This document shows, in pieces, positions 1 to 64,000 of a stretch of 64,000 nucleotides of DNA (positions are counted from its first letter, which is position 1; each line of letters begins with the position of its first letter). The stretch spans positions 310,001 through 374,000 of the forward strand of contig NZ_CP132957.1 of NCBI RefSeq assembly GCF_030863805.1, in the 5' to 3' direction. This stretch comes from Kineothrix sp. MB12-C1. GTDB lineage: Bacteria > Bacillota > Clostridia > Lachnospirales > Lachnospiraceae. The notes under the pieces are model-generated. The model made no database searches, had not been told where the DNA came from, and worked only from the letters and a program-made list of their open reading frames with translations. Position numbers and translations under genes: made by a program.

Positions 1-46
1 CTTTACTCCCCGGTATCACATATTTTGATAAAATTTCACTTGCCAT
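1..46 (-). CDS. 5' end of a gene downstream of flhG (partial; possibly PilZ/YcgR-like)
   Basis: Only the first 15 codons are in the window. An ATG at 46 follows flhG by 15 bases and is preceded by a GGTGA-type ribosome binding site; the translation begins MASEILSKYVIPGSK. In related flagellar operons a PilZ (c-di-GMP-binding flagellar brake) gene often follows flhG, and a KY..PG start would fit such a protein. That identity is inference from position. The start itself is supported by spacing and the absence of stops up to the window edge. Confidence 0.45.
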   Translation of the reverse strand, partial: MASEILSKYVIPGSK

Positions 47-61
47 GAAGTCACCATCTCT

Positions 62-946
62 TTATTTCTTTCTACTTAATATATGAGAAAGGAATGCTGT
101 CATTCCTCTCCTGCTCCCGGTTTTATTAATTTCTTTATTTGCCAATATCGCTGTCAGCTCTTCATAGGCAAGCGCTGATTTCGCAGTCGGATTCTCCATC
201 GATACAGGCTTTTGCTGCATTACTGCCTTGCTAAGCTGTCCATCCTCCGGTACTTCTCCCAAGTATTCCATCGGAATCTCTAAATATCTTGTGACAACGG
301 AATAAAGCTTATGATACAGACTCTCTCCATCCCCTCTTTTCAACACCTTGTTAGCGATCATTCGAATCTTTGTTTCCTCTTTCGAAAAATCCGGATGTCT
401 ATTCAAAGCTTTCAGCAACGAATAGGAGTCTGTAATCGATGTTGGTTCCGGCGTCGTCACGAGTAAGATTTCCTGACTAGCTACGAGAAACCCAAGTACC
501 GCTTCAGATATTCCGGCTCCGGTATCAATAATGATAACATCTGCAATGGAATCGAGTTCGGATAGTTTCTGAATAATAAAAGCAATGTTTTCCTTCGTAA
601 GATTGGATAATCCTGCAATGCCTGAACCTCCCGAGATAAAACCTACCTCCATCGGTCCCCATGTAATAATTTCCTTAATACTTTTCCCCTGATAGATTAA
701 ATCGCTTAAATTGTGCTTCGGTACCGTTCCAAACATGATTTCAATATTCGCAAGCCCAAAATCTGCATCGAGAATAACCACTCTCTGTCCCATTTTTCGA
801 AATTGGATTGCCAGATTGATGGATGTGTTGGATTTACCCACTCCTCCTTTTCCACTGGTAACCGTGATAACACGTGCCAGCGGTTTTTGCGAATGGTTGT
901 TGGCTTTTATAATATTTCTTAACTGCTGCGCCTGGTCCATATTCAC
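62..946 (-). CDS. flhG: FlhG (YlxH/MinD-type ATPase controlling flagellar number)
   Basis: A 294-residue ParA/MinD-family P-loop ATPase. The deviant Walker A GKGGVGKSN lies at about residues 32-40, followed by VILDADFGLANIEI (switch I region) and DVIIIDTGAG (Walker B). FlhG works with the FlhF GTPase to set the number and position of flagella at the membrane. The start is GTG at 946, or ATG two codons later at 940; AGGAGG lies five bases before the GTG. It follows flhF by nine bases. The DQAQQLR N-terminal stretch is typical of FlhG, which stimulates FlhF GTPase activity through this region. The C-terminus lacks a clear amphipathic membrane helix but is basic (SRKK). Confidence 0.93.
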   Translation of the reverse strand: MNMDQAQQLRNIIKANNHSQKPLARVITVTSGKGGVGKSNTSINLAIQFRKMGQRVVILDADFGLANIEIMFGTVPKHNLSDLIYQGKSIKEIITWGPMEVGFISGGSGIAGLSNLTKENIAFIIQKLSELDSIADVIIIDTGAGISEAVLGFLVASQEILLVTTPEPTSITDSYSLLKALNRHPDFSKEETKIRMIANKVLKRGDGESLYHKLYSVVTRYLEIPMEYLGEVPEDGQLSKAVMQQKPVSMENPTAKSALAYEELTAILANKEINKTGSRRGMTAFLSHILSRKK

Positions 947-955
947 ACCATCCTC

Positions 956-2134
956 CTATTTTTGTCCGCTAAGTAATGTTTTTACAGTCTTCTGGGGATT
1001 GAATTCCTCGATATCATCGGGTACATTCTGTCCGCTGGTAACATATGACAACGAAGCACCTGTATGCAATTTGATATTTAACAAATTGCCCATCGTTGAC
1101 GTTTCATCTAATTTAGTAAATATTAACTTATAATCTGTAATCTGTGAATAAGAATCAACAATACGAAGTAAATCCCTGTATTTGGTCGTCGCACTAAGCA
1201 CCAGGAAGATTTCCTTTTCTGCCAATCCATCAACAGAGCGTAGAATACTTTCGGTATTAGCCTTCTGCTCTTCATTCTGATAAGAATGCCCGGAAGTATC
1301 TACGAAGATATAATCGAATTCAGCGAAAGCTTTAATCGCTGCCATAATTTCATCCGAAGAATATACGACACGAAAAGGAACTTCAAGAATGTTAGCATAG
1401 GTACGAAGCTGTTCAGCCGCTGCAATACGGTACGTATCCGCCGTTAGCAGCGCCACCTGCTTCTTCTCATCCACAATATATCTAGAAGCGATTTTAGCTA
1501 TCGTCGTTGTCTTTCCAACACCTGTCGGACCTATGAAAAAGATTACCTTCGCCCCATCTTCTGCCGGTGTAATACTTATTGGCTTCCCAAACTTTAGAAC
1601 CATCTTTTGATAAATATTCGCCAAAGCATAATCAAAAGGCATGTTAGGCTTTACATTTTTCTCAATTTCATCGATAATTTGGTTGGCATATTGCTCGCTG
1701 ACCTCATTATCCAACATAGTGTTATATAATACCTTTGTAAACTTCTCCAGCTCACTTAACTTCTCTTCATCTTCTTCCTGCTTTTCCTGATCCGAACGCT
1801 GTAACTGCTGTTCTAAGAGAGAATGAAGATTATCAAGCTTCTCCTCCAAAAGAGAGTTGTCCCTTTTTTGTTCATCCAGATTTTCTACTACGAAAGACCT
1901 GTTCGCCATTCCCGACACAGGCTCTTTTACCTCTTCTCTTCTCGGCGGATAATATCTCTCATTTTCTTCCTCAAGAGCAACAGTAACCTCCGTCATCTCA
2001 GAATGGAAGAAGCGGAAAATCCCTTTCCTTCTCACACCTCTAACATTCATGATGACAATATTCTGGCCCAGTTCTCTTTTGGCAGCCTCGACCGCCTCAT
2101 TTTCTGTTTTTCCTTGGAATTTCTTAATTATCAT
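956..2134 (-). CDS. flhF: FlhF, SRP-family GTPase for flagellar placement
   Basis: A 392-residue protein with an N-terminal B domain (residues 1-60), a charged Glu/Lys-rich linker (about 85-130), and the SRP-type NG GTPase. The P-loop GPTGVGKTT is at residues 202-210, followed by LLTADTYRIAAAEQL and FVDTSGHS, where most relatives have DTAG. FlhF recruits the earliest basal-body components to the assembly site. The ATG at 2134 overlaps the flhA stop by four bases (ATGA), so translation is probably coupled. The TKLDE motif near the C-terminus is the nucleotide-specificity motif of the family. Confidence 0.94.
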   Translation of the reverse strand: MIIKKFQGKTENEAVEAAKRELGQNIVIMNVRGVRRKGIFRFFHSEMTEVTVALEEENERYYPPRREEVKEPVSGMANRSFVVENLDEQKRDNSLLEEKLDNLHSLLEQQLQRSDQEKQEEDEEKLSELEKFTKVLYNTMLDNEVSEQYANQIIDEIEKNVKPNMPFDYALANIYQKMVLKFGKPISITPAEDGAKVIFFIGPTGVGKTTTIAKIASRYIVDEKKQVALLTADTYRIAAAEQLRTYANILEVPFRVVYSSDEIMAAIKAFAEFDYIFVDTSGHSYQNEEQKANTESILRSVDGLAEKEIFLVLSATTKYRDLLRIVDSYSQITDYKLIFTKLDETSTMGNLLNIKLHTGASLSYVTSGQNVPDDIEEFNPQKTVKTLLSGQK

Positions 2135-4167
2135 GCTATCGTCACCATCCCAACAGATTGTAATTCAATATTTGATTCAATTTCATTATAAGAAACAACG
2201 ATCAAATCTCTATAATAATCTTCTGTCAACCGTTTAAAATACATACGTACAATCGGTGACGTAATTATAATAGGATTCTTTCCCAGATTCTCCAACTTCT
2301 GTACTTCATCTCCTACCGCCTTGATAACAGCCTTTGTCTTATCAGGATCCAGTGTCAAGTATGCCCCCTGTTCCGTCTGTTTTACACTATTCATAATTTC
2401 TTGTTCAAGTTTCGGATCTATCGTTACCACACTTGTCGTCTCATTTGCCGGGAAATATTTGCCGGATATCGCCCGTTTCAAGCTCTGTCGTACATATTCT
2501 GTTAAAATATCCGTATCTCTCGTCGTTGCCGCATAATCCGCCAACGTCTCAAAAACAGTAAGCAAATCTCGAATGGAAATGCCTTCCTTCAACATATTCT
2601 GCAGTACCTTCTGGATTTCTCCCACACCGAGCAGCTTGGGTACCAATTCTTCCACAAGAGAAGGGTTGTTCTCCTTCATATTATTAACAAGATTCTGTAC
2701 ATCCTGTCTCGTAAGAAGCTCGGAAATATGCTGTCTGATAATCTCTGTCAGATGCGTCGCAATAATAGATGGCGGATCTACCACCGTATAGCCGAGGCTC
2801 TCTGCGCGTTCCCTTTGTCCTTCCGTAATCCAGATTGCTGGTAGATGGAAGGAAGGTTCAAAGGTAGGAATACCGGTAATTTCTTCCTCTACATACCCTG
2901 GATTCATGGCCATATAATGATCGAATAAAATCTCACCTTCACTAACCTGAACACCTTTTATCTTAATGATATACTGATTCGGGTTCAATTGTATATTATC
3001 CCTCAAACGGATAATCGGAACAACAGTTCCAAGCTCAAGGGCTATCTGCCTTCTAATCATAACGACACGATCCAAGAGGTCTCCGCCTTGATTCACGTCA
3101 GCAAGGGGAATAATCCCATAACCGAATTCCAGCTCGACGGGATCCACCTGTAGCAAACTCGTTACATTCTCAGGCTGCCGGATCTCCTCCGCAGCTATTT
3201 CATCCATATCCACCTCTGCATCTATCTTCGCCGTCTCAATAGTTCCTGCCATCACTCTTCCGCAGATAATGAACACAAGTCCCATTGTAACGAAAACTAA
3301 CGCATTTAATGGGGTAATAATACCGAGTACTGCCAAAACAGCTCCTACGAAATACAGTACCCTGGGCACACCGAATAACTGACTAATTAATACCGTACCG
3401 AAATCCGCATCCTTCGAACCTTTCGTCACCAGAATACCGGTGGAAAGTGATATTAAAAGAGATGGTATCTGGCTCACAAGCCCATCGCCTATCGTAAGGA
3501 TAGTATACTTGTCCAATGCCCCTGACATATCCATACCCTGACGAAGCACACCCATCGCAATACCACCTACAATATTAACTACGGAAATAATTAATCCAGC
3601 GATAGCATCTCCCTTTACATACTTAACCGCACCGTCCATGGAACCGAAGAAACTGGCTTCTTCCTGTATCTTATCACGCCTCCTCTTCGCTTCCGCATCT
3701 GTAATCGCACCGGTATTTAAGTCCGCATCGATAGCCATCTGTTTACCCGGCATAGCATCCAATGTAAACCTCGCTGTTACCTCGGCCACACGCTCTGAAC
3801 CCTTATTGATAACCATGAACTGGATCAATATTAAAATAATAAATATGATCGAACCGATGATAAGGTCACCACCACCTACAAAGTTTCCGAATACCTGAAT
3901 AACATTACCCGGATCTCCAGTGGATAAAATCAACTTAGTGGACGATACGTTAAGGGCGATTCGAAAGATAGTCGTAAATAGCAGAATCGTCGGAAAAAAT
4001 GACAGATCCAATACCTCCTTTGCAAACATACACCCGAACATAACAGCAAACGCCACAGCTATATTAAAAGCGAGTAAAATATCGAGCAGCCAGGCCGGAA
4101 CTGGCACAATAAACATAACAAATGCCGACAGCACATATAACGCAATGCCGATATCAGCCCTTTTCAT
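2131..4167 (-). CDS. flhA: FlhA, flagellar type III export gate protein
   Basis: A 678-residue export-gate protein. The first ~310 residues contain about eight hydrophobic segments, and the FHIPEP-family signature is seen as RFTLDAMPGKQMAIDADLN near residue 150. The rest is the cytoplasmic domain that docks substrates, chaperones and the FliI/FliH ATPase. The start ATG at 4167 is preceded by GAGAGGAGGAG. It lies between flhB (20-base gap) and flhF (4-base overlap), the usual order flhB-flhA-flhF-flhG. Length and motifs are normal. Confidence 0.96.
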   Translation of the reverse strand: MKRADIGIALYVLSAFVMFIVPVPAWLLDILLAFNIAVAFAVMFGCMFAKEVLDLSFFPTILLFTTIFRIALNVSSTKLILSTGDPGNVIQVFGNFVGGGDLIIGSIIFIILILIQFMVINKGSERVAEVTARFTLDAMPGKQMAIDADLNTGAITDAEAKRRRDKIQEEASFFGSMDGAVKYVKGDAIAGLIISVVNIVGGIAMGVLRQGMDMSGALDKYTILTIGDGLVSQIPSLLISLSTGILVTKGSKDADFGTVLISQLFGVPRVLYFVGAVLAVLGIITPLNALVFVTMGLVFIICGRVMAGTIETAKIDAEVDMDEIAAEEIRQPENVTSLLQVDPVELEFGYGIIPLADVNQGGDLLDRVVMIRRQIALELGTVVPIIRLRDNIQLNPNQYIIKIKGVQVSEGEILFDHYMAMNPGYVEEEITGIPTFEPSFHLPAIWITEGQRERAESLGYTVVDPPSIIATHLTEIIRQHISELLTRQDVQNLVNNMKENNPSLVEELVPKLLGVGEIQKVLQNMLKEGISIRDLLTVFETLADYAATTRDTDILTEYVRQSLKRAISGKYFPANETTSVVTIDPKLEQEIMNSVKQTEQGAYLTLDPDKTKAVIKAVGDEVQKLENLGKNPIIITSPIVRMYFKRLTEDYYRDLIVVSYNEIESNIELQSVGMVTIA

Positions 4168-4187
4168 ACCTTACTCCTCCTCTCCTC

Positions 4188-5300
4188 TTACGTCTTTCCC
4201 TTCAGACTATATACGAATGCGAGCACCTCCGCTACTGCCTGATATAACTCCGGCGGTATGAGTTCTCCCACTTCCACATTTGCATACAGCATTCTGGCAA
4301 GGGGTTTATTCTCTACAACTTCTATCTGATTTTCCTTCGCAGCTTCTTTGATCTTCTGAGCCAGATAATTCTCTCCCTTGGCTAAGACAATAGGAGCTTC
4401 GTACTTCTCCGCATCATATTTGACAGCAACCGCATAATGGGTCGGGTTCGTAATTACCACATCCGCCTGCGGCAGTTGCTGCATCATACGCCGCTGTGAT
4501 GCCTCGCGCATGCGTTGCTTTTGCTTCCCTTTAATCTGCGGGTCACCTTCCTGGTCTTTATATTCATCCTTGATTTCCTGCTTCGTCATCTTCATATCTT
4601 CTTTGAATTTGATTTTCTGATAAAAGAAATCCAAAGCTCCTATTAGTATATAAACGATGGAAACCCTTATTCCCAAGTCGATGACTAACTCGCCGATAAG
4701 CAAAATCGCTTGTTGCAGCGACATGTCATATAACAAAAATATATAATTATATTTATCTTTCAAGTAGGAATATGCCACATATACGACAATTCCAACTTTA
4801 AGAATTGATTTAAGAAGTTCCATTAAGGATTCCTTGGACGCAATCTTCTTGAAGCCTTTCAAAGGATTCAGCTTGCTGAGCTTAGGCTGAAGAGGTTTTC
4901 CTGTAGGTCTCCACTTCACCTGTGCAATATCACAGATAAATGCCACCAATACACCTATTATTAGTACCGGTGCCATAATAATGATCATTTCCAGAATCAT
5001 ATTGTTAAATATAGCACGAATACTCGTAACCGGAACTTCACCATTATAGGTCTTAATGAAAGAAGGTATCTGATGATAAATACCATAAAAAACTTCCATA
5101 AAGCTGTTCCCCATGCTTCCTACGTACATCTTAAGTACAAGAAATAATGCCAACAGCCCAAACGCATTTCCTACTTCCTTACTTTTGGCTACCTGTCCTT
5201 CTTTTCTGGCATCTCTTAGCTTTTTATCGGTAGCCGGCTCTGTTTTCTCTCCACCGGGACCTTCTTTTGCAAAAAATTGGAGGTTATATCGTAATATCAC
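4188..5300 (-). CDS. flhB: FlhB, flagellar export switch protein
   Basis: A 370-residue protein with four membrane segments between about residues 45 and 230 and a cytoplasmic C-terminal domain. The autocleavage motif NPTH is at residues 285-288 (cleavage after Asn285). This cleavage switches export from rod/hook to filament substrates together with FliK. The N-terminal KTEPATDKKLRDARKEGQ stretch is diagnostic. The ATG overlaps the fliR stop by four bases. No anomaly was seen. Confidence 0.96.
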   Translation of the reverse strand: MILRYNLQFFAKEGPGGEKTEPATDKKLRDARKEGQVAKSKEVGNAFGLLALFLVLKMYVGSMGNSFMEVFYGIYHQIPSFIKTYNGEVPVTSIRAIFNNMILEMIIIMAPVLIIGVLVAFICDIAQVKWRPTGKPLQPKLSKLNPLKGFKKIASKESLMELLKSILKVGIVVYVAYSYLKDKYNYIFLLYDMSLQQAILLIGELVIDLGIRVSIVYILIGALDFFYQKIKFKEDMKMTKQEIKDEYKDQEGDPQIKGKQKQRMREASQRRMMQQLPQADVVITNPTHYAVAVKYDAEKYEAPIVLAKGENYLAQKIKEAAKENQIEVVENKPLARMLYANVEVGELIPPELYQAVAEVLAFVYSLKGKT

Positions 5301-6079
5301 ATCAATCCCTCTACAAATGCTACAATTATTTTCTTCATCTGTTCAAAAATAAAATTCGATGCGATAGGCATCATTCCCACAGTTAAAAACATTACTGTCA
5401 ATCCTACAAGAATTTTAATCTGGATACCGACTGCAAACATATTAAGCTGCGGAGATACTTTAGCGAGTACACCTAGCACTACGTTGAGCATAATCATTAC
5501 TGCAAAAACAGGAAGGCAAATACGAAAACCGATAACGATATACTCGCTCATGAAACGAATCATTGCTGACGTTAAAGAATCTGTCCTAAAAATCGCACCA
5601 TTTATCGGTATTAAAGTAAAAGTATCCGTCAGAGCCTTAAGCAAATATTGATACATACCGCTTACAATAAGCATAAGTGTTACCACATATTGGTAGAATA
5701 CACCGGAAATACTCGTGCTTTCCCTCGTGGTAGGATCCATAAGCGATACCATAGCAAGGCCTACCTCCATATCGATTACATGTCCCGCAAAAGATACGAT
5801 AGAACTGCACATATTCGCACCAAATCCAATAATCAGCCCGGTTAATGCCTCCTTTAGGACAATCACTGCATATCCCAGCAAGGTCGTATAGCCAAGCGGC
5901 TCCAAAGGGCGTAATACATAGAAAATAAGAAGCGATGTGAAAAATCCCAGTCCTATCTTCACACGATGGGGTGTATTGTTCATGGAAAAAAATGGCGCAA
6001 TAAAAATAAAACAAGTGATTCTTGTGAAAATCAATAAAAAATATTCAAGACTTGCATAGGTAAAACTATAATCAATCAT
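5297..6079 (-). CDS. fliR: FliR, flagellar export apparatus membrane protein
   Basis: A 260-residue, very hydrophobic protein with about six membrane segments. It is part of the FliP-FliQ-FliR export gate core in the MS ring. The conserved VGLAMVSLMDPTT region near residue 108 marks the family. An AAGGTAG ribosome binding site precedes the ATG at 6079. It is separated from fliQ by four bases and overlaps flhB by four bases. Confidence 0.94.
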   Translation of the reverse strand: MIDYSFTYASLEYFLLIFTRITCFIFIAPFFSMNNTPHRVKIGLGFFTSLLIFYVLRPLEPLGYTTLLGYAVIVLKEALTGLIIGFGANMCSSIVSFAGHVIDMEVGLAMVSLMDPTTRESTSISGVFYQYVVTLMLIVSGMYQYLLKALTDTFTLIPINGAIFRTDSLTSAMIRFMSEYIVIGFRICLPVFAVMIMLNVVLGVLAKVSPQLNMFAVGIQIKILVGLTVMFLTVGMMPIASNFIFEQMKKIIVAFVEGLM

Positions 6080-6083
6080 AATA

Positions 6084-6353
6084 CTACCTTATATAGACAC
6101 TGAAATTAGACCATAGGCTTACCATGAATTCAGCCATTCCATTCATCATCCAGTGACCGAGTACGATAAGAGATAAAAAAACACAAATAATTTTAGGAAC
6201 AAAAGTAAGGGTCTGCTCCTGAATGGACGTAACTGTCTGAAAAATACTAATAACCAAACCGATGATAAGCGAGACGAGCAAAACGGGGGTGGATGTCTTT
6301 ATAATCAAAAATAATGCGGTAGAAGCAATCGCGGTTACTTCATCAATCGTCAT
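6084..6353 (-). CDS. fliQ: FliQ, flagellar export gate subunit
   Basis: An 89-residue protein with two membrane helices (about residues 17-38 and 52-73), the normal size for FliQ. The motif GLVISIFQTVTSIQEQTL between the helices is the family signature. It assembles in four copies around FliP5-FliR1 in the export gate. A GGAGT ribosome binding site lies just before the ATG at 6353. Confidence 0.95.
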   Translation of the reverse strand: MTIDEVTAIASTALFLIIKTSTPVLLVSLIIGLVISIFQTVTSIQEQTLTFVPKIICVFLSLIVLGHWMMNGMAEFMVSLWSNFSVYIR

Positions 6354-6372
6354 ACTCTAACTCCATTTCTAT

Positions 6373-7242
6373 CTAATAAAATGTCTTTACAAGGCTTCCT
6401 ATAATCAAGTTCCATCCATCTGCCAGCACGAATAAAAGTATTTTAAAGGGCATGGAAATCGTAGTGGGAGGAAGCATCATCATACCCATACTCATCAGCG
6501 TGGAAGCCACTACCATATCGATAACGATGAATGGAATATAAATTAAAAATCCAATAATAAATGCGGTCCGAAGCTCACTGATAATAAAACTGGGAACGAG
6601 CACACTCGTCGGTATTCCCGCCAAATCTCCCTGCCACTCCGTCTTGCTGATCTCCATAAACAGCCTTACGTCCTTCGCCTGGGTCTGCCCATACATGAAG
6701 TCGCGAAACGGCTGTATCCCTACTTCAAGAGCTTCTGACTGATCCAATTCTCCTGCCTCAAAAGGAACGACTGCTTCCTCATATACCTGTGTAAGCGTTG
6801 GCTGCATAATAAAAAAAGTCAAAAACAAAGCTAACCCAATCAACACCTGGTTAGGAGGCGCTGTTTGGGTATTCAAAGCTGCCCTCGCAAAATGTAGAAC
6901 AATGATAATTCTGGTAAACGAGGTTAACATAATAATTAATGAGGGAGCAAGCGCAATTATAGTAAGTGTTAAAAGAATTCTAAGACTTCCATTTAACTGC
7001 CCGTTCCCATCATTATAAGTAAGTGACACTGTATTCGCAATGTTTAATTCCTTCAATTCTTCAGGTGTCTGTGCCTCACCAGGATTATTTATATTCGTTC
7101 TCTCATCCGTTGTACCGGTCAGATTAGATTCTCTGCCGGACGCATGTACCGTAAGAGGACTTCCTACATATAATAATATGCCTACCGAAAACAGCAGGCA
7201 TATTATTTTCATCATACTTTTTCCGGAAAAAATTGTTTTCAT
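6373..7242 (-). CDS. fliP: FliP, flagellar export gate subunit
   Basis: A 289-residue protein with a cleavable-type signal sequence (hydrophobic residues 11-31, ending VHASG) and four membrane segments. The stretch SFTRIIIVLHFARAALNTQ, followed by PPNQVLIGLALFLT and MGMMMLPP near the C-terminus, are FliP signatures. The periplasmic region between residues about 150 and 210 is of usual size. It forms the pentameric core of the export channel with FliQ and FliR encoded directly downstream. Confidence 0.95.
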   Translation of the reverse strand: MKTIFSGKSMMKIICLLFSVGILLYVGSPLTVHASGRESNLTGTTDERTNINNPGEAQTPEELKELNIANTVSLTYNDGNGQLNGSLRILLTLTIIALAPSLIIMLTSFTRIIIVLHFARAALNTQTAPPNQVLIGLALFLTFFIMQPTLTQVYEEAVVPFEAGELDQSEALEVGIQPFRDFMYGQTQAKDVRLFMEISKTEWQGDLAGIPTSVLVPSFIISELRTAFIIGFLIYIPFIVIDMVVASTLMSMGMMMLPPTTISMPFKILLFVLADGWNLIIGSLVKTFY

Positions 7243-7258
7243 ATATCTCGCCTATTCT

Positions 7259-7627
7259 TCATTTTTTTCGGTCTTTATCCATAATTTTAGCCTTTTCAAA
7301 TATCTTCTTGAAGTCTGGCATAGAGACACCCTCTCTGTCAGGCAGATGAATCTGCTCTTCAGGTATCTCCGCAAGCATCGTAACGGTATCCTTACCAATT
7401 GCTATCGCAAGATACTTATCTCCGGTTCTTACTATCTGGATATATTTGTTCGCGGTCAGCTTATACGTTTCTATAACTTCAATATTCGTACTTCCCTTCG
7501 CTCCGCTTTGCAAGCTCGTCATCCACCTGGTGAAAAACCAAGTAATCACGAGTACAAATACGAAGATAAAAAGCACGGTTATAAGCTGTAAAAAGGAATT
7601 CATACCATTTGATACGGTAAGCAGCAT
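7259..7627 (-). CDS. fliO: FliO/FliZ, flagellar export gate assembly factor
   Basis: A 122-residue protein with one N-terminal membrane helix (about residues 13-33) and a small cytoplasmic domain containing NIEVIETYKLTANKYIQIVR, the FliO/FliZ pattern. It acts as a chaperone for FliP assembly. Its place between cheY and fliP matches Bacillus fliZ. The ribosome binding site is weak, so the start at 7627 could instead be the Met eight codons later (7603); the protein would still retain its membrane helix. Confidence 0.82.
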   Translation of the reverse strand: MLLTVSNGMNSFLQLITVLFIFVFVLVITWFFTRWMTSLQSGAKGSTNIEVIETYKLTANKYIQIVRTGDKYLAIAIGKDTVTMLAEIPEEQIHLPDREGVSMPDFKKIFEKAKIMDKDRKK

Positions 7628-7629
7628 AA

Positions 7630-7992
7630 CTAGCCAACTACTTTCTTAACAGCTTCCAATACACGATCTGCCTGGAAAGGCTTAACAATGAAATCTTTTG
7701 CTCCCGCCTGAATGGATTCAATAACCATTGCCTGCTGTCCCATTGCGGAACACATAATAACAAGAGCAGAAGGATCCGCTTCTTTAATTTTCTTCAATGC
7801 CTGAATTCCATCCATTTCCGGCATGGTAATATCCATAAGAACAAGATCAGGGTTCAATTCACCATATCTCTCAACTGCCTTTACTCCGTTCTCGGCTTCA
7901 CCCGCAACGTTGTACCCGTTTTTCGTAAGGATATCTTTAATCATCATACGCATGAATGCCGCATCGTCGCAAATTAAAATATTCTTTGCCAT
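7630..7992 (-). CDS. cheY: CheY, chemotaxis response regulator
   Basis: A 120-residue single receiver domain. The acidic pair Asp9/Asp10, phosphoacceptor Asp54 (in VLMDITMPEMDG), Ser82 and Lys104 (FIVKPF) are all present. Phospho-CheY binds FliM/FliY to bias motor rotation. Located between fliY and fliO as in Bacillus and Clostridium fla/che operons. A GGAGAAAGAG ribosome binding site precedes the ATG. Confidence 0.95.
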   Translation of the reverse strand: MAKNILICDDAAFMRMMIKDILTKNGYNVAGEAENGVKAVERYGELNPDLVLMDITMPEMDGIQALKKIKEADPSALVIMCSAMGQQAMVIESIQAGAKDFIVKPFQADRVLEAVKKVVG

Positions 7993-8015
7993 ATCTCTTT
8001 CTCCTATTTCTCTTC

Positions 8016-9194
8016 TTATTTAATAATTTCTGTTACTCGAATACCAAAGCTTTCTTCTATTACAACAACTTCGCCTTTGGCGACAAACTTACCATTTACC
8101 AAAACATCAATTGGTTCTCCGGCAATCTTATTCAATTCTATAATTGTACCCGGAGCAAAATCCAAAATCTCGGATATTGATTTACTCGTTCTTCCAAGTT
8201 CCACAGTTACTTCAAGCGGTACATCCATAATCAATCCGATATTTTCATTGCTTTGAAGCCCACTGTAATCGGTTGAAAAATTCTGGAACTGCGCCGGTTG
8301 AACATTCATATTCTGCATTTGCATCTGTGGCATTGCTATCTGCGGCTGCATTACCATTTGCTGTGGCATAGCCATCTGTTGCTGCATCCCATTGCCTCCC
8401 ATCGCTATTTGTTGTGGTATCTCCTGCGTTACTACAGGAGCCGGCTCCGGTTCTACCGGTTGCTCAGGACCCGAGATTCCCATCTGATTATTAATAAAAG
8501 TCTCGTAAAGCGTTTTAGCAAAATCAATGGGATACAACTGCATAATCGTACTATCCACTAAATCTCCGATTTGCATTCTAAAAGATATCTTCACAAAAGC
8601 ACCATCTAGGAAAGATGCAATATCACCGCCTGATTTAAAGGCATTCAAGTCTATCAAACTAGCATCCGGCGGACTGATATCAATCATTGTACCGAGCATT
8701 GTTGAAAGAGATGTAGCGGCCGAACCCATCATCTGATTCATTGCCTCCGAAATGGCACTAAGGTGCATCTCACCGAGTTCGCCATCCGTATTTGTTCCAT
8801 CGCCACCCATCATAAGATCTGTAATAATCTTCACGTCATGTTCTTTTAACACTAAAATATTGGAACCTTCCAATCCGGAAGTATACCTTATTTGAATGAA
8901 TACACAAGGACGCTCATAATCTTCCGTCATATTTGCCCAATTGGCAAGTCGTACAACGGGCGTTGTAATATTAACTTTTCGATTTACCAAGGAATAGAGC
9001 GTAGTGGCTGATGATCCCATACTGATATTGGCAACCTCACCAATCGCATCCTTTTCCACATCCGAAAGGAGATTATCATCTACTATTGCACTTCCCGTGT
9101 CAAAAGTATCTGTCCCTTCATTACTTTCGCCTTCCGATAAATCTATTCCATTTAATAATGCATTTATTTCGTCTTGAGATAACATTCCGTCCAT
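8016..9194 (-). CDS. fliY: FliY, motor switch protein with CheC-type phosphatase and FliN domains
   Basis: A 392-residue switch protein. An N-terminal LSQDEINALLNG peptide is followed by a CheC/CheX-like domain with two Glu-x2-Asn phosphatase motifs (AIGEVANISMG near residue 51 and AISEAMNQMMG near residue 145). A Gln/Met-rich low-complexity linker (about residues 255-305) leads to a C-terminal SpoA/FliN domain. It forms the lower C-ring and probably dephosphorylates CheY-P at the motor. Both phosphatase motifs look intact, so it is probably catalytically competent. The linker carries repeats of MQPQ/MPQ type. It begins one base after the fliM stop. Confidence 0.94.
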   Translation of the reverse strand: MDGMLSQDEINALLNGIDLSEGESNEGTDTFDTGSAIVDDNLLSDVEKDAIGEVANISMGSSATTLYSLVNRKVNITTPVVRLANWANMTEDYERPCVFIQIRYTSGLEGSNILVLKEHDVKIITDLMMGGDGTNTDGELGEMHLSAISEAMNQMMGSAATSLSTMLGTMIDISPPDASLIDLNAFKSGGDIASFLDGAFVKISFRMQIGDLVDSTIMQLYPIDFAKTLYETFINNQMGISGPEQPVEPEPAPVVTQEIPQQIAMGGNGMQQQMAMPQQMVMQPQIAMPQMQMQNMNVQPAQFQNFSTDYSGLQSNENIGLIMDVPLEVTVELGRTSKSISEILDFAPGTIIELNKIAGEPIDVLVNGKFVAKGEVVVIEESFGIRVTEIIK

Positions 9195-9195
9195 G

Positions 9196-10176
9196 TTATT
9201 CCCCCTCTCTGATTACCGAGGTGACTCTTACCGCATAATTATCTTTGCTGGAGCCCGGTAACGCGGTGAATTTCTTTAAATTTCCGACATAAACACTAAG
9301 TTCACTGTCTACCCTTTTGTCAAGCCTGATGATATCACCCGGCTGTAAATTAACGAAATCATTCACAGAAACGCTGCTTTTCCCTAAAATGGCCTTTACA
9401 GGAATATCCACTTTACGAATTAACGCTTCGATATATTCCTCATAATGCTCATCATTCGTTTCCTGCATCGTTGAATACCAATATTTTGTATTCAGTTTAT
9501 CCATTACATCTTCCAAAGTAAAGTAAGGAAGACATACATTCATCAACCCTTCCACATCTCCTATCTTGACGTTTAAGGTGATAATCGCAATCATATCGCT
9601 AGGCGCAATTACTTGAGCAAACTGTGGATTTGTTTCAATTCTCTCCATCATTGGATTGACATCCATCACATTCTTCCACGGTTCACGCATTAACTGCATA
9701 CATACTATCATGAGTTTTTCTATGATGGTCATTTCAATTTCAGAAAAGTCACGATTTTTCTCGAGCGTTCCACCGGAACCGCCGAGCATTCTATCTATCA
9801 TCGCAAATCCAAGATTACACGATAATTCCACAATAATATTTCCAGGTAATGGTGCGAAATTCACTATTCCCAGAATAACCGGATTGGATAACGCATTGGT
9901 AAATTCCGAAAAAGTAACCGCTTCGGAACTAGCTACACTGACTTGCACATTCTTACGCAGGTATACCGGTAAGTTCGTAGATATCAGACGGCTATAATGT
10001 TCATATATAATTTCCATCGTTCTTAGATGCTCTTTAGAAAACTTTGCAGGACGCTTGAAATCATAATTTTTCACCTGTTTCTCACTTTGTTCCTGCATAT
10101 CATCCACGTCTAATTCACCTGTGCTAAGCGCTGCAAGCAAATTATCTATTTCGTTTTGTGACAGTACCTCACCCAC
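9196..10176 (-). CDS. fliM: FliM, flagellar motor switch protein
   Basis: A 326-residue protein starting with the CheY-binding peptide LSQNEIDNLLAAL, then the CheC-like middle domain (MLGGSGG near residue 130) and a C-terminal SpoA domain. The start is GTG at 10176, supported by AGGAGGTGA eight bases upstream. Together with FliG and FliY it forms the C-ring that receives phospho-CheY. It follows fliL after 33 bases. Confidence 0.95.
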   Translation of the reverse strand: MGEVLSQNEIDNLLAALSTGELDVDDMQEQSEKQVKNYDFKRPAKFSKEHLRTMEIIYEHYSRLISTNLPVYLRKNVQVSVASSEAVTFSEFTNALSNPVILGIVNFAPLPGNIIVELSCNLGFAMIDRMLGGSGGTLEKNRDFSEIEMTIIEKLMIVCMQLMREPWKNVMDVNPMMERIETNPQFAQVIAPSDMIAIITLNVKIGDVEGLMNVCLPYFTLEDVMDKLNTKYWYSTMQETNDEHYEEYIEALIRKVDIPVKAILGKSSVSVNDFVNLQPGDIIRLDKRVDSELSVYVGNLKKFTALPGSSKDNYAVRVTSVIREGE

Positions 10177-10209
10177 TCAAGTCACCTCCTGCCTATTTTT
10201 TATAGGAGA

Positions 10210-10731
10210 TTATTGGAACTTAATGTCACTAAACGAAACATTGTAAATAAACTCTGATTCAAACATACTCTGAATACGATGTAAAATTTCCTGCTTAGCT
10301 TCTGCTTCTTTTTCTCTTGTCTTAAGCTCATCCATCGTATAATTTCCAATGATATTAATAATCTCTCCGGTAATAAGAGGTTCATAGGATGACATAACTT
10401 CGGAACTTCCAAATTCTTTATAGCCATCCGCTTTCGTATTAATAGACAACGCCACGGATACCATGCAGTAATGTGTATTGCCATCCTCACCATTACGAAG
10501 TGTTACTGTCATTGAATCTGAAATATTGTAAACTTCTGTTTGTGACAAAGGTACTGCCTTCGTCTCCGCCTCTTCATCCCCGAGTTCCAAACGAAGTACC
10601 GATGCGATATCGGTCACAAGTTTCGATGTCTTCTTCGATGCTCCGGTTACGCTGAACATCATAATCGATGTTAATATGATGTTTACAACCAGTAAACCCA
10701 GAATTAAAATCGACAACAAATTCTTATTCAT
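10210..10731 (-). CDS. fliL: FliL, flagellar basal-body-associated protein
   Basis: A 173-residue protein with one N-terminal membrane helix (about residues 8-29) and an extracytoplasmic domain that has a KTREKEAEAKQEILHRI stretch near the C-terminus, typical of FliL. It surrounds the stator units and supports torque. GGAGGGA lies before the ATG at 10731. It directly follows motB, consistent with a role at the stator. Confidence 0.9.
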   Translation of the reverse strand: MNKNLLSILILGLLVVNIILTSIMMFSVTGASKKTSKLVTDIASVLRLELGDEEAETKAVPLSQTEVYNISDSMTVTLRNGEDGNTHYCMVSVALSINTKADGYKEFGSSEVMSSYEPLITGEIINIIGNYTMDELKTREKEAEAKQEILHRIQSMFESEFIYNVSFSDIKFQ

Positions 10732-10751
10732 GTAAAAATCCCTCCTGCTTT

Positions 10752-11561
10752 TTAATAGGCACTTAGAGAATTATATATTCTTATCTCTACCCTTCTGTTT
10801 AATGCCCGGCCTTCTGCCGTTGAATTGTCTGCAATCGGCACATACTCCCCACGGCCGGAGTGCTTAATGGTAGCAGGGTCAAGATTCGCGTGTTCAATCA
10901 AGTAATTAAATACCGAAAGTGCCCTTCCACTGCTCAACTCATCATTATTGGAATATTTCGATCCTGACATAGGAACGTTATCCGTGTGACCTTCCACCTC
11001 TATCGTACTCTCGGCATAGCGCTCTAATATCACACCAATCTTATCGAGTACGGGAAAAGATCCTTGTTTCAACACTGTACTGCCCGAATCAAAAAGCAAA
11101 GCTCCCTGCAGAGTAAGCTGCACATATTGAGAAGTGAATTCAATATCGATAGCATCACTTAAATTCTGCTCTGCAATTGCTTCCTCCACCCTCTCCGCCA
11201 ATTCTTCGGATTCCTTAATCTTGGCTTCCCTCATCTTCTGTTCCGCTTCGTCCAGCGATTCCGGAATGATATCTCCTTCCGCTGCTCTTCCTGTACTATT
11301 TATGTATTCATCCAACTCGTTCAACTGGCTGACACCGTTACTAATCAGGATACCATCACCGATAGCAGTAGCTCCTCCGTTGAAAATGCTAAACGCCTGA
11401 CTGAACGAGGCTGCCAGCAAGTCGAACTTCTGCGTATCGACTGAAGACATGGAATAAAGCAAAACGAAAAAGCAAAGAAGCAGATTCATCAAATCCCCAA
11501 AAGTAGCCATCCAACCAGGGGCTCCTTTCGGAGGGGCATCTTCCTTCTTCTGCTTAGCCAA
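10752..11561 (-). CDS. motB: MotB, stator peptidoglycan-binding subunit
   Basis: A stator subunit with a single membrane helix containing the proton/ion-binding Asp in WMATFGDLMNLLLCFF, and a C-terminal OmpA-like peptidoglycan-binding domain (VEGHTDNVPM, about residue 195 on). The reading frame extends to a GTG at 11570, but that codon sits directly on the ribosome binding site. The TTG at 11561 has GGAGG eight bases upstream and gives the more usual N-terminus MAKQKKED, 269 residues, so I chose it. It overlaps the end of motA by eight bases. Placement of motAB between swrD and fliL differs from the Bacillus fla/che operon. Confidence 0.92.
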   Translation of the reverse strand: MAKQKKEDAPPKGAPGWMATFGDLMNLLLCFFVLLYSMSSVDTQKFDLLAASFSQAFSIFNGGATAIGDGILISNGVSQLNELDEYINSTGRAAEGDIIPESLDEAEQKMREAKIKESEELAERVEEAIAEQNLSDAIDIEFTSQYVQLTLQGALLFDSGSTVLKQGSFPVLDKIGVILERYAESTIEVEGHTDNVPMSGSKYSNNDELSSGRALSVFNYLIEHANLDPATIKHSGRGEYVPIADNSTAEGRALNRRVEIRIYNSLSAY

Positions 11562-12354
11562 CCGCCTCACCTCCGTCTTCCGGCTTATTCCAGCTTTCTC
11601 TATCCTTCGGAGATAGGAATGACTTTAATTTTTCTTCTATCACTCGCGGATTCTCACCCGCCTGAATAGAAAGAAGTCCTTCAATCATAATTTCTTTCAT
11701 CATGACTTCTTCCGCGTTATTTTCTTTTAATTTACTCGCAACCGGAGCGCAAACCCAGTTCGCTAATAATGATCCGTATAAAGTCGTAATCAGGGCTGTT
11801 GCCATACCGGGACCGATTGCAGCCGGGTCATCCATATTCTCTAACATAATTACCAGACCAACCAAAGTACCAATCATACCCCATGCAGGTCCCATCGCTC
11901 CAAGCGCATCCCAAAAACCTATCTTTGTCTTATGTCTTTCTTCTACGCTGACAAGTTCCGTTTCCATAATGGCACGTACCAATTCAGGATCTGTACCGTC
12001 TACAATGAGTAAAATTCCCTTTTTTAAGAATTCATCTTCAAGGTTCGTTGCCGCTTCCTCCAGGGAAAGCAAACCTTCCTTACGAGCAATATTAGATAAA
12101 TCGATAATTTTCCGAATCATCTCAGGCGTATCGATAGTAGGACGCTTGAGCACTAACCGAAAGCTCTTTATACCGTCCAGGAAATTCTGCATCGAATAAG
12201 ACGCTAGTACACAAAACAGTGCTCCTCCAAAGGTAATAAAAACAGAAGGTAAGTCCCAAAAACTTCCCAATGCACCGAAACCACCACTACTTACGATACC
12301 GTATACAAATACAACGCCGCATAAAACAAGACCTAAAATTGATGCTATATCCAC
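11554..12354 (-). CDS. motA: MotA, stator subunit
   Basis: A 266-residue protein with four membrane segments. The family signature GMIGTLVGLVIMLENM lies near residues 157-172 and conserved charged residues lie in the cytoplasmic loop. MotA5MotB2 complexes convert ion flow into torque by acting on FliG. The start is GTG at 12354 with GGGTGAG upstream. The Gly-rich N-terminal GSFWDLPSVFITFGGA is typical of Gram-positive MotA. Confidence 0.94.
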   Translation of the reverse strand: MDIASILGLVLCGVVFVYGIVSSGGFGALGSFWDLPSVFITFGGALFCVLASYSMQNFLDGIKSFRLVLKRPTIDTPEMIRKIIDLSNIARKEGLLSLEEAATNLEDEFLKKGILLIVDGTDPELVRAIMETELVSVEERHKTKIGFWDALGAMGPAWGMIGTLVGLVIMLENMDDPAAIGPGMATALITTLYGSLLANWVCAPVASKLKENNAEEVMMKEIMIEGLLSIQAGENPRVIEEKLKSFLSPKDRESWNKPEDGGEAVG

Positions 12355-12377
12355 GAATTCTCACCCAGATTTTCGCG

Positions 12378-12563
12378 TCAATCCGCAAAAATATCCTTTC
12401 TATACGATTTTACTAGATTTTTCACCTCTTGTCTACTTTCTTTTACAATTATTTTGCGGCCTGTCGTAAACGAAACAACTGTATCTGGTGTCTCCTCTAC
12501 CAACTCTATCAAGTCCGGATTGATCAATATTTTTGTCCCGTTAATCTTAGTTACTTCTATCAT
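12378..12563 (-). CDS. swrD: SwrD/FlbD, small flagellar torque-enhancing protein
   Basis: A 61-residue protein beginning MIEVTKINGTKILINPDLIE, the classic FlbD/SwrD pattern. In Bacillus, SwrD raises flagellar power and is encoded just after the hook gene, as here. GAGAGGAGGG precedes the ATG at 12563. The gene immediately precedes motA, which fits a stator-related role. Confidence 0.92.
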   Translation of the reverse strand: MIEVTKINGTKILINPDLIELVEETPDTVVSFTTGRKIIVKESRQEVKNLVKSYRKDIFAD

Positions 12564-12621
12564 TTGTACCCTCCTCTCAAAATTCTCCGAAAGCCCTTCC
12601 TTACGGGAATCCTCCCAAGAT

Positions 12622-12651
12622 TGTGGGGAACTTCATGTAGCGTTCCCCACA
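12622..12651 (-). other. Perfect 10-bp hairpin between flgE and swrD
   Basis: TGTGGGGAAC and GTTCCCCACA form a perfect 10-bp stem with a 10-base loop. No U-run follows on the minus strand, so it is unlikely to be a full terminator. A 3' stabilising or partial attenuation element behind the hook gene is a reasonable inference. Confidence 0.55.
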
Positions 12652-12676
12652 TATTGTAGTTCTTTACATCATATTA

Positions 12677-14491
12677 CTAACGTTTTAAATTGGTCAGTTC
12701 TTCTAACATCGTATCAGAAACTGTAATAATTCGGCTGTTGGCCTGGAAACCTCTCTGCGTTGTGATCATCTCTGTAAACTCTGCCGATAAATCCACATTA
12801 CTCATCTCCAGGACGCCTGTGCTCATATAACCGCCATCCGCAGTGATGTCTACACCAATGCCATCGAAGGCACCGGAGTTCATCGTTGCAGAATAGAGGT
12901 TGTCTCCCTGCTTCTCAAGACCCGAAGGGTTGGCGAATACTGCTGTCGCAATCTGTCCTAAGCATTTACTCATTCCATTATCGTAAGAAGCGTATATAAT
13001 TCCGTCCTTTCCGATAGAAACAGCAATCATCTCACCAATCTTACGTCCTGCTCCGAGACCCTCTACAGTCCCGCTCGTCGCCGCAATTGTGCTGGAACCA
13101 TTATTATTTACACTCTGAGAATTGGAGAAGTTTATATTGATGGTAGAGAACTTCGGATTATTTCCGAAACTCAGGCTCATTGTTCCTGCACCGTTACCGT
13201 TTACACTTACGAAGTTTCCATTGCCCGTATTGTATACGAGGTTAGCTGCTTTTTCCACTGTTCTATTCGTGACTGTTAAGGTACCATTCGCTGCTATTTC
13301 AATCTCATTCACGCCTTCAGCATCAATATCCAAACCATAGAGTGTCTTAATAGCCACCTTATCAATCGTCGCCATATTCTGTGCCCCCACCGGCAAAGTC
13401 AACGATGTTGCCCCGCTTGTTAATATTATATTTTCAGTTGAGAAGGTGCCACCAACTGCCGAAACCGCGGCCGGGATCGTACCACTGCTTACAGTATCCA
13501 CTGTCAAAGTCCCCTTCCCATCAATGGTAAAGCTTGTAACTAATGAAAAATCAATACTTGGATATGCCGCTTTCAAAGCTGCCAACTCCGGTGTCCCTGA
13601 AGCAGGTATCGTAGTCACTTGATTTCCAACCGTTGCACCAGCATATGTATTTGATCCACTTTTAATTGTAATAATACCTGAACCGTCCGCACTTCCATTT
13701 ACAAGTGTATATGCTTGTGATACAGCCACATCCAGACTCTCTCCAAAGGCTACCTCATTCATAGCATCTTCACCGATGCTCTTACCATTGGAATCCAAAA
13801 TATCATCCAACTGTACATAGTAATTGCCATCAGTTGTCGTTCCGTGAACGCTCATTTTTGCCGTATATTTATATCCCTGGTTATCGTAGAATTCCAGGTT
13901 CATAATTCGACCGGCAGCACTGTTCACTTTCGTGTCGTTCTTATCGATAATACCTGTCACTCTTGCTTCACTGGTTGCTTCCGCCGGATAACTCTTATTC
14001 GTATCATCCATAATACGAAGTGCTGTTACAGTATCGGACTTCGGTTCACCGGTGGTTTCATCCACTTTCCAACCCATTACATTGTATCCGGTGCTTGTCA
14101 TAGCCAAGTTACCCGCACCATCTACATAGAAGGAACCATCCCTTGTGAAGAAGTTCTCCATACCATTACTTACTACGAAGAAGGCATCTCCTGTGATCAT
14201 AATATCGAAGGGATTATTCGTTGTCTGCGCGGAGCCCTGCTGCGCGATTGCCGTATTAATCGCTCCCGTTACAACACCGAGACCGATCTGTTTCGCGTTG
14301 GTACCACCTACGCCTGTCTCAGCATTTGCTCCGGATGCTTTCTGTGTTGTCTGATACATCAGATCTCTGAATGTAACTGACTGTGATTTGTACGCTGTTG
14401 TATTGACGTTGGCAATATTATTGCCGATAACGTCCATCTTGGTCTGGTGCGTTCTAAGCCCTGCCACACCAGCATAAAGTGATCTCATCAT
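12677..14491 (-). CDS. flgE: FlgE, flagellar hook protein
   Basis: A 604-residue hook protein. The N-terminal rod/hook motif RSLYAGVAGLRTHQTKMDVI GNNIANVNT is split over residues 3-31, and the C-terminal part (SNVDLSAEFTEMITTQRGFQ near the end) forms the D0 coiled coil. The central ~400 residues are variable, with Gly/Thr/Ser-rich stretches. An in-frame Met lies further upstream at 14545, but AGGAGG nine bases before the ATG at 14491 supports the shorter start. It is long for a hook protein, mainly in the exposed middle domain. Confidence 0.94.
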   Translation of the reverse strand: MMRSLYAGVAGLRTHQTKMDVIGNNIANVNTTAYKSQSVTFRDLMYQTTQKASGANAETGVGGTNAKQIGLGVVTGAINTAIAQQGSAQTTNNPFDIMITGDAFFVVSNGMENFFTRDGSFYVDGAGNLAMTSTGYNVMGWKVDETTGEPKSDTVTALRIMDDTNKSYPAEATSEARVTGIIDKNDTKVNSAAGRIMNLEFYDNQGYKYTAKMSVHGTTTDGNYYVQLDDILDSNGKSIGEDAMNEVAFGESLDVAVSQAYTLVNGSADGSGIITIKSGSNTYAGATVGNQVTTIPASGTPELAALKAAYPSIDFSLVTSFTIDGKGTLTVDTVSSGTIPAAVSAVGGTFSTENIILTSGATSLTLPVGAQNMATIDKVAIKTLYGLDIDAEGVNEIEIAANGTLTVTNRTVEKAANLVYNTGNGNFVSVNGNGAGTMSLSFGNNPKFSTININFSNSQSVNNNGSSTIAATSGTVEGLGAGRKIGEMIAVSIGKDGIIYASYDNGMSKCLGQIATAVFANPSGLEKQGDNLYSATMNSGAFDGIGVDITADGGYMSTGVLEMSNVDLSAEFTEMITTQRGFQANSRIITVSDTMLEELTNLKR

Positions 14492-14575
14492 AATGAATGA
14501 CCTCCTGTTTATATTTATAGATGACTCATTCGTTCCTTCTGTCATTCCGGAACATTAGCCCCCATTAAGGTCCAG

Positions 14576-14980
14576 CTATATAATTACTGCGCCATCTATA
14601 TTCGTAAATACGTTTTCATCTGTTTCTGTCTGTTTCATAGCAGTTACTACCGTGTTGTTGGGAACATTCACGATAAATGCCAACTGGTCGACAAGTACCA
14701 GTGATTCATTAATTCCTTTCAGTCCTGCTTTTACGGTTCCTTCCTGCAATCTTTCCTTCTGGTTCTGCGTAAGTTCTATATTACGCTCTGCCAGACGATT
14801 GGCCGCATGTTTGGAGAACTTCACTCCCGACGCGATTTCCGCAGCTTTGCTCGTACTCGTTAATACATCATAAAAGGATGCCTTACTCTCTTCCGAGACC
14901 TTGCGGCTTCGCTGTGCCTGGGTAAAATATTTCGCTTGAAGCTGTTCTATGGAAAGGAACTGATTATCCTGAATCTTCAT
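14576..14980 (-). CDS. Small flagellar operon protein (TIGR02530 type)
   Basis: A 134-residue protein found between flgD and flgE in many Firmicutes fla operons. The motif FSKHAANRLAERNIELTQ near residue 55 and the C-terminal VNVPNNTVVTAM match the family I recall as TIGR02530 (flagellar operon protein). Its function is not established; position suggests a role in hook assembly. GGAGGAG precedes the ATG at 14980. Confidence 0.85.
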   Translation of the reverse strand: MKIQDNQFLSIEQLQAKYFTQAQRSRKVSEESKASFYDVLTSTSKAAEIASGVKFSKHAANRLAERNIELTQNQKERLQEGTVKAGLKGINESLVLVDQLAFIVNVPNNTVVTAMKQTETDENVFTNIDGAVII

Positions 14981-15046
14981 AATCTTCTCCTCCTTGAGTT
15001 TTCCTATCCCTTATACTAAGTTTCTATCCTTATGAAACTCTTAAAT

Positions 15047-15736
15047 CTATTCATCGTCCCCATCTTTATCTACATCTTTTTCAGCGTTATTCTCTTCCCA
15101 ATCCTTTACTAACTCTTCCATACGCTCTGTGTATTCTTTCAGCTTCGTTACATAATCAGAAGCAACAAAAGATTTTTCGTAATCGGACATCTTTTTGTAG
15201 GTCTCATCCAGTTTCTCAACCGTTTCCCTATGGTCTAAACTGAGATTCTCCTTTGACGGAAGCTTGTTCATCGCAATTGCGAACTCCACTGCAAGATCAT
15301 ACGCATCCAAATAACCTTGGTCAGCCACTCCGTATACATCATTTAATGAATAGAGGGCACCTCCAATCGATACATAGGCTTTGCTATTTTCATATACGAT
15401 ATAATCGACCTTTCCTTGAATCTGAGTGGTCTGTCCGTTGCTGTTTGTCGTATTAACGCTCACCACCTGCCCTACTAAAGTAGAGGCTCTGGATAACTCT
15501 AATGTAGAGCTCATATTCTGCATCTGCTCCAAAGAAGAAAACTGTGCATACTGCGCTACGAACTCCGTATTGGAAGTAGGCTGCAGCGGATCCTGATATT
15601 TCATCTGTGCCACCAATAATCCTAAGAATGCATCTTTGTCTAATGTAGATTTATCCTTTACCGTGCTCTTTGCCATAGAAGAGGCCGATGTACTTTCTAC
15701 TACCTTACCATCCTTAATCTGTGCAATTACTGACAT
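15047..15736 (-). CDS. flgD: FlgD, hook-capping scaffold protein
   Basis: A 229-residue protein. The N-terminal part carries the signature LDKDAFLGLLVAQMKYQDPL (residues 32-51) followed by TSNTEFVAQYAQFSSLEQM. FlgD forms the cap on which FlgE subunits polymerise. The C-terminal ~80 residues are charged and helical, ending in a very acidic tail, instead of the FlgD Ig-like domain seen in enteric forms. AAAGGAGAT precedes the ATG at 15736. Confidence 0.9.
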   Translation of the reverse strand: MSVIAQIKDGKVVESTSASSMAKSTVKDKSTLDKDAFLGLLVAQMKYQDPLQPTSNTEFVAQYAQFSSLEQMQNMSSTLELSRASTLVGQVVSVNTTNSNGQTTQIQGKVDYIVYENSKAYVSIGGALYSLNDVYGVADQGYLDAYDLAVEFAIAMNKLPSKENLSLDHRETVEKLDETYKKMSDYEKSFVASDYVTKLKEYTERMEELVKDWEENNAEKDVDKDGDDE

Positions 15737-15762
15737 ATATCTCCTTTCCGTATGAAATCTTT

Positions 15763-15787
15763 TAACTGTTCAGTACCCTCACAGTTA
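15763..15787. repeat. Half copy of a dispersed hairpin repeat (between fliK and flgD)
   Basis: TAACTGT (15763-15769) pairs with ACAGTTA (15781-15787) around an 11-base loop. The sequence matches the first half of the longer repeat at 32983-33050. It sits within the flagellar operon without disrupting a gene. Confidence 0.6.
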
Positions 15788-15818
15788 CACTTATTCATAC
15801 TTTTCCTGTCTCATTTTC

Positions 15819-17225
15819 TTATGCCGTATAATCTACGGTACTTCCGTCGGCCGCCATCATCGCCACCGCAATCTGCGCTTCTTCGTCAAGCAGTGTTTCT
15901 TCTTCCGGGCTCAATTCGTTCAGATTAATCTTCCTGGCGTTCTTTTTCGCTCCGCCTTTCGACTGTTCCTTTCCGTTTCCTTCACCGTTTAGACTTCTTT
16001 CAAACCCGTGACTTTCTACGGCAACTTCTACTGCCTGTACTTTAACACCCTGCTCTTCAAAGCTATTTTTCAACTGAACGAGTTGGCTTTCAATCGCTGC
16101 CTTTACTGCTTCATTCTGGGTTAAAAACTGTGCGGTAATCACGCCATCTTTCGCCGTAATGTTGATGTTAACGGTCCCAAGGCTTGCGGGATGGAGTTGT
16201 ATCTGCATCTGTGTCAAATCAGTCTTTATCTGAATCTTCATATAATCCATAATCTGATTCATAATATCCTGTGTATTCCCTGTCATTGTACTTTCAAAAG
16301 CTACATTAGCCTGAGGGACACTTCCCCGATTTGTCAACTGCTCGAGCAATACGTTACCATATGTATTACTTCCTTGAGATGAAGAATCATTCTTTGAAGA
16401 ATGTTCCTTCCTACTCTCCGCATTGTCTTTTTCTGCTTCTGGTACTTCTGCCTTTTTCGTAATTAACTCCGGGCTCTCTTCCTTACTGCTTCCATTGGCT
16501 TTTATGCCAATTTCCACAACCTCACCGTCCCGTTCTAGCGTTACTGTATGAGCCTGCTCTTCGTCCGGCACTTCCTGAGGAACCTGTTCACCTGTTACTT
16601 TCGAACCGGCTTCTTCTTTCAACTTTACTTTCGCGGATATTTGTTCAAGAATTGCCGCAAGCTCTTCCGGTGTCAGCCCATTTTCTTCCTGCAACGCCAC
16701 AAGCGCTTCCTCCGCCTTTCCCAGCAGATTAGTGAGGGAAGCATAGAGTCCTTCATCGGTCATCACCGTCAGCATATCAGCATTTTCCAAAGTAAGTACG
16801 AGTTGCATCATATTGTCTGGATTCAGCAGATCTGCCATTGTCAGTCCGAGGACTTCCATAGCCTTTTCCACTTCTTCCATCGAAACACCAAGCTCCTGCG
16901 CTACATCACGTGCCAAAGAAGTACCAGCCTTTTGCGCCGCGTCCTCTACGGACTTTATGTTCTTATCCGTTATCACATCTTTTTTTTCTGTCTTGGCCGG
17001 GTTTTTGTTACTGTCAAGTCCCTTTTTATCCACATGGTCTACTTTGACCTGAGACCCTTTTGCTGTTTTTTCATTTGCAAACATCATGCCTTGAACGTCC
17101 GGTTGCCCTGATGCCCTGCCAAATATATCCGTGAAGCTTCCTGATAGATTCTCCGACGCACCGGAGGCTTGTTTTACCGGCACATAATTCACTAATGGAT
17201 TAATACCTTTTACTAGTGTACTCAT
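15819..17225 (-). CDS. fliK: FliK, hook-length control protein
   Basis: A 468-residue protein with a long, charged and poorly conserved N-terminal ruler region (to about residue 300) and a C-terminal Flg_hook domain. The diagnostic stretch LHPASLGTVNINITAKDG lies near residue 342, followed by VKAAIESQLVQLKNSFEEQG. FliK measures hook length and triggers the FlhB switch. It lies upstream of flgD, as in Bacillus. The end of the protein is basic then acidic, as is common. Confidence 0.88.
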   Translation of the reverse strand: MSTLVKGINPLVNYVPVKQASGASENLSGSFTDIFGRASGQPDVQGMMFANEKTAKGSQVKVDHVDKKGLDSNKNPAKTEKKDVITDKNIKSVEDAAQKAGTSLARDVAQELGVSMEEVEKAMEVLGLTMADLLNPDNMMQLVLTLENADMLTVMTDEGLYASLTNLLGKAEEALVALQEENGLTPEELAAILEQISAKVKLKEEAGSKVTGEQVPQEVPDEEQAHTVTLERDGEVVEIGIKANGSSKEESPELITKKAEVPEAEKDNAESRKEHSSKNDSSSQGSNTYGNVLLEQLTNRGSVPQANVAFESTMTGNTQDIMNQIMDYMKIQIKTDLTQMQIQLHPASLGTVNINITAKDGVITAQFLTQNEAVKAAIESQLVQLKNSFEEQGVKVQAVEVAVESHGFERSLNGEGNGKEQSKGGAKKNARKINLNELSPEEETLLDEEAQIAVAMMAADGSTVDYTA

Positions 17226-17303
17226 CGTTATTTCCTCCTTTCTCTCTTATTTTCATAGCAATTTATATATAAAATGCACTATTGTGCATGTTACATATCC
17301 TTC

Positions 17304-18188
17304 TTAAGACTCCGGATCCATAATCTTCGTAATACGCGCTGCTATCGTAGGATTCATCGCACCTAAGATTTTACCTCTTTCATCCGCACTCATTACAGAC
17401 AATATCCTCGAAGCCAGACCGAGATTATCGGTCATCGATTCAAAAATAGCCGCGGCCTCCTTAGGTTTCATCTCAGAATATGCTTTCGCATATTCTTTCA
17501 CTTCATTGCTCTCTTCTACCTGCTGTACTACTTGCTTGTACAAATATTCTGCTGTTGTCGGGTCGATGCCTTCATAGTATTTTTTATATGCTTCTGCGCC
17601 CGGACCATTCTCCGCATATACGACTTCCTCATAGAATTCCGTCTTTATTCTCTGAAATTCTACCTGATTGCTTTCAAAGGTCTTCAGTCGTTCTACTTCC
17701 GCTTTAAGATTGGCAACTTCTTCTGAATTGCTCACTCCTGCCGACTGTGCCCGTTGTAATTCAAGTTCCAATTCCTTAATATAATTCACAGCTTCCGCCA
17801 TACTCTTATAACCACCATAATCCACCGCCTCTTCATCTGTCAGAACTTCTTTCGTTCCTGTAGACGGAAGAATCTTATTCACAATCGGCACATCCCGCAG
17901 AACAGGGGATAGAACGCCGGAGCCGAATCCTCCCACATCTAACTTTACAAGCAGACAGAGAATTGCAATCCATACGACAACAATTAACGATGTTACTAAG
18001 AACACAGATACGCCGCTCGCCCCATCATCGTCACCTAACTGAGCTTCCTGCATATAAATCTCTTTGGCGCGCCGTTTCGCTTCCTTTTTCTGTTCCTTTT
18101 GTTCCGCCTTCAGCTTCTTCTTCTCTTCCTGTAACTTCTTCTTTTCTGTTTTTTGTTCTATATCCGTTATAACCTCTGTACCTGGCAT
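17304..18188 (-). CDS. ylxF: MotE/YlxF-like flagellar membrane protein (MgtE-N domain)
   Basis: A 294-residue protein with a Lys/Glu-rich cytoplasmic N-terminus, one membrane helix (roughly residues 50-72), a coiled coil, and a C-terminal MgtE-N-like domain (PKEAAAIFESMTDNLGLASRIL, in two parts). This is the ylxF position, between fliJ and fliK. Relatives are proposed stator or basal-body chaperones. The frame is open to an ATG at 18212, but the ATG at 18188 has GAAGGTG upstream and starts four bases after the fliJ stop, so I prefer it. Confidence 0.82.
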   Translation of the reverse strand: MPGTEVITDIEQKTEKKKLQEEKKKLKAEQKEQKKEAKRRAKEIYMQEAQLGDDDGASGVSVFLVTSLIVVVWIAILCLLVKLDVGGFGSGVLSPVLRDVPIVNKILPSTGTKEVLTDEEAVDYGGYKSMAEAVNYIKELELELQRAQSAGVSNSEEVANLKAEVERLKTFESNQVEFQRIKTEFYEEVVYAENGPGAEAYKKYYEGIDPTTAEYLYKQVVQQVEESNEVKEYAKAYSEMKPKEAAAIFESMTDNLGLASRILSVMSADERGKILGAMNPTIAARITKIMDPES

Positions 18189-18192
18189 TCCT

Positions 18193-18639
18193 TCACCTTC
18201 TTCTCCGGCCATATGTATAGCTGGTTAATTCATCAACTTCTTTTCCCTCTGCCGCGTTTTCTTCTTGTAAAAAGACCTCAAATGCCTTTTCCCGCAGTTT
18301 CTCTTGTACCTTGCGTTCCCGCATAACTTCCTGCAATTCTTGCCTTTTCTCCTCCAAGAACATCTCTGCCCGGCGCACTTCTATCTGCTGAATGGTAATG
18401 TATTCATCAAACTGCAAAATAGCATTCTTATTGTCCAGAATATCCTGAACATTCAATGTATGTTCTCTAAGCCTCAATCCTTCTTCTTCATAGGATTTCT
18501 TCCTCAAAAAGAGAACATCCAATTTCTCTTCTTCTTCATCCAGGCGAATTCTGGCCGCCGCAAACTCCATCTTAGCCTGTTCTTCCAACTTATATTTCAA
18601 ATTTAGAATACTCTGCATCCTATATATGAATCTTGACAT
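18193..18639 (-). CDS. fliJ: FliJ, flagellar export soluble component
   Basis: A 148-residue, almost entirely helical coiled-coil protein (MSRFIYRMQSILNLKYKLEE at the start; YITIQQIEVRRAEMFLEEKR in the middle). FliJ is the central stalk of the FliI ATPase ring and links it to FlhA. Size and the location directly after fliI support the call; the sequence itself is low in unique motifs. Confidence 0.88.
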   Translation of the reverse strand: MSRFIYRMQSILNLKYKLEEQAKMEFAAARIRLDEEEEKLDVLFLRKKSYEEEGLRLREHTLNVQDILDNKNAILQFDEYITIQQIEVRRAEMFLEEKRQELQEVMRERKVQEKLREKAFEVFLQEENAAEGKEVDELTSYTYGRRRR

Positions 18640-18668
18640 AAGACCCTCTAATCCTCAAATAAGGCTAA

Positions 18669-19991
18669 CTATTCGGTAGCAAATATGGCTTCCATGTTCT
18701 GTACTGTTTCTTCAAAACTAACTCTATCCTCCACAGCCTGAAGCAGAAAGGCGTTTACGGCTTCTATTTTCTCTATTGCATAATCAATATTAGGATTGCT
18801 GCCGCTCTTATAAGCGCCTATGTTGATCAAATCTTCCGCTTCATTGTAGGTCGCCAATACATTTTTCAATTTACCCGCCGTTTGCTTGTGCTCACGCTCT
18901 GTAATCTGACTCATACAACGGGAAATGCTTTGCAAAACATCAATGGCCGGATAGTGATTTCTGTGAGCCAGTTTTCTGCTCAACATAATATGCCCATCCA
19001 AAATGCTTCTTGCCGTATCTGTAATCGGTTCATTGAAATCATCACCATCTACAAGAACCGTGTATAATCCTGTTATCGAACCTTCCCTGGAGCGGCCTGC
19101 GCGTTCAAGCAGCTTAGGCATCTCGGAATATACGCTGGGCGGATATCCTCTTGACACCGGAGGTTCCCCGCTGGCAAGGCCTATCTCTCTTTGTGCCATG
19201 GAGAAACGGGTAAGAGAGTCCATCATCAACAGCACATCTTTCCCCTGATCCCTGAAATATTCAGCAATCGCTGTCGCTGTCTTAGCCGCCTTATTACGCT
19301 CTAATGCCGGTTTATCCGATGTGGCCACCACTACAATAGAACGCTTCATTCCTTCTGGCCCTAAGTCTCTTTCTATAAATTCCCGGACCTCGCGGCCTCG
19401 CTCTCCAATAAGTGCAATAACATTAATATCCGCTTTTGTATTTCTTGCAAACATACCAAGCAGAGTGGATTTCCCCACTCCTGAACCGGCAAATATTCCA
19501 ACCCTCTGGCCTTTTCCTATTGTCAACAATCCGTCCACTGCCTTTACGCCAAGCGGAAGAACATCATCGATAATATTTCTGCTCAAAGGATCCGGAGGAG
19601 GAGCTTCCACGGAATAGGTATATCCGTTTATCATTATCTCATCTCCCACAGGTCTTCCAAGGCCATCCAAAGTCTGTCCGAGAAGGTCCTCACTCACCTG
19701 TATCGTAAGCGGCGCTCCCGTATTCTCAACTATACTGCCAAAACCGATGCCCTCCACCGACTCATATGGCATCAAAAGCGTTTTCTTATCTTTAAACCCG
19801 ACCACTTCTGCCATTGCAGGCTTCACATTCTCTCCTGCATCCGGATAAATAAGACAAATATCACCAAGTCTTGCATCCGGGCCGAGAGACTCAATGGTCA
19901 GACCTACGATATTCACCACTTTTCCCTTCATCTTGAAATAGGTGCCTTCTATCAACTTCTCATATTTAACAAAATCAATCGTTGCTCTCAA
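18669..19991 (-). CDS. fliI: FliI, flagellum-specific export ATPase
   Basis: A 440-residue F1-ATPase-beta-like protein. The Walker A motif GIFAGSGVGKST lies near residue 168, Walker B VLLMMDSLTRF near residue 250, and the conserved RGYPPSVYSEMPKLLERAGR follows. It energises export and interacts with FliH and FliJ. The start is TTG at 19991 with AGAGGTG eight bases upstream; no other start codon fits as well. It is 27 bases from the end of fliH. Confidence 0.96.
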   Translation of the reverse strand: MRATIDFVKYEKLIEGTYFKMKGKVVNIVGLTIESLGPDARLGDICLIYPDAGENVKPAMAEVVGFKDKKTLLMPYESVEGIGFGSIVENTGAPLTIQVSEDLLGQTLDGLGRPVGDEIMINGYTYSVEAPPPDPLSRNIIDDVLPLGVKAVDGLLTIGKGQRVGIFAGSGVGKSTLLGMFARNTKADINVIALIGERGREVREFIERDLGPEGMKRSIVVVATSDKPALERNKAAKTATAIAEYFRDQGKDVLLMMDSLTRFSMAQREIGLASGEPPVSRGYPPSVYSEMPKLLERAGRSREGSITGLYTVLVDGDDFNEPITDTARSILDGHIMLSRKLAHRNHYPAIDVLQSISRCMSQITEREHKQTAGKLKNVLATYNEAEDLINIGAYKSGSNPNIDYAIEKIEAVNAFLLQAVEDRVSFEETVQNMEAIFATE

Positions 19992-20018
19992 TATAGGTTC
20001 ACCTCTTATGTACTTATA

Positions 20019-20897
20019 CTACCCTCTCGTATACGATAACAGCCTCAGCTTCTGTGAAAGTTCTTCCAGTTGCGTTCCCAATCCGCAATCAAACACTCCG
20101 CCATCCGTCTCTATCATGCATTCATTTACTCCAAGAGTTATATCTTCCACAACTTCCACAGAAGCGTTGGGGGATATCCCTGCGGTCAGCAGCTCTTCCT
20201 TTTTCATGTTCACATAAGGATAATCTTCCCTCGATACATGAATGAGATAATTATTGCTTCCTTCTATCTTGTGCATGGAATTGGATATCAGATGCAGAAT
20301 TATGTCTTGTTCTTTCGATAAATCCACTTTAAATATCTGCTCATAAATATCCGTTAAACTTTCGATAAATTTAGGCTCCAGCTCTTTTACCAAATCTCTG
20401 TATTCCTGCTCCAAACGCAGTCTTTCTTCTTCCAGATTCTTTCTTTGCATTTCAACTTTCGCCTTACCTTCATTATATCCGGCATTATATCCCTGCGCAT
20501 GACCCTCATCCCACGCACTTTGGCGAAGCTGTTCCAGTTCCTGTTGAGCCCCGGCCATTACCTCAGACTTAATCTCCTCAGCATCGCTGCGAGCCTGTTC
20601 CAACATCTCTTGAACCTGGGCCGATGTAACTTGAAAGGACTCTTGATTCCCTTCTCCTTCTGCCGCAGGCTCTTTCAACATATCCTCTTCATCCGCAAGC
20701 AGCGCATCGACCTGTTCAGCATCCACTCCCAGAGTAAAGCCGCCCGGCATATCATTTTCGCTTTCGTTCTTCGCTTCACTCAGCATAAGGCTTTCTATAT
20801 GTGCTATTTTTTTTGCGATTTTTTCATTATTATCTATCATTAAAGCATCATCATTTTGTACGATAATCTGATTGGATTTATAAATATTACTAGACAA
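20019..20897 (-). CDS. fliH: FliH, negative regulator and stator of the FliI ATPase
   Basis: A 292-residue protein rich in Glu and Gln, with a long central helical region (around QELEQLRQSAWDEGHAQGYN and GYNEGKAKVEMQRKNLEEER) and a C-terminal ATP-synthase-delta-like domain. The GxxxG-type repeats (GHAQGYNAGYNEG) are typical of FliH. The frame is open to an ATG at 20930 inside fliG, but the GGAGG before TTG 20897 and the shorter eight-base overlap with fliG favour that start. The start is the least certain part. Confidence 0.87.
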   Translation of the reverse strand: MSSNIYKSNQIIVQNDDALMIDNNEKIAKKIAHIESLMLSEAKNESENDMPGGFTLGVDAEQVDALLADEEDMLKEPAAEGEGNQESFQVTSAQVQEMLEQARSDAEEIKSEVMAGAQQELEQLRQSAWDEGHAQGYNAGYNEGKAKVEMQRKNLEEERLRLEQEYRDLVKELEPKFIESLTDIYEQIFKVDLSKEQDIILHLISNSMHKIEGSNNYLIHVSREDYPYVNMKKEELLTAGISPNASVEVVEDITLGVNECMIETDGGVFDCGLGTQLEELSQKLRLLSYTRG

Positions 20898-21906
20898 TAA
20901 TCTCGTCACCTCCACCCCTGGAGATAACAATCTCTGCGGAATCTTCCAGCTTCCTTATAATATTAACAATCTTTTGCTGTGCTTCTTCTACGTCCTTCAT
21001 ACGCACAGGTCCCATGAATTCCATATCTTCCTTAATCATAACAGCAAGACGTTTGGACATATTATTGAAAATGGTATTCTGAACCTGTTCGTTAGATCCC
21101 TTTAAGGCAATCGCCAAATCGTTATTATCTACATCGCGAAGCACTCGCTGAATCGCTCTGTCATCAAGCAGCAAGATATCTTCGAAAACAAACATTTTCT
21201 TTCTGATCTCGTCTGCAAGTTCCGGCTCTTCGATTTCCAAAGTCTCCATGATATGTTTTTCCGTACCGCGGTCTACTGTGTTCAAAATATCTACCACTGC
21301 ATCTACACCGCCGATAATTGTGTAATCCTGATTTACCAAAGATGCCAACTTCGATTCTAACACCTTCTCCACCTCTTTAATCACATCCGGGCTTGTCCTA
21401 TCCATAACAGCAATACGCCTCGCCACATCTGCCTGCCTGTCAGGAGGAAGGGCCGCTATAATAAGTGCCGACTGCGCAGATGACAAATATGACATAATAA
21501 GTGCAATTGTCTGCGGATGCTCATCCTGAATAAAGTTAAGCAACTGCGATGCATCCGTCTTTCGAATAAACTCGAAAGGTTTTACCTGCAACGATGCTGT
21601 CAGTTTGCCGATAACATCCATCGCTTTTTCCTGACCGAGCGCCTTCTCCAAAAGTTCCTTCGCATAACCGATTCCGCCCTCCGCGATATACTGCTGTGCA
21701 AGACAAACCTGGTAAAACTCTTCCAATATTTCTTCTTTTACTTGCGGTGTAATACTTCTTGTATTCGCAATTTCCAAGGTCAGTTCTTCTATTTCATCTT
21801 CCTTCAAATGTTTAAATATCATCGCTGACCGCTCCGGTCCCAAAGCAATTAATAAAATGGCTGCTTTTTGAAGTCCCGTAATCTTCTCTTCTGCCCCTCT
21901 GGCCAT
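20890..21906 (-). CDS. fliG: FliG, flagellar motor switch and torque protein
   Basis: A 338-residue protein with the three armadillo-like domains of FliG. Visible signatures are KAAILLIALGPERSAMIFKHL near the N-terminus (in two parts), the EHPQTIALIMSYL motif near residue 130, and the torque helix region DDRAIQRVLRDVDNNDLAIA near residue 250. It links the MS ring FliF to FliM and contacts MotA. The GGGGGT ribosome binding site lies seven bases before the ATG. Confidence 0.96.
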   Translation of the reverse strand: MARGAEEKITGLQKAAILLIALGPERSAMIFKHLKEDEIEELTLEIANTRSITPQVKEEILEEFYQVCLAQQYIAEGGIGYAKELLEKALGQEKAMDVIGKLTASLQVKPFEFIRKTDASQLLNFIQDEHPQTIALIMSYLSSAQSALIIAALPPDRQADVARRIAVMDRTSPDVIKEVEKVLESKLASLVNQDYTIIGGVDAVVDILNTVDRGTEKHIMETLEIEEPELADEIRKKMFVFEDILLLDDRAIQRVLRDVDNNDLAIALKGSNEQVQNTIFNNMSKRLAVMIKEDMEFMGPVRMKDVEEAQQKIVNIIRKLEDSAEIVISRGGGDEIIV

Positions 21907-21911
21907 TTCTT

Positions 21912-23510
21912 TTACCCCCAGTCTTCATTCAGCCAATTTCTTAATAAGCTGGCTGCCGCTTCCGGATTCTCCGTTACGAACTTATCGATCATCTTCCTCG
22001 TCTCGGATTCCGTTTCAAGTCCAATATTCTCAAGTTCTACGACAGGAGCAGACTGAAGCAGCGCTTCTACAGACAATTCTGTTTCCGCCTCTTGTTCCTT
22101 GTCTCCGCGCATACTTCTGAATATTACAAAAGCAAGAAGTAATAGAATTACAACTACCAAAAGAATCTGCATCACATCAGTAGGAGTTACGTTAAGACCT
22201 TCGCTATCAAAAAACACATTTTCTCTATATGCTACAATCGTAATGTCATCCGCACTAATACCAGTCGCATTTGCCACTACATCATACAATTCTGTTTCTA
22301 CATCTATTTTTGTTCTTCCCACATTGGCCGTCTTATACTCAGCCCATGTTATTCCATCGAGCAGACCTTGACGTTTTGCATCCTCCTCACGCACAACATT
22401 GTAAACAATACCTGTAACGGAGATGGAGGATTCATTGTACTTAATCAACCCTGCCGGAATGCTCTTATTCGTAATCATCTCGTTAGGGAGGTAATCTCTC
22501 GATTCCTCGGAAACAGTAGAACTGCTTTCCGCATTATCCTGAAGTACATAGGTCGACTGATCGTTAGAGTCCGTTCCCGGTATTCCGCTGTTAGAATTAG
22601 TAGAATCCGAGTTGTAGATATCTTCATGGCTCAACATACCTTCCGTCCGTCCTTCAGGCGCAGAATAGGTATGCTCTGTTGTGTCCGTTGTCGAAAAATC
22701 CAACGCCAAATTGCTTGCAACTTCGATATTGTCAAACTCGTTAGTCCCAAGCAATACTCTCTTCACTTCATTTTTCACAAGGCTTTCCGCCTGTGTTTTC
22801 ACGGTAAGTTGGGAATTAGCCACTCCGGATATCGTATAATTATCATCCCCTGAGAATAACATATTTCCCGTTGTATCAAGAATTACTATATTATTTGTGG
22901 TCGTATTCCCAATTGCTGTTGCCACCGCCCTTGCAAGATATGCGGCATTATCTGTTGTAAATTCTCCGTCAATTTCTAATAATATACTGGCAAATGCCTC
23001 TTCCTCTGTAGATATGAGGGTTCCGTCATTTTCCGGTATAGACAATTCCACACTCGCGCTCTTAATCGCCGCGAACTTCTCTATGAATTCTTTTTCCAGC
23101 CTGGTCTCCATATAAAGCTGGTATTTCTTCTGTTTATCAGATTCAGTCGTGCTGAAACCGCCATTTGTTACATTATCAATGCTATAAGCCACGGATTGGA
23201 TATCATTAGCCCCTAGCAAAAGATTTGCATCCGACTGCTGAGATTTTAGAACCTTAATCTGATATCCATCGCTGGATACCTGATGGTTAATACCATTCCC
23301 TTCCAAAAGTTCTGTTACTTCTGCCGCCTGCTTTGTTGTTTCGCAATTTAGTAACAATACATATTGTGGTCTTGTAAGAACAGTTACTATAATTACTATC
23401 ATCAGAATCACCACAGCCGCTGCTGAAATGATAATCGTTTTTTGTTTCGCGGTAAATTTATTCCACCACTCAAGAACCCTGTTTAAAAGCTCTTTCATTT
23501 TATCTGTCAT
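21912..23510 (-). CDS. fliF: FliF, MS-ring protein
   Basis: A 532-residue protein with membrane helices at about residues 25-46 and 443-462. Between them are the YscJ-type ring-building motifs and a long Ser/Asn-rich extracytoplasmic loop (around residues 285-335). The C-terminal tail PEAAASLLRNWLNEDWG is the FliG-binding segment. FliF forms the base on which rod, export gate and C-ring assemble. AAGGAGA precedes the ATG. Confidence 0.95.
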   Translation of the reverse strand: MTDKMKELLNRVLEWWNKFTAKQKTIIISAAAVVILMIVIIVTVLTRPQYVLLLNCETTKQAAEVTELLEGNGINHQVSSDGYQIKVLKSQQSDANLLLGANDIQSVAYSIDNVTNGGFSTTESDKQKKYQLYMETRLEKEFIEKFAAIKSASVELSIPENDGTLISTEEEAFASILLEIDGEFTTDNAAYLARAVATAIGNTTTNNIVILDTTGNMLFSGDDNYTISGVANSQLTVKTQAESLVKNEVKRVLLGTNEFDNIEVASNLALDFSTTDTTEHTYSAPEGRTEGMLSHEDIYNSDSTNSNSGIPGTDSNDQSTYVLQDNAESSSTVSEESRDYLPNEMITNKSIPAGLIKYNESSISVTGIVYNVVREEDAKRQGLLDGITWAEYKTANVGRTKIDVETELYDVVANATGISADDITIVAYRENVFFDSEGLNVTPTDVMQILLVVVILLLLAFVIFRSMRGDKEQEAETELSVEALLQSAPVVELENIGLETESETRKMIDKFVTENPEAAASLLRNWLNEDWG

Positions 23511-23552
23511 GTTAAAAGTCTCCTTATCCGACGTAAAATTCTATCAGACTTT

Positions 23553-23876
23553 TTAGATTTGTATTTGCATAATCTCTTTGTAAGCATCCAATAATCGATC
23601 CCTAACCGCTACCGTATATTGCAACGCGGCAGATGCCTTACCAAGAGCTACCGTAAGATCATGTGTATTCTGGGTTTCTCCCAGCGCCCACCTAATCTCT
23701 TCATTTTCCGCATCCGACAAATAACTGTTTGTGGTGTTAATATTTTCCATCGCTTTCGTAAGTATACTATCAAAAGAAGTGTCCGCCGCCTCTATCGCTT
23801 TTCTTCCAATTGCGCTAGTTCCTACCGCCTCTTTCACGGCACCCGACGTCACATTGTATAAGGATGTGATATCCAT
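23553..23876 (-). CDS. fliE: FliE, MS-ring/rod junction protein
   Basis: A 107-residue protein with the FliE pattern near the C-terminus: THDLTVALGKASAALQYTVA followed by VRDRLLDAYKEIMQIQI. It links FliF and FliP/FliR to the proximal rod and is itself exported. TGGAGGGA precedes the ATG at 23876. Typical position after flgC. Confidence 0.94.
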   Translation of the reverse strand: MDITSLYNVTSGAVKEAVGTSAIGRKAIEAADTSFDSILTKAMENINTTNSYLSDAENEEIRWALGETQNTHDLTVALGKASAALQYTVAVRDRLLDAYKEIMQIQI

Positions 23877-23928
23877 TGTTTCCCTCCATTATTAAACATC
23901 AAACTCAGACCCTATGCTATTTACTTTA

Positions 23929-24375
23929 TCACTTGCCCATTTCCAACCCCTTCAAGGCCATGGACTTGCTAGCCGTAAAAGCGGTAGCATTCGCTTCATA
24001 TGCCCGGCTGGCATCAATCATATTCGTCATCTCTGTAATAATACTCACATTAGGATATAGTACATATCCATCCTCATCTGCGTCCGGATGCGAAGGATCA
24101 TAAGTCTTCACCATCTCCGTCCAGGTATCCTCATAAACGCCATCCACCTTAACACCCGTTCCCGAGTATCTATCCGTCGCCGTATTCAACACGCGGCTAA
24201 AAGGTGTCTGAGAATTCTTCTCAGCAAAAGTAACCACCTGCCTACGGTAAGGAGTCCCATCCTCCGTACGCGTAGTATTGGCATTCGCAAGATTCTGCGA
24301 AATGATATCCATGCGATATCTCTGCGCGGTCATTCCTGATGAATTAATGTTAAAAGACGAAAAAATATTGCTCAT
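23929..24375 (-). CDS. flgC: FlgC, flagellar proximal rod protein
   Basis: A 148-residue rod protein. The N-terminal motif FNINSSGMTAQRYRMDIISQ, followed by NLANANTTRTEDGTPYRRQ, is diagnostic, and the C-terminal helix (MIDASRAYEANATAFTASKS) matches the rod family. GGGGAG precedes the ATG at 24375. It follows flgB by 20 bases. Confidence 0.95.
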   Translation of the reverse strand: MSNIFSSFNINSSGMTAQRYRMDIISQNLANANTTRTEDGTPYRRQVVTFAEKNSQTPFSRVLNTATDRYSGTGVKVDGVYEDTWTEMVKTYDPSHPDADEDGYVLYPNVSIITEMTNMIDASRAYEANATAFTASKSMALKGLEMGK

Positions 24376-24395
24376 CTGTCATACTCCCCTGCTTT

Positions 24396-24785
24396 TTATT
24401 TTGAAACCATCTGAATATTCTTGAATTCATGAGTCATGCTGTCAACCAAGCCATTATAACGTAACTGGTTAGCCGCAAGCGTTACGTTTTCAGTCTCGAT
24501 ATCTACATTATTCCCGTCCAAACGATAGGAAAAATTAGCTGAATCTCTGTATGTACGCGGATTTAACCTATTGATCTTCAAATCTCCCACCTTGTCATCC
24601 ATAGACCCATATTTAGAATTCTTCAAGGCTCGCTTCAATTCCGTCTCGAATTCCACATCCTGCCTCTTATAGCCCGGAGTGGTAGCATTCGCTATATTAT
24701 TCGCCAGCACTTCATTACGAATCCATGTCGCATCCGCCGCTTTATCCAGAACATTAATATAATCAAATGCATTGCTGTTAATCAT
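24396..24785 (-). CDS. flgB: FlgB, flagellar proximal rod protein
   Basis: A 129-residue rod protein and the first gene of the operon. The motif VLANNIANATTPGYKRQDVE lies near residue 26, and the C-terminal rod helix follows NVDIETENVTLAANQLRYN. The frame is open 21 codons further (24848), but AAAGGAGAACC just before ATG 24785 and the usual family start support the shorter form. A sigma-A-type promoter lies about 100 bases upstream. Confidence 0.94.
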   Translation of the reverse strand: MINSNAFDYINVLDKAADATWIRNEVLANNIANATTPGYKRQDVEFETELKRALKNSKYGSMDDKVGDLKINRLNPRTYRDSANFSYRLDGNNVDIETENVTLAANQLRYNGLVDSMTHEFKNIQMVSK

Positions 24786-24887
24786 ACCGGTTCTCCTTTG
24801 TTTTTTCATTCCGACTATATCTTGGATAGCAGAAACTACTTTTTCCAAAAAAACCCCTAAATATAGCCATCCTATTCTACTTCTTCT

Positions 24888-24915
24888 ATTATAGATTATT
24901 TACAAAAAAACACAA
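24888..24915 (-). promoter_or_regulatory. Sigma-A-type promoter of the flagellar operon
   Basis: On the minus strand TTGTGT (24910-24915) and TATAAT (24888-24893) are separated by 16 bases. Predicted transcription start is about 95 bases before flgB. The -10 is perfect, the -35 moderate. Confidence 0.6.
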
Positions 24916-24937
24916 GTTTTTTTGCAAAAAAAGTCGA

Positions 24938-24969
24938 AAAGGATTTATGAATAATTCTATAAATCCTTT
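24938..24969 (-). terminator. Terminator after codY
   Basis: AAAGGATTTAT and ATAAATCCTTT form a perfect 11-bp stem with a 10-base loop, followed on the minus strand by TCGACTTTTTTT. It lies 28 bases after the codY stop and separates codY from the flagellar promoter. Confidence 0.85.
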
Positions 24970-24996
24970 CCATTTTCTTTCATTTTATATATTTTT

Positions 24997-25785
24997 TCAT
25001 TGTTTTCTGTTTTCTTTTTTTATTTTCTCTATTTCGTCAAACACTACATCATTTAACACTTTGATGTATGTCCCCTTCATTCCTGAAGAACGAGATTCGA
25101 TAACTCCCGCACTTTCGAACTTTCTAAGAGCATTAACAATCACAGAACGGGTAATTCCCACTCGGTCTGCAATCTTACTCGCAACCAGTATTCCTTCCAT
25201 ACCTCCCAATTCATCAAAAATATGGGTGACTGCCTCTAACTCGGAGAAAGAAAGTGTCCCTACTGCAGAGCGCACCACCGCAATCTTCCTGCCTTCTTCC
25301 GCACTTTCTTCATTCACCGCCCGAAGCATCTCGAGTCCCACTACCGTTGTCCCGTATTCGCACAAAATAATATCATCGATATCATACTGTTCGTTACATT
25401 TATAAATAAACAAAGTTCCAAGTCGCTCCCCTGCAATATCGATAGGGGTGATAATCGCCTGAATCTTCTTCACATTCTCGCTTTCAAAACCAAGAGTCTC
25501 TAAGTTCACATTTTCTTTCGTAGACAAAACGGCAAGCATTCTCTCATTTAGCATAGCATCAATAAATCCCCCGACGTTGTCAACGATTAGTTCATTAATG
25601 GAGTCCACACCCGGAGATGTCGCAACCCCCAACACCTTTCCTTTCTTACTGATGACAAGAACATTAGAAAACAATATTTCACACAAAACATTGCATATAT
25701 CATTAAAAACTACTTTGCTGGAATTATTATTGTGTAACAGCTTCCCTATTTTTCTCGTTTTGTCCAATAACTGAACGCTGCTCAT
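24997..25785 (-). CDS. codY: CodY, GTP/branched-chain-amino-acid-sensing repressor
   Basis: A 262-residue protein: an N-terminal GAF domain (roughly 1-155) that binds branched-chain amino acids and a C-terminal winged helix. The recognition-helix region is KIADRVGITRSVIVNALRKF near residue 205. CodY represses nutrient-scavenging, motility and sporulation genes in rich conditions. It sits between topA and flgB, as in Bacillus. It has its own promoter and a strong terminator, so it is probably a separate transcription unit. Confidence 0.96.
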   Translation of the reverse strand: MSSVQLLDKTRKIGKLLHNNNSSKVVFNDICNVLCEILFSNVLVISKKGKVLGVATSPGVDSINELIVDNVGGFIDAMLNERMLAVLSTKENVNLETLGFESENVKKIQAIITPIDIAGERLGTLFIYKCNEQYDIDDIILCEYGTTVVGLEMLRAVNEESAEEGRKIAVVRSAVGTLSFSELEAVTHIFDELGGMEGILVASKIADRVGITRSVIVNALRKFESAGVIESRSSGMKGTYIKVLNDVVFDEIEKIKKENRKQ

Positions 25786-25854
25786 TCCCCTACCTCACTT
25801 TTCCTTTTGTATTCGGCATATGCCGCTGTTTTCCGGTTGCTGCAAATATAAAAA

Positions 25855-25923
25855 CCCTCGGAATTGTTGATTAACAGGTCAATTGTATCACACTATTTTC
25901 TCATTATCAACGTTTCCCGAGGG
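25855..25923 (-). terminator. Possible topA terminator arms enclosing the codY promoter
   Basis: CCCTCGG (25855-25861) and CCGAGGG (25917-25923) are complementary, and on the minus strand the second arm is followed by TTTTTATATTT. The loop is about 55 bases and contains the codY promoter, so this is a weak call. A smaller stem (TTGA/TCAA around TTAACAGG) lies inside. Confidence 0.35.
25882..25910 (-). promoter_or_regulatory. codY promoter
   Basis: TTGATA (25905-25910) and TACAAT (25882-25887) on the minus strand with a 17-base spacer; about 90 bases of leader precede the codY ATG. Confidence 0.75.
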
Positions 25924-25981
25924 AATTATTTAAAAATTAGACAATTTTATTGCTAATTCTCATATTTTTTCCATATACTTA

Positions 25982-28063
25982 CTATAAATTTTCCGAATTA
26001 TTTGCTTTATTCTTTACAAAACCGCACTCTTCCTTCGTACATACAAGTTTATTTCCTTTTTCCAACATAAGAGAACCACATTCCGGACATGCCTCTTTGG
26101 AAGGTTTTTGCCACACCATAAAGTCACATTCAGGATTATCTACGCAACCATAATACTTTCTCCCTTTTTTTGTCTTCTTAAGCACAATATCCTTGCCGCA
26201 CTTCGGACAGTCAATTCCGGTTTTCTCCAGATAGGGCTTCGTATTTCGGCACTCCGGGAAACCGGGACAGGCTAAAAAACGTCCATGAGGCCCATACTTA
26301 ATCACCATCTGTTTCCCGCAAAGTTCGCACACTTCATCCGATACTTCGTCAGCGATCTTCACATGTTCCAATTCCTTTTCCGCCTTCTTCACCGCTTCCT
26401 CTAAATCAGGATAGAAATTGGAAATGACAATCTTCCAATTAATCGTGCCTTCCTCCACACCATCCAACAGCACCTCCATATTAGCCGTAAAGTTCACATC
26501 AACAATACTCGGAAAGGCTTCTTTCATCATATTGTTCACTACTTCTCCAAGCTCCGTCACATAAAGGTTTTTATTTTCTTTTACTACATATCTTCTTGCA
26601 AGAATGGTAGTGATGGTCGGAGCATAAGTACTGGGGCGTCCAATCCCAAGTTCCTCTAATGCACGTACAAGAGAGGCTTCCGTATAATGAGGAGCAGGTT
26701 GCGTAAAATGCTGTTTATAATCGAACGCTTCGAAGTTAAGCTTCGTCTCTTTGTCGATACCTCTTACCAAAGTATTGTTATCCACTTTTTCTTCATCATC
26801 GGTATAAACGCTCATGAAACCATCGAAAAGAATCTTCGATGCCGCCACAGTGAATCGATGTCCATTTCCGTCTATCTTCACCGAAGTAGTTTCATATTTT
26901 GCCGGATTCATCCTACTCGCAGTAAATCGCTTCCATATAAGCTGATACAAACGGAATTGATCTCTTGACAGAGATTCCTTAAGTTCAAAAGGCGTTCTCG
27001 CAATATCTGTAGGGCGGATTGCTTCATGAGCATCCTGAATCTTCTGGGTCGCCTTCTTTTCGCGAGCTGTTTCCGCCGCATATTCGTTTCCATATGTTCT
27101 ATCGATATATTCTTTGGCATGATTCTCAGCTTCCTCCGATACTCTCGTGGAATCCGTACGGAGATAAGTGATAATACCGACCGTACCATTGCCCTTAATA
27201 TCAATCCCCTCATAAAGCTGCTGTGCAAGGCGCATCGTCTTCTGTGTAGAAAAATTGAGAACTTTACTAGCCTCCTGTTGTAGCGTCGATGTGGTAAAAG
27301 GCAAAGGAGCCTTTTTAGTTCTTTCTCCTTTTTTCACTTCTGCTACTTCATATTCAGCACCTTCCAATTCAGCCATAATACCTTTTAGCTGTTCCTCTGA
27401 AGAGATATTCACTTTCCCGTCCGGAGTACCATAATATTTAGCCGCTAAAGGCTTCTTCTCTCCCTGAACGTGAAGCAAGGCATCCAGAGTCCAATATTCC
27501 TCAGGAATAAACGCGTTGATTTCATCCTCTCTATCACAAATAATACGCAAAGCTACTGACTGTACACGTCCCGCACTTAATCCTCTTTTCACTTTTGCCC
27601 ATAACACCGGAGAAATACGATATCCCACCATACGATCCAGAACTCTTCGCGCCTGTTGAGCATCCACTAGGTCCATGTCCACTTTACGTGCATTTTTTAA
27701 TGATTCCTTTACCGCATTTTTTGTAATTTCATTGAAAGTAATACGGTAAACCTTTTTATCCTCTAGCTTTAATGCCTTTGTAAGATGCCACGAAATAGCT
27801 TCTCCCTCGCGGTCAGGGTCAGTTGCCAAGTAGATTTTTTCAGCCTTTTTAACTTCTTTGCGAAGGTTTGCAAGAATATCTCCTTTTCCCCTAATTGTAA
27901 TATATTTCGGTTCATAATTATTCTCTATGTCAATTCCAAGTTGACTTTTAGGCATATCACGCACATGCCCATTGCTCGCCGCAACCTCATAATTCGGTCC
28001 TAAAAACTTTTTAATCGTCTTCACTTTTGCTGGTGATTCTACAATTACTAAATATTTCGCCAT
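25982..28063 (-). CDS. topA: DNA topoisomerase I
   Basis: A 693-residue type IA topoisomerase that relaxes negative supercoils. The N-terminal Toprim domain begins YLVIVESPAKVKTIKKFLG and contains the metal-binding TDPDREG near residue 105. The active-site Tyr lies in GIITYLRTDSTR near residue 295. Three C-terminal zinc ribbons are visible: CELCGK...CPGFPEC, CPKCGK...CVDNPEC and CPECGS...CTKEEC. All have four Cys. Usual length for Clostridia. GGGGAAG lies before the ATG. Confidence 0.97.
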   Translation of the reverse strand: MAKYLVIVESPAKVKTIKKFLGPNYEVAASNGHVRDMPKSQLGIDIENNYEPKYITIRGKGDILANLRKEVKKAEKIYLATDPDREGEAISWHLTKALKLEDKKVYRITFNEITKNAVKESLKNARKVDMDLVDAQQARRVLDRMVGYRISPVLWAKVKRGLSAGRVQSVALRIICDREDEINAFIPEEYWTLDALLHVQGEKKPLAAKYYGTPDGKVNISSEEQLKGIMAELEGAEYEVAEVKKGERTKKAPLPFTTSTLQQEASKVLNFSTQKTMRLAQQLYEGIDIKGNGTVGIITYLRTDSTRVSEEAENHAKEYIDRTYGNEYAAETAREKKATQKIQDAHEAIRPTDIARTPFELKESLSRDQFRLYQLIWKRFTASRMNPAKYETTSVKIDGNGHRFTVAASKILFDGFMSVYTDDEEKVDNNTLVRGIDKETKLNFEAFDYKQHFTQPAPHYTEASLVRALEELGIGRPSTYAPTITTILARRYVVKENKNLYVTELGEVVNNMMKEAFPSIVDVNFTANMEVLLDGVEEGTINWKIVISNFYPDLEEAVKKAEKELEHVKIADEVSDEVCELCGKQMVIKYGPHGRFLACPGFPECRNTKPYLEKTGIDCPKCGKDIVLKKTKKGRKYYGCVDNPECDFMVWQKPSKEACPECGSLMLEKGNKLVCTKEECGFVKNKANNSENL

Positions 28064-28162
28064 ATTACTTCCCCTGTCTGTTTGTTCATCGTAACGACCT
28101 GTTTCTTCTATATATAGTGCATCTATCTAATATAGCAAGCCGCCCGGCTTACAACTTGCACC

Positions 28163-28191
28163 ACTATACAATAAATTCTCATCGCTTGCAA
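28163..28191 (-). promoter_or_regulatory. Probable topA promoter
   Basis: On the minus strand TTGCAA (28186-28191), 17 bases, TATAGT (28163-28168). Downstream in the leader is a GC-rich hairpin (AAGCCG/CGGCTT near 28135-28150). Confidence 0.5.
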
Positions 28192-28242
28192 GTAATATTA
28201 TGAAAAATTTAGAATTTTTATTCATTTATCGGAAACAAATTA

Positions 28243-29391
28243 CTACAATCCCTCTTTCTGATATTGTCCCGCTGACACTTGTCTCGCTTTACCCGCTACA
28301 CATAAATGCATTAATTCACATACTAATTCCCGATAATCAATTCCCGACTCCATATGTAACTGTTCTATATTCTTAGGATAGAAATCGAGGTGTCGCAATA
28401 AGCCTCTTTTCGTTTCATCCAGCTCCTCTTCGCTTCTCCTTCCTTCTGTGCTTTCTTCTCCCTTTTCTAATCGTATACCGCCTCCTCCGCTCTTTTTCTG
28501 GCATAATCCCGTTTCTTCCAATAGCTCTGATACCGTAGAAAATATACCAGCTCCTTGTTTGATCAGGCGATTACAACCTTCACTTAAAGGATCTGTCACT
28601 CTCCCCGGAATCACATACACTTCTTTCCCCTGCTCCAGCGCCATATCCGCAGTAATTAAAGTTCCGCTTTTCTCTTTTGCCTCCACAATAATGATCACAT
28701 CCGCCAATCCGCTGATAATTCTGTTTCTCGGCGGAAAAAGCTGTGGCTGTGGCTGTGTACCAGGGTTATATTCGGAGATAATTCCTCCTTTTTTCTTCAT
28801 CTGTTCATAAACGTATCTATTCTCCGATGGATAGCATATATCGATACCACATCCTAATACGGCATAACTCTTTCCCCCTTCTAAAAGAGCTGCATACTGG
28901 CCGATTCCATCAATTCCCCTTGCCATACCGCTCACCACCGAAACACCCGCTTTCGCCAGTTCACTCCCACATACTTTCGCCATATATCGTCCATACTCGG
29001 AACACTGCCGTGCTCCTATTAATGCTACTGAAGGCAGCGACTCTTCCGGCAGGCCTCCATAATAATAAAGAGCAAAGGGGGGATCTGCTATTTTTGTCAA
29101 CTTCTGAGGATAAGCGGACTGTTTCCACCCTACAAAATCCATTCCCTTTATCGAAAGAGTTCGATACTTTTTTTCTAACTCCCAGTCTCTTTTGGAAGCA
29201 ATAACTTTCTCTACTCTTGCCATTGGAATCAATTCCTTCAATTCCTGTTCCGACATTTCATAGACCGCTCTCGCTGTCCCTGCATAATCTGTCAACATAC
29301 ATCTCATCCGATTGCCAAGTCCCTTTACATTAGCAAGCCAATAGCCATAGGCTGCTTCCTTATCACAATTCGTATTTTCCTTCATTCCCAA
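28243..29391 (-). CDS. dprA: DprA/Smf, DNA-processing protein
   Basis: A 382-residue protein with a SAM-like N-terminus, the central Rossmann-like DprA fold and a C-terminal winged-helix-like region (about residues 315-375). The family signatures VALIGARQCSEYGRYMAKV and VVSGMARGIDGIGQYAAL are present, with LGCGIDICYPSENR after them. DprA loads RecA on incoming single-stranded DNA. The TTG at 29391, preceded by GGAGG at 10 bases, overlaps the comM stop; an ATG two codons later (29385) is the alternative. Pairing with comM and topA is normal. Confidence 0.94.
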   Translation of the reverse strand: MGMKENTNCDKEAAYGYWLANVKGLGNRMRCMLTDYAGTARAVYEMSEQELKELIPMARVEKVIASKRDWELEKKYRTLSIKGMDFVGWKQSAYPQKLTKIADPPFALYYYGGLPEESLPSVALIGARQCSEYGRYMAKVCGSELAKAGVSVVSGMARGIDGIGQYAALLEGGKSYAVLGCGIDICYPSENRYVYEQMKKKGGIISEYNPGTQPQPQLFPPRNRIISGLADVIIIVEAKEKSGTLITADMALEQGKEVYVIPGRVTDPLSEGCNRLIKQGAGIFSTVSELLEETGLCQKKSGGGGIRLEKGEESTEGRRSEEELDETKRGLLRHLDFYPKNIEQLHMESGIDYRELVCELMHLCVAGKARQVSAGQYQKEGL

Positions 29392-30905
29392 TATTGATTC
29401 CCCTCCACGCGGTAGCCAAGTGCTTCCGACAAATGTATTTCTTCTATCTTTTCACTTCCATCCAAATCAGCAATGGTACGCGCCACACGCAAGATACGAT
29501 AGTAGCCTCTCGCACTGAGTTTAAATCGTTCAAATGCCTGTTCTATCAATTTTCTTTCTCGTTCCTCCATGGGGCAGAATCTCCCGATATCCTTAGCTGT
29601 GAGTCCCGCATTGAAATCATATCCCCTCCCTTTATACCGCTCCTTTTGCCTATTCCTCGCTGCAATCACCCGGCTCCGAATGGAGGCACTGGATTCACCT
29701 TCCACTTTATTCACCAATTCTTTCATAGAAATTTGAGGTACTTCGGCACATAAATCAATACGATCCATAATCGGCCCGGATATACTGTTTTGATACTTTA
29801 CAATCGCCGCATGATTACATCGACATCTGCTCATATCGGGATAGTATCCGCAAGGGCATGGGTTAACTGCCCCTACCAACATAAAATCGGCCGGATAAGT
29901 ATAGTTTCCTCCAACTCGCGCAATATTGACTCTTTTATCCTCCAGGGGCTGCCTCAACATGTCCAAAACGCTGTTGCTCATCTCCGTCATTTCATCCAAA
30001 AAGAGTACACCTTTATGTGCCAGACTTATGACCCCGGGCTTCGGAATAAGTCCCCCTCCTATAAGAGATTTGGCTGTCACAGTATGATGCGGACTCATAA
30101 AAGGTCGTTTTGTAATTAATGTTTCCTCGCTATTTAACAATCCTGATATGCTGTAAAGCGTAGAAACCTCCAGACATTCCTCTCTCGTAAGCGGTGGCAA
30201 GATACCCGGTATCCGCTTTGCTATCATCGTTTTACCCGATCCCGGCGGTCCAACTAAAAGCAAGTTGTGGAACCCGGCTGCCGCGATTTCCACTGCTCTT
30301 TTCGCTGCTGTCTGCCCGCTTATTTCAGAGAAATCAGGAAGTAATTTCCCTTTCTTGTGCCGCACCTTTTTCTTTTCCGATATTCGATCTATTTTCTCTC
30401 CCCTTAAATAAATAAGGGCTTCCTGCAAAGAGATAACCCCGATTACATCAATGCCCTCTATCACATCCCCTTCCGCTTTATTCTCTTCCGGAACAAGGCA
30501 TCTTCTTATTCCCATTTCCTTCGCTTTTCTTACTAAAGGCAGGATGCCTTTTATAGCATTTACCTTTCCGTCAAGACTGAGTTCTCCGGCAATCATAGTG
30601 TCCGACAAAGCATCCTCCTTCACGTGACCGAGGGATTGCAACATTCCGACAGCGATAGGAAGATCAAAAGAAGTCCCCTCCTTCCTTACATCTGCCGGGG
30701 AAAGATTCACTGTAATACGAACAGGAGGTATAGAGATTCCGGAATTCTTAAGCGCCACCCGAACACGCTCCCCGGCCTCTTTCACCGCACTGCTCAAATA
30801 ACCGACCATCATCAAACAGGGAAGTCCTTGTGATACGTCTACTTCCACTTGCACAAGAATAACATTCATTCCACTGATGGTGGCTGAAGTAATAGTACTG
30901 AACAT
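29382..30905 (-). CDS. comM: ComM/YifB-like Mg-chelatase-family AAA ATPase
   Basis: A 507-residue protein with an N-terminal Lon-like (ChlI N) domain, then an AAA domain with Walker A LLVGPPGSGKTM (about residue 216) and Walker B VLFLDEMTEM, and a C-terminal Mg-chelatase lid. The Cys-rich NPCPCGYYPDMSRCRCNH insert is typical. ComM is a hexameric helicase promoting branch migration during transformation. The gene is directly upstream of dprA, overlapping by ten bases, so the two are probably coupled. Confidence 0.93.
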   Translation of the reverse strand: MFSTITSATISGMNVILVQVEVDVSQGLPCLMMVGYLSSAVKEAGERVRVALKNSGISIPPVRITVNLSPADVRKEGTSFDLPIAVGMLQSLGHVKEDALSDTMIAGELSLDGKVNAIKGILPLVRKAKEMGIRRCLVPEENKAEGDVIEGIDVIGVISLQEALIYLRGEKIDRISEKKKVRHKKGKLLPDFSEISGQTAAKRAVEIAAAGFHNLLLVGPPGSGKTMIAKRIPGILPPLTREECLEVSTLYSISGLLNSEETLITKRPFMSPHHTVTAKSLIGGGLIPKPGVISLAHKGVLFLDEMTEMSNSVLDMLRQPLEDKRVNIARVGGNYTYPADFMLVGAVNPCPCGYYPDMSRCRCNHAAIVKYQNSISGPIMDRIDLCAEVPQISMKELVNKVEGESSASIRSRVIAARNRQKERYKGRGYDFNAGLTAKDIGRFCPMEERERKLIEQAFERFKLSARGYYRILRVARTIADLDGSEKIEEIHLSEALGYRVEGNQYWE

Positions 30906-30951
30906 ATTTTCCTCCTTATAATATTAACTTTAAACTTGAAATGAAATACCG

Positions 30952-31028
30952 GGGAGACTTCCCCATGAAAAACAAAGAATATAAATAGATAAGTCACTCC
31001 ATACGTCCGGCAAAGAATGCCGGCCGTA
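30952..31028 (-). other. Two hairpins between the HD-GYP-like gene and comM
   Basis: TACGTCCGGCA (31002-31012) pairs with TGCCGGCCGTA (31018-31028) with one mismatch, and GGGGA/TCCCC form a second hairpin (30952-30965). Neither is followed by a strong U-run on the minus strand, so termination would be partial at best. Confidence 0.4.
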
Positions 31029-31044
31029 GGAAACTTATAATCTT

Positions 31045-32238
31045 TTAGAAAAACTGTCCCGGGATGTACTCTTCCACTTCTATGACATCACCGTTTTCTT
31101 CTTGGATTCCTGTGCGAATTTCGCCTTCATCCTGGCCATCCACATAAAAACCGTGTTCTCTCAAGGTCTGCACATCGATAATACAACGATTATCCATGGT
31201 TTTCATAATATCCACGACTTCCAAATCGCTATACGCCCTATCCAATAAATCCATAATATTGTTATGTTTAAACCCTAATACCATCGGACGGAGAATATTT
31301 TCATCATTACTTCTGATAACAATAGCTTTTTCCCCCGTATTCAACTCCACACTGGTACCCGGTGCGAGAATATGAATGGATTGAATGAGCGCATCCACCA
31401 CTTCAGGGTCGAACACATCCGGATGAGCAAGTAAATACTTGATTGCCGACACTTCCGATACCGGAGCTCCATTCAAGTGCATTGCAGTCATCATATCGTA
31501 AGTCTGAGCTACCATCAATACACGGGCGCCTATGACCACTGTCTTAATTTTATCATCTTCTTTGCCTCTCCTAAGCCCCTCTAGTATGCGCTGGGACTGC
31601 ACACAGATACGTTTGATATTAGGCTCCATAGCAAATACTCTGCCTATCAATTCAAAACCGGCCACTTCATAAGAAACCATCGCCTCTTGTTCGGCCTCCG
31701 TAGGCAATTCTTTGTCTGCAAGATGCTTTGGCAGAGACAACAAACCCACATTATGCACAAGAGCTGCAATAATCGTATCCGTCTTATCCTCTAGCTTCAC
31801 ATTCAATACATGCGTCATCATTGCACTGAGAATCGCTGTATTCAATGCGTGCTTATAGACATGATCCTCTTTACTTCGCAGATTCTGTATAAAGTTAATC
31901 TTTTTATCCAGATGACCATAACGCCTCAAAATATTATTCACAATAACCTGAAGCTTCGGTCCTCTCTTACCTTCCTTTACTTTGTTCAGCTCTTCCCGCA
32001 AAGAAAAGACAGTCATCGTCTGGAAGCGTTCAAACAAAATATCTTCCTGTGTCATCGGAGGCACCGGCTCCGCCGGCTCCAATATAAACAGCCCAAGCAG
32101 TCCAAATCCTTTAATCCCCTGAATACCTTGAGCCGTAAGCTTAGAACTGCGTTCATATAGCAAAACACCATCCTTGTTATAAATGGGTCTTGCCAATCTC
32201 ATCCCCGTTTTTAATTGATCCGTTTTTACAAAAAGCAT
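31045..32238 (-). CDS. Degenerate HD-GYP-like protein
   Basis: A 397-residue cytoplasmic protein. An N-terminal region starting MLFVKTDQLKTGMRLARPIY resembles the domain that precedes HD-GYP phosphodiesterases, and the central part aligns with the HD-GYP fold (EDHVYKHALNTAILSAMM, then ALVHNVGLLSLPKHL). Where active enzymes have HDIG the protein has HNVG, and the later HP..G segment reads SYEVAG, so metal-ligand residues are missing. It may bind c-di-GMP or act as a scaffold without hydrolysing it. A GGGGGAC ribosome binding site precedes the ATG. It lies between sigK and comM; no other partner is obvious. Confidence 0.75.
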   Translation of the reverse strand: MLFVKTDQLKTGMRLARPIYNKDGVLLYERSSKLTAQGIQGIKGFGLLGLFILEPAEPVPPMTQEDILFERFQTMTVFSLREELNKVKEGKRGPKLQVIVNNILRRYGHLDKKINFIQNLRSKEDHVYKHALNTAILSAMMTHVLNVKLEDKTDTIIAALVHNVGLLSLPKHLADKELPTEAEQEAMVSYEVAGFELIGRVFAMEPNIKRICVQSQRILEGLRRGKEDDKIKTVVIGARVLMVAQTYDMMTAMHLNGAPVSEVSAIKYLLAHPDVFDPEVVDALIQSIHILAPGTSVELNTGEKAIVIRSNDENILRPMVLGFKHNNIMDLLDRAYSDLEVVDIMKTMDNRCIIDVQTLREHGFYVDGQDEGEIRTGIQEENGDVIEVEEYIPGQFF

Positions 32239-32264
32239 ATTCTGTCCCCCTTATCCAACGTTCT

Positions 32265-32900
32265 TCAAAATTCCTTCTCAAAACCCCTCTTTAGCTTACT
32301 CAAAGCCCTTTTCTCAATACGCGAAACATAACTTCTGGATATTCCAAGCCGCTCTCCTATTTCTCGTTGCGTTACTTCCCTTCCGTTCTCCAGCCCATAT
32401 CTTAAATAAATAATTTCTTTTTCTCTTCCTTCTAATAATTCCAACAAATTCGTCAGCTTCTTCAAATCACTACGCAATTCCATCTTGTCTATTACATCAA
32501 TCTGTTCCGTCTCTATAATATCGAGCAGATTTATCTCATTACCTTCTTTGTCCGTTCCTATCGGCTCATACAAAGATACTTCTTTCGACGTCTTTCTCTT
32601 AGAACGGATGAGCATTAGCAATTCGTTATCAATACAGCGAGACGCATATGTACTGAGTTTCCCTTTGCTAGCATCAAAAGAGGCTACTGCCTTAATTAGC
32701 CCTATGGTTCCTATGGAAATTAAATCTTCCATATCCTCGTCTACATTCTGATACTTCTTAGCAATATGGGCCACCAGGCGTAAATTGCGCTCAATTAAAA
32801 TTTCCCTTGCTTCTCTCGCCTTGTCACTGCTTCCTTTTTGCAGGTTCTGAATATAGCGGGCTTCTTCTTCCGCGGTTAAAGGTTTTTGGAAAGTTTTCAA
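32265..32900 (-). CDS. sigK: Sigma-K-like sporulation sigma factor without pro-sequence
   Basis: A 211-residue sigma-70-family factor. Region 2 reads NLRLVAHIAKKY, then DLISIGTIGLIKAVASFD; the middle has VSLYEPIGTDKEGNEI, which is characteristic of sigma-K/sigma-E-type factors; region 4 ends REIGERLGISRSYVSRIEKR. The start is TTG at 32900 with GGGGGCG four bases upstream and an in-frame TGA six codons before. No hydrophobic pro-sequence, such as the 20-residue one in Bacillus pro-sigma-K, is encoded. Sigma K directs late mother-cell gene expression. The identity as sigK rather than a related paralogue rests on overall similarity. Confidence 0.82.
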   Translation of the reverse strand: MKTFQKPLTAEEEARYIQNLQKGSSDKAREAREILIERNLRLVAHIAKKYQNVDEDMEDLISIGTIGLIKAVASFDASKGKLSTYASRCIDNELLMLIRSKRKTSKEVSLYEPIGTDKEGNEINLLDIIETEQIDVIDKMELRSDLKKLTNLLELLEGREKEIIYLRYGLENGREVTQREIGERLGISRSYVSRIEKRALSKLKRGFEKEF

Positions 32901-32982
32901 AAAGCGCCCCCGAAGTCAATTTATTATATTCTATGACCCGGCTGCACTTCTAGTGCCTTTCCATCTAAATTAACTATATTAC

Positions 32983-33050
32983 TAACTGTTCAATACCTTC
33001 ACAGTTACATGCGAAAGTCCATTAAAATCACCTTCGGTGATGGGACTTTC
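32983..33050. repeat. Dispersed hairpin repeat, best-preserved copy
   Basis: Two consecutive hairpins: TAACTGT/ACAGTTA (32983-33007), then a long one with outer arms GAAAGTCC/GGGACTTTC (33013-33050) and an inner TCACC-TTC-GGTGA stem, a cUUCGg-type tetraloop. Related copies lie at 15763, 41210, 42427 and (inverted) 42739. It resembles a REP/MITE-like non-coding element. The rest of the 32901-33150 gap has no gene I can see. Confidence 0.7.
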
Positions 33051-33150
33051 CCTTGCTATTCCACGCATTCTTGCGGTCGGCGCGATAAATGCGCAGACCT
33101 GCTGGATAGTTATCTATATTATACAAATTATTATAAGAAATAGCAATCAA

Positions 33151-34314
33151 TTAAAGAAGAAATTGTGCCAAAACATAATTGCTCACATCCCTGCCAAATG
33201 GGGTTAGCGTAATCTGTTCAAATGACTTTATCAGCCCCTGTTTGCGAAGTTTCGTCAGTACATCTCCATATACATCCTCTATATTCTTTTGAAACAGTTT
33301 CAGAAATACTGCACGGCTCACTCCCCCTGTCAGACGAAGTCCAAGAAACATGAATTCCTCCATCTGTTCCTCCATGCTTAAATACTGTATTTCTTCCCTA
33401 ATATCGCTTCTGTCTCCCGAAACATCATCTGCTGCCTGCCCTGAGAACATTGCCATGTACTTCGATATATCGGAAGTATTCTTCCAACGAACATTATCCA
33501 CCATAGAAGCCGATCCCAGGCCAAACCCCACATAATTCTCACGCTTCCAATAAGCGATATTGTGACGGCACTCTCTGCCGGCCCGCGCATAATTCGAGAT
33601 TTCGTAACGCCAGTAACCAGCCTCATCCAAAAGCCGTCCGGTCTCTTCATACATAAGTCGCTCTTCTTCTTCTGATGGTAGCATTTCCTTCTGCTTCGCA
33701 TCAATCCCATACCGATCAAAGAAAGGCGTTCCTTCTTCAATAATAAGACTATAGGCTGAAATATGCTCCGGCTGAAGTTCTATGACTTTATCCAGACTAT
33801 CCCGATACGACTCTATCTTCTGCCCCGGAAGCGCCGACATAAGGTCTATATTGATATTATCAAATCCCACCTCTCTTGCCATGTAGAACGTTCGGTAGAA
33901 GTCGGAAACACCATGAATTCTTCCGAGCAGCTGCAGTTCTTCTTCCTGAAGCGATTGAGTACCTATGCTTAAACGGTTGATCCCTGCCTTCTGATATGCT
34001 AATAACTTCTCTTTATCCACTGTTCCCGGATTGACCTCTATTGTAACTTCCGGTGTTGTGGCAAAGTGATAACATCTCTTCAACGCCTCCATAATACCCA
34101 CAATCTGCCCACCGTCCAGCAAGGAGGGAGTTCCTCCCCCGAAGAAGACCGTATCCACCAGATGGCTTTTATATCGAGGCGCTTCCCTTTTTATTTCTTC
34201 GAGCAACGCCTGGATATACGCTTCTTTTTCCTCTCTATCGGATGAAAAGGATAGAAAATCACAATAGAAGCACTTTTTTACACAAAAGGGAATATGAATA
34301 TATATGCTTAACAT
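33151..34314 (-). CDS. hemW: HemW-like radical SAM protein (heme chaperone)
   Basis: A 387-residue radical SAM protein. The cluster motif is IPFCVKKCFYCDF with Cys11, Cys15 and Cys18; the fourth Cys of HemN (CxC) is Phe here, which points to HemW and not to coproporphyrinogen oxidase. DTVFFGGGTPSLL and TIEVNPGTV follow. HemW is proposed to insert heme into respiratory proteins. The frame is open to 34335, but AAGGGAG before ATG 34314 decides the start. Next to lepA, a very common arrangement in Firmicutes. Confidence 0.93.
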   Translation of the reverse strand: MLSIYIHIPFCVKKCFYCDFLSFSSDREEKEAYIQALLEEIKREAPRYKSHLVDTVFFGGGTPSLLDGGQIVGIMEALKRCYHFATTPEVTIEVNPGTVDKEKLLAYQKAGINRLSIGTQSLQEEELQLLGRIHGVSDFYRTFYMAREVGFDNINIDLMSALPGQKIESYRDSLDKVIELQPEHISAYSLIIEEGTPFFDRYGIDAKQKEMLPSEEEERLMYEETGRLLDEAGYWRYEISNYARAGRECRHNIAYWKRENYVGFGLGSASMVDNVRWKNTSDISKYMAMFSGQAADDVSGDRSDIREEIQYLSMEEQMEEFMFLGLRLTGGVSRAVFLKLFQKNIEDVYGDVLTKLRKQGLIKSFEQITLTPFGRDVSNYVLAQFLL

Positions 34315-34324
34315 ATCAGCTCCC

Positions 34325-36139
34325 TTATCTATCATCCAACTTCAATACGCTCATAAATGCCTTTTGAGGAATCTCCACATTACCAACCTGGCGCATGCGC
34401 TTTTTACCTTCCTTCTGCTTCTCGAGCAACTTCTTCTTACGGCTGATGTCACCACCATAGCACTTCGCAAGCACGTCCTTGCGCATTGCCTTTACCGTCT
34501 CTCTGGCGATTACTTTGCCGCCTACCGCTGCTTGTATCGGAACTTCAAACAAATGTCTGGGAATCTCATCTTTTAGTTTCTCGCACATTTTCCGCCCCCT
34601 CTCATAAGCACTTTCCGCGTGTACGATAAAGGAGAGTGCGTCCACTTCCTCTTTATTAATGAGAATATCCAGCTTCACCAGCTTGGACTCTTCGTAACCC
34701 TTTAAATCATAATCGAAGGATGCATACCCTTTAGAACGGGATTTCAACGCATCGAAGAAATCATAGATTATTTCATTTAAAGGTAACTCGTACTTCAACA
34801 GAGCACGTGTTTCTTCCATATAGTCCATACCGAGATAGCGCCCTCTTCGCTCCTGGCAAAGCTCCATAATTGCTCCGATATATTCCGTCGTCACCATAAT
34901 CTCCGCACTTACCACAGGCTCTTCCATATATTCGATTTCCGTAGGTTCAGGAAGATTGGAAGGATTCGTAAGTTCAATGACTTCTCCATTATGCTTATGC
35001 ACCTTATAAATAACGCTGGGCGCTGTCGTTACGAGATCCAGATTATATTCTCTTTCCAGACGCTCTTGAATAATCTCTAAGTGCAAAAGGCCTAAAAATC
35101 CGCAACGGTAACCGAACCCGAGAGCTACTGAAGTCTCCGGTTCATAATGAAGGGAAGCATCATTGAGCTGCAGCTTCTCCAAGGCATCCCTTAAGTCTGG
35201 GTATTTAGCTCCATCCGCCGGGTACATTCCGCAATATACCATGGAATTCACCTTCTTATATCCCGGCAAAGGTTCTGTGCAGGGGTTTTTCACATCAGTC
35301 ACCGTATCTCCCACTGCCGTATCCCTTACGTTTTTAATCGATGCTGTAATATAACCTACCATACCTGCAGACAACTCTTCACAAGGAATAAACTGTCCCG
35401 GTCCGAAATACCCCACCTCTACTACCTCTGCTTTTGCCCCGGTAGCCATCATCTTAATCTGTGTTCCTTTGCTCACTCTGCCCTCTTTGATACGGCAGAA
35501 GATAATAACTCCTTTATAGGGATCGTATAAAGAATCAAAAATAAGCGCCTGCAGAGGATGATCCGCACTGCCTGTAGGGGCAGGTATTTTGTGCACTACC
35601 GCCTCTAACACATCTTCGATGCCGAGGCCCTTTTTGGCGGAAATAAGAGGTGCATCCTGTGCCTCAATACCAATAATATCTTCGACCTCATCCTTCACAC
35701 GCTGAGGATCTGCACTCGGTAAATCAATCTTATTAATAACTGGGAAAACATCCAGGTTATGGTCCAATGCCAAATATACGTTAGCAAGTGTCTGTGCCTC
35801 GATACCCTGTGCAGCATCCACCACCAGAATCGCTCCATCACAAGCGGCAAGACTCCTGCTGACCTCATAATTAAAGTCTACATGTCCCGGAGTATCGATT
35901 AAGTTAAACACATACTCCTCTCCATCCTTCGCTTTGTATATAATACGGACCGTCTGTGCCTTAATGGTAATTCCGCGTTCTCTCTCAAGGTCCATATTAT
36001 CCAGAATCTGTGCCTGCATCTCGCGGCTCGTTAAAAGTCCCGTACTTTCTATAATACGGTCTGCCAAAGTGGACTTCCCGTGGTCGATATGAGCCACAAT
36101 ACAAAAATTCCTTATTTTACTCTGATCTATGCCTGACAT
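34325..36139 (-). CDS. lepA: LepA (EF4), ribosome-associated GTPase
   Basis: A 604-residue translational GTPase. G1 [13 protein letters not shown] is near the N-terminus, DTPGHVDF (G3) and [10 protein letters not shown] (G4) follow, and the C-terminal LepA-specific domain is present (end [20 protein letters not shown]). It back-translocates or otherwise remodels stalled ribosomes. GGAGGAAACAA precedes the ATG. Normal length and motifs. Confidence 0.97.
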
Positions 36140-36188
36140 TTGTTTCCTCCGCTAGTTTATCATCCGGTTTATAATCCGAATAAGTATA

Positions 36189-37589
36189 TCATAAATCCCC
36201 TTCCAACACAATGGAAATTACGTGTGCTAACGGATCACAGGCATTCATAATTTCTTCTACCGTATTGTTCTGCGCTCCCAACTCTATCAACAACGACTTC
36301 GGCCTCAAATGCATATTATAACGGAATGCTTTTAGATAGATTCTTCTTGCAATTCCCGGATAATACTCATTGCAAGCGGTCTGGGCCTGGAAGGAAAAGG
36401 CGAGGTTGTCATCCGTATATGGATTTTCCAAATGAGAGATATCTCCCTTTTGTCTGCTACGGCTCAATCCATTAAAAAACATGAACTGAGCAGTGGGGCG
36501 TCCTTGTAAATCGATAACAAGTCTCCTTCCTACCGGCATCGCATCCCGATGCAGATCAATGACAACCTCTATCGTTGGATTCTCTGCAAGTATTTGCTCA
36601 ACAGCAGGAAGTGCATTGGCATAAGCATAATCTCTCGATTCCACATCATATTTCCCTGTATGATGGATTACATTATAGCCATATTCTTCTCGAAGAACCT
36701 GTGCCAGCCGCTCTCCTGCCCCCACTACTGTAGTGGATTCATCTCCCGGTATCGAATCTGCGAAAGCTTCTTGGGAATGAGTATGATAAATCAATATTTG
36801 AGGCATATCTGCGGAGGCCTTCATCTTCATATCCTTCCCCAGAAGGCTTTCCAGGTTCAATTGACTATCTGTAATCGATGTGGTCTTATCAACAGCATAG
36901 AAAGCCGATATAATATCATCATATTCGGTAAGAGAGTCCCAATCATATTCATAACTTTTTTCCTCTGCCCGTACAAATTCTCTAATCCCTGTCTTCTCTC
37001 CCTCATTCTCCTGCGTTTCCGGCTGGTTCTTCGCTTCTTCCATCGCCGCATCTTCCCCTTGCTCACCGCTTATCTCTTCTTCATCCTTTTTCTGTCTATT
37101 TTCCTCCAGCATTGCCCGCTGTAAATCACCATCAATATGGAGGGCATCCTCCTCATACTCCAAAGCTCCGTCATCCAGATCCTTACGTTCCTCATCGGTT
37201 CCCTCTTGCCTAATCAATAGATCATAAGTGTCCTCATCTTCTATACTCACCAATTCCCTTGCCTGCGCCTCGCTATATCCATAGATAGGCAGATTCCCTG
37301 CTATTGCGTCTTTTAGTTGCTGCGTCAGAAAGCCCGACAAAAAAAGAGAGTTTTGAATGCCTGTCTCTTCTTCCATAAAAGCAAAAACAGGCATGTATGT
37401 CTCCACCATCCGCTCTTGTAGCCAGCCAGCCATCTTTTCCCCTATTTTATAATCCGTCTCTTCCCGTTCCTTCGAAAGACCGGATAAAATAACGCAAAAA
37501 AGGGTGATTACGATTAAAATCGCCCCACAAACTACCATTATTTTCTTTTTTCTAATACCCTTGTTGTGGCTTTTGTTTTTAAAATGCAA
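36189..37589 (-). CDS. spoIIP: SpoIIP, stage II sporulation peptidoglycan hydrolase
   Basis: A 466-residue protein with one N-terminal membrane helix (about residues 17-37), a long Glu-rich linker (about 125-205) and a C-terminal SpoIIP amidase/endopeptidase domain. Catalytic zinc-ligand-like motifs are ILIYHTHSQEAF (His269, His271) and VVIDLHRDA (His347), with LLIELGAQNNT near the end. With SpoIID and SpoIIM it degrades septal peptidoglycan during engulfment. The start is TTG at 37589 with GGGGTG six bases upstream. The acidic linker is longer than in Bacillus. Confidence 0.93.
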   Translation of the reverse strand: MHFKNKSHNKGIRKKKIMVVCGAILIVITLFCVILSGLSKEREETDYKIGEKMAGWLQERMVETYMPVFAFMEEETGIQNSLFLSGFLTQQLKDAIAGNLPIYGYSEAQARELVSIEDEDTYDLLIRQEGTDEERKDLDDGALEYEEDALHIDGDLQRAMLEENRQKKDEEEISGEQGEDAAMEEAKNQPETQENEGEKTGIREFVRAEEKSYEYDWDSLTEYDDIISAFYAVDKTTSITDSQLNLESLLGKDMKMKASADMPQILIYHTHSQEAFADSIPGDESTTVVGAGERLAQVLREEYGYNVIHHTGKYDVESRDYAYANALPAVEQILAENPTIEVVIDLHRDAMPVGRRLVIDLQGRPTAQFMFFNGLSRSRQKGDISHLENPYTDDNLAFSFQAQTACNEYYPGIARRIYLKAFRYNMHLRPKSLLIELGAQNNTVEEIMNACDPLAHVISIVLEGDL

Positions 37590-37677
37590 TCACTTCACCC
37601 CGGCTTCATACGCAAAGTTGCGATAATCGCAAAGTTATTATAAATAACAACTAAGCAATTATATGCCGGAAGACAGC

Positions 37678-38544
37678 TTATAATTCCAGAGCTTCATTAA
37701 TCGCATCACAAATCACATGGCTAATCTGTTTAATTTGATAATCCACATCCTTACTCGTTACATACATATTGTTTAATTCCGCCAGGTTAATATCCATTTC
37801 TCCCGACACCGCATCATTTACGATCGTTGCCGCATCCACTACTGTCGGTACACCGATAGCGACAACCGGAACTTCAAGACTTTCCTCTGTAATGGCATTT
37901 CTATGGTTACCTACACCGGAACCCGGATGGATGCCGGTATTCGTCACCTGTATCGTCCGATTCAGCCGCTTCGTAGAACGGGCTGCAAGAGCATCCACAA
38001 CAAGGATCACATCAGGCTTTGTCTGTTCCACAACTCCCTTAATGATCTCTGCACTCTCCATACCTGTTTTCGCCATTACTCCCGGCACGATACTACTCAC
38101 CATATTCATCCGGTCCTTGCTGTACGCCGCTTTGCCATATTCCTTTACCACATGTCTTGTGATAAATAAATTGTCCGCCACATTCGGTCCAAGAGCATCC
38201 GCCGTTACATCCCTATTGCCCAGACCTACTATTAGAACTGATTTTTCTTCTTCTGACTCAGGAATAATATTCTTTAATTCCTTTGCCAGAGCAGACGAAA
38301 TCTCCTGATGATAATTCTCATCCGGTTCTACCATTCTCGGCGCCTCCAAAGTCGTATAGATGCCAATTGGTTTGCCCATTGCTTTCGCTCCATTTTTTGT
38401 CTCGATAACAACCCTGGTGACTCTTATCTCATTTTTCTCGTCATAGCTTTCTTCCACACTGACGCCTCTGATTTCCCCGTCCGCTTCTCCGATACTCTCT
38501 CTGGCCTCCAGGGCCAAGTCTGTCCTTACCTGAAAACAACCCAT
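37678..38544 (-). CDS. gpr: GPR, germination protease
   Basis: A 288-residue peptidase of family A25, which degrades small acid-soluble spore proteins during germination. The propeptide region VRTDLALEARE near the start and VLIVGLGNRDVTADALGPNV, VVDALAARSTKRLNRTIQV (in the middle) and NTGIHPGSGVGNHR are all present. It is next to spoIIP, the usual pair. Divergent from rpsT, as in many Clostridia. Confidence 0.96.
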   Translation of the reverse strand: MGCFQVRTDLALEARESIGEADGEIRGVSVEESYDEKNEIRVTRVVIETKNGAKAMGKPIGIYTTLEAPRMVEPDENYHQEISSALAKELKNIIPESEEEKSVLIVGLGNRDVTADALGPNVADNLFITRHVVKEYGKAAYSKDRMNMVSSIVPGVMAKTGMESAEIIKGVVEQTKPDVILVVDALAARSTKRLNRTIQVTNTGIHPGSGVGNHRNAITEESLEVPVVAIGVPTVVDAATIVNDAVSGEMDINLAELNNMYVTSKDVDYQIKQISHVICDAINEALEL

Positions 38545-38651
38545 CTCTCCGCTCCCAAATCCTTTTCTTTGTTTAATTTATGCAATCCTTACCTTTTGCT
38601 GCAAAAAACTTCTCTGACTTGTATTTTTTGCAAAAATAGATGAATTATGTA

Positions 38652-38680
38652 TTGACATCTGCAAAGTCTTATTTTACAAT
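38652..38680 (+). promoter_or_regulatory. rpsT promoter
   Basis: A near-consensus sigma-A promoter: TTGACA (38652-38657), 17-base spacer, TACAAT (38675-38680). Predicted start near 38687. Confidence 0.85.
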
Positions 38681-38691
38681 GATATTCGTGT

Positions 38692-38728
38692 ATTTCATTA
38701 AAACGTCCGTGTCCGGATTTAATGAAAT
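38692..38728 (+). promoter_or_regulatory. rpsT leader hairpin
   Basis: ATTTCATTAAA (38692-38702) pairs perfectly with TTTAATGAAAT (38718-38728), and a smaller TCCG...CGGA stem lies inside. The structure starts about five bases from the predicted transcript start and ends 45 bases before the rpsT start codon. A role in S20 feedback regulation or mRNA stability is inference. Confidence 0.5.
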
Positions 38729-38773
38729 CTCATACAAAATTGACTGATTGAGAATAAATAGGAGGTGTAAGTC

Positions 38774-39037
38774 TTGGCTAACATCAAATCTGCAAAAAAA
38801 AGAATTTTAGTGAACAACGCAAAAGCTGATAGAAACAAAGCGATTAAGTCCGGCGTTAAAACAGCTATGAAGAAAGTAACTGTTGCAATTGAAGCAAACG
38901 ACAAAGAAGCTGCTTCTGCTGCATTATTAGCTGCTACTTCTGCAATTGACAAAGCTTCTACGAAGGGCGTATATCACAAGAATACCGCTTCTAGAAAAGT
39001 TTCCCGTCTGGCTGCTGCTGTTAATAAGATGGCTTAA
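38774..39037 (+). CDS. rpsT: 30S ribosomal protein S20
   Basis: An 87-residue basic protein with the S20 start ANIKSAKKRILVNNAKADRN and the C-terminal ASRKVSRLAAAVNKMA. It binds 16S rRNA early in 30S assembly. It starts with TTG at 38774 after AGGAGGTG; a non-ATG start is also known for rpsT in Escherichia coli. It has its own promoter, leader hairpin and terminator, so it is a single-gene unit and the only plus-strand gene between the left edge and 50 kb. Confidence 0.97.
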   Translation: MANIKSAKKRILVNNAKADRNKAIKSGVKTAMKKVTVAIEANDKEAASAALLAATSAIDKASTKGVYHKNTASRKVSRLAAAVNKMA

Positions 39038-39089
39038 TTTTTCGATATAGACGAAATGATAAGAATTTGCCTATATTAGGCAAACCAAA

Positions 39090-39124
39090 AACAACCCATA
39101 CCGTCATGTGGGTTGTTTTTTTAT
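39090..39124 (+). terminator. rpsT terminator
   Basis: AACAACCCA (39090-39098) and TGGGTTGTT (39109-39117) form a nine-base-pair stem followed by a T-rich run. A smaller hairpin TTGCCTA/TAGGCAA lies just upstream (39067-39083). Confidence 0.88.
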
Positions 39125-39125
39125 T

Positions 39126-39306
39126 TAATAGGAAAGTGCTCCTATTAAAGAACCAATTGATGCGCAGCTACGCGCGCGGAACAAAAGCTGTGCTGCCAAA
39201 GGTTTAAATCGCGAGAGTGGGCAAAGCACACTTTTGTTCTTCTATAGGAACGACCTTGTTACATGTAACAGTTCAGCCATCAACACCGCGCCGTAGGCTG
39301 AATAGT
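39126..39306. repeat. Non-coding mosaic of inverted repeats
   Basis: Three successive hairpins without a gene: TAATAGGA/TCCTATTA (39126-39133 and 39140-39147); GAACAAAAGCTGTGCT with AGCACACTTTTGTTC (39179-39194 and 39225-39239, one mismatch/bulge); and GTAACAGTTCAGCC with GGCTGAATAGTAAC (around 39265-39306), which shares the TAACAGTTCAG core with the dispersed repeats. Possibly a degraded miniature mobile element. Confidence 0.5.
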
Positions 39307-39308
39307 AA

Positions 39309-40187
39309 CTAGCGGCTTCGTCCGCCTCCGCCGTGGCTTCCACCACCGCCATAGCTTCTACCGCCTCCGCCTCCACTGCCCCTCGAACCTCCTGAGTCAT
39401 TTCTGGGAATATGTCTTTTTGTCACGACTTTATTCACGAGAATATCTTCTTTTCTTCTCATCTTCGGCCTGCCGTCATTTACATAGGTGGTCGGCACTGT
39501 CGTCCTGCTGCCTTTTTTCGAACTCCAATGCAGTGCTATGAAAATAAGGGCAGAAACTCCTGCTATCAAAAGAGGAACCCAAAAAGGTATCGCCCCTGCC
39601 AAATCTCCTCGTCCTGTCATCTCCTGATAAAATTCATTTATGTATGCTTCATAGGCCCTGTAAGGGTTATATTCCACATAATTATATACCCCATCGAGAA
39701 CACGATCGACAAGTTCATTTCCATGTTCTTCCTTCACTCTGCCTGTAGTACAAAGCCAGGTATAGATTCTGCCATCATCCTCACGATACCAATTATCCAA
39801 TAGAAGAACACCATCACCGATAGGTTTATTGTATCCGAATTTATTATCATCATAAAACTGTTCCGCATAAATCCGCACAAATTCCGAATAAGGAACGTTC
39901 CCTTCCTTTTGTGTTGCGTATTCCTTCAACGATTCGTTCAGAGTAACAAGTATAATATCACAACCTGTTTGCTTTTCTCTTTTCGCAATGAGCTTGCGCA
40001 GATTGTCTTCTTCCTCATCCAGCAAAACATCGCCATAATCAAATACTCTCTCTGTCGTAAGACTTTCCGTATTAGAACGTTCTCCATAACTATGCATTCC
40101 ACGGGTAAGTGCTATCCCTCCGTACACAAGTCCAAGAATTGCAGTTATGATAAATATCCATTTAAAGTAGTGAATATATTGCTTCAT
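39309..40187 (-). CDS. TPM-domain membrane protein
   Basis: A 292-residue protein with an N-terminal membrane helix (about 10-30), a TPM (TLP18.3/Psb32/MOLO-1) domain starting near VFDYGDVLLDEEEDNLRKLI and including CDIILVTLNESL, a second membrane helix (about 205-222) and a Gly/Ser-rich tail (GGGGGRSYGGGGSHGGGG). TPM proteins sit at the membrane; some have phosphatase activity, but the role here is unknown. It starts three bases after the stop of the zinc-ribbon gene, with GGAGGTGA upstream, so the two are probably coupled and act together. Confidence 0.82.
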   Translation of the reverse strand: MKQYIHYFKWIFIITAILGLVYGGIALTRGMHSYGERSNTESLTTERVFDYGDVLLDEEEDNLRKLIAKREKQTGCDIILVTLNESLKEYATQKEGNVPYSEFVRIYAEQFYDDNKFGYNKPIGDGVLLLDNWYREDDGRIYTWLCTTGRVKEEHGNELVDRVLDGVYNYVEYNPYRAYEAYINEFYQEMTGRGDLAGAIPFWVPLLIAGVSALIFIALHWSSKKGSRTTVPTTYVNDGRPKMRRKEDILVNKVVTKRHIPRNDSGGSRGSGGGGGRSYGGGGSHGGGGRSR

Positions 40188-40190
40188 CGC

Positions 40191-41174
40191 CTATATCACC
40201 TCCAAGATTCCAATAAGAAAGACTAACATCATCCACACAACTGCGAATACAGTAACACCATAAGATAATACTTTCTTCTTAGATACAGGTGTTGAACCGG
40301 TAATTTTACCCGTTTGTCCATTCACATGAAAATAATAATCTTTCTCCTGGTAGCGGTAAAGATAACGCCAGACCGGAAGCAACGCATAATTTGCCATATG
40401 TTTTTCCATGGATATATTCTGTCTCTCAGGTACTACCGATGTATAACCCGTAACGGTCTCATGCAGTAAAGACTCCAAATCCCGTTTTACCTTTTCTTTA
40501 GCCCTGCCTTCCAAAGCCTCCTCTCCTTCCGAATAAATCTCCCCGAAGAAGCCTGACATATATTTTTCTTCAAAACCTTCCAGTAACTTATGGTCATAAG
40601 GTTCCATTAAGTCCATCACATCATTTGGCATGACAACCGAAGCATCCACCGGCACCTTCTCGAACTCAGCATCCATATCCCGTTCGATGCGATAGTAGGA
40701 AGTCTCTGTATATTCCGTATCTCCCGTTCTCCATACACGGACTTTCGTTCCCTTTCCCGTATATTTATAATTCGATGCGTAATCATACATCCAAAAAGGT
40801 ACATAGATTCCTTTCATCTCTTTTAAGGTAGCCTCGGACAAGAAACTACCCGGCGTAAAGACTCTCTTCCTGAACTCATTTCGCAACAGCTCTACCGCAC
40901 CTTTTTTGTCAATCTTAAACGGAAGCATGAGATTCGGCCGATACTCTCCGCTCACTCTATGATCCAATATAATATAGCTTTCGCAATATTCACATTGGCA
41001 AGTGGAATCGTACTCACCTATCGTAAGAGGAGCCCCACAGTTTACACATTCCGTCTGCACCTCTTTATTTTCCTGCTCTTCACTATCCAAACCATCGCAG
41101 TGAGGACAATACATCCTCCCCACCCCTGGAGCGAACACAGCATTACCTCCACAATTCTTACACCGAAATAACAT
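40191..41174 (-). CDS. Double zinc-ribbon membrane-anchored protein
   Basis: A 327-residue protein with two N-terminal zinc ribbons (CKNCGG...CPHCDG at residues about 5-27; CVNCGAPL...CEYCES at about 43-64), a middle region rich in aromatic residues (IYVPFWMYDYASNYKYTG), and one C-terminal membrane helix. The pattern of a ribbon followed by 'P(F/L)K' and 'YVPFW' repeats is seen in a conserved family of unknown function. It is paired with the TPM protein downstream. The start ATG has GGGGGAG upstream. Confidence 0.75.
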   Translation of the reverse strand: MLFRCKNCGGNAVFAPGVGRMYCPHCDGLDSEEQENKEVQTECVNCGAPLTIGEYDSTCQCEYCESYIILDHRVSGEYRPNLMLPFKIDKKGAVELLRNEFRKRVFTPGSFLSEATLKEMKGIYVPFWMYDYASNYKYTGKGTKVRVWRTGDTEYTETSYYRIERDMDAEFEKVPVDASVVMPNDVMDLMEPYDHKLLEGFEEKYMSGFFGEIYSEGEEALEGRAKEKVKRDLESLLHETVTGYTSVVPERQNISMEKHMANYALLPVWRYLYRYQEKDYYFHVNGQTGKITGSTPVSKKKVLSYGVTVFAVVWMMLVFLIGILEVI

Positions 41175-41209
41175 TTTCTCCCCCTATCTTCCCTGCTTGC
41201 TTTAATATG

Positions 41210-41245
41210 TAATAGTTCAGTATTTTCACTTTAGCCGAACTGTTA
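41210..41245. repeat. Short hairpin related to the dispersed repeats
   Basis: TAATAGTTC (41210-41218) pairs with GAACTGTTA (41237-41245), one G-U pair. It lies between the diguanylate cyclase and the zinc-ribbon gene and could also weakly terminate the former. Confidence 0.45.
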
Positions 41246-41248
41246 TCT

Positions 41249-42334
41249 TTAATATACTATCTTGTTTCTTCCTGAGTGCTTACCGTGATATAGCTTCTCA
41301 TCTATATCACAAATGGTAACATCGATCCCTTTTTTAAAGTCGAATTCACCCAAACCGAAGGTCATCGTTACCTTTATGGACTCGCCCCGATAGTTGATCT
41401 CCATCATCTGTATCTTTCTGCGAAGCTCATCCAGAATAATCATTGCATCATCACCGTTTATGTTATCAAAAACGAAGAGGAATTCCTCACCGCCCCAGCG
41501 GCTGCTTTTCCCTTTCATCCCAATGCACTTCTCAAATAGATCCGCCAGATGCTGTAGTACAACGTCACCGCACTCGTGGCCATATGTATCATTTACCCGC
41601 TTAAAGAAATCAATATCCGCAAGAGCCAGAGAGAGACTCTGCAGCTTTCCATCCCTGCACTCTTTTTCTTTTTGCTCCAAATACTCCCTGATACTGCGCC
41701 TGTTCAAAAGTCCGGTCAACGGATCCAGCGCTGCCAATCCATGAAGTTTTTCATTATATATAACGAGCTTCTTCTCCATTTCCTGCGAATTCTCTGTAAA
41801 CACTGCCATAATTGTTGTAATGCTGATGAATACAAAGAGTGTGTTTATAACTTGAAAAGTAATCTGCATGTTCTTCGACATAATGAAAACAGGATCATAC
41901 GTCATCGTATAGACATTTAAAGCAAGCCGGAAAACGCATAATGCAGCTCCTACGAGTAACTTCCAACTAAATTTACTATAACTGGTCGTGAAATTCAAAA
42001 CCAGAAGAACAAATATAAAATGCTGTACACCGCAATCCCATCCAAAATCTCTGATAAAAAGGATAATCCATCCTCCTGTCAGAATATGTACGAAGATAAT
42101 TGACTTTCTGGTACAGTTCATGTAGGTCGTATAAAAAGATACCCCATAGGCACATAACAAGGATATACATACAACAAAAAGGTTCGCACCCCCTGTGATA
42201 AAAAATGCACATAGAAGAACCAAAAAGTAAATGCACATAATAATAGCATTCATCCTCAGTATGACAGCCGCCTTCTTTGTCTCATTCTCACTCTTTACAT
42301 CCTGCAATATCACTTTCGTTAACTTACGAATCAT
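41249..42334 (-). CDS. Membrane-bound diguanylate cyclase (GGDEF)
   Basis: A 361-residue protein with about five or six membrane segments in the first 190 residues and a C-terminal GGDEF domain. The active-site loop is RWGGEEF, and the LDPLTGLLNRRS and DIDFFKRVNDTYGHECGD motifs are intact, so it should make c-di-GMP from two GTP. I do not see the RxxD inhibitory site five residues before GGEEF. A good promoter lies just upstream. It may feed the flagellar brake protein that probably follows flhG. Confidence 0.9.
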   Translation of the reverse strand: MIRKLTKVILQDVKSENETKKAAVILRMNAIIMCIYFLVLLCAFFITGGANLFVVCISLLCAYGVSFYTTYMNCTRKSIIFVHILTGGWIILFIRDFGWDCGVQHFIFVLLVLNFTTSYSKFSWKLLVGAALCVFRLALNVYTMTYDPVFIMSKNMQITFQVINTLFVFISITTIMAVFTENSQEMEKKLVIYNEKLHGLAALDPLTGLLNRRSIREYLEQKEKECRDGKLQSLSLALADIDFFKRVNDTYGHECGDVVLQHLADLFEKCIGMKGKSSRWGGEEFLFVFDNINGDDAMIILDELRRKIQMMEINYRGESIKVTMTFGLGEFDFKKGIDVTICDIDEKLYHGKHSGRNKIVY

Positions 42335-42388
42335 CCCTGCCCTCCGGTTCCCTCACCCTGCACTTGCATGATCCCCTTATATAACGAT

Positions 42389-42417
42389 ATTATAACTTAA
42401 TTCTTACCTTTTATCAA
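42389..42417 (-). promoter_or_regulatory. Promoter of the diguanylate cyclase gene
   Basis: On the minus strand TTGATA (42412-42417), 17 bases, TATAAT (42389-42394); about 50 bases upstream of the start codon. Confidence 0.75.
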
Positions 42418-42426
42418 ACTTTTTTA

Positions 42427-42496
42427 TAACAGTTCAGCCCCCTCACTGTTACATGTGAAAATCCATTAAAGTCATCTTCGATAAAGGGATTTTCAC
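42427..42496. repeat. Dispersed hairpin repeat copy
   Basis: TAACAGT (42427-42433) pairs with ACTGTTA (42445-42451), then GTGAAAATCC (42455-42464) with GGATTTTCAC (42487-42496). The first stem differs from the copy at 32983 by a compensatory pair (TAACTGT/ACAGTTA there), supporting a conserved RNA or DNA structure. The inner UUCG hairpin is degenerate. Confidence 0.65.
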
Positions 42497-42738
42497 TTAT
42501 CTTTTCACTGACTTGACGTAAAATAATTCCTCCCGATAAAGAAAAAGCATCCATGGAACAAGTCAGAATCAATTACCGTCCCACAGATGCAATATGTCAC
42601 TTTTATTACTTCAATTATATGCTATGCAGTATCTACGCTTTGGTGCGCAAAAGAATGGAAAAACTTTGGTACTATTCAGCATATCTGTGCATTTACTGCG
42701 TTGACTGTAAGGATGTATGGAATTAGGAAGTAAAAATT

Positions 42739-42787
42739 CCATCACCGAAGGTAATTTTAATGGATGTTCACATGTAGCTGTGAGGGC
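42739..42787. repeat. Dispersed hairpin repeat copy, inverted
   Basis: The reverse complement of this stretch reads CCTCAC, then AGCTACATGTGAAC, then ATCCATTAAAATTACC and TTCGGTGATGG, closely matching the copy at 32983-33050. It overlaps the last codons of the gene at 42768-43610. Confidence 0.6.
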
Positions 42788-43610
42788 ACAAAGCTGCTGC
42801 AAGTTCTGCTGTGAAATCAGGGATATCTTGAGATAGGTAGTCCTTCACCTCTTGCAAAAATAACCGATCATCTTCTCTTTCCCCATATTCCTCCTGAATA
42901 AATATATGAAAAAGAAATCTTATCTCTTCTTCCAACGCTTTTTTATTCTTCCATCTTATTTCTACTTTTTGATTCCTGTATTCCTCATGGGACTCTAGCA
43001 TACGCTTAATCACACTCCTTAGAACGATGGATGGGAGATTAATCAATAATTCCTCGTATTCTCTATGATATTCGCGCAGCACTTCCAAAACATAAGCTTT
43101 TGAAAAAGTCTTCAGGAAACGCTGCTCCGTAGCGATACAAGAAAGATATTTGTAAATTAAATCAATCCCGGATTTCTCTTTTTGTTTTCTCGCATCCAAT
43201 AAGGGATAATCCAGAGTTAAAATATGATCCTGCGGGAAAAATCTTGCGTCATAATGAATAAAAAATTCCGGCATTCCTTGGCTTACCGTATCGAAAAGAG
43301 CTCGATTCCCATAAGAATCGAAATCCTCTATCAAGATATCGTACAGTTCTTTTGTCTTCTTCACTTTCTGCAAAACGGCCTGATATCCTGCTTCGTATGC
43401 TTCTATCGCGCTTACCCTATCTTTTTTAACCACAGATACCTCATCCACTCCTAGTTCATCTCCCGCCATTTCACGCTCTTTGATACAATATAAAACGGCC
43501 CCCATTAACTGTTCGGCAGTTTCATACGTAATGGAGGTACTGGCTTTACTCGTGTATTTGTCCGTTAACTTCTTGACAACAGGCAGCAATTCTTCCATTT
43601 TATAGTCCAT
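42768..43610 (-). CDS. Conserved hypothetical protein (DUF6179-like)
   Basis: A 280-residue helical, charged protein beginning MDYKMEELLPVVKKLTDKYT. GGAGGAAACT before ATG 43610 supports this start, although the frame is open to 43781. I associate it with a family annotated as DUF6179 in Lachnospiraceae, always next to a partner like the gene upstream; the function is unknown. The final residues (around CPHSYM) are encoded by the inverted dispersed repeat, so the natural C-terminus may have been altered. Confidence 0.72.
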   Translation of the reverse strand: MDYKMEELLPVVKKLTDKYTSKASTSITYETAEQLMGAVLYCIKEREMAGDELGVDEVSVVKKDRVSAIEAYEAGYQAVLQKVKKTKELYDILIEDFDSYGNRALFDTVSQGMPEFFIHYDARFFPQDHILTLDYPLLDARKQKEKSGIDLIYKYLSCIATEQRFLKTFSKAYVLEVLREYHREYEELLINLPSIVLRSVIKRMLESHEEYRNQKVEIRWKNKKALEEEIRFLFHIFIQEEYGEREDDRLFLQEVKDYLSQDIPDFTAELAAALCPHSYM

Positions 43611-43623
43611 AGTTTCCTCCTTA

Positions 43624-44163
43624 TCAGCACAATTCATCATATAAGACTTCGAGATACAAATCCCTGTCCCATCTTTTTTCTTCCGAGAACTTACTCGCTT
43701 CCCCTTTCCCTCCACTTTTCTCGTATCCACGGTAACCCGCACGAACTGCTCTGGCGAATCGTTCCAGACAAGTCTCCTCAAGATACTCTACAGAGCCGAA
43801 GCAAATCCCTTCATATAACTCCTTCATTACCATAATCAGTTCATCATCCGTTAGGTTATCCTGTGCTTCATTTTTATATAAGTAAAAAATATCCTGCAAC
43901 TGTGTCAATGTTTGCACATAGTTATTCTGATCGATATACACAGAATCACAGAAAGCATCGATTAATTCAGTTATTATTCCTTCCCCAAATTCTACCCGGC
44001 GCTGAGTCTTTAAGCTTTCCTGCCTCGACTGTACCAGCATCTGTGCCTCCTCCTTTGTTAACGAAAGTCCATATTTTTCCGTCCTTGCATTGCATGAAAG
44101 TACTGTTTCCAATTGCTGCTTATTTCCAGCCATTACCAGCAATTCATATATATTATCTTTCAT
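43624..44163 (-). CDS. Conserved hypothetical protein (DUF6323-like)
   Basis: A 179-residue helical protein starting MKDNIYELLVMAGNKQQLE, with GLSLTKEEAQMLVQSRQESL in the middle. It matches what I recall as DUF6323, found beside the DUF6179-like gene. The two are 13 bases apart and are probably co-transcribed and partners. A TTG at 44187 is an alternative start; the ribosome binding site (AAAGGG) is weak for either. Function unknown. Confidence 0.7.
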   Translation of the reverse strand: MKDNIYELLVMAGNKQQLETVLSCNARTEKYGLSLTKEEAQMLVQSRQESLKTQRRVEFGEGIITELIDAFCDSVYIDQNNYVQTLTQLQDIFYLYKNEAQDNLTDDELIMVMKELYEGICFGSVEYLEETCLERFARAVRAGYRGYEKSGGKGEASKFSEEKRWDRDLYLEVLYDELC

Positions 44164-44307
44164 ATTGAATAACCGCCCTTTCCCCAAAGTTTACTAAAAC
44201 CATCAAGGTAACCTGACAGTCTTGGTAATTATTCATTTTATACCAAATAAATAACATTACAAGAATTGAAAAAATATGAATTTTGTGGTATTATAATAAT
44301 AGAAAAA

Positions 44308-44336
44308 GAGACGATAGCATTTTTGCTTTTCGTCTC
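44308..44336 (-). terminator. Terminator after the cupin gene (bidirectional)
   Basis: GAGACGA and TCGTCTC form a seven-base-pair stem, with TTTTTC on the minus-strand side and CTTTTT on the plus-strand side. It lies about 50 bases after the cupin stop. Confidence 0.75.
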
Positions 44337-44383
44337 CTTTTTATTGTTCTTAACGTCCTATTTATACTTTCGTTCCAAAGAAT

Positions 44384-44809
44384 TCAATATTCTTCCGTAT
44401 CATCCTCTTTCGTCCGATGTACCGTTCCCCGCAGATGAGCAGGGGGTGCATAAGTAGACGAAACCTGAAGAGGTACCATACCCATATTAATTATATTATG
44501 CCAAACTCCGGCCGGCACAAAGACGGTATCTCCTTTACATAGATGCTGCTGGAAATCCAACTCATCCTTCGTATTCCCTATACGAACCAATCCCCGACCT
44601 TCCTCGATACGTATCATTTGATCCGTATCCGGATGCCTTTCTAAGCCAATCTCTCCGCGAACCGGAATAGACATCAACGTCGTCTGTAAGTATCGCCCTG
44701 TCCACAATGTCCTTCGGAAGTTCTCGTTTTTCCTGGCATCTTCTCCGATATTAGCCACAAAGGGATATGGTCCATAATCAGCAGTACCTGTCGCATGATA
44801 ATAAAACAT
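44384..44809 (-). CDS. Small cupin-domain protein
   Basis: A 141-residue single-domain cupin. Motif 1 is GLERHPDTDQMIRIEEGRG and motif 2 is GDTVFVPAGVWHNIIN; His, His/Asp, Glu and the second His can form a metal site. Related small cupins are sugar-binding or oxygenase-like proteins, and the specific role cannot be told. The frame is open to a TTG at 44848, but AAAGGAG six bases before ATG 44809 decides the start. It has its own terminator. Confidence 0.85.
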   Translation of the reverse strand: MFYYHATGTADYGPYPFVANIGEDARKNENFRRTLWTGRYLQTTLMSIPVRGEIGLERHPDTDQMIRIEEGRGLVRIGNTKDELDFQQHLCKGDTVFVPAGVWHNIINMGMVPLQVSSTYAPPAHLRGTVHRTKEDDTEEY

Positions 44810-44882
44810 TAGAGACTCCTTTCCCCATTCTCTTATCATCATATGCAAATACCATATCTATGGAACAAGAAGCTATTTTGTT

Positions 44883-45437
44883 TTACAGCAGTTGCGCTAT
44901 TCTATCTTCTACATATCCCATATCTTCTGTTGGTTCAAAGCGTTCTACTACATGCCCTTCTCTATTAATCAGAAACTTTGTGAAATTCCATTTAATATCC
45001 GGTTCATTTTTGTAATTAGGATTGCTTTTTTCCAAAACATCTTCCAATATAGGAGTCATATTGCTCTCCGGACTAAAACCTTCAAAGCCTTTCTCTTCCA
45101 CCAAATATCGATAAAGCGGTATCGCATGCTCTCCGTTCACATTAATCTTTGTAAAGCGAGGGAAGGTAATTCCATAATGAGCGTCACAGAAGGCAGCAAT
45201 CTCTTCATTGCTTCCGGGTGCCTGATTACCGAACTGATTACATGGGAAATCCAAAATTTCAAGTCCCTCTCCCTGATACTTCTCGTATAAGTCCTGTAAA
45301 ATATCATATTGAGGAGTAAATCCACACTGTGTTGCAGTATTCACAATCAGAAGGATCTTCCCTTCATATTCGCTCAGGGAAACTTCATCTCCCTTTATAT
45401 CCTCTACCATAAAATCATAAACCTTTTTTTCTGCCAT
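44883..45437 (-). CDS. Glutathione-peroxidase-family peroxidase
   Basis: A 184-residue thioredoxin-fold peroxidase (BsaA/GPx family). The peroxidatic Cys38 is in NTATQCGFTPQY; the conserved Gln is in LDFPCNQFGNQAPGS and the Trp in DIKWNFTKF. Cys instead of selenocysteine suggests thioredoxin as reductant. It reduces hydroperoxides. GAAGGGAGAAG precedes the ATG. A strong promoter and a palindrome lie upstream, suggesting it is a separately regulated oxidative-stress gene. Confidence 0.93.
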   Translation of the reverse strand: MAEKKVYDFMVEDIKGDEVSLSEYEGKILLIVNTATQCGFTPQYDILQDLYEKYQGEGLEILDFPCNQFGNQAPGSNEEIAAFCDAHYGITFPRFTKINVNGEHAIPLYRYLVEEKGFEGFSPESNMTPILEDVLEKSNPNYKNEPDIKWNFTKFLINREGHVVERFEPTEDMGYVEDRIAQLL

Positions 45438-45517
45438 AATTTCTTCTCCCTTCCTAATTCTTTGTTTTCATGTTCTTCTAATATCTTTACTATCTATAAA
45501 TCACCATATTAATTGTT

Positions 45518-45575
45518 CTCAATAATATTGAGCTTGATTTATATTGATTTTACACAACTTATTTACACTTGTCAA
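45518..45575 (-). promoter_or_regulatory. Promoter and palindromic operator of the peroxidase gene
   Basis: On the minus strand TTGACA (45570-45575), 17 bases, TAAAAT (45547-45552). Just downstream is CTCAATA-A-TATTGAG (45518-45532), a perfect interrupted palindrome located about 15-30 bases after the predicted start, the position of a repressor operator. The regulator is unknown; it is not a clear PerR box. Confidence 0.65.
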
Positions 45576-45634
45576 TCCTATTCTATATAAAAACTAATTA
45601 TTAAAAGCAAGATATTAAAAACAAATTTCAATAC

Positions 45635-46210
45635 TTAAATATTCTCTGCAAAGTATTCCATCCATATTGGTGAAAAACCTGCCGAGATTGCAGTTCGGGT
45701 TGAAGCTATATTAGGACTCCATGTTGTATAAAAGGGGACCTGATTTCTCTTTTTGCTCTCCATTGCTATTTCTTTCACAAGATATGCCGCAAGACCCTGA
45801 CCTCTATAATCGACAACAGTATCAATACCTATTTGCCATAGGCCATGATGATAATCATCAACAGCTACAACTGCTGCAATATCCTTGTCTTTTCGCGCAA
45901 CTATTGCAAGCACCTCCCCTTTATATTCATAATTTAATGCACTATCGAAGCGATTATCCAAATACAGTTCTGGCAAATTCTCTCCATCCATAATATCAAT
46001 TGCAGGTATATCCGAAAAACTCTCAACACACCAATTGAAAATCTCTTTATCTGCTCTTATCACAGCGTTAGAACCAAACGTTACTATTTCAAAGAAGGTC
46101 TTATCGGTTTCTATTATTATATTTTTTCTTTGTGAAAAGACATCTTCAGGGCAAGACCATGAAGTGGAGATACAAGTTTGTACATACTTAATTTTGTCTG
46201 GTTTTGTCAT
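45635..46210 (-). CDS. GNAT-family acetyltransferase
   Basis: A 191-residue protein with a C-terminal GNAT domain: the acetyl-CoA-binding motif GIDTVVDYRGQGLAAYLVKE is normal (Q/R-x2-G-x-G/A), preceded by AVVAVDDYHHGLWQI. The N-terminal ~90 residues are family-specific. Substrate unknown. The frame is open to 46270, but AAAGGATCAC before ATG 46210 supports the shorter start. Confidence 0.85.
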   Translation of the reverse strand: MTKPDKIKYVQTCISTSWSCPEDVFSQRKNIIIETDKTFFEIVTFGSNAVIRADKEIFNWCVESFSDIPAIDIMDGENLPELYLDNRFDSALNYEYKGEVLAIVARKDKDIAAVVAVDDYHHGLWQIGIDTVVDYRGQGLAAYLVKEIAMESKKRNQVPFYTTWSPNIASTRTAISAGFSPIWMEYFAENI

Positions 46211-46266
46211 ATTGAGTGATCCTTTCAGATGTGGTATAAACTTCCTATGTATCAAAAACTGCATCC

Positions 46267-46605
46267 TCAATTTGCCTGTATAAGAGATTCCATAAAAATA
46301 AGTTGCAAAATATCATAAGGTATCTCCTGATTTAAATAAATCTGCAGCATTCCTTGCGGCGTTATCCTATATTGCTCTAATTGTGACTTATACTTAATGA
46401 TCACAGGTGTTTGAATATTAACATGGTCTTTAAAAGGAATTACTCTTATAAATTTATCTTTCACATAAAAGCTTGGTAATTTAGCCCACATTTTTTCTTC
46501 TATTTCACAAAGTGTACTTTTAATAATAAGTTCTCGTATCGCAATAAAAAGATCTTGTATTTCTTCGTTATATTTCCCCAGGTAAGACTGGACTTCTTCC
46601 CTCAT
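46267..46605 (-). CDS. DUF1801-family (YdhG-like) protein
   Basis: A 112-residue protein with the DUF1801 pattern: YLGKYNEEIQDLFIAIRELI, then EIEEKMWAKLPSFYV and VIPFKDHVNIQ. Family members include the frataxin-like YdhG of Bacillus; the actual role is not certain. The open frame begins three codons earlier (GTG 46614), but GGTGAGG eight bases before ATG 46605 fits better. Confidence 0.75.
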   Translation of the reverse strand: MREEVQSYLGKYNEEIQDLFIAIRELIIKSTLCEIEEKMWAKLPSFYVKDKFIRVIPFKDHVNIQTPVIIKYKSQLEQYRITPQGMLQIYLNQEIPYDILQLIFMESLIQAN

Positions 46606-46671
46606 ATACATCACCTCACCAGTTCAACTTTATAATTATTTCCGACATGTTTGCAAGATACTCCTAGGCTT

Positions 46672-47046
46672 CTAATGTATCGGCCCTCCAATATGCTTAT
46701 CCTTCCTCCACCGGGGAGGTTCCCCATCATCACCCCAGTATTCATCCAGAGTTTTTATTTTTCTTTCCTCTATACTGATAAATGAAGTTACATGAAAGGA
46801 CATCTCCTTTGTCCAAACACGGACAACAGAAATAACTGTATTGCCAATTTGTTCTATGCGCTCAACAGCGCCATCCCAACTCCCCGGGTATTCACAGTTC
46901 GCTCTTATAAATTCCTCAACATTAAATTGCTCGTTTGTATTATGCCACCGAATACAAGCATCCTCATGAAAATACTTTCTCAGTTCTTCTTTATCCTGCC
47001 TCACAATACAGTTCCAGTATTGTTTTATCAACTTCTCCACAACCAC
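46672..47046 (-). CDS. SnoaL/NTF2-like small protein
   Basis: A 124-residue protein with the NTF2-like start: KLIKQYWNCIVRQDKEELRK followed by YFHEDACIRWHNTNEQFNVE. The fold class is typical for a nuclear-transport-factor-2-like or SnoaL domain, used by many unrelated enzymes and binding proteins. No catalytic residues can be assigned. The start is GTG 47046 with GGAGAAGGG upstream. Confidence 0.78.
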   Translation of the reverse strand: MVVEKLIKQYWNCIVRQDKEELRKYFHEDACIRWHNTNEQFNVEEFIRANCEYPGSWDGAVERIEQIGNTVISVVRVWTKEMSFHVTSFISIEERKIKTLDEYWGDDGEPPRWRKDKHIGGPIH

Positions 47047-47261
47047 ATTCCCTTCTCCAAACCATCATTTTATTCGCTGTATGCCACCAATGTCATCTAA
47101 TATCACTGACTATTATTATGAAAAATTATACTATATCTTTTATTAAGCTTCCATATAATTTTATACCTCTTTTATATCCAGGAAATCATAACACTTCTAT
47201 CCATTACTACAACAATGATTTCCTATGATGATTCGGGTGTCCAATCCGAATCTTATGATAT

Positions 47262-47306
47262 AAAAAGTCAGGGTGAAATCTTCGAAAGATTTTTCCCTGA
47301 CTTTTT
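47262..47306 (-). terminator. Terminator after the chemotaxis receptor gene
   Basis: AAAAAGTCAGGG (47262-47273) and CCCTGACTTTTT (47295-47306) form a 12-base-pair stem; the loop contains a second stem (AAATCTT/AAGATTT). It is about 30 bases after the stop. Bidirectional in form. Confidence 0.88.
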
Positions 47307-47339
47307 AATTATGTTTATTTATTTTCTATTATGTATATT

Positions 47340-48656
47340 TTATCTCTTATACTTATCCAGCATCGCTCTTCTGCGTTCTGCCGTCATACCTATCTTTTCT
47401 ACATTTTCGATTAAATCCTTCGTAACAGAAGTAATCTGTTCGGTGGCTTGTTTGCAGTCAGATACAAGTCCTTCGAATTCCAGCATAGCATCGGTAGTCT
47501 CTCTGGCACTTGTCGTATTAGATATAGCAGCATCGGATAATTCTACAATTCCCTCTTTCATCAAATCCTTATGCTGATCTAAAGCATTTACCTCCGTACT
47601 TATCTCATCAATAGAAGCTCCTACACTCATAATTTCATGATTCAGATGCGCAAATATCTCCTTTGTTCTGCGGATCTTCTCATTCTGCAGTACAAAAGCA
47701 TCGGATACCTTCTGCGTCACTTCCACACTTTCATCGGAATTCGATATTAACAAATTAACAATCTTACTGATATGTTCCGAGGATTCTCTCGATTGATCTG
47801 CTAAAGTCCTGATTTCTTCGGCAACCACTGCGAAGCCTTTCCCCTGCTCTCCTGCTCTGGCTGCCTCAATAGAAGCATTCAGCGCAAGCAAGTTAGTCTG
47901 ACTGGCAATTCCCGCGATAATATCCGTTGCCTGACGAATTTCCTGTGCCGATTGATTGGTAAGATTCGTCTGATTTCTAACATTTTCAATTGAAACGCTA
48001 TTCTCTTCACTGATTGTTACTAGCTCCTGCATAATCTCTTCGGAGGAACGATTATAATCCTTCATCTTATCCGCACTTCCTGTCAGCGCTTCGATGTTGG
48101 ATGCAATTACTTCTATGGCATGGCTGATATCGATAATCTCTTCTTCAATACTCTTCGTCTGATTAGCCTGTGACACTGTATTATCCGCAATACTTTCCAC
48201 TTCACGGCTCACCTGCTCCAAAGCTGTTGTCATATTGCCAAAGGACTCTTTGAAATCACCGGAAAGAGAGTCCAGAGAATCTACCGCATTACGGATTCCT
48301 ACCACTACTTTAGCAAATGACTGCATCATCTCATTTACACTGCGCATCATCTGTCCTAACTCATCATTGCGTTTCGTCAGCTTATTACCGTCGAGCAATA
48401 TCGTTCCATCAGCAATCTGATCGAAATTTCTCGCCATTTTTCCCAGGTTCTTCAAGATAACCTCAATCACTGCAAAGATTCCCGCACCGATGCCCAGCAA
48501 AAGTAAAACGAGAACCAATGCCGCCGTTCCGGCCGACATCCCCTGTGCTTCCACCTTAAATAGAAAAAATACCATTACCAGGGCAAATATAACCTCCGGT
48601 ATCATAATCATCACTAAGAGGCGAAGCCATGCCCCCTTCTTATTCGTTTCCTCCAT
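47340..48656 (-). CDS. Methyl-accepting chemotaxis protein without an extracellular sensor
   Basis: A 438-residue receptor. Two membrane helices (about 13-33 and 41-63) are separated by only a few residues, so there is no sizeable external ligand domain. A HAMP-like region follows and then the signalling domain, whose hairpin tip reads [19 protein letters not shown]. Such a receptor may sense membrane or internal signals. It would act through CheA/CheW to the CheY encoded at 7.6 kb. It ends at a strong terminator. Confidence 0.93.
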
Positions 48657-48731
48657 ATGTATCCAAGTTCCTTTCTTTTATCATGATTACTTTTATCATA
48701 CAAGTCTTACTACGATACCGCCTTAATTCTT

Positions 48732-49133
48732 CTAATCTATCAACTTGTATATCGTATCCTCTTCCTTCTTAACTCTCGCCGTTATCTTATTCAGAATCGT
48801 GTTAGCATCCCTAGCGAAGGAAGCTTTTGCTTCTAATAGCTTGGGCTTTGTATTATACTTTTCTTTAAACTCTGTAAATTCCTTCGCAAGTCCGCCCATT
48901 TCATCGATATAAGACTCTATGGCAAACCCGGTATTTCCTTTTGCCAACAAACTTGGATAGAGATATTTATCCTCCATCGTCAAGTGGATATTCAACTTTC
49001 CTGCAAGCGTATTAATATGCTTCGCAATTTCACCCGCTTCTTCCTCCGAAATATCAGAAGATGCCTTCGATTGAAGAAATTGTATTTCTTCCGCAATGTT
49101 TTCATGTTGTTCTAAATAACTCTTAAGATTCAT
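48732..49133 (-). CDS. Hemerythrin-like protein
   Basis: A 133-residue four-helix protein. Candidate iron ligands are His in YLEQHENIAEEI, His in AKHINTLAGKLNIHLTMEDKY (in two parts) and Glu in the same helix. Hemerythrin-like domains bind oxygen or nitric oxide at a di-iron centre, but a full set of ligands is not certain, so sensing or protein-binding is possible. The ATG at 49133 has AAGGAGG nine bases upstream; the frame is open to 49169. Confidence 0.72.
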   Translation of the reverse strand: MNLKSYLEQHENIAEEIQFLQSKASSDISEEEAGEIAKHINTLAGKLNIHLTMEDKYLYPSLLAKGNTGFAIESYIDEMGGLAKEFTEFKEKYNTKPKLLEAKASFARDANTILNKITARVKKEEDTIYKLID

Positions 49134-49374
49134 TCGCTGAACCCTCCTTCGTAGGAATAATATGGTCATGATTCTACCACATTTTTCTATTCGTTACCAC
49201 AGGATTTTTCCTTCTTATTTTTTTATTTATAATCTTACTATTTATTTTATTTTCTTCATTTTATTTTAACAATTTATAAAATAAAATTTTCCGCTAAGGT
49301 GGATCCATGCCATAGCCCTCTCATAATTATAGTTATTTTTCATATAATATAATTTTTTTGCGCCAACCAGCAAA

Positions 49375-50133
49375 CTAATAAAATAGCTGTAAGATCAGAT
49401 AAATCACAGGTTGGTGAAGAAGATAAATAATCAGAGAATGTCTGCCCATAAATGAGAACATCTTCCCCCTGCTTCTTTGGAGAAACGGCTGTCTTAAAAA
49501 TTCACGCTGCTTCGCATACCGATAGATAAAATATCCTGTCACAAATAAAAAAAACCATGGGAAAAAGGAAAAATAGTCGATAGAGAAAAACTGCCTGTCC
49601 GTAAATCCAAGAAAGGTCATGCCATTTCCTTTTTCATACCATTCTTTTGGCAGTTCAGCCAAAACCCAGTTGCCAATTCCCAAATATCCCGAATTGATTC
49701 TTTTCATCACAACAAAAAGCAAAAAAGATAGTATAACGCCTACTTTAGATGGAATTCGTCGTAAAACCGGATAAAGCGGAATCATAACGAGCATACAACT
49801 CCCTAATAACGTCAGCACACCGAATACAACTCTCTGCTGCGGGGTCGCAATTAAAGTTATTGCTGTCACTAACAGCCCTGCGCCAAATACAATAACTCCC
49901 CGCCTTAACCTGTGTCTTCCCATCGGCCAACAAAATCCTGATAAAGCAATAAAAGTCCAGCAAATGCTCTGCTGCCATATATAGGCCGCTTCCGAACGAA
50001 ACCAAGCCCAATCCCATCCTGCAATATAGACCAGATCCCAGGCTGTATGATATAAAATCATACTGATTAACGTCATTCCCCGTAAATAATCCAGATATCC
50101 ATATCTCGTACCGCTTTGCTGTTTTTTGCCCAT
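49375..50133 (-). CDS. Membrane acyltransferase-like protein (DUF1624/HGSNAT family)
   Basis: A 252-residue, very hydrophobic protein with about seven membrane helices. The start YGYLDYLRGMTLISMILYHT is the signature of the heparan-alpha-glucosaminide N-acetyltransferase-like DUF1624 family (R-G-hydrophobic-His). The end FMGRHSLIIYLLHQPVIYL matches as well. It probably transfers an acyl group across or at the membrane; the substrate is unknown. It is transcribed divergently from the peptide locus. Confidence 0.83.
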   Translation of the reverse strand: MGKKQQSGTRYGYLDYLRGMTLISMILYHTAWDLVYIAGWDWAWFRSEAAYIWQQSICWTFIALSGFCWPMGRHRLRRGVIVFGAGLLVTAITLIATPQQRVVFGVLTLLGSCMLVMIPLYPVLRRIPSKVGVILSFLLFVVMKRINSGYLGIGNWVLAELPKEWYEKGNGMTFLGFTDRQFFSIDYFSFFPWFFLFVTGYFIYRYAKQREFLRQPFLQRSRGKMFSFMGRHSLIIYLLHQPVIYLILQLFY

Positions 50134-50596
50134 TTATTAGCTCCTGTTCTTACGTTTCTTTATTTCTTTTCGTGCTTTCCTGATTGATTGTGATTGTATA
50201 AGAATCCAAGCAGCAAGTCAACTACTCAAAAAGCCAATATCGCAAAATGCTTACTTCGAGGATAAAATGCGTATCTCGGGGATAAATCATGTACAAAAAT
50301 TATATTTTTATTTAAAATACAGTCAATAGCTTTACTCATAACATATAATTCTTACAATTTATTTTTTGTATAAGGTTTGATAAGTATATTTTGTATTACA
50401 GCATGTATTTTTCAACGATTTCAAAATATGAAAGCGCGCAGTTGGAATTGTTGCAAAAATAAAATGAGGAGACGCAAAACAAACTTGAGTAGGTAATTGT
50501 GAAACACCCAAAAGATACTCGATATGAATCGACATTTTAGTCATTTCTATGTTTCTCAGGCACCTATCAAACCAAACAGTAAAAGGAGAAGAAAAA
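50134..50596. other. 463-base AT-rich divergent intergenic stretch with imperfect direct repeats
   Basis: It separates the minus-strand acyltransferase from the plus-strand precursor gene and must hold both promoters, but I see no near-consensus pair for the precursor. Two 21-base imperfect direct repeats (ACTTCGAGGATAAAATGCGTA at 50253-50272, and one at 50273-50293 sharing GGGATAAA and TGTA-type ends) are spaced two helical turns apart, as an operator could be. No gene is seen. Confidence 0.45.
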
Positions 50597-50758
50597 ATGA
50601 AGGAAATGAAAAAGACAAAGAAATTGAACAAGAATAGTAATGTTATGAAAAATACTATCAGAGCGTATGCATGTGCTTGTGAAACACATGGTTGTAACGA
50701 ATCGTGGCAAGACTACGGGATGCGAGTGAATACCAGAGGAGCAGGACGTCAAGTATAA
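50597..50758 (+). CDS. Cys-containing RiPP precursor peptide
   Basis: A 53-residue peptide. The Lys/Asn-rich leader (residues 1-22) ends MKNTIRAYACAC, and the core has Cys26, Cys28 and Cys33, then a Trp/Tyr/Arg-containing tail. AAAAGGAGA ten bases upstream fixes the ATG at 50597; the longer open frame to 50549 has no ribosome binding site. The KNT..AYAC motif resembles the CLI_3235/TIGR04065 family of clostridial putative bacteriocins, and a radical SAM enzyme follows. Modification of the Cys residues, such as thioether links, is expected but not shown. Confidence 0.82.
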   Translation: MKEMKKTKKLNKNSNVMKNTIRAYACACETHGCNESWQDYGMRVNTRGAGRQV

Positions 50759-50807
50759 TGATACTACTTCTGCCAAACAGATAAACGTATCTAATACAAC
50801 ATAGTTA

Positions 50808-50845
50808 AGAATAAGGATATTTGTTTTTACAAATATCCTTATTCT
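50808..50845 (+). terminator. Strong hairpin between precursor and maturase (attenuator-like)
   Basis: A perfect 17-base-pair stem, AGAATAAGGATATTTGT with ACAAATATCCTTATTCT, around TTTT (50825-50828). The stem is followed by an A/T-mixed stretch, not a pure T-run, so read-through to the maturase is likely. It would give more precursor mRNA than enzyme mRNA, common for RiPP loci. Confidence 0.7.
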
Positions 50846-50870
50846 ATATAAATTTATAGGAGGCCATCGG

Positions 50871-52253
50871 ATGAACCCTATTTATAAGACATTTTCAACG
50901 TTAAAAGGATTCTACGTTTATGATAGAGGTACCAATTCCATTATTAACCTACAAAAAGAAGAATTTGATCAATTGAATAAATATGATAATGAAACAATTA
51001 TACAATTTAGGGAAAAGGGCTATTTGGAGGATAATACTATTGAAAAAATATGGCATTCTGACATGAATTATCTTGAATATTACCTTCGAGATAGTCTAGA
51101 GCATCTCACCATACAATTAACACAAAATTGTAATCTAAGATGCAGTTATTGTCCTTATACTGGAGGATATGATAATAGAAGGCATTTTAACAAAGCCACT
51201 TCTATAGAGACAATACAAAAAGGAATTGACTATCTATTCACTCATTCTCAAAATACAACACAACTTTCAATTGGATTTTATGGGGGTGAACCATTGTTGG
51301 AAATCCCTTTGCTTAAGAAAGCCGTTGCATACATAGAAGAAATAAAAGAGGGAAGAAATGTTTACCTCACTCTGACCACCAATGGAACTTTACTATCGGA
51401 TGATAATGTGGAATATCTTATAAAAAAAGATATCCATGTTCTTCTTAGTCTGGATGGCGCAAAGGAATATCATGATGCTAACAGAGTATTTCCTAATGGT
51501 AAAGGTTCCTTTGATGTTATTATGGAAAAACTCCGCCATCTAAAGCAACAGTATCCGGCGTTTTTTTCCAAACTTATGATCAACTCTGTTATCAGCACCA
51601 ACAATGATCTTTCCTGTACTAACGATTTTTTTAATGCAAATCATGTTTTGGAAGAATTGAACGTAAACATGAATACGATAAATGAAAACAACTCTAAAAC
51701 TATCATACAATATGATGAAAATTTTAAAATAATAGATGATTTCGAAACATGTAAATCATATCTATATATGATCGGAAAGATTTCTCAGAGGCATGTGTCA
51801 AAGTTATATAAATTGAATGAGGGGAAAATATACAGTACATATAAAATACTAAAACCTTATAAAATGCAAAAAAAGGAATCTCATCCTGGCGGCCCATGTC
51901 TTCCTGGAGTTACCCGCCTCTTTATGGATGTGAATGGATATTTCTATCCTTGCGAAAGGATTAGTGAAACATCTGAAATCATGCGAATCGGTCATATTAA
52001 TCAAGGAATTGACCTGAAAAAAGCAAAATATCTGCTTAATGTAGGTTCCGTCACAGAAGAAGAGTGTAAAAATTGTTTTGCATTTAATTTTTGCAAAGCT
52101 TGTTGCGCATGTGCTGATGGAAATACAGAACTATCAAGGGAAAAGAAACTTACTTATTGTGACGGTATCCGATATATGGCATTAGAAGACATGAAGCTAA
52201 TTACAATGCTTGAAGAATTTAACTATAAATTTACCACATCAGCATATAAATGA
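50871..52253 (+). CDS. Radical SAM/SPASM peptide maturase (CcpM-like)
   Basis: A 460-residue radical SAM enzyme. The cluster motif is LTQNCNLRCSYCPY with Cys87, Cys91 and Cys94; GGEPLLE follows, and the C-terminal SPASM region contains Cys-rich segments (CLPGVTRLFMDVNGYFYPC and CKNCFAFNFCKACCAC) for auxiliary clusters. The first ~80 residues may be a RiPP-recognition domain. I recall this family as TIGR04068 (Cys-rich peptide radical SAM maturase). AGGAGG lies seven bases before the ATG. It is expected to act on the precursor encoded just upstream. Confidence 0.9.
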   Translation: MNPIYKTFSTLKGFYVYDRGTNSIINLQKEEFDQLNKYDNETIIQFREKGYLEDNTIEKIWHSDMNYLEYYLRDSLEHLTIQLTQNCNLRCSYCPYTGGYDNRRHFNKATSIETIQKGIDYLFTHSQNTTQLSIGFYGGEPLLEIPLLKKAVAYIEEIKEGRNVYLTLTTNGTLLSDDNVEYLIKKDIHVLLSLDGAKEYHDANRVFPNGKGSFDVIMEKLRHLKQQYPAFFSKLMINSVISTNNDLSCTNDFFNANHVLEELNVNMNTINENNSKTIIQYDENFKIIDDFETCKSYLYMIGKISQRHVSKLYKLNEGKIYSTYKILKPYKMQKKESHPGGPCLPGVTRLFMDVNGYFYPCERISETSEIMRIGHINQGIDLKKAKYLLNVGSVTEEECKNCFAFNFCKACCACADGNTELSREKKLTYCDGIRYMALEDMKLITMLEEFNYKFTTSAYK

Positions 52254-52261
52254 GGATAAAT

Positions 52262-53374
52262 ATGAATAAAAAATTAATGATATACCCTTTTAACAAACGC
52301 GTAAATTCAATTGCCAAATATGCCCAATTATTAGAAAATTACATATTAATTGCAGCAGTATCTCCCAAAAGCTATGGATATGAGGGAAAAGATATTTCTT
52401 GCATAGACGGTAGTTCATTTGTCGGTATCACAATTACTTCTGCTTTTCAGGAAAGTCTTGAGAAATGTGACAGCGTCCTTTTTTCTGCTAGTACTTTTCT
52501 TATAGATTTGAGTTATTATGAGGAGCGGATACAAGAGGCTTTTAACTATAACAAAGAAGTATTAATTACAAAGGAATTAGCAGAGAATTTTATCCTTAAC
52601 AAAAAAAATATTCCATCTAATGTGAAAGTACTTGGAGACAATCCCCCTGGCAAAAAAATATCATATACCGAAATAAAACATATTCAAGAGATTCCTGTTC
52701 CAGTTATGACAATTTTTCAAATAGGAGAATTTTGTAACGGTTTTGATACTCAACTACTGATAACCAAAAGATTTGAGGAAGAGGGCTATCGAGTAAGCAA
52801 AATCAGTTCCTGCCCACTCGGCAGCATATTCGGTATGCATATGCTGCCAGATTATATCTACCAATCAAATATGACTTACGAAGATAAAATTGTTAGCTTT
52901 AATCATTTTCTTATTTCCATTATTGATGAGGAGCAGCCCGATATCCTTCTATTGCAAATTGAAGAAGCCATTCTACCATATAATGATAAAGTTACTAATC
53001 ACTTTGGAGTAATTCCTGAAATCGTTGCTCATGCTGCCCAAGCAGATATAGGTATATTGAGTCTTTACTATAATGATTTCTATGACAAAGAATATCTTGA
53101 CCATTTAAGAGCCTTTTGCAGATATACGCTGAATATAGAAATAAATTACATTAATATGGCAAATACAACTATGTCAATTCAGGAATTTGATATAATGAAG
53201 CCCATACATTATGTCCTCGTTGATTGGAATATAGTAATCCACTCTATTTCCTCTGATTATAAAAACTATGACTGCCTATTTTTTAACACTTACGATTTAA
53301 GCAGTGTGGATACTGTATATTATGATATAATAAATCATCTTTCACAAAATAAAGAAACCGTTAGAATCTGGTAG
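52262..53374 (+). CDS. Peptide maturation system protein (TIGR04066-like)
   Basis: A 370-residue protein that I recognise as TIGR04066 family, found beside clostridial Cys-rich peptide maturases. It starts MNKKLMIYPFNKRVNSIAKY; its second half (from about IPVPVMTIFQIGEFCNG) resembles the P-loop part of DUF1611 proteins but lacks a clear Walker A. GAGG precedes the ATG at 52262; the frame is open 12 bases further, overlapping the maturase stop. The S8 peptidase at 62471-63943 has a related C-terminal domain. Precise function is unknown. Confidence 0.8.
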   Translation: MNKKLMIYPFNKRVNSIAKYAQLLENYILIAAVSPKSYGYEGKDISCIDGSSFVGITITSAFQESLEKCDSVLFSASTFLIDLSYYEERIQEAFNYNKEVLITKELAENFILNKKNIPSNVKVLGDNPPGKKISYTEIKHIQEIPVPVMTIFQIGEFCNGFDTQLLITKRFEEEGYRVSKISSCPLGSIFGMHMLPDYIYQSNMTYEDKIVSFNHFLISIIDEEQPDILLLQIEEAILPYNDKVTNHFGVIPEIVAHAAQADIGILSLYYNDFYDKEYLDHLRAFCRYTLNIEINYINMANTTMSIQEFDIMKPIHYVLVDWNIVIHSISSDYKNYDCLFFNTYDLSSVDTVYYDIINHLSQNKETVRIW

Positions 53375-53387
53375 AAAGGATACATAT

Positions 53388-53648
53388 ATGATAGATAAAA
53401 AGACGATAATACACCAGCTTAAAGATGTAATATATAATTTATTGCAGATAACGATTTCTGATGAAAACACTAATTTATTTAGTAATAAGATTGATATTTC
53501 TCCGGTAAATATGGTTTATTTATTACTAGAGATGGAGAAAGAATTTTCCATTACAATAAATGATCAATTTTTTGACGAACTTCCCTGTATTACTATCAAT
53601 CATCTAGCAGATGCCATATGTATTTGTACCGAAACAAATATATCATAA
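53388..53648 (+). CDS. Acyl-carrier-like small protein (TIGR04069-like)
   Basis: An 86-residue protein with an acyl-carrier-like helical pattern. The region ISPVNMVYLLLEMEKEFSI aligns with the DSL-centred helix of ACPs, but the residue at the phosphopantetheine serine is Pro (or the Ser is shifted by one), so it may not be modified. Such acyl-carrier-related proteins accompany TIGR04066 systems; their role is unknown. AAAGGATAC precedes the ATG. A decayed copy lies at 58324-58419. Confidence 0.78.
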   Translation: MIDKKTIIHQLKDVIYNLLQITISDENTNLFSNKIDISPVNMVYLLLEMEKEFSITINDQFFDELPCITINHLADAICICTETNIS

Positions 53649-53678
53649 ATTATAAAAATATGGGAGAACAATTTAGAA

Positions 53679-55913
53679 ATGAAAAAGATATCAAACAAAT
53701 GTTATGTATTTTGCCCTATCCTACTAATAGCATTTCTTTTGTATGGATGTGGAGCCAGTAACAGCGAGGTTGGTAACCAAAATGGAACTATCATTACACA
53801 GGAAGATGTCTTATATGTAACTCAAGATATCCCTCTACCGGCGTATTCTTCTTTTGATGGAGCCTATTCCAATGGAAATGACTTATACTATGCAGCCGCT
53901 GAATTCAATGAAAGTTCCCAAACATTTCAGACCTCATTCTATTCCTTAAAACAAGGAGATGCGGACCCCCAGATGAACTTCTCTTTAGCAGAAAATCAAA
54001 GAGTACAGAGTATGACTATGGACTCTGAAGGAAATATTTATTACCTTGGTTATGAAGAGCCTTCATTGAAAAATTCAGAAAGTCCAGCGTCTACTGGCAC
54101 CATGCTTTACAAGTCAGATCCTAAGGGAATGCCCATTCTAGAATTAAATCTGTCAGAATATACCAAGGGACAGGATCAAACCATGGTTCAAGATTTATCT
54201 GTAGATGGAGAAAGCCGCATTGTACTGTGCGACTCCAACCAAAATATCTACATGCTTAATCAAAATGGTGAATTGTTGTTTGAAGTCAGAGCAGACGGTC
54301 GGATTTATGACTTATGCAACAGCAATGGAAAGGTTCTAGTTGTCCACAGCAGCATGGATGGTATGGAGGTCAGAGAAGTAGATATTGATGGCAAAAAACT
54401 GTCCTCAAAGTTAATAAGTGGTATCCCTGGAACGCAGTTTCATATGACGGCCGGAAGTAATGGTAACCTGTTGATCGCTTCCGAAGAAAGTGTTTATCAG
54501 TATATGTTTGAAACTAGAGAGACTCTCAAAAAGTTCGACTGGCAAACCCATGATTTTACCGGAATCATAACCGGTATGTTATTACCCTATGGAGAAAATG
54601 GCATTTTGGTTATCAATCAAGATTATGCTGCTATCCCGATGAAGGCAAAAGCCACGGTCTTTCGAGTAGCCACTGAAGGAGAAACCATGGTAGAGGGAAA
54701 GAAAGTAATTACTCTGGGAATAACTGATAAACTCAAATGGGTACGCGGAGATGCCATTGCCAATTTTAATAAGATTAATCCAAATTACAAGATTGAGATC
54801 AAAAATTATCAAGGGGATTACACTCGCCTTAACACAGAGCTAATAGCGGGCAATGGTCCTGACATCCTGGCACTACCCTCCTACCGTGCGAACCTCCTCG
54901 CCGAAAAAGGAGTTCTGGAAGACTTGAATCCTTATTTCGATGAAGACGAGACCATTAACCGCAGTGACTACTACGAAAATGTCCTAAAGGCTTTTGAGGA
55001 AGAAGGACATCTATATGTCATGCCAATTACTTTTCGAATCAGTACGATGGTTGGAAAGAACTCGTTTTTAGGCGGACGAGAGGGCTGGACTCTGGAGGAG
55101 TTTATCTCCTTTGCGGAAAATTGCCCGGAAGGAACACCTCTCTTTGATAATACCTCTAAAAGCGGTGTAATGCGCTTACTAAAATATGCCAATTCCCGAC
55201 AATTGGTGGATATGAAAAATACAGAAAACCCTCTCAATCGAGAGTTACTTATAAAGATGCTTACCTTTGCCAATCAGTATGACAGTGATGAACGGTATGT
55301 GCAAGAAATTAATATGCTCAACCATAAGATTCTAAATGGACAGGTAATGCTCCCTGATGTGATTATTGTGACAGCATATGATTATTTTGGATACTCCTGC
55401 ATGTTTGGAGAACCGGTGACCTTCATCGGATATCCAACGGAAGACGGGAACGGAAGTTTGATTATTTCCGACAATACCTATTCCATCAATTCAGACAGCG
55501 AATACAAGGATGTTGCATGGGAATTTATCAGTACATTATTATCTGACAAGGGGCAAGAAATTATGAGATTTGGTGATGTTCCGCTAAAAAAAGATAAGTG
55601 GAGTCTTGTCACACATGCAATCAGCTGGACTGAAAACAGCATTGTTAGGTCAGCATCAATGATTGGCGATAGTGATGATAGCACTAATGACATTGCATAC
55701 TATTTTCCTGCCGGTAGTAAGGCAAGCAGCGAAGATGCTCAGAGAATTTTGGATTTAATACAAAATGCCGATACAGCAGTACACATATCTCCAGACATCG
55801 ATAAAATTATTCAAGAAGAAGCTGTTTTTTATTTCAATGGTACTAAGCCAATAGAAGAAGTGGTAGATGTTATTGAGAACAGAATCAGAACCTATGTTAA
55901 CGAAATGCAATAA
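53679..55913 (+). CDS. Lipoprotein 1: propeller-like plus family-1 solute-binding domains
   Basis: A 744-residue lipoprotein with a signal ending LLYGC, the lipid-modified Cys24. Residues about 45-340 form repeated Tyr/Asp/Asn-containing beta segments (NIYYLGYE, SNQNIYMLNQNGELLF) like a beta-propeller. From about residue 343 it is a family-1 extracellular solute-binding protein (FNKINPNYKIEIKNYQGDY, then NTELIAGNGPDILAL). The end is FNGTKPIEEVVDVIENR. No permease is encoded nearby. It is the first of three tandem paralogues. It may recognise, present or neutralise the peptide product; this is inference. Confidence 0.85.
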   Translation: MKKISNKCYVFCPILLIAFLLYGCGASNSEVGNQNGTIITQEDVLYVTQDIPLPAYSSFDGAYSNGNDLYYAAAEFNESSQTFQTSFYSLKQGDADPQMNFSLAENQRVQSMTMDSEGNIYYLGYEEPSLKNSESPASTGTMLYKSDPKGMPILELNLSEYTKGQDQTMVQDLSVDGESRIVLCDSNQNIYMLNQNGELLFEVRADGRIYDLCNSNGKVLVVHSSMDGMEVREVDIDGKKLSSKLISGIPGTQFHMTAGSNGNLLIASEESVYQYMFETRETLKKFDWQTHDFTGIITGMLLPYGENGILVINQDYAAIPMKAKATVFRVATEGETMVEGKKVITLGITDKLKWVRGDAIANFNKINPNYKIEIKNYQGDYTRLNTELIAGNGPDILALPSYRANLLAEKGVLEDLNPYFDEDETINRSDYYENVLKAFEEEGHLYVMPITFRISTMVGKNSFLGGREGWTLEEFISFAENCPEGTPLFDNTSKSGVMRLLKYANSRQLVDMKNTENPLNRELLIKMLTFANQYDSDERYVQEINMLNHKILNGQVMLPDVIIVTAYDYFGYSCMFGEPVTFIGYPTEDGNGSLIISDNTYSINSDSEYKDVAWEFISTLLSDKGQEIMRFGDVPLKKDKWSLVTHAISWTENSIVRSASMIGDSDDSTNDIAYYFPAGSKASSEDAQRILDLIQNADTAVHISPDIDKIIQEEAVFYFNGTKPIEEVVDVIENRIRTYVNEMQ

Positions 55914-55992
55914 TGCTATATTCTTTTCAATATATAAGCCTTATCAATTTAGCAAAAGTTATCACAGTTATTTAGGGAGGAGAGACCTTGAG

Positions 55993-58200
55993 ATGAAAAT
56001 ACAAGTAAATAGTTCTTATGCTATTCATTATATTTCATTTGTAATGCTATTCCTGTGCGGATGTGGAAACGAGAATCTTTCAGTAATCAACCAAAAAGAA
56101 ACTATTATTAAGCAGGAAGAAATCAGCTATATGACTCAAGATATTTCCTTACCGGAATATGACTCTTTAGATGGAGCCTATTCCGATGGGAGCACCCTTT
56201 ATTATGCTGCAACGGGATTCGAACAAACCTCTCAACAAAATAGAACCACATTCTATTCTTTAAAAGAGGGAGATTCTATTCCCGAAATACTCTTTTCTCT
56301 ACCTGAAAATCAAAGCGTTACAACGATAACCATGGATGAAAACAAAAATATCTATTACCTTGGGCACGATGTAAGCAAACCTAATGATGACCATCCCATA
56401 CTTTACAAGGTTGATTTAAAAGGCACGCTGCTGCTCACGTTAAGTCTATCAGAATATATCAAGGAACAGGAACAAGCCGTAATCCAGGGTATAGCCGTAG
56501 ATGGCGAAAACTATATGGTACTGTTTGATTCCAACCAAAATATTTTTATATTTAATCCAAACGGAGAACTCCTATTTAAGGATAGAATGCCTGATATCAT
56601 CTATAACATATGCAGCAACAATGGAAAAATATTTGTAGGATATCGTAGTAGCAATGGGATGTCCATTAAAGAAATTGATATTCCCGGAAGAAAACTTACC
56701 GCAAAATTAGAGCATATTGTTCCTGGTGATAAATTCTATATGACTTCTGGCTCAGGAAAAAATCTATTAATTTCTTCAGCGGAAAGTCTTTATGAGTATT
56801 CTTTGGAAGAGGAATCACTTGTTAAAAAATTTGATTGGCAGACTTATGATTTTGCTGGTATTTCTGCTGGTATTTTGCTTCCTCTGAATACAAACGGTAT
56901 ATTAGCAATCAGCCGTAACTATAGTGCTGTTCCAATGAAAGTAGAGGTAGTTGCTTTTCGGGAAGCATCTGAGGGAGAAATTGCCCTTCCTGAAAAGCTA
57001 GTACTTACACTTGGAACGCTCTCTTCTCTCCCATCAGGCCTCAACGCTGAAATTGTTTATTTTAATAAAAATAACCCCGAGTATAAAATCGAGGTAATAA
57101 ACTATGAAGAGGATTTTATGCGACTCAACACTGAAATCATGGCTGGAAATGGCCCGGATTTTCTCTCAATGCCTTTCGATAGGATAGCCTCTTTTGCAAC
57201 AAGAGGTGTCGTAGAGGATTTAAATCCCTATTTCGATGAAGATAAAACTCTTAACCGCAGTGATTTTCTGGAAAATATTCTAAATGCATTTGAGACAGAT
57301 GGATTTCTCTATGGAATCCCTGCTATTAAATTTAGGATTTATACACTTGTCGGAAAATCATCACTTCTGGAAAATAAATCCAGTTGGGATTTAGACGAAT
57401 TAATTGCTTTTACCAAGAACTTTTCAGAAGAAACGGATGTTTTTGATTCTACCTCTAAAAGTGGCGTTTTGCGTCTAATTAAAACTGCTTATACCAATCA
57501 GCTGGTAAACATAGATGATACCATTACCCCTCTTAATTGCGAATTGCTTATAAAAATGCTTTTGTTTGCTAATCAATATGCAAACGATGACCAATATATT
57601 TATGATGCCAATTTATCTGGCAAAATCATGGGAGAGCAACTAATACTCCCAGATATTATCGTAACATCAGGTCATGATTTTTTTGGTTGTTCCAGCTTAT
57701 TTGGCGAACCCGTTACTTATATCGGATACCCCACTGTGGAGGGAAATGGAAATCTGATAGTTTCCTCTCAAACCTTCGCCATAAACTCCGGTAGTAAATA
57801 CAAAGACATCTCGTGGAAGTTTATTAGTACTCTCCTATCGAAAGAATCCCAAATGAGAATGGAAAAAAACTATACAACAATGGGATTTCACCTTAGAAAA
57901 GAAGCCTTGGAAGAACATTTTTCATATATTAAGAAAAATGCCAGCGGCTATGCTATGTGTCTTCTTATCAGCGATCACTACACTGCCATCAAATTCAATC
58001 TTGGAGATGTAAAAGAGGAACACATTGATCAGATTCGTTCCTTAATTCAAAATGCAGATACTACACTGATAACTTTACCTGATATCGATAAGATTATAGA
58101 AGGAGAAGCTATTTTCTATTTCAACGGTACCAAACCTGTAGAAGAAGTTGTTGATGTTATCGAGAATAGAGTCAGAACCTATGTTAACGAAATGAAATAA
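55993..58200 (+). CDS. Lipoprotein 2: paralogue of the same family
   Basis: A 735-residue lipoprotein starting MKIQVNSSYAIHYISFVML with lipobox FLCGC (Cys24). The layout is the same as in lipoprotein 1: propeller-like segments (NIYYLGHD, SNQNIFIFNPNGELLF) then a solute-binding domain (FNKNNPEYKIEVINYEEDF; NTEIMAGNGPDFLSM). An open frame begins at 55867, but GGGAGG just before ATG 55993 and the signal peptide decide the start. It differs from lipoprotein 1 in a C-terminal insert around residues 620-680. Confidence 0.85.
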   Translation: MKIQVNSSYAIHYISFVMLFLCGCGNENLSVINQKETIIKQEEISYMTQDISLPEYDSLDGAYSDGSTLYYAATGFEQTSQQNRTTFYSLKEGDSIPEILFSLPENQSVTTITMDENKNIYYLGHDVSKPNDDHPILYKVDLKGTLLLTLSLSEYIKEQEQAVIQGIAVDGENYMVLFDSNQNIFIFNPNGELLFKDRMPDIIYNICSNNGKIFVGYRSSNGMSIKEIDIPGRKLTAKLEHIVPGDKFYMTSGSGKNLLISSAESLYEYSLEEESLVKKFDWQTYDFAGISAGILLPLNTNGILAISRNYSAVPMKVEVVAFREASEGEIALPEKLVLTLGTLSSLPSGLNAEIVYFNKNNPEYKIEVINYEEDFMRLNTEIMAGNGPDFLSMPFDRIASFATRGVVEDLNPYFDEDKTLNRSDFLENILNAFETDGFLYGIPAIKFRIYTLVGKSSLLENKSSWDLDELIAFTKNFSEETDVFDSTSKSGVLRLIKTAYTNQLVNIDDTITPLNCELLIKMLLFANQYANDDQYIYDANLSGKIMGEQLILPDIIVTSGHDFFGCSSLFGEPVTYIGYPTVEGNGNLIVSSQTFAINSGSKYKDISWKFISTLLSKESQMRMEKNYTTMGFHLRKEALEEHFSYIKKNASGYAMCLLISDHYTAIKFNLGDVKEEHIDQIRSLIQNADTTLITLPDIDKIIEGEAIFYFNGTKPVEEVVDVIENRVRTYVNEMK

Positions 58201-58323
58201 GGCTATCTTATCACTTTATTTGTTATGAGAAATAGGTATATAAATTATATGCTATCCTTGAAAGTCGTCATTTCACAAGAACTTCAATCTATTCATAAGC
58301 AACATGAGAGGGAATGCTAACAT

Positions 58324-58419
58324 GAGTTTCCCATTATAATAAGCGACCAATTTATTGACTCGCTTCCTGCCATAACCATCAATCATTTGGCAGATGCAAT
58401 TTGTATACATTCTAAGTAG
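58324..58419 (+). pseudogene. Remnant of a second acyl-carrier-like gene
   Basis: The plus-strand frame reads EFPIIISDQFIDSLPAITIN then HLADAICIHSK and a stop. By hand alignment 22 of 31 residues match the C-terminus of the acyl-carrier-like protein at 53388-53648 (EFSITINDQFFDELPCITIN, HLADAICI). There is no start, and the frame is interrupted by a stop just upstream. It lies 35 bases before lipoprotein 3, the same relative place as the intact gene before lipoprotein 1, indicating duplication of the pair followed by decay of this copy. Confidence 0.8.
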
Positions 58420-58454
58420 TAATAAATTAAAACTCATAAAGGAGAATCCGAAAA

Positions 58455-60662
58455 ATGAAAAGGAAATTTATTAATTATTATATACTATATTGCATTTTAG
58501 CGGTAACGATATTCCTATGTGGGTGCGAAAACAGAATCGGCACTGCCGATAATCAAAAAGATGATGGAATAAAAGCCGAGGAAACCACTTATTTAGCCCA
58601 ACCACTTTCTCTTCCAGAATATGCCTCTTTAGATGGAGCATATTCTGACGGGAATAACTTACATTATGCCGCTGCTAAATTGGATCAGACTTCTCAAAAA
58701 TATGAAACTGCTTTCTACATCTTGAAAGAAGGAGAAAAAGAACCTAAGATGCTTTTCCTTTTACCAGAAAACCAAAGGGTTTTTAAAATGACCATGGATA
58801 AGGATGAGAACATTTATTATCTTGGCTATGAAGAATTTTCATCTGATGACGATAATCTGACGATATCTGACATTATTCTTTATAAGTTGGACCAACGCGG
58901 AACTCCCCTTCTGGTTCTGGATTTAACAAATTATATGGGAGGAGTTGATCAATCCATGGTTCAAGGAATTGCAGTGGATGGAGAAAAGCGTATTATTCTA
59001 TTTGCTTCTAATCAAAATATCTATGTATTTGATTCGAGTGGCAGTCTATTGTTTAAAGTCAAAGCAGATGGCAGGATTTACGATATATGTTGCAGTAACG
59101 GTAAGATATTTGCCGCATATGACGGCATCGATGGAATTGAAATTAAGGTGGTCGATATCCTCAATAAAAAACTCTCATCCAAATTGGCTCAAACTATACC
59201 AGGAAATCAATTTCACATGGTATCAGATAGTAATGAAAATCTTCTAATGGCTACTGAAAACAGCGTTTATACTTATAATCTGGAAACAGAAGAAATAATT
59301 AAGAAATTCGATTGGCAAACCTATGATTCCACAGGAATTACTGCCGGGATCCTACTGCCGTTCAGAGAAAAAGGAGTCCTAGCAATCAATCGTGACTATA
59401 CCTCTTTTCCGATGAAGGTAGAAGCAACATTCTTCAAGGAGGCTGTTGAAGGAGAAAGCATTATACCGGAAAAAACTGTTCTTACTCTCGGTACAGATTA
59501 TTCTCTTTCCAACGCCATGAATCAAGGTATTGTAGCATTTAACCATTCCAATTCTGATTATAAAATTGAGATAAAGATTTATAATGAAAATTATGCTCAA
59601 CTCAATACTGAAATCATAGCCGGTAACGGACCCGATATTTTAGTTCTATCTTTTGATAAAATTGACCAGCTTTCTGCAAAAAATGTTCTGGAAGATTTGA
59701 ATCCTTACTTTAGTGAGGATGTGACTTTGGATCGAGATGACTTCTTGGAAAATATACTCAATTCCTTCGAGACCGATGGACACATCTATGGAATGCCTTT
59801 TAGCTTTAATATCGATACACTTGTAGGAAAAACCTCGATTCTGAAGGATAAGTCAAGTTGGAATCTGGATGAATTGATTGCCTTTACAGAAAGTTTCCCG
59901 AAAGGAACAGATATTTTTGTTGACACTTCCAAAAGTGGGGTTTTCCATTTACTTAAAACTGCTTATACCAGTCAATTAGTGGATATGAATAATATGGAAA
60001 TCCCTCTTAATCGAGAGTTGCTTATAAAGATGCTTACTTTTGCCAATCGGTATGAAGACGACGAACGATATACTTATAACGGTCTCTTGGATATAAGGGC
60101 TATGGACGGCCAATTGATATTGCTAGATACTAATGTATTTAGCGGAATTACTTATCGAGCTTGTTCAGATAGCGTATTCGGAGAACCTGTAACTTTCATC
60201 GGATATCCCACTGTACAAGGAAATGGCAACTTGATTAACTGTGAATGGGCTCTAGCCATTAATTCTAGTAGTAAATACAAAGATACCGCCTGGACATTGA
60301 TCAGTATGCTCCTATCGGAGGAAATACAGGCAAAAATTGAACGAGACTTAGGATCTATGGGATTTCCAATCAGAAAAGATTCTTTAGAAGAGCATTTCAT
60401 ACATGTGGCAGAATGGGAATATAATGATTTTCTCATTAATTACAATTTTTTACGCCAAAGCGGAAAGCCGGCCATCGAGGAAGAAATTGAGCCTATTCGC
60501 AACCTGATCCAAAGTGCGGATACAGCATTCCGTTCATCACCTGATATCGATAAGATTATCGAGGAGGAATCTATCTTCTATTTCAATGGCACCAAACCAG
60601 TAGAAGAAGTTGTCAATGTTATTGAAAATAGGATCAGAACCTATGTAAACGAAAACAACTAA
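58455..60662 (+). CDS. Lipoprotein 3: paralogue of the same family
   Basis: A 735-residue lipoprotein starting MKRKFINYYILYCILAVTIF, lipobox FLCGC (Cys24). The propeller-like segments (NIYYLGYEEF; SNQNIYVFDSSGSLLF) and the solute-binding part (FNHSNSDYKIEIKIYNENY; NTEIIAGNGPDILVL) match the other two. AAAGGAGAATCC precedes the ATG. It ends at a bidirectional terminator. Its C-terminal ~50 residues are almost the same as in the others (FNGTKPVEEVVNVIENR). Confidence 0.85.
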   Translation: MKRKFINYYILYCILAVTIFLCGCENRIGTADNQKDDGIKAEETTYLAQPLSLPEYASLDGAYSDGNNLHYAAAKLDQTSQKYETAFYILKEGEKEPKMLFLLPENQRVFKMTMDKDENIYYLGYEEFSSDDDNLTISDIILYKLDQRGTPLLVLDLTNYMGGVDQSMVQGIAVDGEKRIILFASNQNIYVFDSSGSLLFKVKADGRIYDICCSNGKIFAAYDGIDGIEIKVVDILNKKLSSKLAQTIPGNQFHMVSDSNENLLMATENSVYTYNLETEEIIKKFDWQTYDSTGITAGILLPFREKGVLAINRDYTSFPMKVEATFFKEAVEGESIIPEKTVLTLGTDYSLSNAMNQGIVAFNHSNSDYKIEIKIYNENYAQLNTEIIAGNGPDILVLSFDKIDQLSAKNVLEDLNPYFSEDVTLDRDDFLENILNSFETDGHIYGMPFSFNIDTLVGKTSILKDKSSWNLDELIAFTESFPKGTDIFVDTSKSGVFHLLKTAYTSQLVDMNNMEIPLNRELLIKMLTFANRYEDDERYTYNGLLDIRAMDGQLILLDTNVFSGITYRACSDSVFGEPVTFIGYPTVQGNGNLINCEWALAINSSSKYKDTAWTLISMLLSEEIQAKIERDLGSMGFPIRKDSLEEHFIHVAEWEYNDFLINYNFLRQSGKPAIEEEIEPIRNLIQSADTAFRSSPDIDKIIEEESIFYFNGTKPVEEVVNVIENRIRTYVNENN

Positions 60663-60715
60663 CACCATTCGAACAGCAAAACTTCTCTTTATATGACATA
60701 TGGCTTAACATTTTC

Positions 60716-60752
60716 AATCTACTACCCTATTGCAGAAAAAGGGTAGTAGATT
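60716..60752. terminator. Bidirectional terminator between lipoprotein 3 and the ABC exporter
   Basis: TCTACTACCCT (60718-60728) and AGGGTAGTAGA (60740-60750) form a perfect 11-base-pair stem, extended by two A-T pairs, with T-rich flanks on both strands. It separates convergent transcripts. Confidence 0.85.
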
Positions 60753-60755
60753 TGA

Positions 60756-62474
60756 TTATGTTCTAACAGCCATATTGACCATCTCTGCAAAACTCGGATT
60801 TCCATTATACAATTCTTCATAAGTTCCGCTTACAATGCCTTCCTGATTGATTAACACAATATTATCCACATCTTTCAAAATCTCCTGTTTATGCGTGACT
60901 ACAATTACTGTTTTTTCTTTCAGTCTGGTATGAAGCAAATTATTAATCTGCATTTCTGAATATACGTCAGTATTAGATGTCGCCTCATCTAAAATAATAA
61001 TGGGTTTATCATGAATTAATGCCCGCGCCATCGCAATCTTTTGTTTCTGTCCTCCTGACAGCCATGAACCATTCTGCCCCACTAAATAGTCTAACGATAC
61101 TTCCTCTATATAATCCTTTAATCCGCTATCGATGACTGCCTGCATAATTTTATCTTCGCTCACCTCTTTATATAAGCAAATATTATTACGGATCGTATCA
61201 TCAAATAAATATATTTGCTGACTTACTATCGATATCATTTCCCGATACTCCTGCAAGGCAAAAGATAGGATATTCTTATCCCCTAGTAAAATTTGACCCG
61301 AGTCAGGAATATACATCCGCGTAAGCAATCCTATGATGGTGGATTTCCCTGAACCATTTTTACCGATCAAAGCTGTCTTACTTCCCTTTTCAAATATTAC
61401 ATTTACATGATTTAAAATCGGCTTATCTTGTATGTAAGAAAAACTAACATTCCGTAATTTTAAATCATCAAATTCAGGGGATACAGAAGCGTTGCCTTCT
61501 TCAAACTCTTCCGGTAACTCCATAAATTTATAGAACCGTTTTGTAGAAGGGAGAATCCCTGATAGCATATATCCAATATTTAAGATACCTGAAATCGGAC
61601 TGGTCACGTAGGTGCTATAGGTAATAAAAGCAAAAACACTTCCTACAGACAATTGCAGGTCAAATACCAGATTAGCCCCCATAATATACAACACCATAAT
61701 CAAAAGCTGAATCATCAGGGTATCCACGGAAAGATTGTAAACTCCCAGTATATTCATCCTTTTTTTCTGATGGATTACTTTTTTCTGCCTGTTCTCAAAC
61801 TCCTGCTTCTTTACACCTGCAAGATTAAAAAGCTTAATCTCATGAATTCCCCCAATCGTATCCCCAAACCATTTCGCATAACCCTGAGCTTCTTTGATGA
61901 ATTGATCCATATATGATTTTCTTTTTTTTACAAGGTATTTCATAAAGAAATATTTACAAGGAATATAAAGAAGTACCAATAAAGTAAGCTTGCCATTAAT
62001 AATAAATAAACCTATGATACCTCCGGTGATGCTAAAGATTTGAGTTATAATGAAAAAAGTGGCTCCATCAGTAATGGAAACCATACGCATAATATCTGTA
62101 TCCAGATTATTGAAAATCTCGGTATAATTTTTTCCGGTAAAATAATCCGTTTTTAATTTTACCAAATGCTGAAAAGCCTTCTCCATCAAGGAATATTCCA
62201 TTTTAGCAGAAATATCCGTTCGCTTTTTTTCCTTTATCAGATCAATAACGGCATTAATAACAGGGAGAATCGCTGATAATACAACTAATTGAATCAATAG
62301 CTGCTTATTTCCTCCGATGAATCCATAATCCATAATATTCCTACTCAGCAAAGGGATACAGAGATTAAGACCGGTACTGACAATTAGACAAGCAAATATA
62401 ATACAAATTGTTTTTTTATAATCTCCTAAAAGCCTAACCAGATTTTTCACTGCATCCTTATCGCTCATTTTCAT
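60756..62474 (-). CDS. ABC exporter (fused membrane and ATPase domains)
   Basis: A 572-residue half-exporter. The N-terminal domain has about six membrane helices (up to about residue 310), and the ATPase domain carries Walker A IGKNGSGKST (371-379), signature LSGGQ (472-476), Walker B PIIILDEATS (491-500) and His528. There is no N-terminal C39 peptidase, unlike many bacteriocin exporters, so leader removal must be done elsewhere. The ATG overlaps the S8 peptidase stop by four bases. It probably exports the matured peptide, or provides immunity. Confidence 0.9.
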   Translation of the reverse strand: MKMSDKDAVKNLVRLLGDYKKTICIIFACLIVSTGLNLCIPLLSRNIMDYGFIGGNKQLLIQLVVLSAILPVINAVIDLIKEKKRTDISAKMEYSLMEKAFQHLVKLKTDYFTGKNYTEIFNNLDTDIMRMVSITDGATFFIITQIFSITGGIIGLFIINGKLTLLVLLYIPCKYFFMKYLVKKRKSYMDQFIKEAQGYAKWFGDTIGGIHEIKLFNLAGVKKQEFENRQKKVIHQKKRMNILGVYNLSVDTLMIQLLIMVLYIMGANLVFDLQLSVGSVFAFITYSTYVTSPISGILNIGYMLSGILPSTKRFYKFMELPEEFEEGNASVSPEFDDLKLRNVSFSYIQDKPILNHVNVIFEKGSKTALIGKNGSGKSTIIGLLTRMYIPDSGQILLGDKNILSFALQEYREMISIVSQQIYLFDDTIRNNICLYKEVSEDKIMQAVIDSGLKDYIEEVSLDYLVGQNGSWLSGGQKQKIAMARALIHDKPIIILDEATSNTDVYSEMQINNLLHTRLKEKTVIVVTHKQEILKDVDNIVLINQEGIVSGTYEELYNGNPSFAEMVNMAVRT

Positions 62475-63943
62475 TCCCCCAATACTTCCCTGATTTTTCG
62501 AAAAATTGTTTGTATATATTCAGTATCTATTTCTGGAGAACGGACATCTCCTACAGCGATATCTTCATATAGGAACAAAGTTCGATATCCGATTTCACAT
62601 CGCTCCAATGTAATTTTTAAATCTATTTTATCCTGCAGACATAACTTTTGCTTTCCAAAATATAATGGTGAACCAATCAGAACGGCATCATTTTGCTTAT
62701 AATGGGTCTGCCAGTAAATAAAACGATACAAAGAAGATATGTATTTCTCTTCAAGAACTTCTTCCGGTATATATTCCAGATCATACAATACACTTTCTGC
62801 ACAAAAGCTAATAGTATATAGATAATAACCGCCCTTACCAAAGCTTTTCTTTAGCTGAGAGAGCAGGAACATTTCATCAATCTCATCTTTCCATTCGCAT
62901 AAAATAACAGGAATCTTTAATTCATGCTCCATTTCCGCTTCTATTTCAATATGTTCTCTATTCAGAATTTGTTTCAGTCGATTTTCAGAACTCCAAAAAA
63001 ACTTATTAGTGTTCGGTTGTTTTACCTTTTCTTTACCTAAATAAATAATATTTTTATTATTGAAAGAACCCCCCTCTACTTTGGATAAATCATCAATCAC
63101 AACAGTATCAATCGAATGGATAACATCCGCATGTCTCATTTCTTCTACTGCTTTTTCATCTACAGCATTGAAATAATATTCCGCCCGGCTTTTTCTTCCT
63201 GTTGTTTTAATCAAGGCATTATGAATCCAATCCGGTTCTTCATATACGGGAGAAAGATATACCTTATGTTCTTCAATTATAGATGCTAAAGCCAGTTTAG
63301 CTATATATATATTAATCATAGGCTTTTCCATCGCCAGCTTGCCAATGAGCGCTGTAATATATGGGGCCGCATAACTATTACTTTTCTGTGCTGTTATTTT
63401 CTTTTCTCCGCTTATCAACTCCTGCTCTCCCGGAACCAATACATCAATTCCAAGATGCCCATTTCCTGTAAAGTCATTATATGCATCACGGTCTATCGCC
63501 ACTCCAATCACATGAGATAGAGCTGCCGGGTAAGATACATATCCACTGTTTGCAGTTGCTGCAATGACGATCAATCCTTTCACCGCATATTCATTGATTA
63601 AAGTTCTTATTTGATTTCTGTCTTGAAAATGCATGGAGCCGAGACTTACATTTAAGATATTGATTTGATTCTGCAGACACCATTCCATTGCCGGTCGAAG
63701 CTTAGTAAGCAGCCCTGTCCCCTTTTCATCTAAGACCTTCACGCTGCTTAAATTACCCTCCGGAAAATACTTTTCAATAATCTGGGCACAGGTAGTTCCA
63801 TGCAAAAAGCTTACATGCTCCACATCGCTATTATCAGGAATACAGTCTCCATCCTCTGTTATAAGAACCTTATATTCCAGAGGTTTTTTCAAAAAAACTT
63901 CATCAACCCCATTATCAACAATGGCAATCCTAACGTCAGGCAA
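62471..63943 (-). CDS. S8 subtilisin-like peptidase with TIGR04066-like C-terminal domain
   Basis: A 490-residue protein. Residues 1-210 are a small subtilase with an intact triad: Asp10 (IAIVDNGVD), His48 (FLHGTTCA) and Ser190 (NSYAAP), plus oxyanion Asn132 (ATANSG). There is no signal peptide, so it acts in the cytoplasm. The C-terminal ~160 residues (from IPVILCEWKDEI) resemble the second half of the TIGR04066-like protein at 52262-53374, including the EIGYRTLFLYEDI segment. The start is TTG 63943 with GTAGGGA upstream and an in-frame stop two codons before. It is a candidate leader peptidase. Confidence 0.85.
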   Translation of the reverse strand: MPDVRIAIVDNGVDEVFLKKPLEYKVLITEDGDCIPDNSDVEHVSFLHGTTCAQIIEKYFPEGNLSSVKVLDEKGTGLLTKLRPAMEWCLQNQINILNVSLGSMHFQDRNQIRTLINEYAVKGLIVIAATANSGYVSYPAALSHVIGVAIDRDAYNDFTGNGHLGIDVLVPGEQELISGEKKITAQKSNSYAAPYITALIGKLAMEKPMINIYIAKLALASIIEEHKVYLSPVYEEPDWIHNALIKTTGRKSRAEYYFNAVDEKAVEEMRHADVIHSIDTVVIDDLSKVEGGSFNNKNIIYLGKEKVKQPNTNKFFWSSENRLKQILNREHIEIEAEMEHELKIPVILCEWKDEIDEMFLLSQLKKSFGKGGYYLYTISFCAESVLYDLEYIPEEVLEEKYISSLYRFIYWQTHYKQNDAVLIGSPLYFGKQKLCLQDKIDLKITLERCEIGYRTLFLYEDIAVGDVRSPEIDTEYIQTIFRKIREVLGE

Positions 63944-63961
63944 TCCCTACTCACCAGCTTT

Positions 63962-64000
63962 CTAGCATGAATTATATATGAATTCATTTACCCTTTCTTT
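63962..64000 (-). CDS. Possible 3' end of another gene (partial)
   Basis: On the minus strand the frame from the window edge reads KERVNEFIYNSC then TAG (63962-63964); the other two frames have early stops. It would end 18 bases before the S8 peptidase start. Too short to identify; it may be chance. Confidence 0.25.
   Translation of the reverse strand, partial: KERVNEFIYNSC

What the first reader, a model, noticed from the sequence alone, without database searches (positions are those of the whole stretch)
50597..53648. Compact RiPP locus: Cys-containing precursor, radical SAM maturase, TIGR04066-like protein and an acyl-carrier-like protein
The sequence directly shows a 53-residue peptide with a basic leader and Cys26, Cys28 and Cys33, then a radical SAM/SPASM enzyme, a maturation-system protein and a carrier-like protein in one operon. 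The families resemble the clostridial CLI_3235-type cassettes as I recall them (TIGR04065/66/68/69). The core here (C-A-C-x4-C, followed by a charged Trp/Tyr/Arg tail) looks shorter in Cys than I would expect for that family, so the product may be new.
Basis: partly seen in the sequence, partly recalled or inferred. Interest (0 to 1): 0.82.

Follow-up and report, generated by a model that had tools for sequence, protein, structure and literature searches.

The report
Radical-SAM peptide cassette with decommissioned helpers
This is a complete gene set for making and exporting a small cysteine-containing modified peptide of a known bacterial type, and its two unexplained helper proteins look like former enzymes that have lost their catalytic residues but are still kept.

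Summary
The finding is real. The four genes lie where stated. Three reach curated NCBIfam cut-offs: precursor TIGR04065 (26.1, cut-off 26), maturase TIGR04068/CcpM (530, 500) and TIGR04066 (278, 200). The acyl-carrier-like protein scores only 34.8 against TIGR04069 (70). The locus is larger than reported: three tandem lipoproteins, an exporter and a cytoplasmic subtilisin follow to 63943, then a LytTR-like regulator. It is a new member of the known CLI_3235/CcpM cassette; a relative, SacP23, is antibacterial (PMC10731318). Three cysteines is the family minimum, not outside it. The new part concerns the helpers. TIGR04066 is predicted to have the DUF1611/DgcN fold with a ruined P-loop, and its family is homologous to the C-terminal domain of the cassette subtilisins. 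The ACP-like protein lacks the phosphopantetheine serine, as do 81 of 90 family members counting it. In sister systems where the TIGR04066 domain is fused to the subtilisin and keeps its P-loop, the ACP keeps its serine (13 of 13); in CcpM cassettes no TIGR04066-ACP pair keeps both Gly-Lys and Ser (0 of 80). I infer a once ATP- and carrier-dependent module reduced to an adaptor. Chemistry, activity and the adaptor role are untested.

The parts
50406..50461 (+). Long hairpin upstream of the precursor; its loop ATGAAAGCGCGCAGTT is identical in A. aminovalerica; candidate regulatory element
   Evidence: Folds in both species, z only -1.9 and -1.6. The core occurs once in the window and once exactly in its genome, plus one site with two mismatches; among the 135 loci then held, exact matches only in this genome and A. 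aminovalerica. No Rfam match.
50597..50758 (+). Precursor peptide, 53 aa (ATG at 50606 also possible and closer to the family start): basic leader, Cys26/28/33, tail GMRVNTRG shared in part with A. aminovalerica
   Evidence: TIGR04065 26.1 bits, cut-off 26; orthologue in L042:8189-8407
50808..50845 (+). 17-bp stem-loop between precursor and maturase genes, present with base changes in A. aminovalerica; probably sets the precursor to maturase ratio (inference)
   Evidence: -21.9 kcal/mol, z -5.3; relative z -5.2; alignment
50871..52253 (+). CcpM, radical SAM/SPASM maturase, 460 aa
   Evidence: TIGR04068 530 bits, cut-off 500; CxxxCxxC at C87/C91/C94 and seven further Cys invariant in 19 aligned sequences; profile match to PDB 5wgg over positions 5-448 of 471
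52250..53374 (+). TIGR04066 protein, 374 aa: DUF1611/DgcN-like fold with degenerate P-loop (Gly164 where 72 of 85 aligned members have Lys)
   Evidence: 278 bits, cut-off 200; model pLDDT 92.9; PDB 2obn 4.6e-12 (TM 0.64), 2g0t 8e-9 (0.57), 7xrj 2.3e-8 (0.49); columns
53388..53648 (+). ACP-related protein, 86 aa, Pro in place of the phosphopantetheine Ser (a Ser stands one residue before)
   Evidence: TIGR04069 34.8 bits, cut-off 70; alignment to the genome's own ACP; family profile matches PDB ACPs to 2.2e-9
53679..55913 (+). Lipoprotein 1, 744 aa, C-terminal solute-binding-protein domain; immunity or receptor (inference)
   Evidence: PF13416, PF01547; lipobox-like LYGCG read; 53% identical to lipoprotein 3
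55867..58200 (+). Lipoprotein 2 (likely start 55993), paralogue
   Evidence: PF13416, PF01547; 56% identical to lipoprotein 3
58455..60662 (+). Lipoprotein 3, paralogue, 735 aa
   Evidence: Solute-binding-type NCBIfam matches below cut-off; paralogue of the other two; matches solute-binding proteins in the PDB from residue 353 on
60756..62474 (-). ABC exporter, 572 aa
   Evidence: MsbA/peptide-exporter type, below the cut-offs, matches start at the membrane domain; orthologue beside CcpM in L042
62471..63943 (-). S8 subtilisin, 490 aa, catalytic domain from about residue 3 with no room for a signal peptide (read from the sequence), triad Asp10/His48/Ser190; residues about 206-490 belong to a TIGR04066-like domain family; predicted leader peptidase
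   Evidence: NF049966 QhpE 81 bits, cut-off 165; alignment; hhalign of 14 such C-terminal domains with TIGR04066: 97.1%, E 6e-11 over 163 columns; model
63962..64000 (-). 3' end of a LytTR-type response regulator gene (248 aa, whole gene L034:1963-2709)
   Evidence: domain assignment by reading its sequence, no HMM run; similar genes within 6.5 kb of 12 of 95 CcpM ORFs

Best explanation
The locus is a complete CLI_3235/CcpM-type RiPP cassette. Shown: gene content, family assignment of precursor, maturase and TIGR04066 protein, conserved neighbours, intact radical SAM, SPASM and protease residues, absent phosphopantetheine Ser, absent P-loop, homology of the TIGR04066 family to the C-terminal domain of the protease family. 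Inferred: CcpM binds the basic leader through its N-terminal region and makes thioether link(s) from Cys26/28/33 to residues of the tail. The TIGR04066 protein and the ACP-related protein form a non-catalytic adaptor that holds or hands over the peptide between maturase and protease. The cytoplasmic subtilisin, which carries its own TIGR04066-like domain, removes the leader. The ABC protein exports the product. The LytTR-like regulator controls expression, and the lipoproteins give immunity or act as receptors. The helpers descend from a DUF1611-fold P-loop protein and a true ACP, still intact in sister cassettes.
For: NCBIfam hits. Neighbours within 6.5 kb of 95 distinct CcpM-profile ORFs of 400 aa or more: TIGR04066 in 91, ACP in 86, ABC (any ABC hit) in 72, S8 in 57. 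Gene fusions CcpM-TIGR04066 (L053, L118) and S8-TIGR04066. S8 C-terminal domains against TIGR04066 97.1%, E 6e-11, against 0.5% for the catalytic domain as control. DUF1611/DgcN fold. Ser at the carrier column in 9 of 90 ACP-like proteins and 0 of 7 new ones (read). Strict P-loop at its place in 1 of 85 stand-alone TIGR04066 proteins and 0 of 8 new ones. P-loop and [DE]S together in 13 of 13 P-loop fusion systems. Purifying selection. SacP23: same core gene set, antibacterial (PMC10731318).
Against: The ACP-like protein misses the TIGR04069 cut-off. A Ser stands one residue before the aligned carrier position here, and 19 of 90 members have Ser in that neighbouring column. The P-loop/Ser contrast is essentially one phylogenetic split: the tree puts the 85 stand-alone, 11 P-loop-fused and 4 lachnocin-type domains on three separate branches, so counts are not independent events. 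Seven stand-alone pairs keep Gly-Lys only and five keep Ser only. S8 lies within 6.5 kb in only 57 of 95, and this window's own S8 and ABC genes lie further off than that (8.5 kb or more) on the opposite strand. The clean TIGR04066 profile hits nine distinct S8 proteases besides the full fusion L054, but not this window's S8 at E 1e-3. The fold search of the S8 model lists only subtilisins in its top 50, so it gives no independent support for the C-terminal domain. I have no expression, mass or activity data for this locus.
Confidence: 0.72

Rival explanations
1. The ACP-related protein still carries a group in another way and the TIGR04066 protein is an acyltransferase of the DgcN type, so the product is acylated at its new N-terminus.
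For: DgcN structure 7xrj, titled N-acetyltransferase, is among the best fold matches. Sister systems keep P-loop and carrier Ser. A 540-aa protein in L054, with similar ones in L139 and L148, has a faint BtrH_N hit (E 0.07, far below cut-off). SacP23's N-terminus resisted Edman degradation (PMC10731318).
Against: No carrier Ser and no Walker Lys here. SacP23's likely close relatives L075/L076 lack the Ser and an intact P-loop too, so the blocked N-terminus needs another cause.
Confidence: 0.1
2. TIGR04066 is an immunity protein, as proposed for SacP23.
For: The SacP23 authors' annotation (PMC10731318).
Against: It is fused to the maturase or the protease in some genomes and homologous to a protease domain; it has a soluble DUF1611-type fold.
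Confidence: 0.06
3. The cassette is decaying: few Cys, ACP below cut-off, Walker Lys lost, and the product is not made.
For: Three Cys; TIGR04069 34.8 of 70.
Against: Frames open, dN/dS 0.07-0.18 for five genes, maturase cysteines intact, intergenic stem kept with base changes. The closest relative lacks the Walker Lys too.
Confidence: 0.08
4. Protease, exporter and regulator on the minus strand serve a different peptide, and the plus-strand cassette uses others.
For: Opposite strand, separated by three lipoprotein genes.
Against: A. aminovalerica has the same two genes inverted directly after the ACP gene; the genome has one CcpM above cut-off; the protease belongs to a family with a TIGR04066-like domain.
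Confidence: 0.1

Closest known systems
SacP23 cluster of Paenibacillus polymyxa #23 (PMC10731318)
   Same: TIGR04068, TIGR04066, TIGR04069, subtilisin, ABC exporter and a CLI_3235-family precursor
   Different: 61-aa Cys-rich precursor; sigma-24-like and unc-89-like genes in the cluster, no solute-binding lipoproteins listed. L075/L076 precursors match its length (61/42) and core pI (7.73) but not its core mass (4496.8 against 4455)
Roseburia intestinalis L1-82 cluster (PMC4573289)
   Same: TIGR04068, TIGR04066, TIGR04069, subtilase and ABC transporter
   Different: No precursor was found there by its authors
Anaerocolumna aminovalerica DSM 1283 locus (L055, same as L042)
   Same: CcpM 73% identical, same core gene set, same upstream and intergenic hairpins
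   Different: Four core Cys; no lipoproteins between the ACP and exporter genes
Sister cassettes with S8-TIGR04066 fusion and TIGR04463/Clo7bot-like maturase (L054, L136 and others)
   Same: Radical SAM maturase, subtilisin with TIGR04066 domain, ACP, ABC transporters
   Different: P-loop and carrier Ser intact; maturase not CcpM where tested
Lachnocin cassettes (NF038170, NF038169)
   Same: S8-TIGR04066 fusion, short Cys peptide
   Different: No ACP found, no P-loop, other maturase

Membership tests
CLI_3235/CcpM cassette | Precursor over TIGR04065 cut-off | tested here: met
   26.1 against 26, marginal
CLI_3235/CcpM cassette | Maturase over TIGR04068 cut-off | tested here: met
   530.1 against 500
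CLI_3235/CcpM cassette | TIGR04066 protein beside it, over cut-off | tested here: met
   278.1 against 200
TIGR04069 (subunit name only) | Score over cut-off 70 | tested here: not met
   34.8; homologous to the ACP-like proteins of other CcpM cassettes, but not filed under this name
CLI_3235/CcpM cassette | Cys cross-links made by CcpM | not testable with these tools
   Needs mass spectrometry
Acyl carrier protein | Ser for phosphopantetheine | tested here: not met
   Pro at that column, Ser one residue before
DUF1611 (PF07755) P-loop protein | Fold | tested here: met
   Predicted model against 2obn 4.6e-12, TM 0.64
DUF1611 (PF07755) P-loop protein | P-loop GxxxxGKx[ST] and Pfam score | tested here: not met
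   IGEFCNGFD; no PF07755 hit for the window protein
QhpE-type leader subtilisin | NF049966 cut-off 165 | tested here: not met
   81.4
QhpE-type leader subtilisin | Catalytic triad, no signal peptide | tested here: met
   Triad columns; absence of a signal peptide read from the sequence, no program run
Lachnocin | Maturase over NF038170 cut-off 550 | tested here: not met
   190.6
Sactipeptide or ranthipeptide class | Alpha- or beta/gamma-carbon thioether | not testable with these tools
   No chemistry here

The most novel reading that the evidence does not exclude
TIGR04066 and TIGR04069 are a former enzyme pair: a P-loop DUF1611/DgcN-type acyl- or phosphoryl-transferase domain, originally fused to the leader subtilisin, and the carrier protein that fed it, which together modified the peptide end freed by proteolysis. 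Sister radical-SAM systems still run that chemistry. In CcpM cassettes, including this one, both catalytic centres were lost and the pair was kept as an adaptor that couples radical-SAM maturation to leader removal.
Probability: 0.3. Interest if true: 0.75.

Novelty: new member of a known kind. Interest (0 to 1): 0.5.

Why it matters
The cassette type is known, but two of its most constant proteins have carried only 'peptide maturation system' names. A fold, a homologous protease domain and a tied loss of catalytic residues turn them into testable parts. They also mark sister cassettes in which an intact P-loop and carrier serine predict an unrecognised ATP- and carrier-dependent step on a radical-SAM peptide.

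Tried and rejected
Searched Rfam over the whole window and the precursor's upstream region: no match. Looked for the upstream hairpin motif in the 135 loci then held: exact only in this genome and A. aminovalerica; with two mismatches allowed a few scattered chance-like sites. Looked for a specific link of the lipoproteins to CcpM: found near few cassettes (L039, L049, L050 and this locus with the iterated profile; L124 and this locus at the stricter threshold). Other copies in this genome sit with permease-like genes (by reading). In 397 family genomes the listed matches outside this genome are at most 32% identical (two candidates scored per genome). So immunity remains a guess. Precursors were found in 48 of 87 loci only; the others may lie outside the fetched stretch or be too diverged. 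Fitted SacP23's 3404 Da to fragments of L075/L076: several fit, uninformative. PADLOC: only viperin similarity of the radical SAM fold (E 1e-12). The automatic Cys counts mis-trimmed two precursors (L087, L107), so the number with three Cys was read. The regular expression for the ACP serine failed on every row that had an ACP, so serines of the fusion systems were read by eye from the sequences printed. The P-loop test looked only behind residue 200 and so missed the right place in stand-alone proteins; it was redone. Papers: searches for lachnocin, for TIGR04463/Clo7bot/DUF1611/RiPP and for DgcN gave none; one search was swamped by unrelated words. What DgcN does is taken from the PDB title and recall. 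A second structure library was not available.
Full report
What is there. The four genes of the finding are present and open. NCBIfam places the precursor in TIGR04065 (26.1 bits, cut-off 26), the maturase in TIGR04068/CcpM (530.1, cut-off 500) and the third protein in TIGR04066 (278.1, cut-off 200). The small protein resembles TIGR04069 but misses its cut-off (34.8 of 70). CcpM has the radical SAM cysteines C87/C91/C94 and seven further cysteines invariant in 19 aligned sequences, itself included. The profile of that alignment matches PDB 5wgg over positions 5-448 of 471, including the N-terminal region; that 5wgg is CteB, a SCIFF-peptide maturase with a leader-binding N-terminal domain, is recalled.

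The locus is longer than reported. After the ACP gene come three tandem lipoproteins; the first two pass Pfam cut-offs for solute-binding domains, and the third, 53-56% identical to them, was not run against Pfam. On the other strand follow an ABC exporter and an S8 subtilisin, then a LytTR-like regulator (assigned by reading) whose 3' end lies in the last 39 bases of the window. Among 95 distinct CcpM-profile ORFs of at least 400 aa, a TIGR04066 gene lies within 6.5 kb of 91, an ACP gene of 86, an ABC gene of any kind of 72, an S8 gene of 57 and a LytTR-like gene of 12. A 96th ORF, shorter than 400 aa, was left out. The four without TIGR04066 are in L076, L084, L120 and L127; the last three lie at the end of the stretch held. 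The 95 include L054, whose maturase scores only 98 bits against TIGR04068. This window's own S8 and ABC genes are 8.5 kb or more from CcpM and so do not count in those figures. In the closest named relative, Anaerocolumna aminovalerica, exporter and protease follow the ACP gene directly in the same inverted orientation.

Precursor. Candidates were found in 48 of 87 loci, 59 sequences in all. Most share a basic start (MKKLGKK type), then AYAC or similar, then a Cys-rich stretch; C-x-C occurs in at least 56 of 59 (two rows mis-trimmed). Core cysteines range upward from three, median about 5. Three occurs here, in L074 and in four tandem precursors of L064 (read). The A. aminovalerica precursor shares 22 of 50 aligned residues, including the tail GM-x-VNT. 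A 17-bp stem-loop between precursor and maturase genes is present in both species with base changes on the stem. A longer hairpin upstream has an identical 16-base loop in both, but its folding energy is not exceptional.

The TIGR04066 protein. A model from 66 sequences has mean pLDDT 92.9. Its best matches in the PDB are DUF1611 proteins 2obn (4.6e-12, TM 0.64) and 2g0t (8e-9, 0.57), and 7xrj, titled N-acetyltransferase DgcN (2.3e-8, 0.49). PF07755 (DUF1611) is a P-loop domain. In 85 stand-alone TIGR04066 proteins, this one included, the loop is worn down: Lys remains in 72, Gly-Lys in 8, and the strict motif in one, L111 (a whole-protein pattern scan finds L111 alone at that place). The window protein has Gly in place of the Lys, as its closest relative does.

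Link to the protease. A profile built only from single-domain TIGR04066 proteins hits the C-terminal half of nine distinct S8 proteases beside the full fusion L054; this window's S8 is not among them at E 1e-3. Comparing the profile of 14 S8 C-terminal domains, this one included, with TIGR04066 gives 97.1% probability and E 6e-11 over 163 columns, against 0.5% for the catalytic domain as control. The order of strands and helices in the S8 model's C-terminal half resembles that of the TIGR04066 model (my reading), but the Foldseek list for S8 shows only subtilisins in its first 50 rows. Fusions of CcpM with a shortened TIGR04066 domain (L053, L118) and of S8 with TIGR04066 exist. This speaks for a role between maturation and leader removal and against immunity, which was proposed for SacP23.

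The ACP-like protein. The family profile matches true ACPs in the PDB to 2.2e-9. Aligned to the genome's own ACP, the column of the phosphopantetheine Ser holds Pro in 38, Ala in 26 and Ser in 9 of 90 distinct members; the window has Pro, with a Ser one residue before. A shift of the alignment by one would put that Ser in place; the stretch aligns without gaps, and 19 of 90 members share a Ser in that neighbouring column, so I do not favour it.

Sister systems. Fifteen distinct S8-TIGR04066 fusions were read in Lachnospiraceae. Eleven have an intact P-loop of the type GTSSxQGKFTLQL; the five tested pass the PF07755 cut-off. All eleven have an ACP with Asp-Ser or Glu-Ser in the same stretch (sequences). 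Six of their maturases were tested: closest to TIGR04463 or Clo7bot models, or to PapB in L147, all below cut-off. In L139 no maturase was found with the two searches used. The other four fusions have no P-loop and no ACP was found; the one tested is a lachnocin system (846 bits, cut-off 550). As a test outside the first sample I took 13 stretches from genomes of other families of the class; two had been seen before. Two new P-loop fusions have ACPs with Ser, and one new lachnocin-like fusion has neither. Seven of seven new CcpM-type ACPs lack the Ser (read by eye; in L157 no ACP was found). None of eight new stand-alone TIGR04066 proteins has Gly-Lys at the P-loop. The P-loop domains and the stand-alone proteins are homologous over full length (99.9%, E 2.4e-37). 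In 80 stand-alone TIGR04066-ACP pairs, none keeps both Gly-Lys and Ser, seven keep Gly-Lys, five keep Ser and 68 keep neither (five of 85 had no ACP on the same strand within 3.5 kb). A tree puts the three groups on three separate branches, so this is one or two evolutionary events and the counts are not independent.

Interpretation. I read this as a known cassette in which an old carrier-dependent, P-loop module has become an adaptor. Direction is inferred: true ACPs and DUF1611 proteins outside have the residues. What the intact module does in the sister systems is unknown; acylation of the freed peptide end is the boldest reading, helped by the DgcN match. A 540-aa neighbour in L054, with similar proteins in L139 and L148, gives only a faint BtrH_N hit (E 0.07).

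Known work. The name search matched 499 papers, mostly through unrelated uses of one term; of the 20 listed, two hold TIGR04068, 04066 and 04069. Papers with a single such name might be unlisted. In PMC4573289 I read one passage: a Roseburia intestinalis cluster with the maturase, TIGR04066, TIGR04069, subtilase and ABC genes and no precursor. In PMC10731318 I read the abstract, sections 17, 19 and 21 and passages: SacP23, expressed with its eight-gene cluster in Bacillus subtilis, is active against several Gram-positive bacteria, has a main mass peak at 3404 and resists Edman degradation; its cross-links are not known. I found no paper on the fold of TIGR04066 or the missing Ser in the searches; subscription papers are mostly not held.

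Verdict. Observation confirmed, interpretation supported with two corrections, new member of a known kind. The interest lies in the helpers.

Noticed in passing
53679-60662: Three tandem paralogous lipoproteins of about 740 aa with a solute-binding C-terminal half and no permease genes between them; three distant copies (29-30%) lie elsewhere in the genome, near permease-like genes (by reading).
   Followed up: partly
L134:4866-5183 (genome 1749865-1750182): A fragment 67% identical to part of lipoprotein 3, with a stop inside, near a feoB-like gene (by reading): a relic.
   Followed up: no
L054, L136-L139, L142-L144, L147-L151: Sister radical-SAM cassettes with a subtilisin fused to an intact P-loop TIGR04066 domain and a serine-bearing ACP; several have two adjacent ABC transporter genes; proteins like the 540-aa neighbour of L054 also occur in L139 and L148.
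   Followed up: partly
L064:8319-9863: Four CcpM-type precursors, each with three cysteines in C-x-C-x-C, upstream of one maturase gene.
   Followed up: no
L053:9006-11186 and L118:9989-12154: CcpM fused to a shortened TIGR04066 domain in one protein of about 720 aa.
   Followed up: partly
62-24848: Flagellar and motility genes (by reading the ORF list) fill the first third of the window; ordinary.
   Followed up: no
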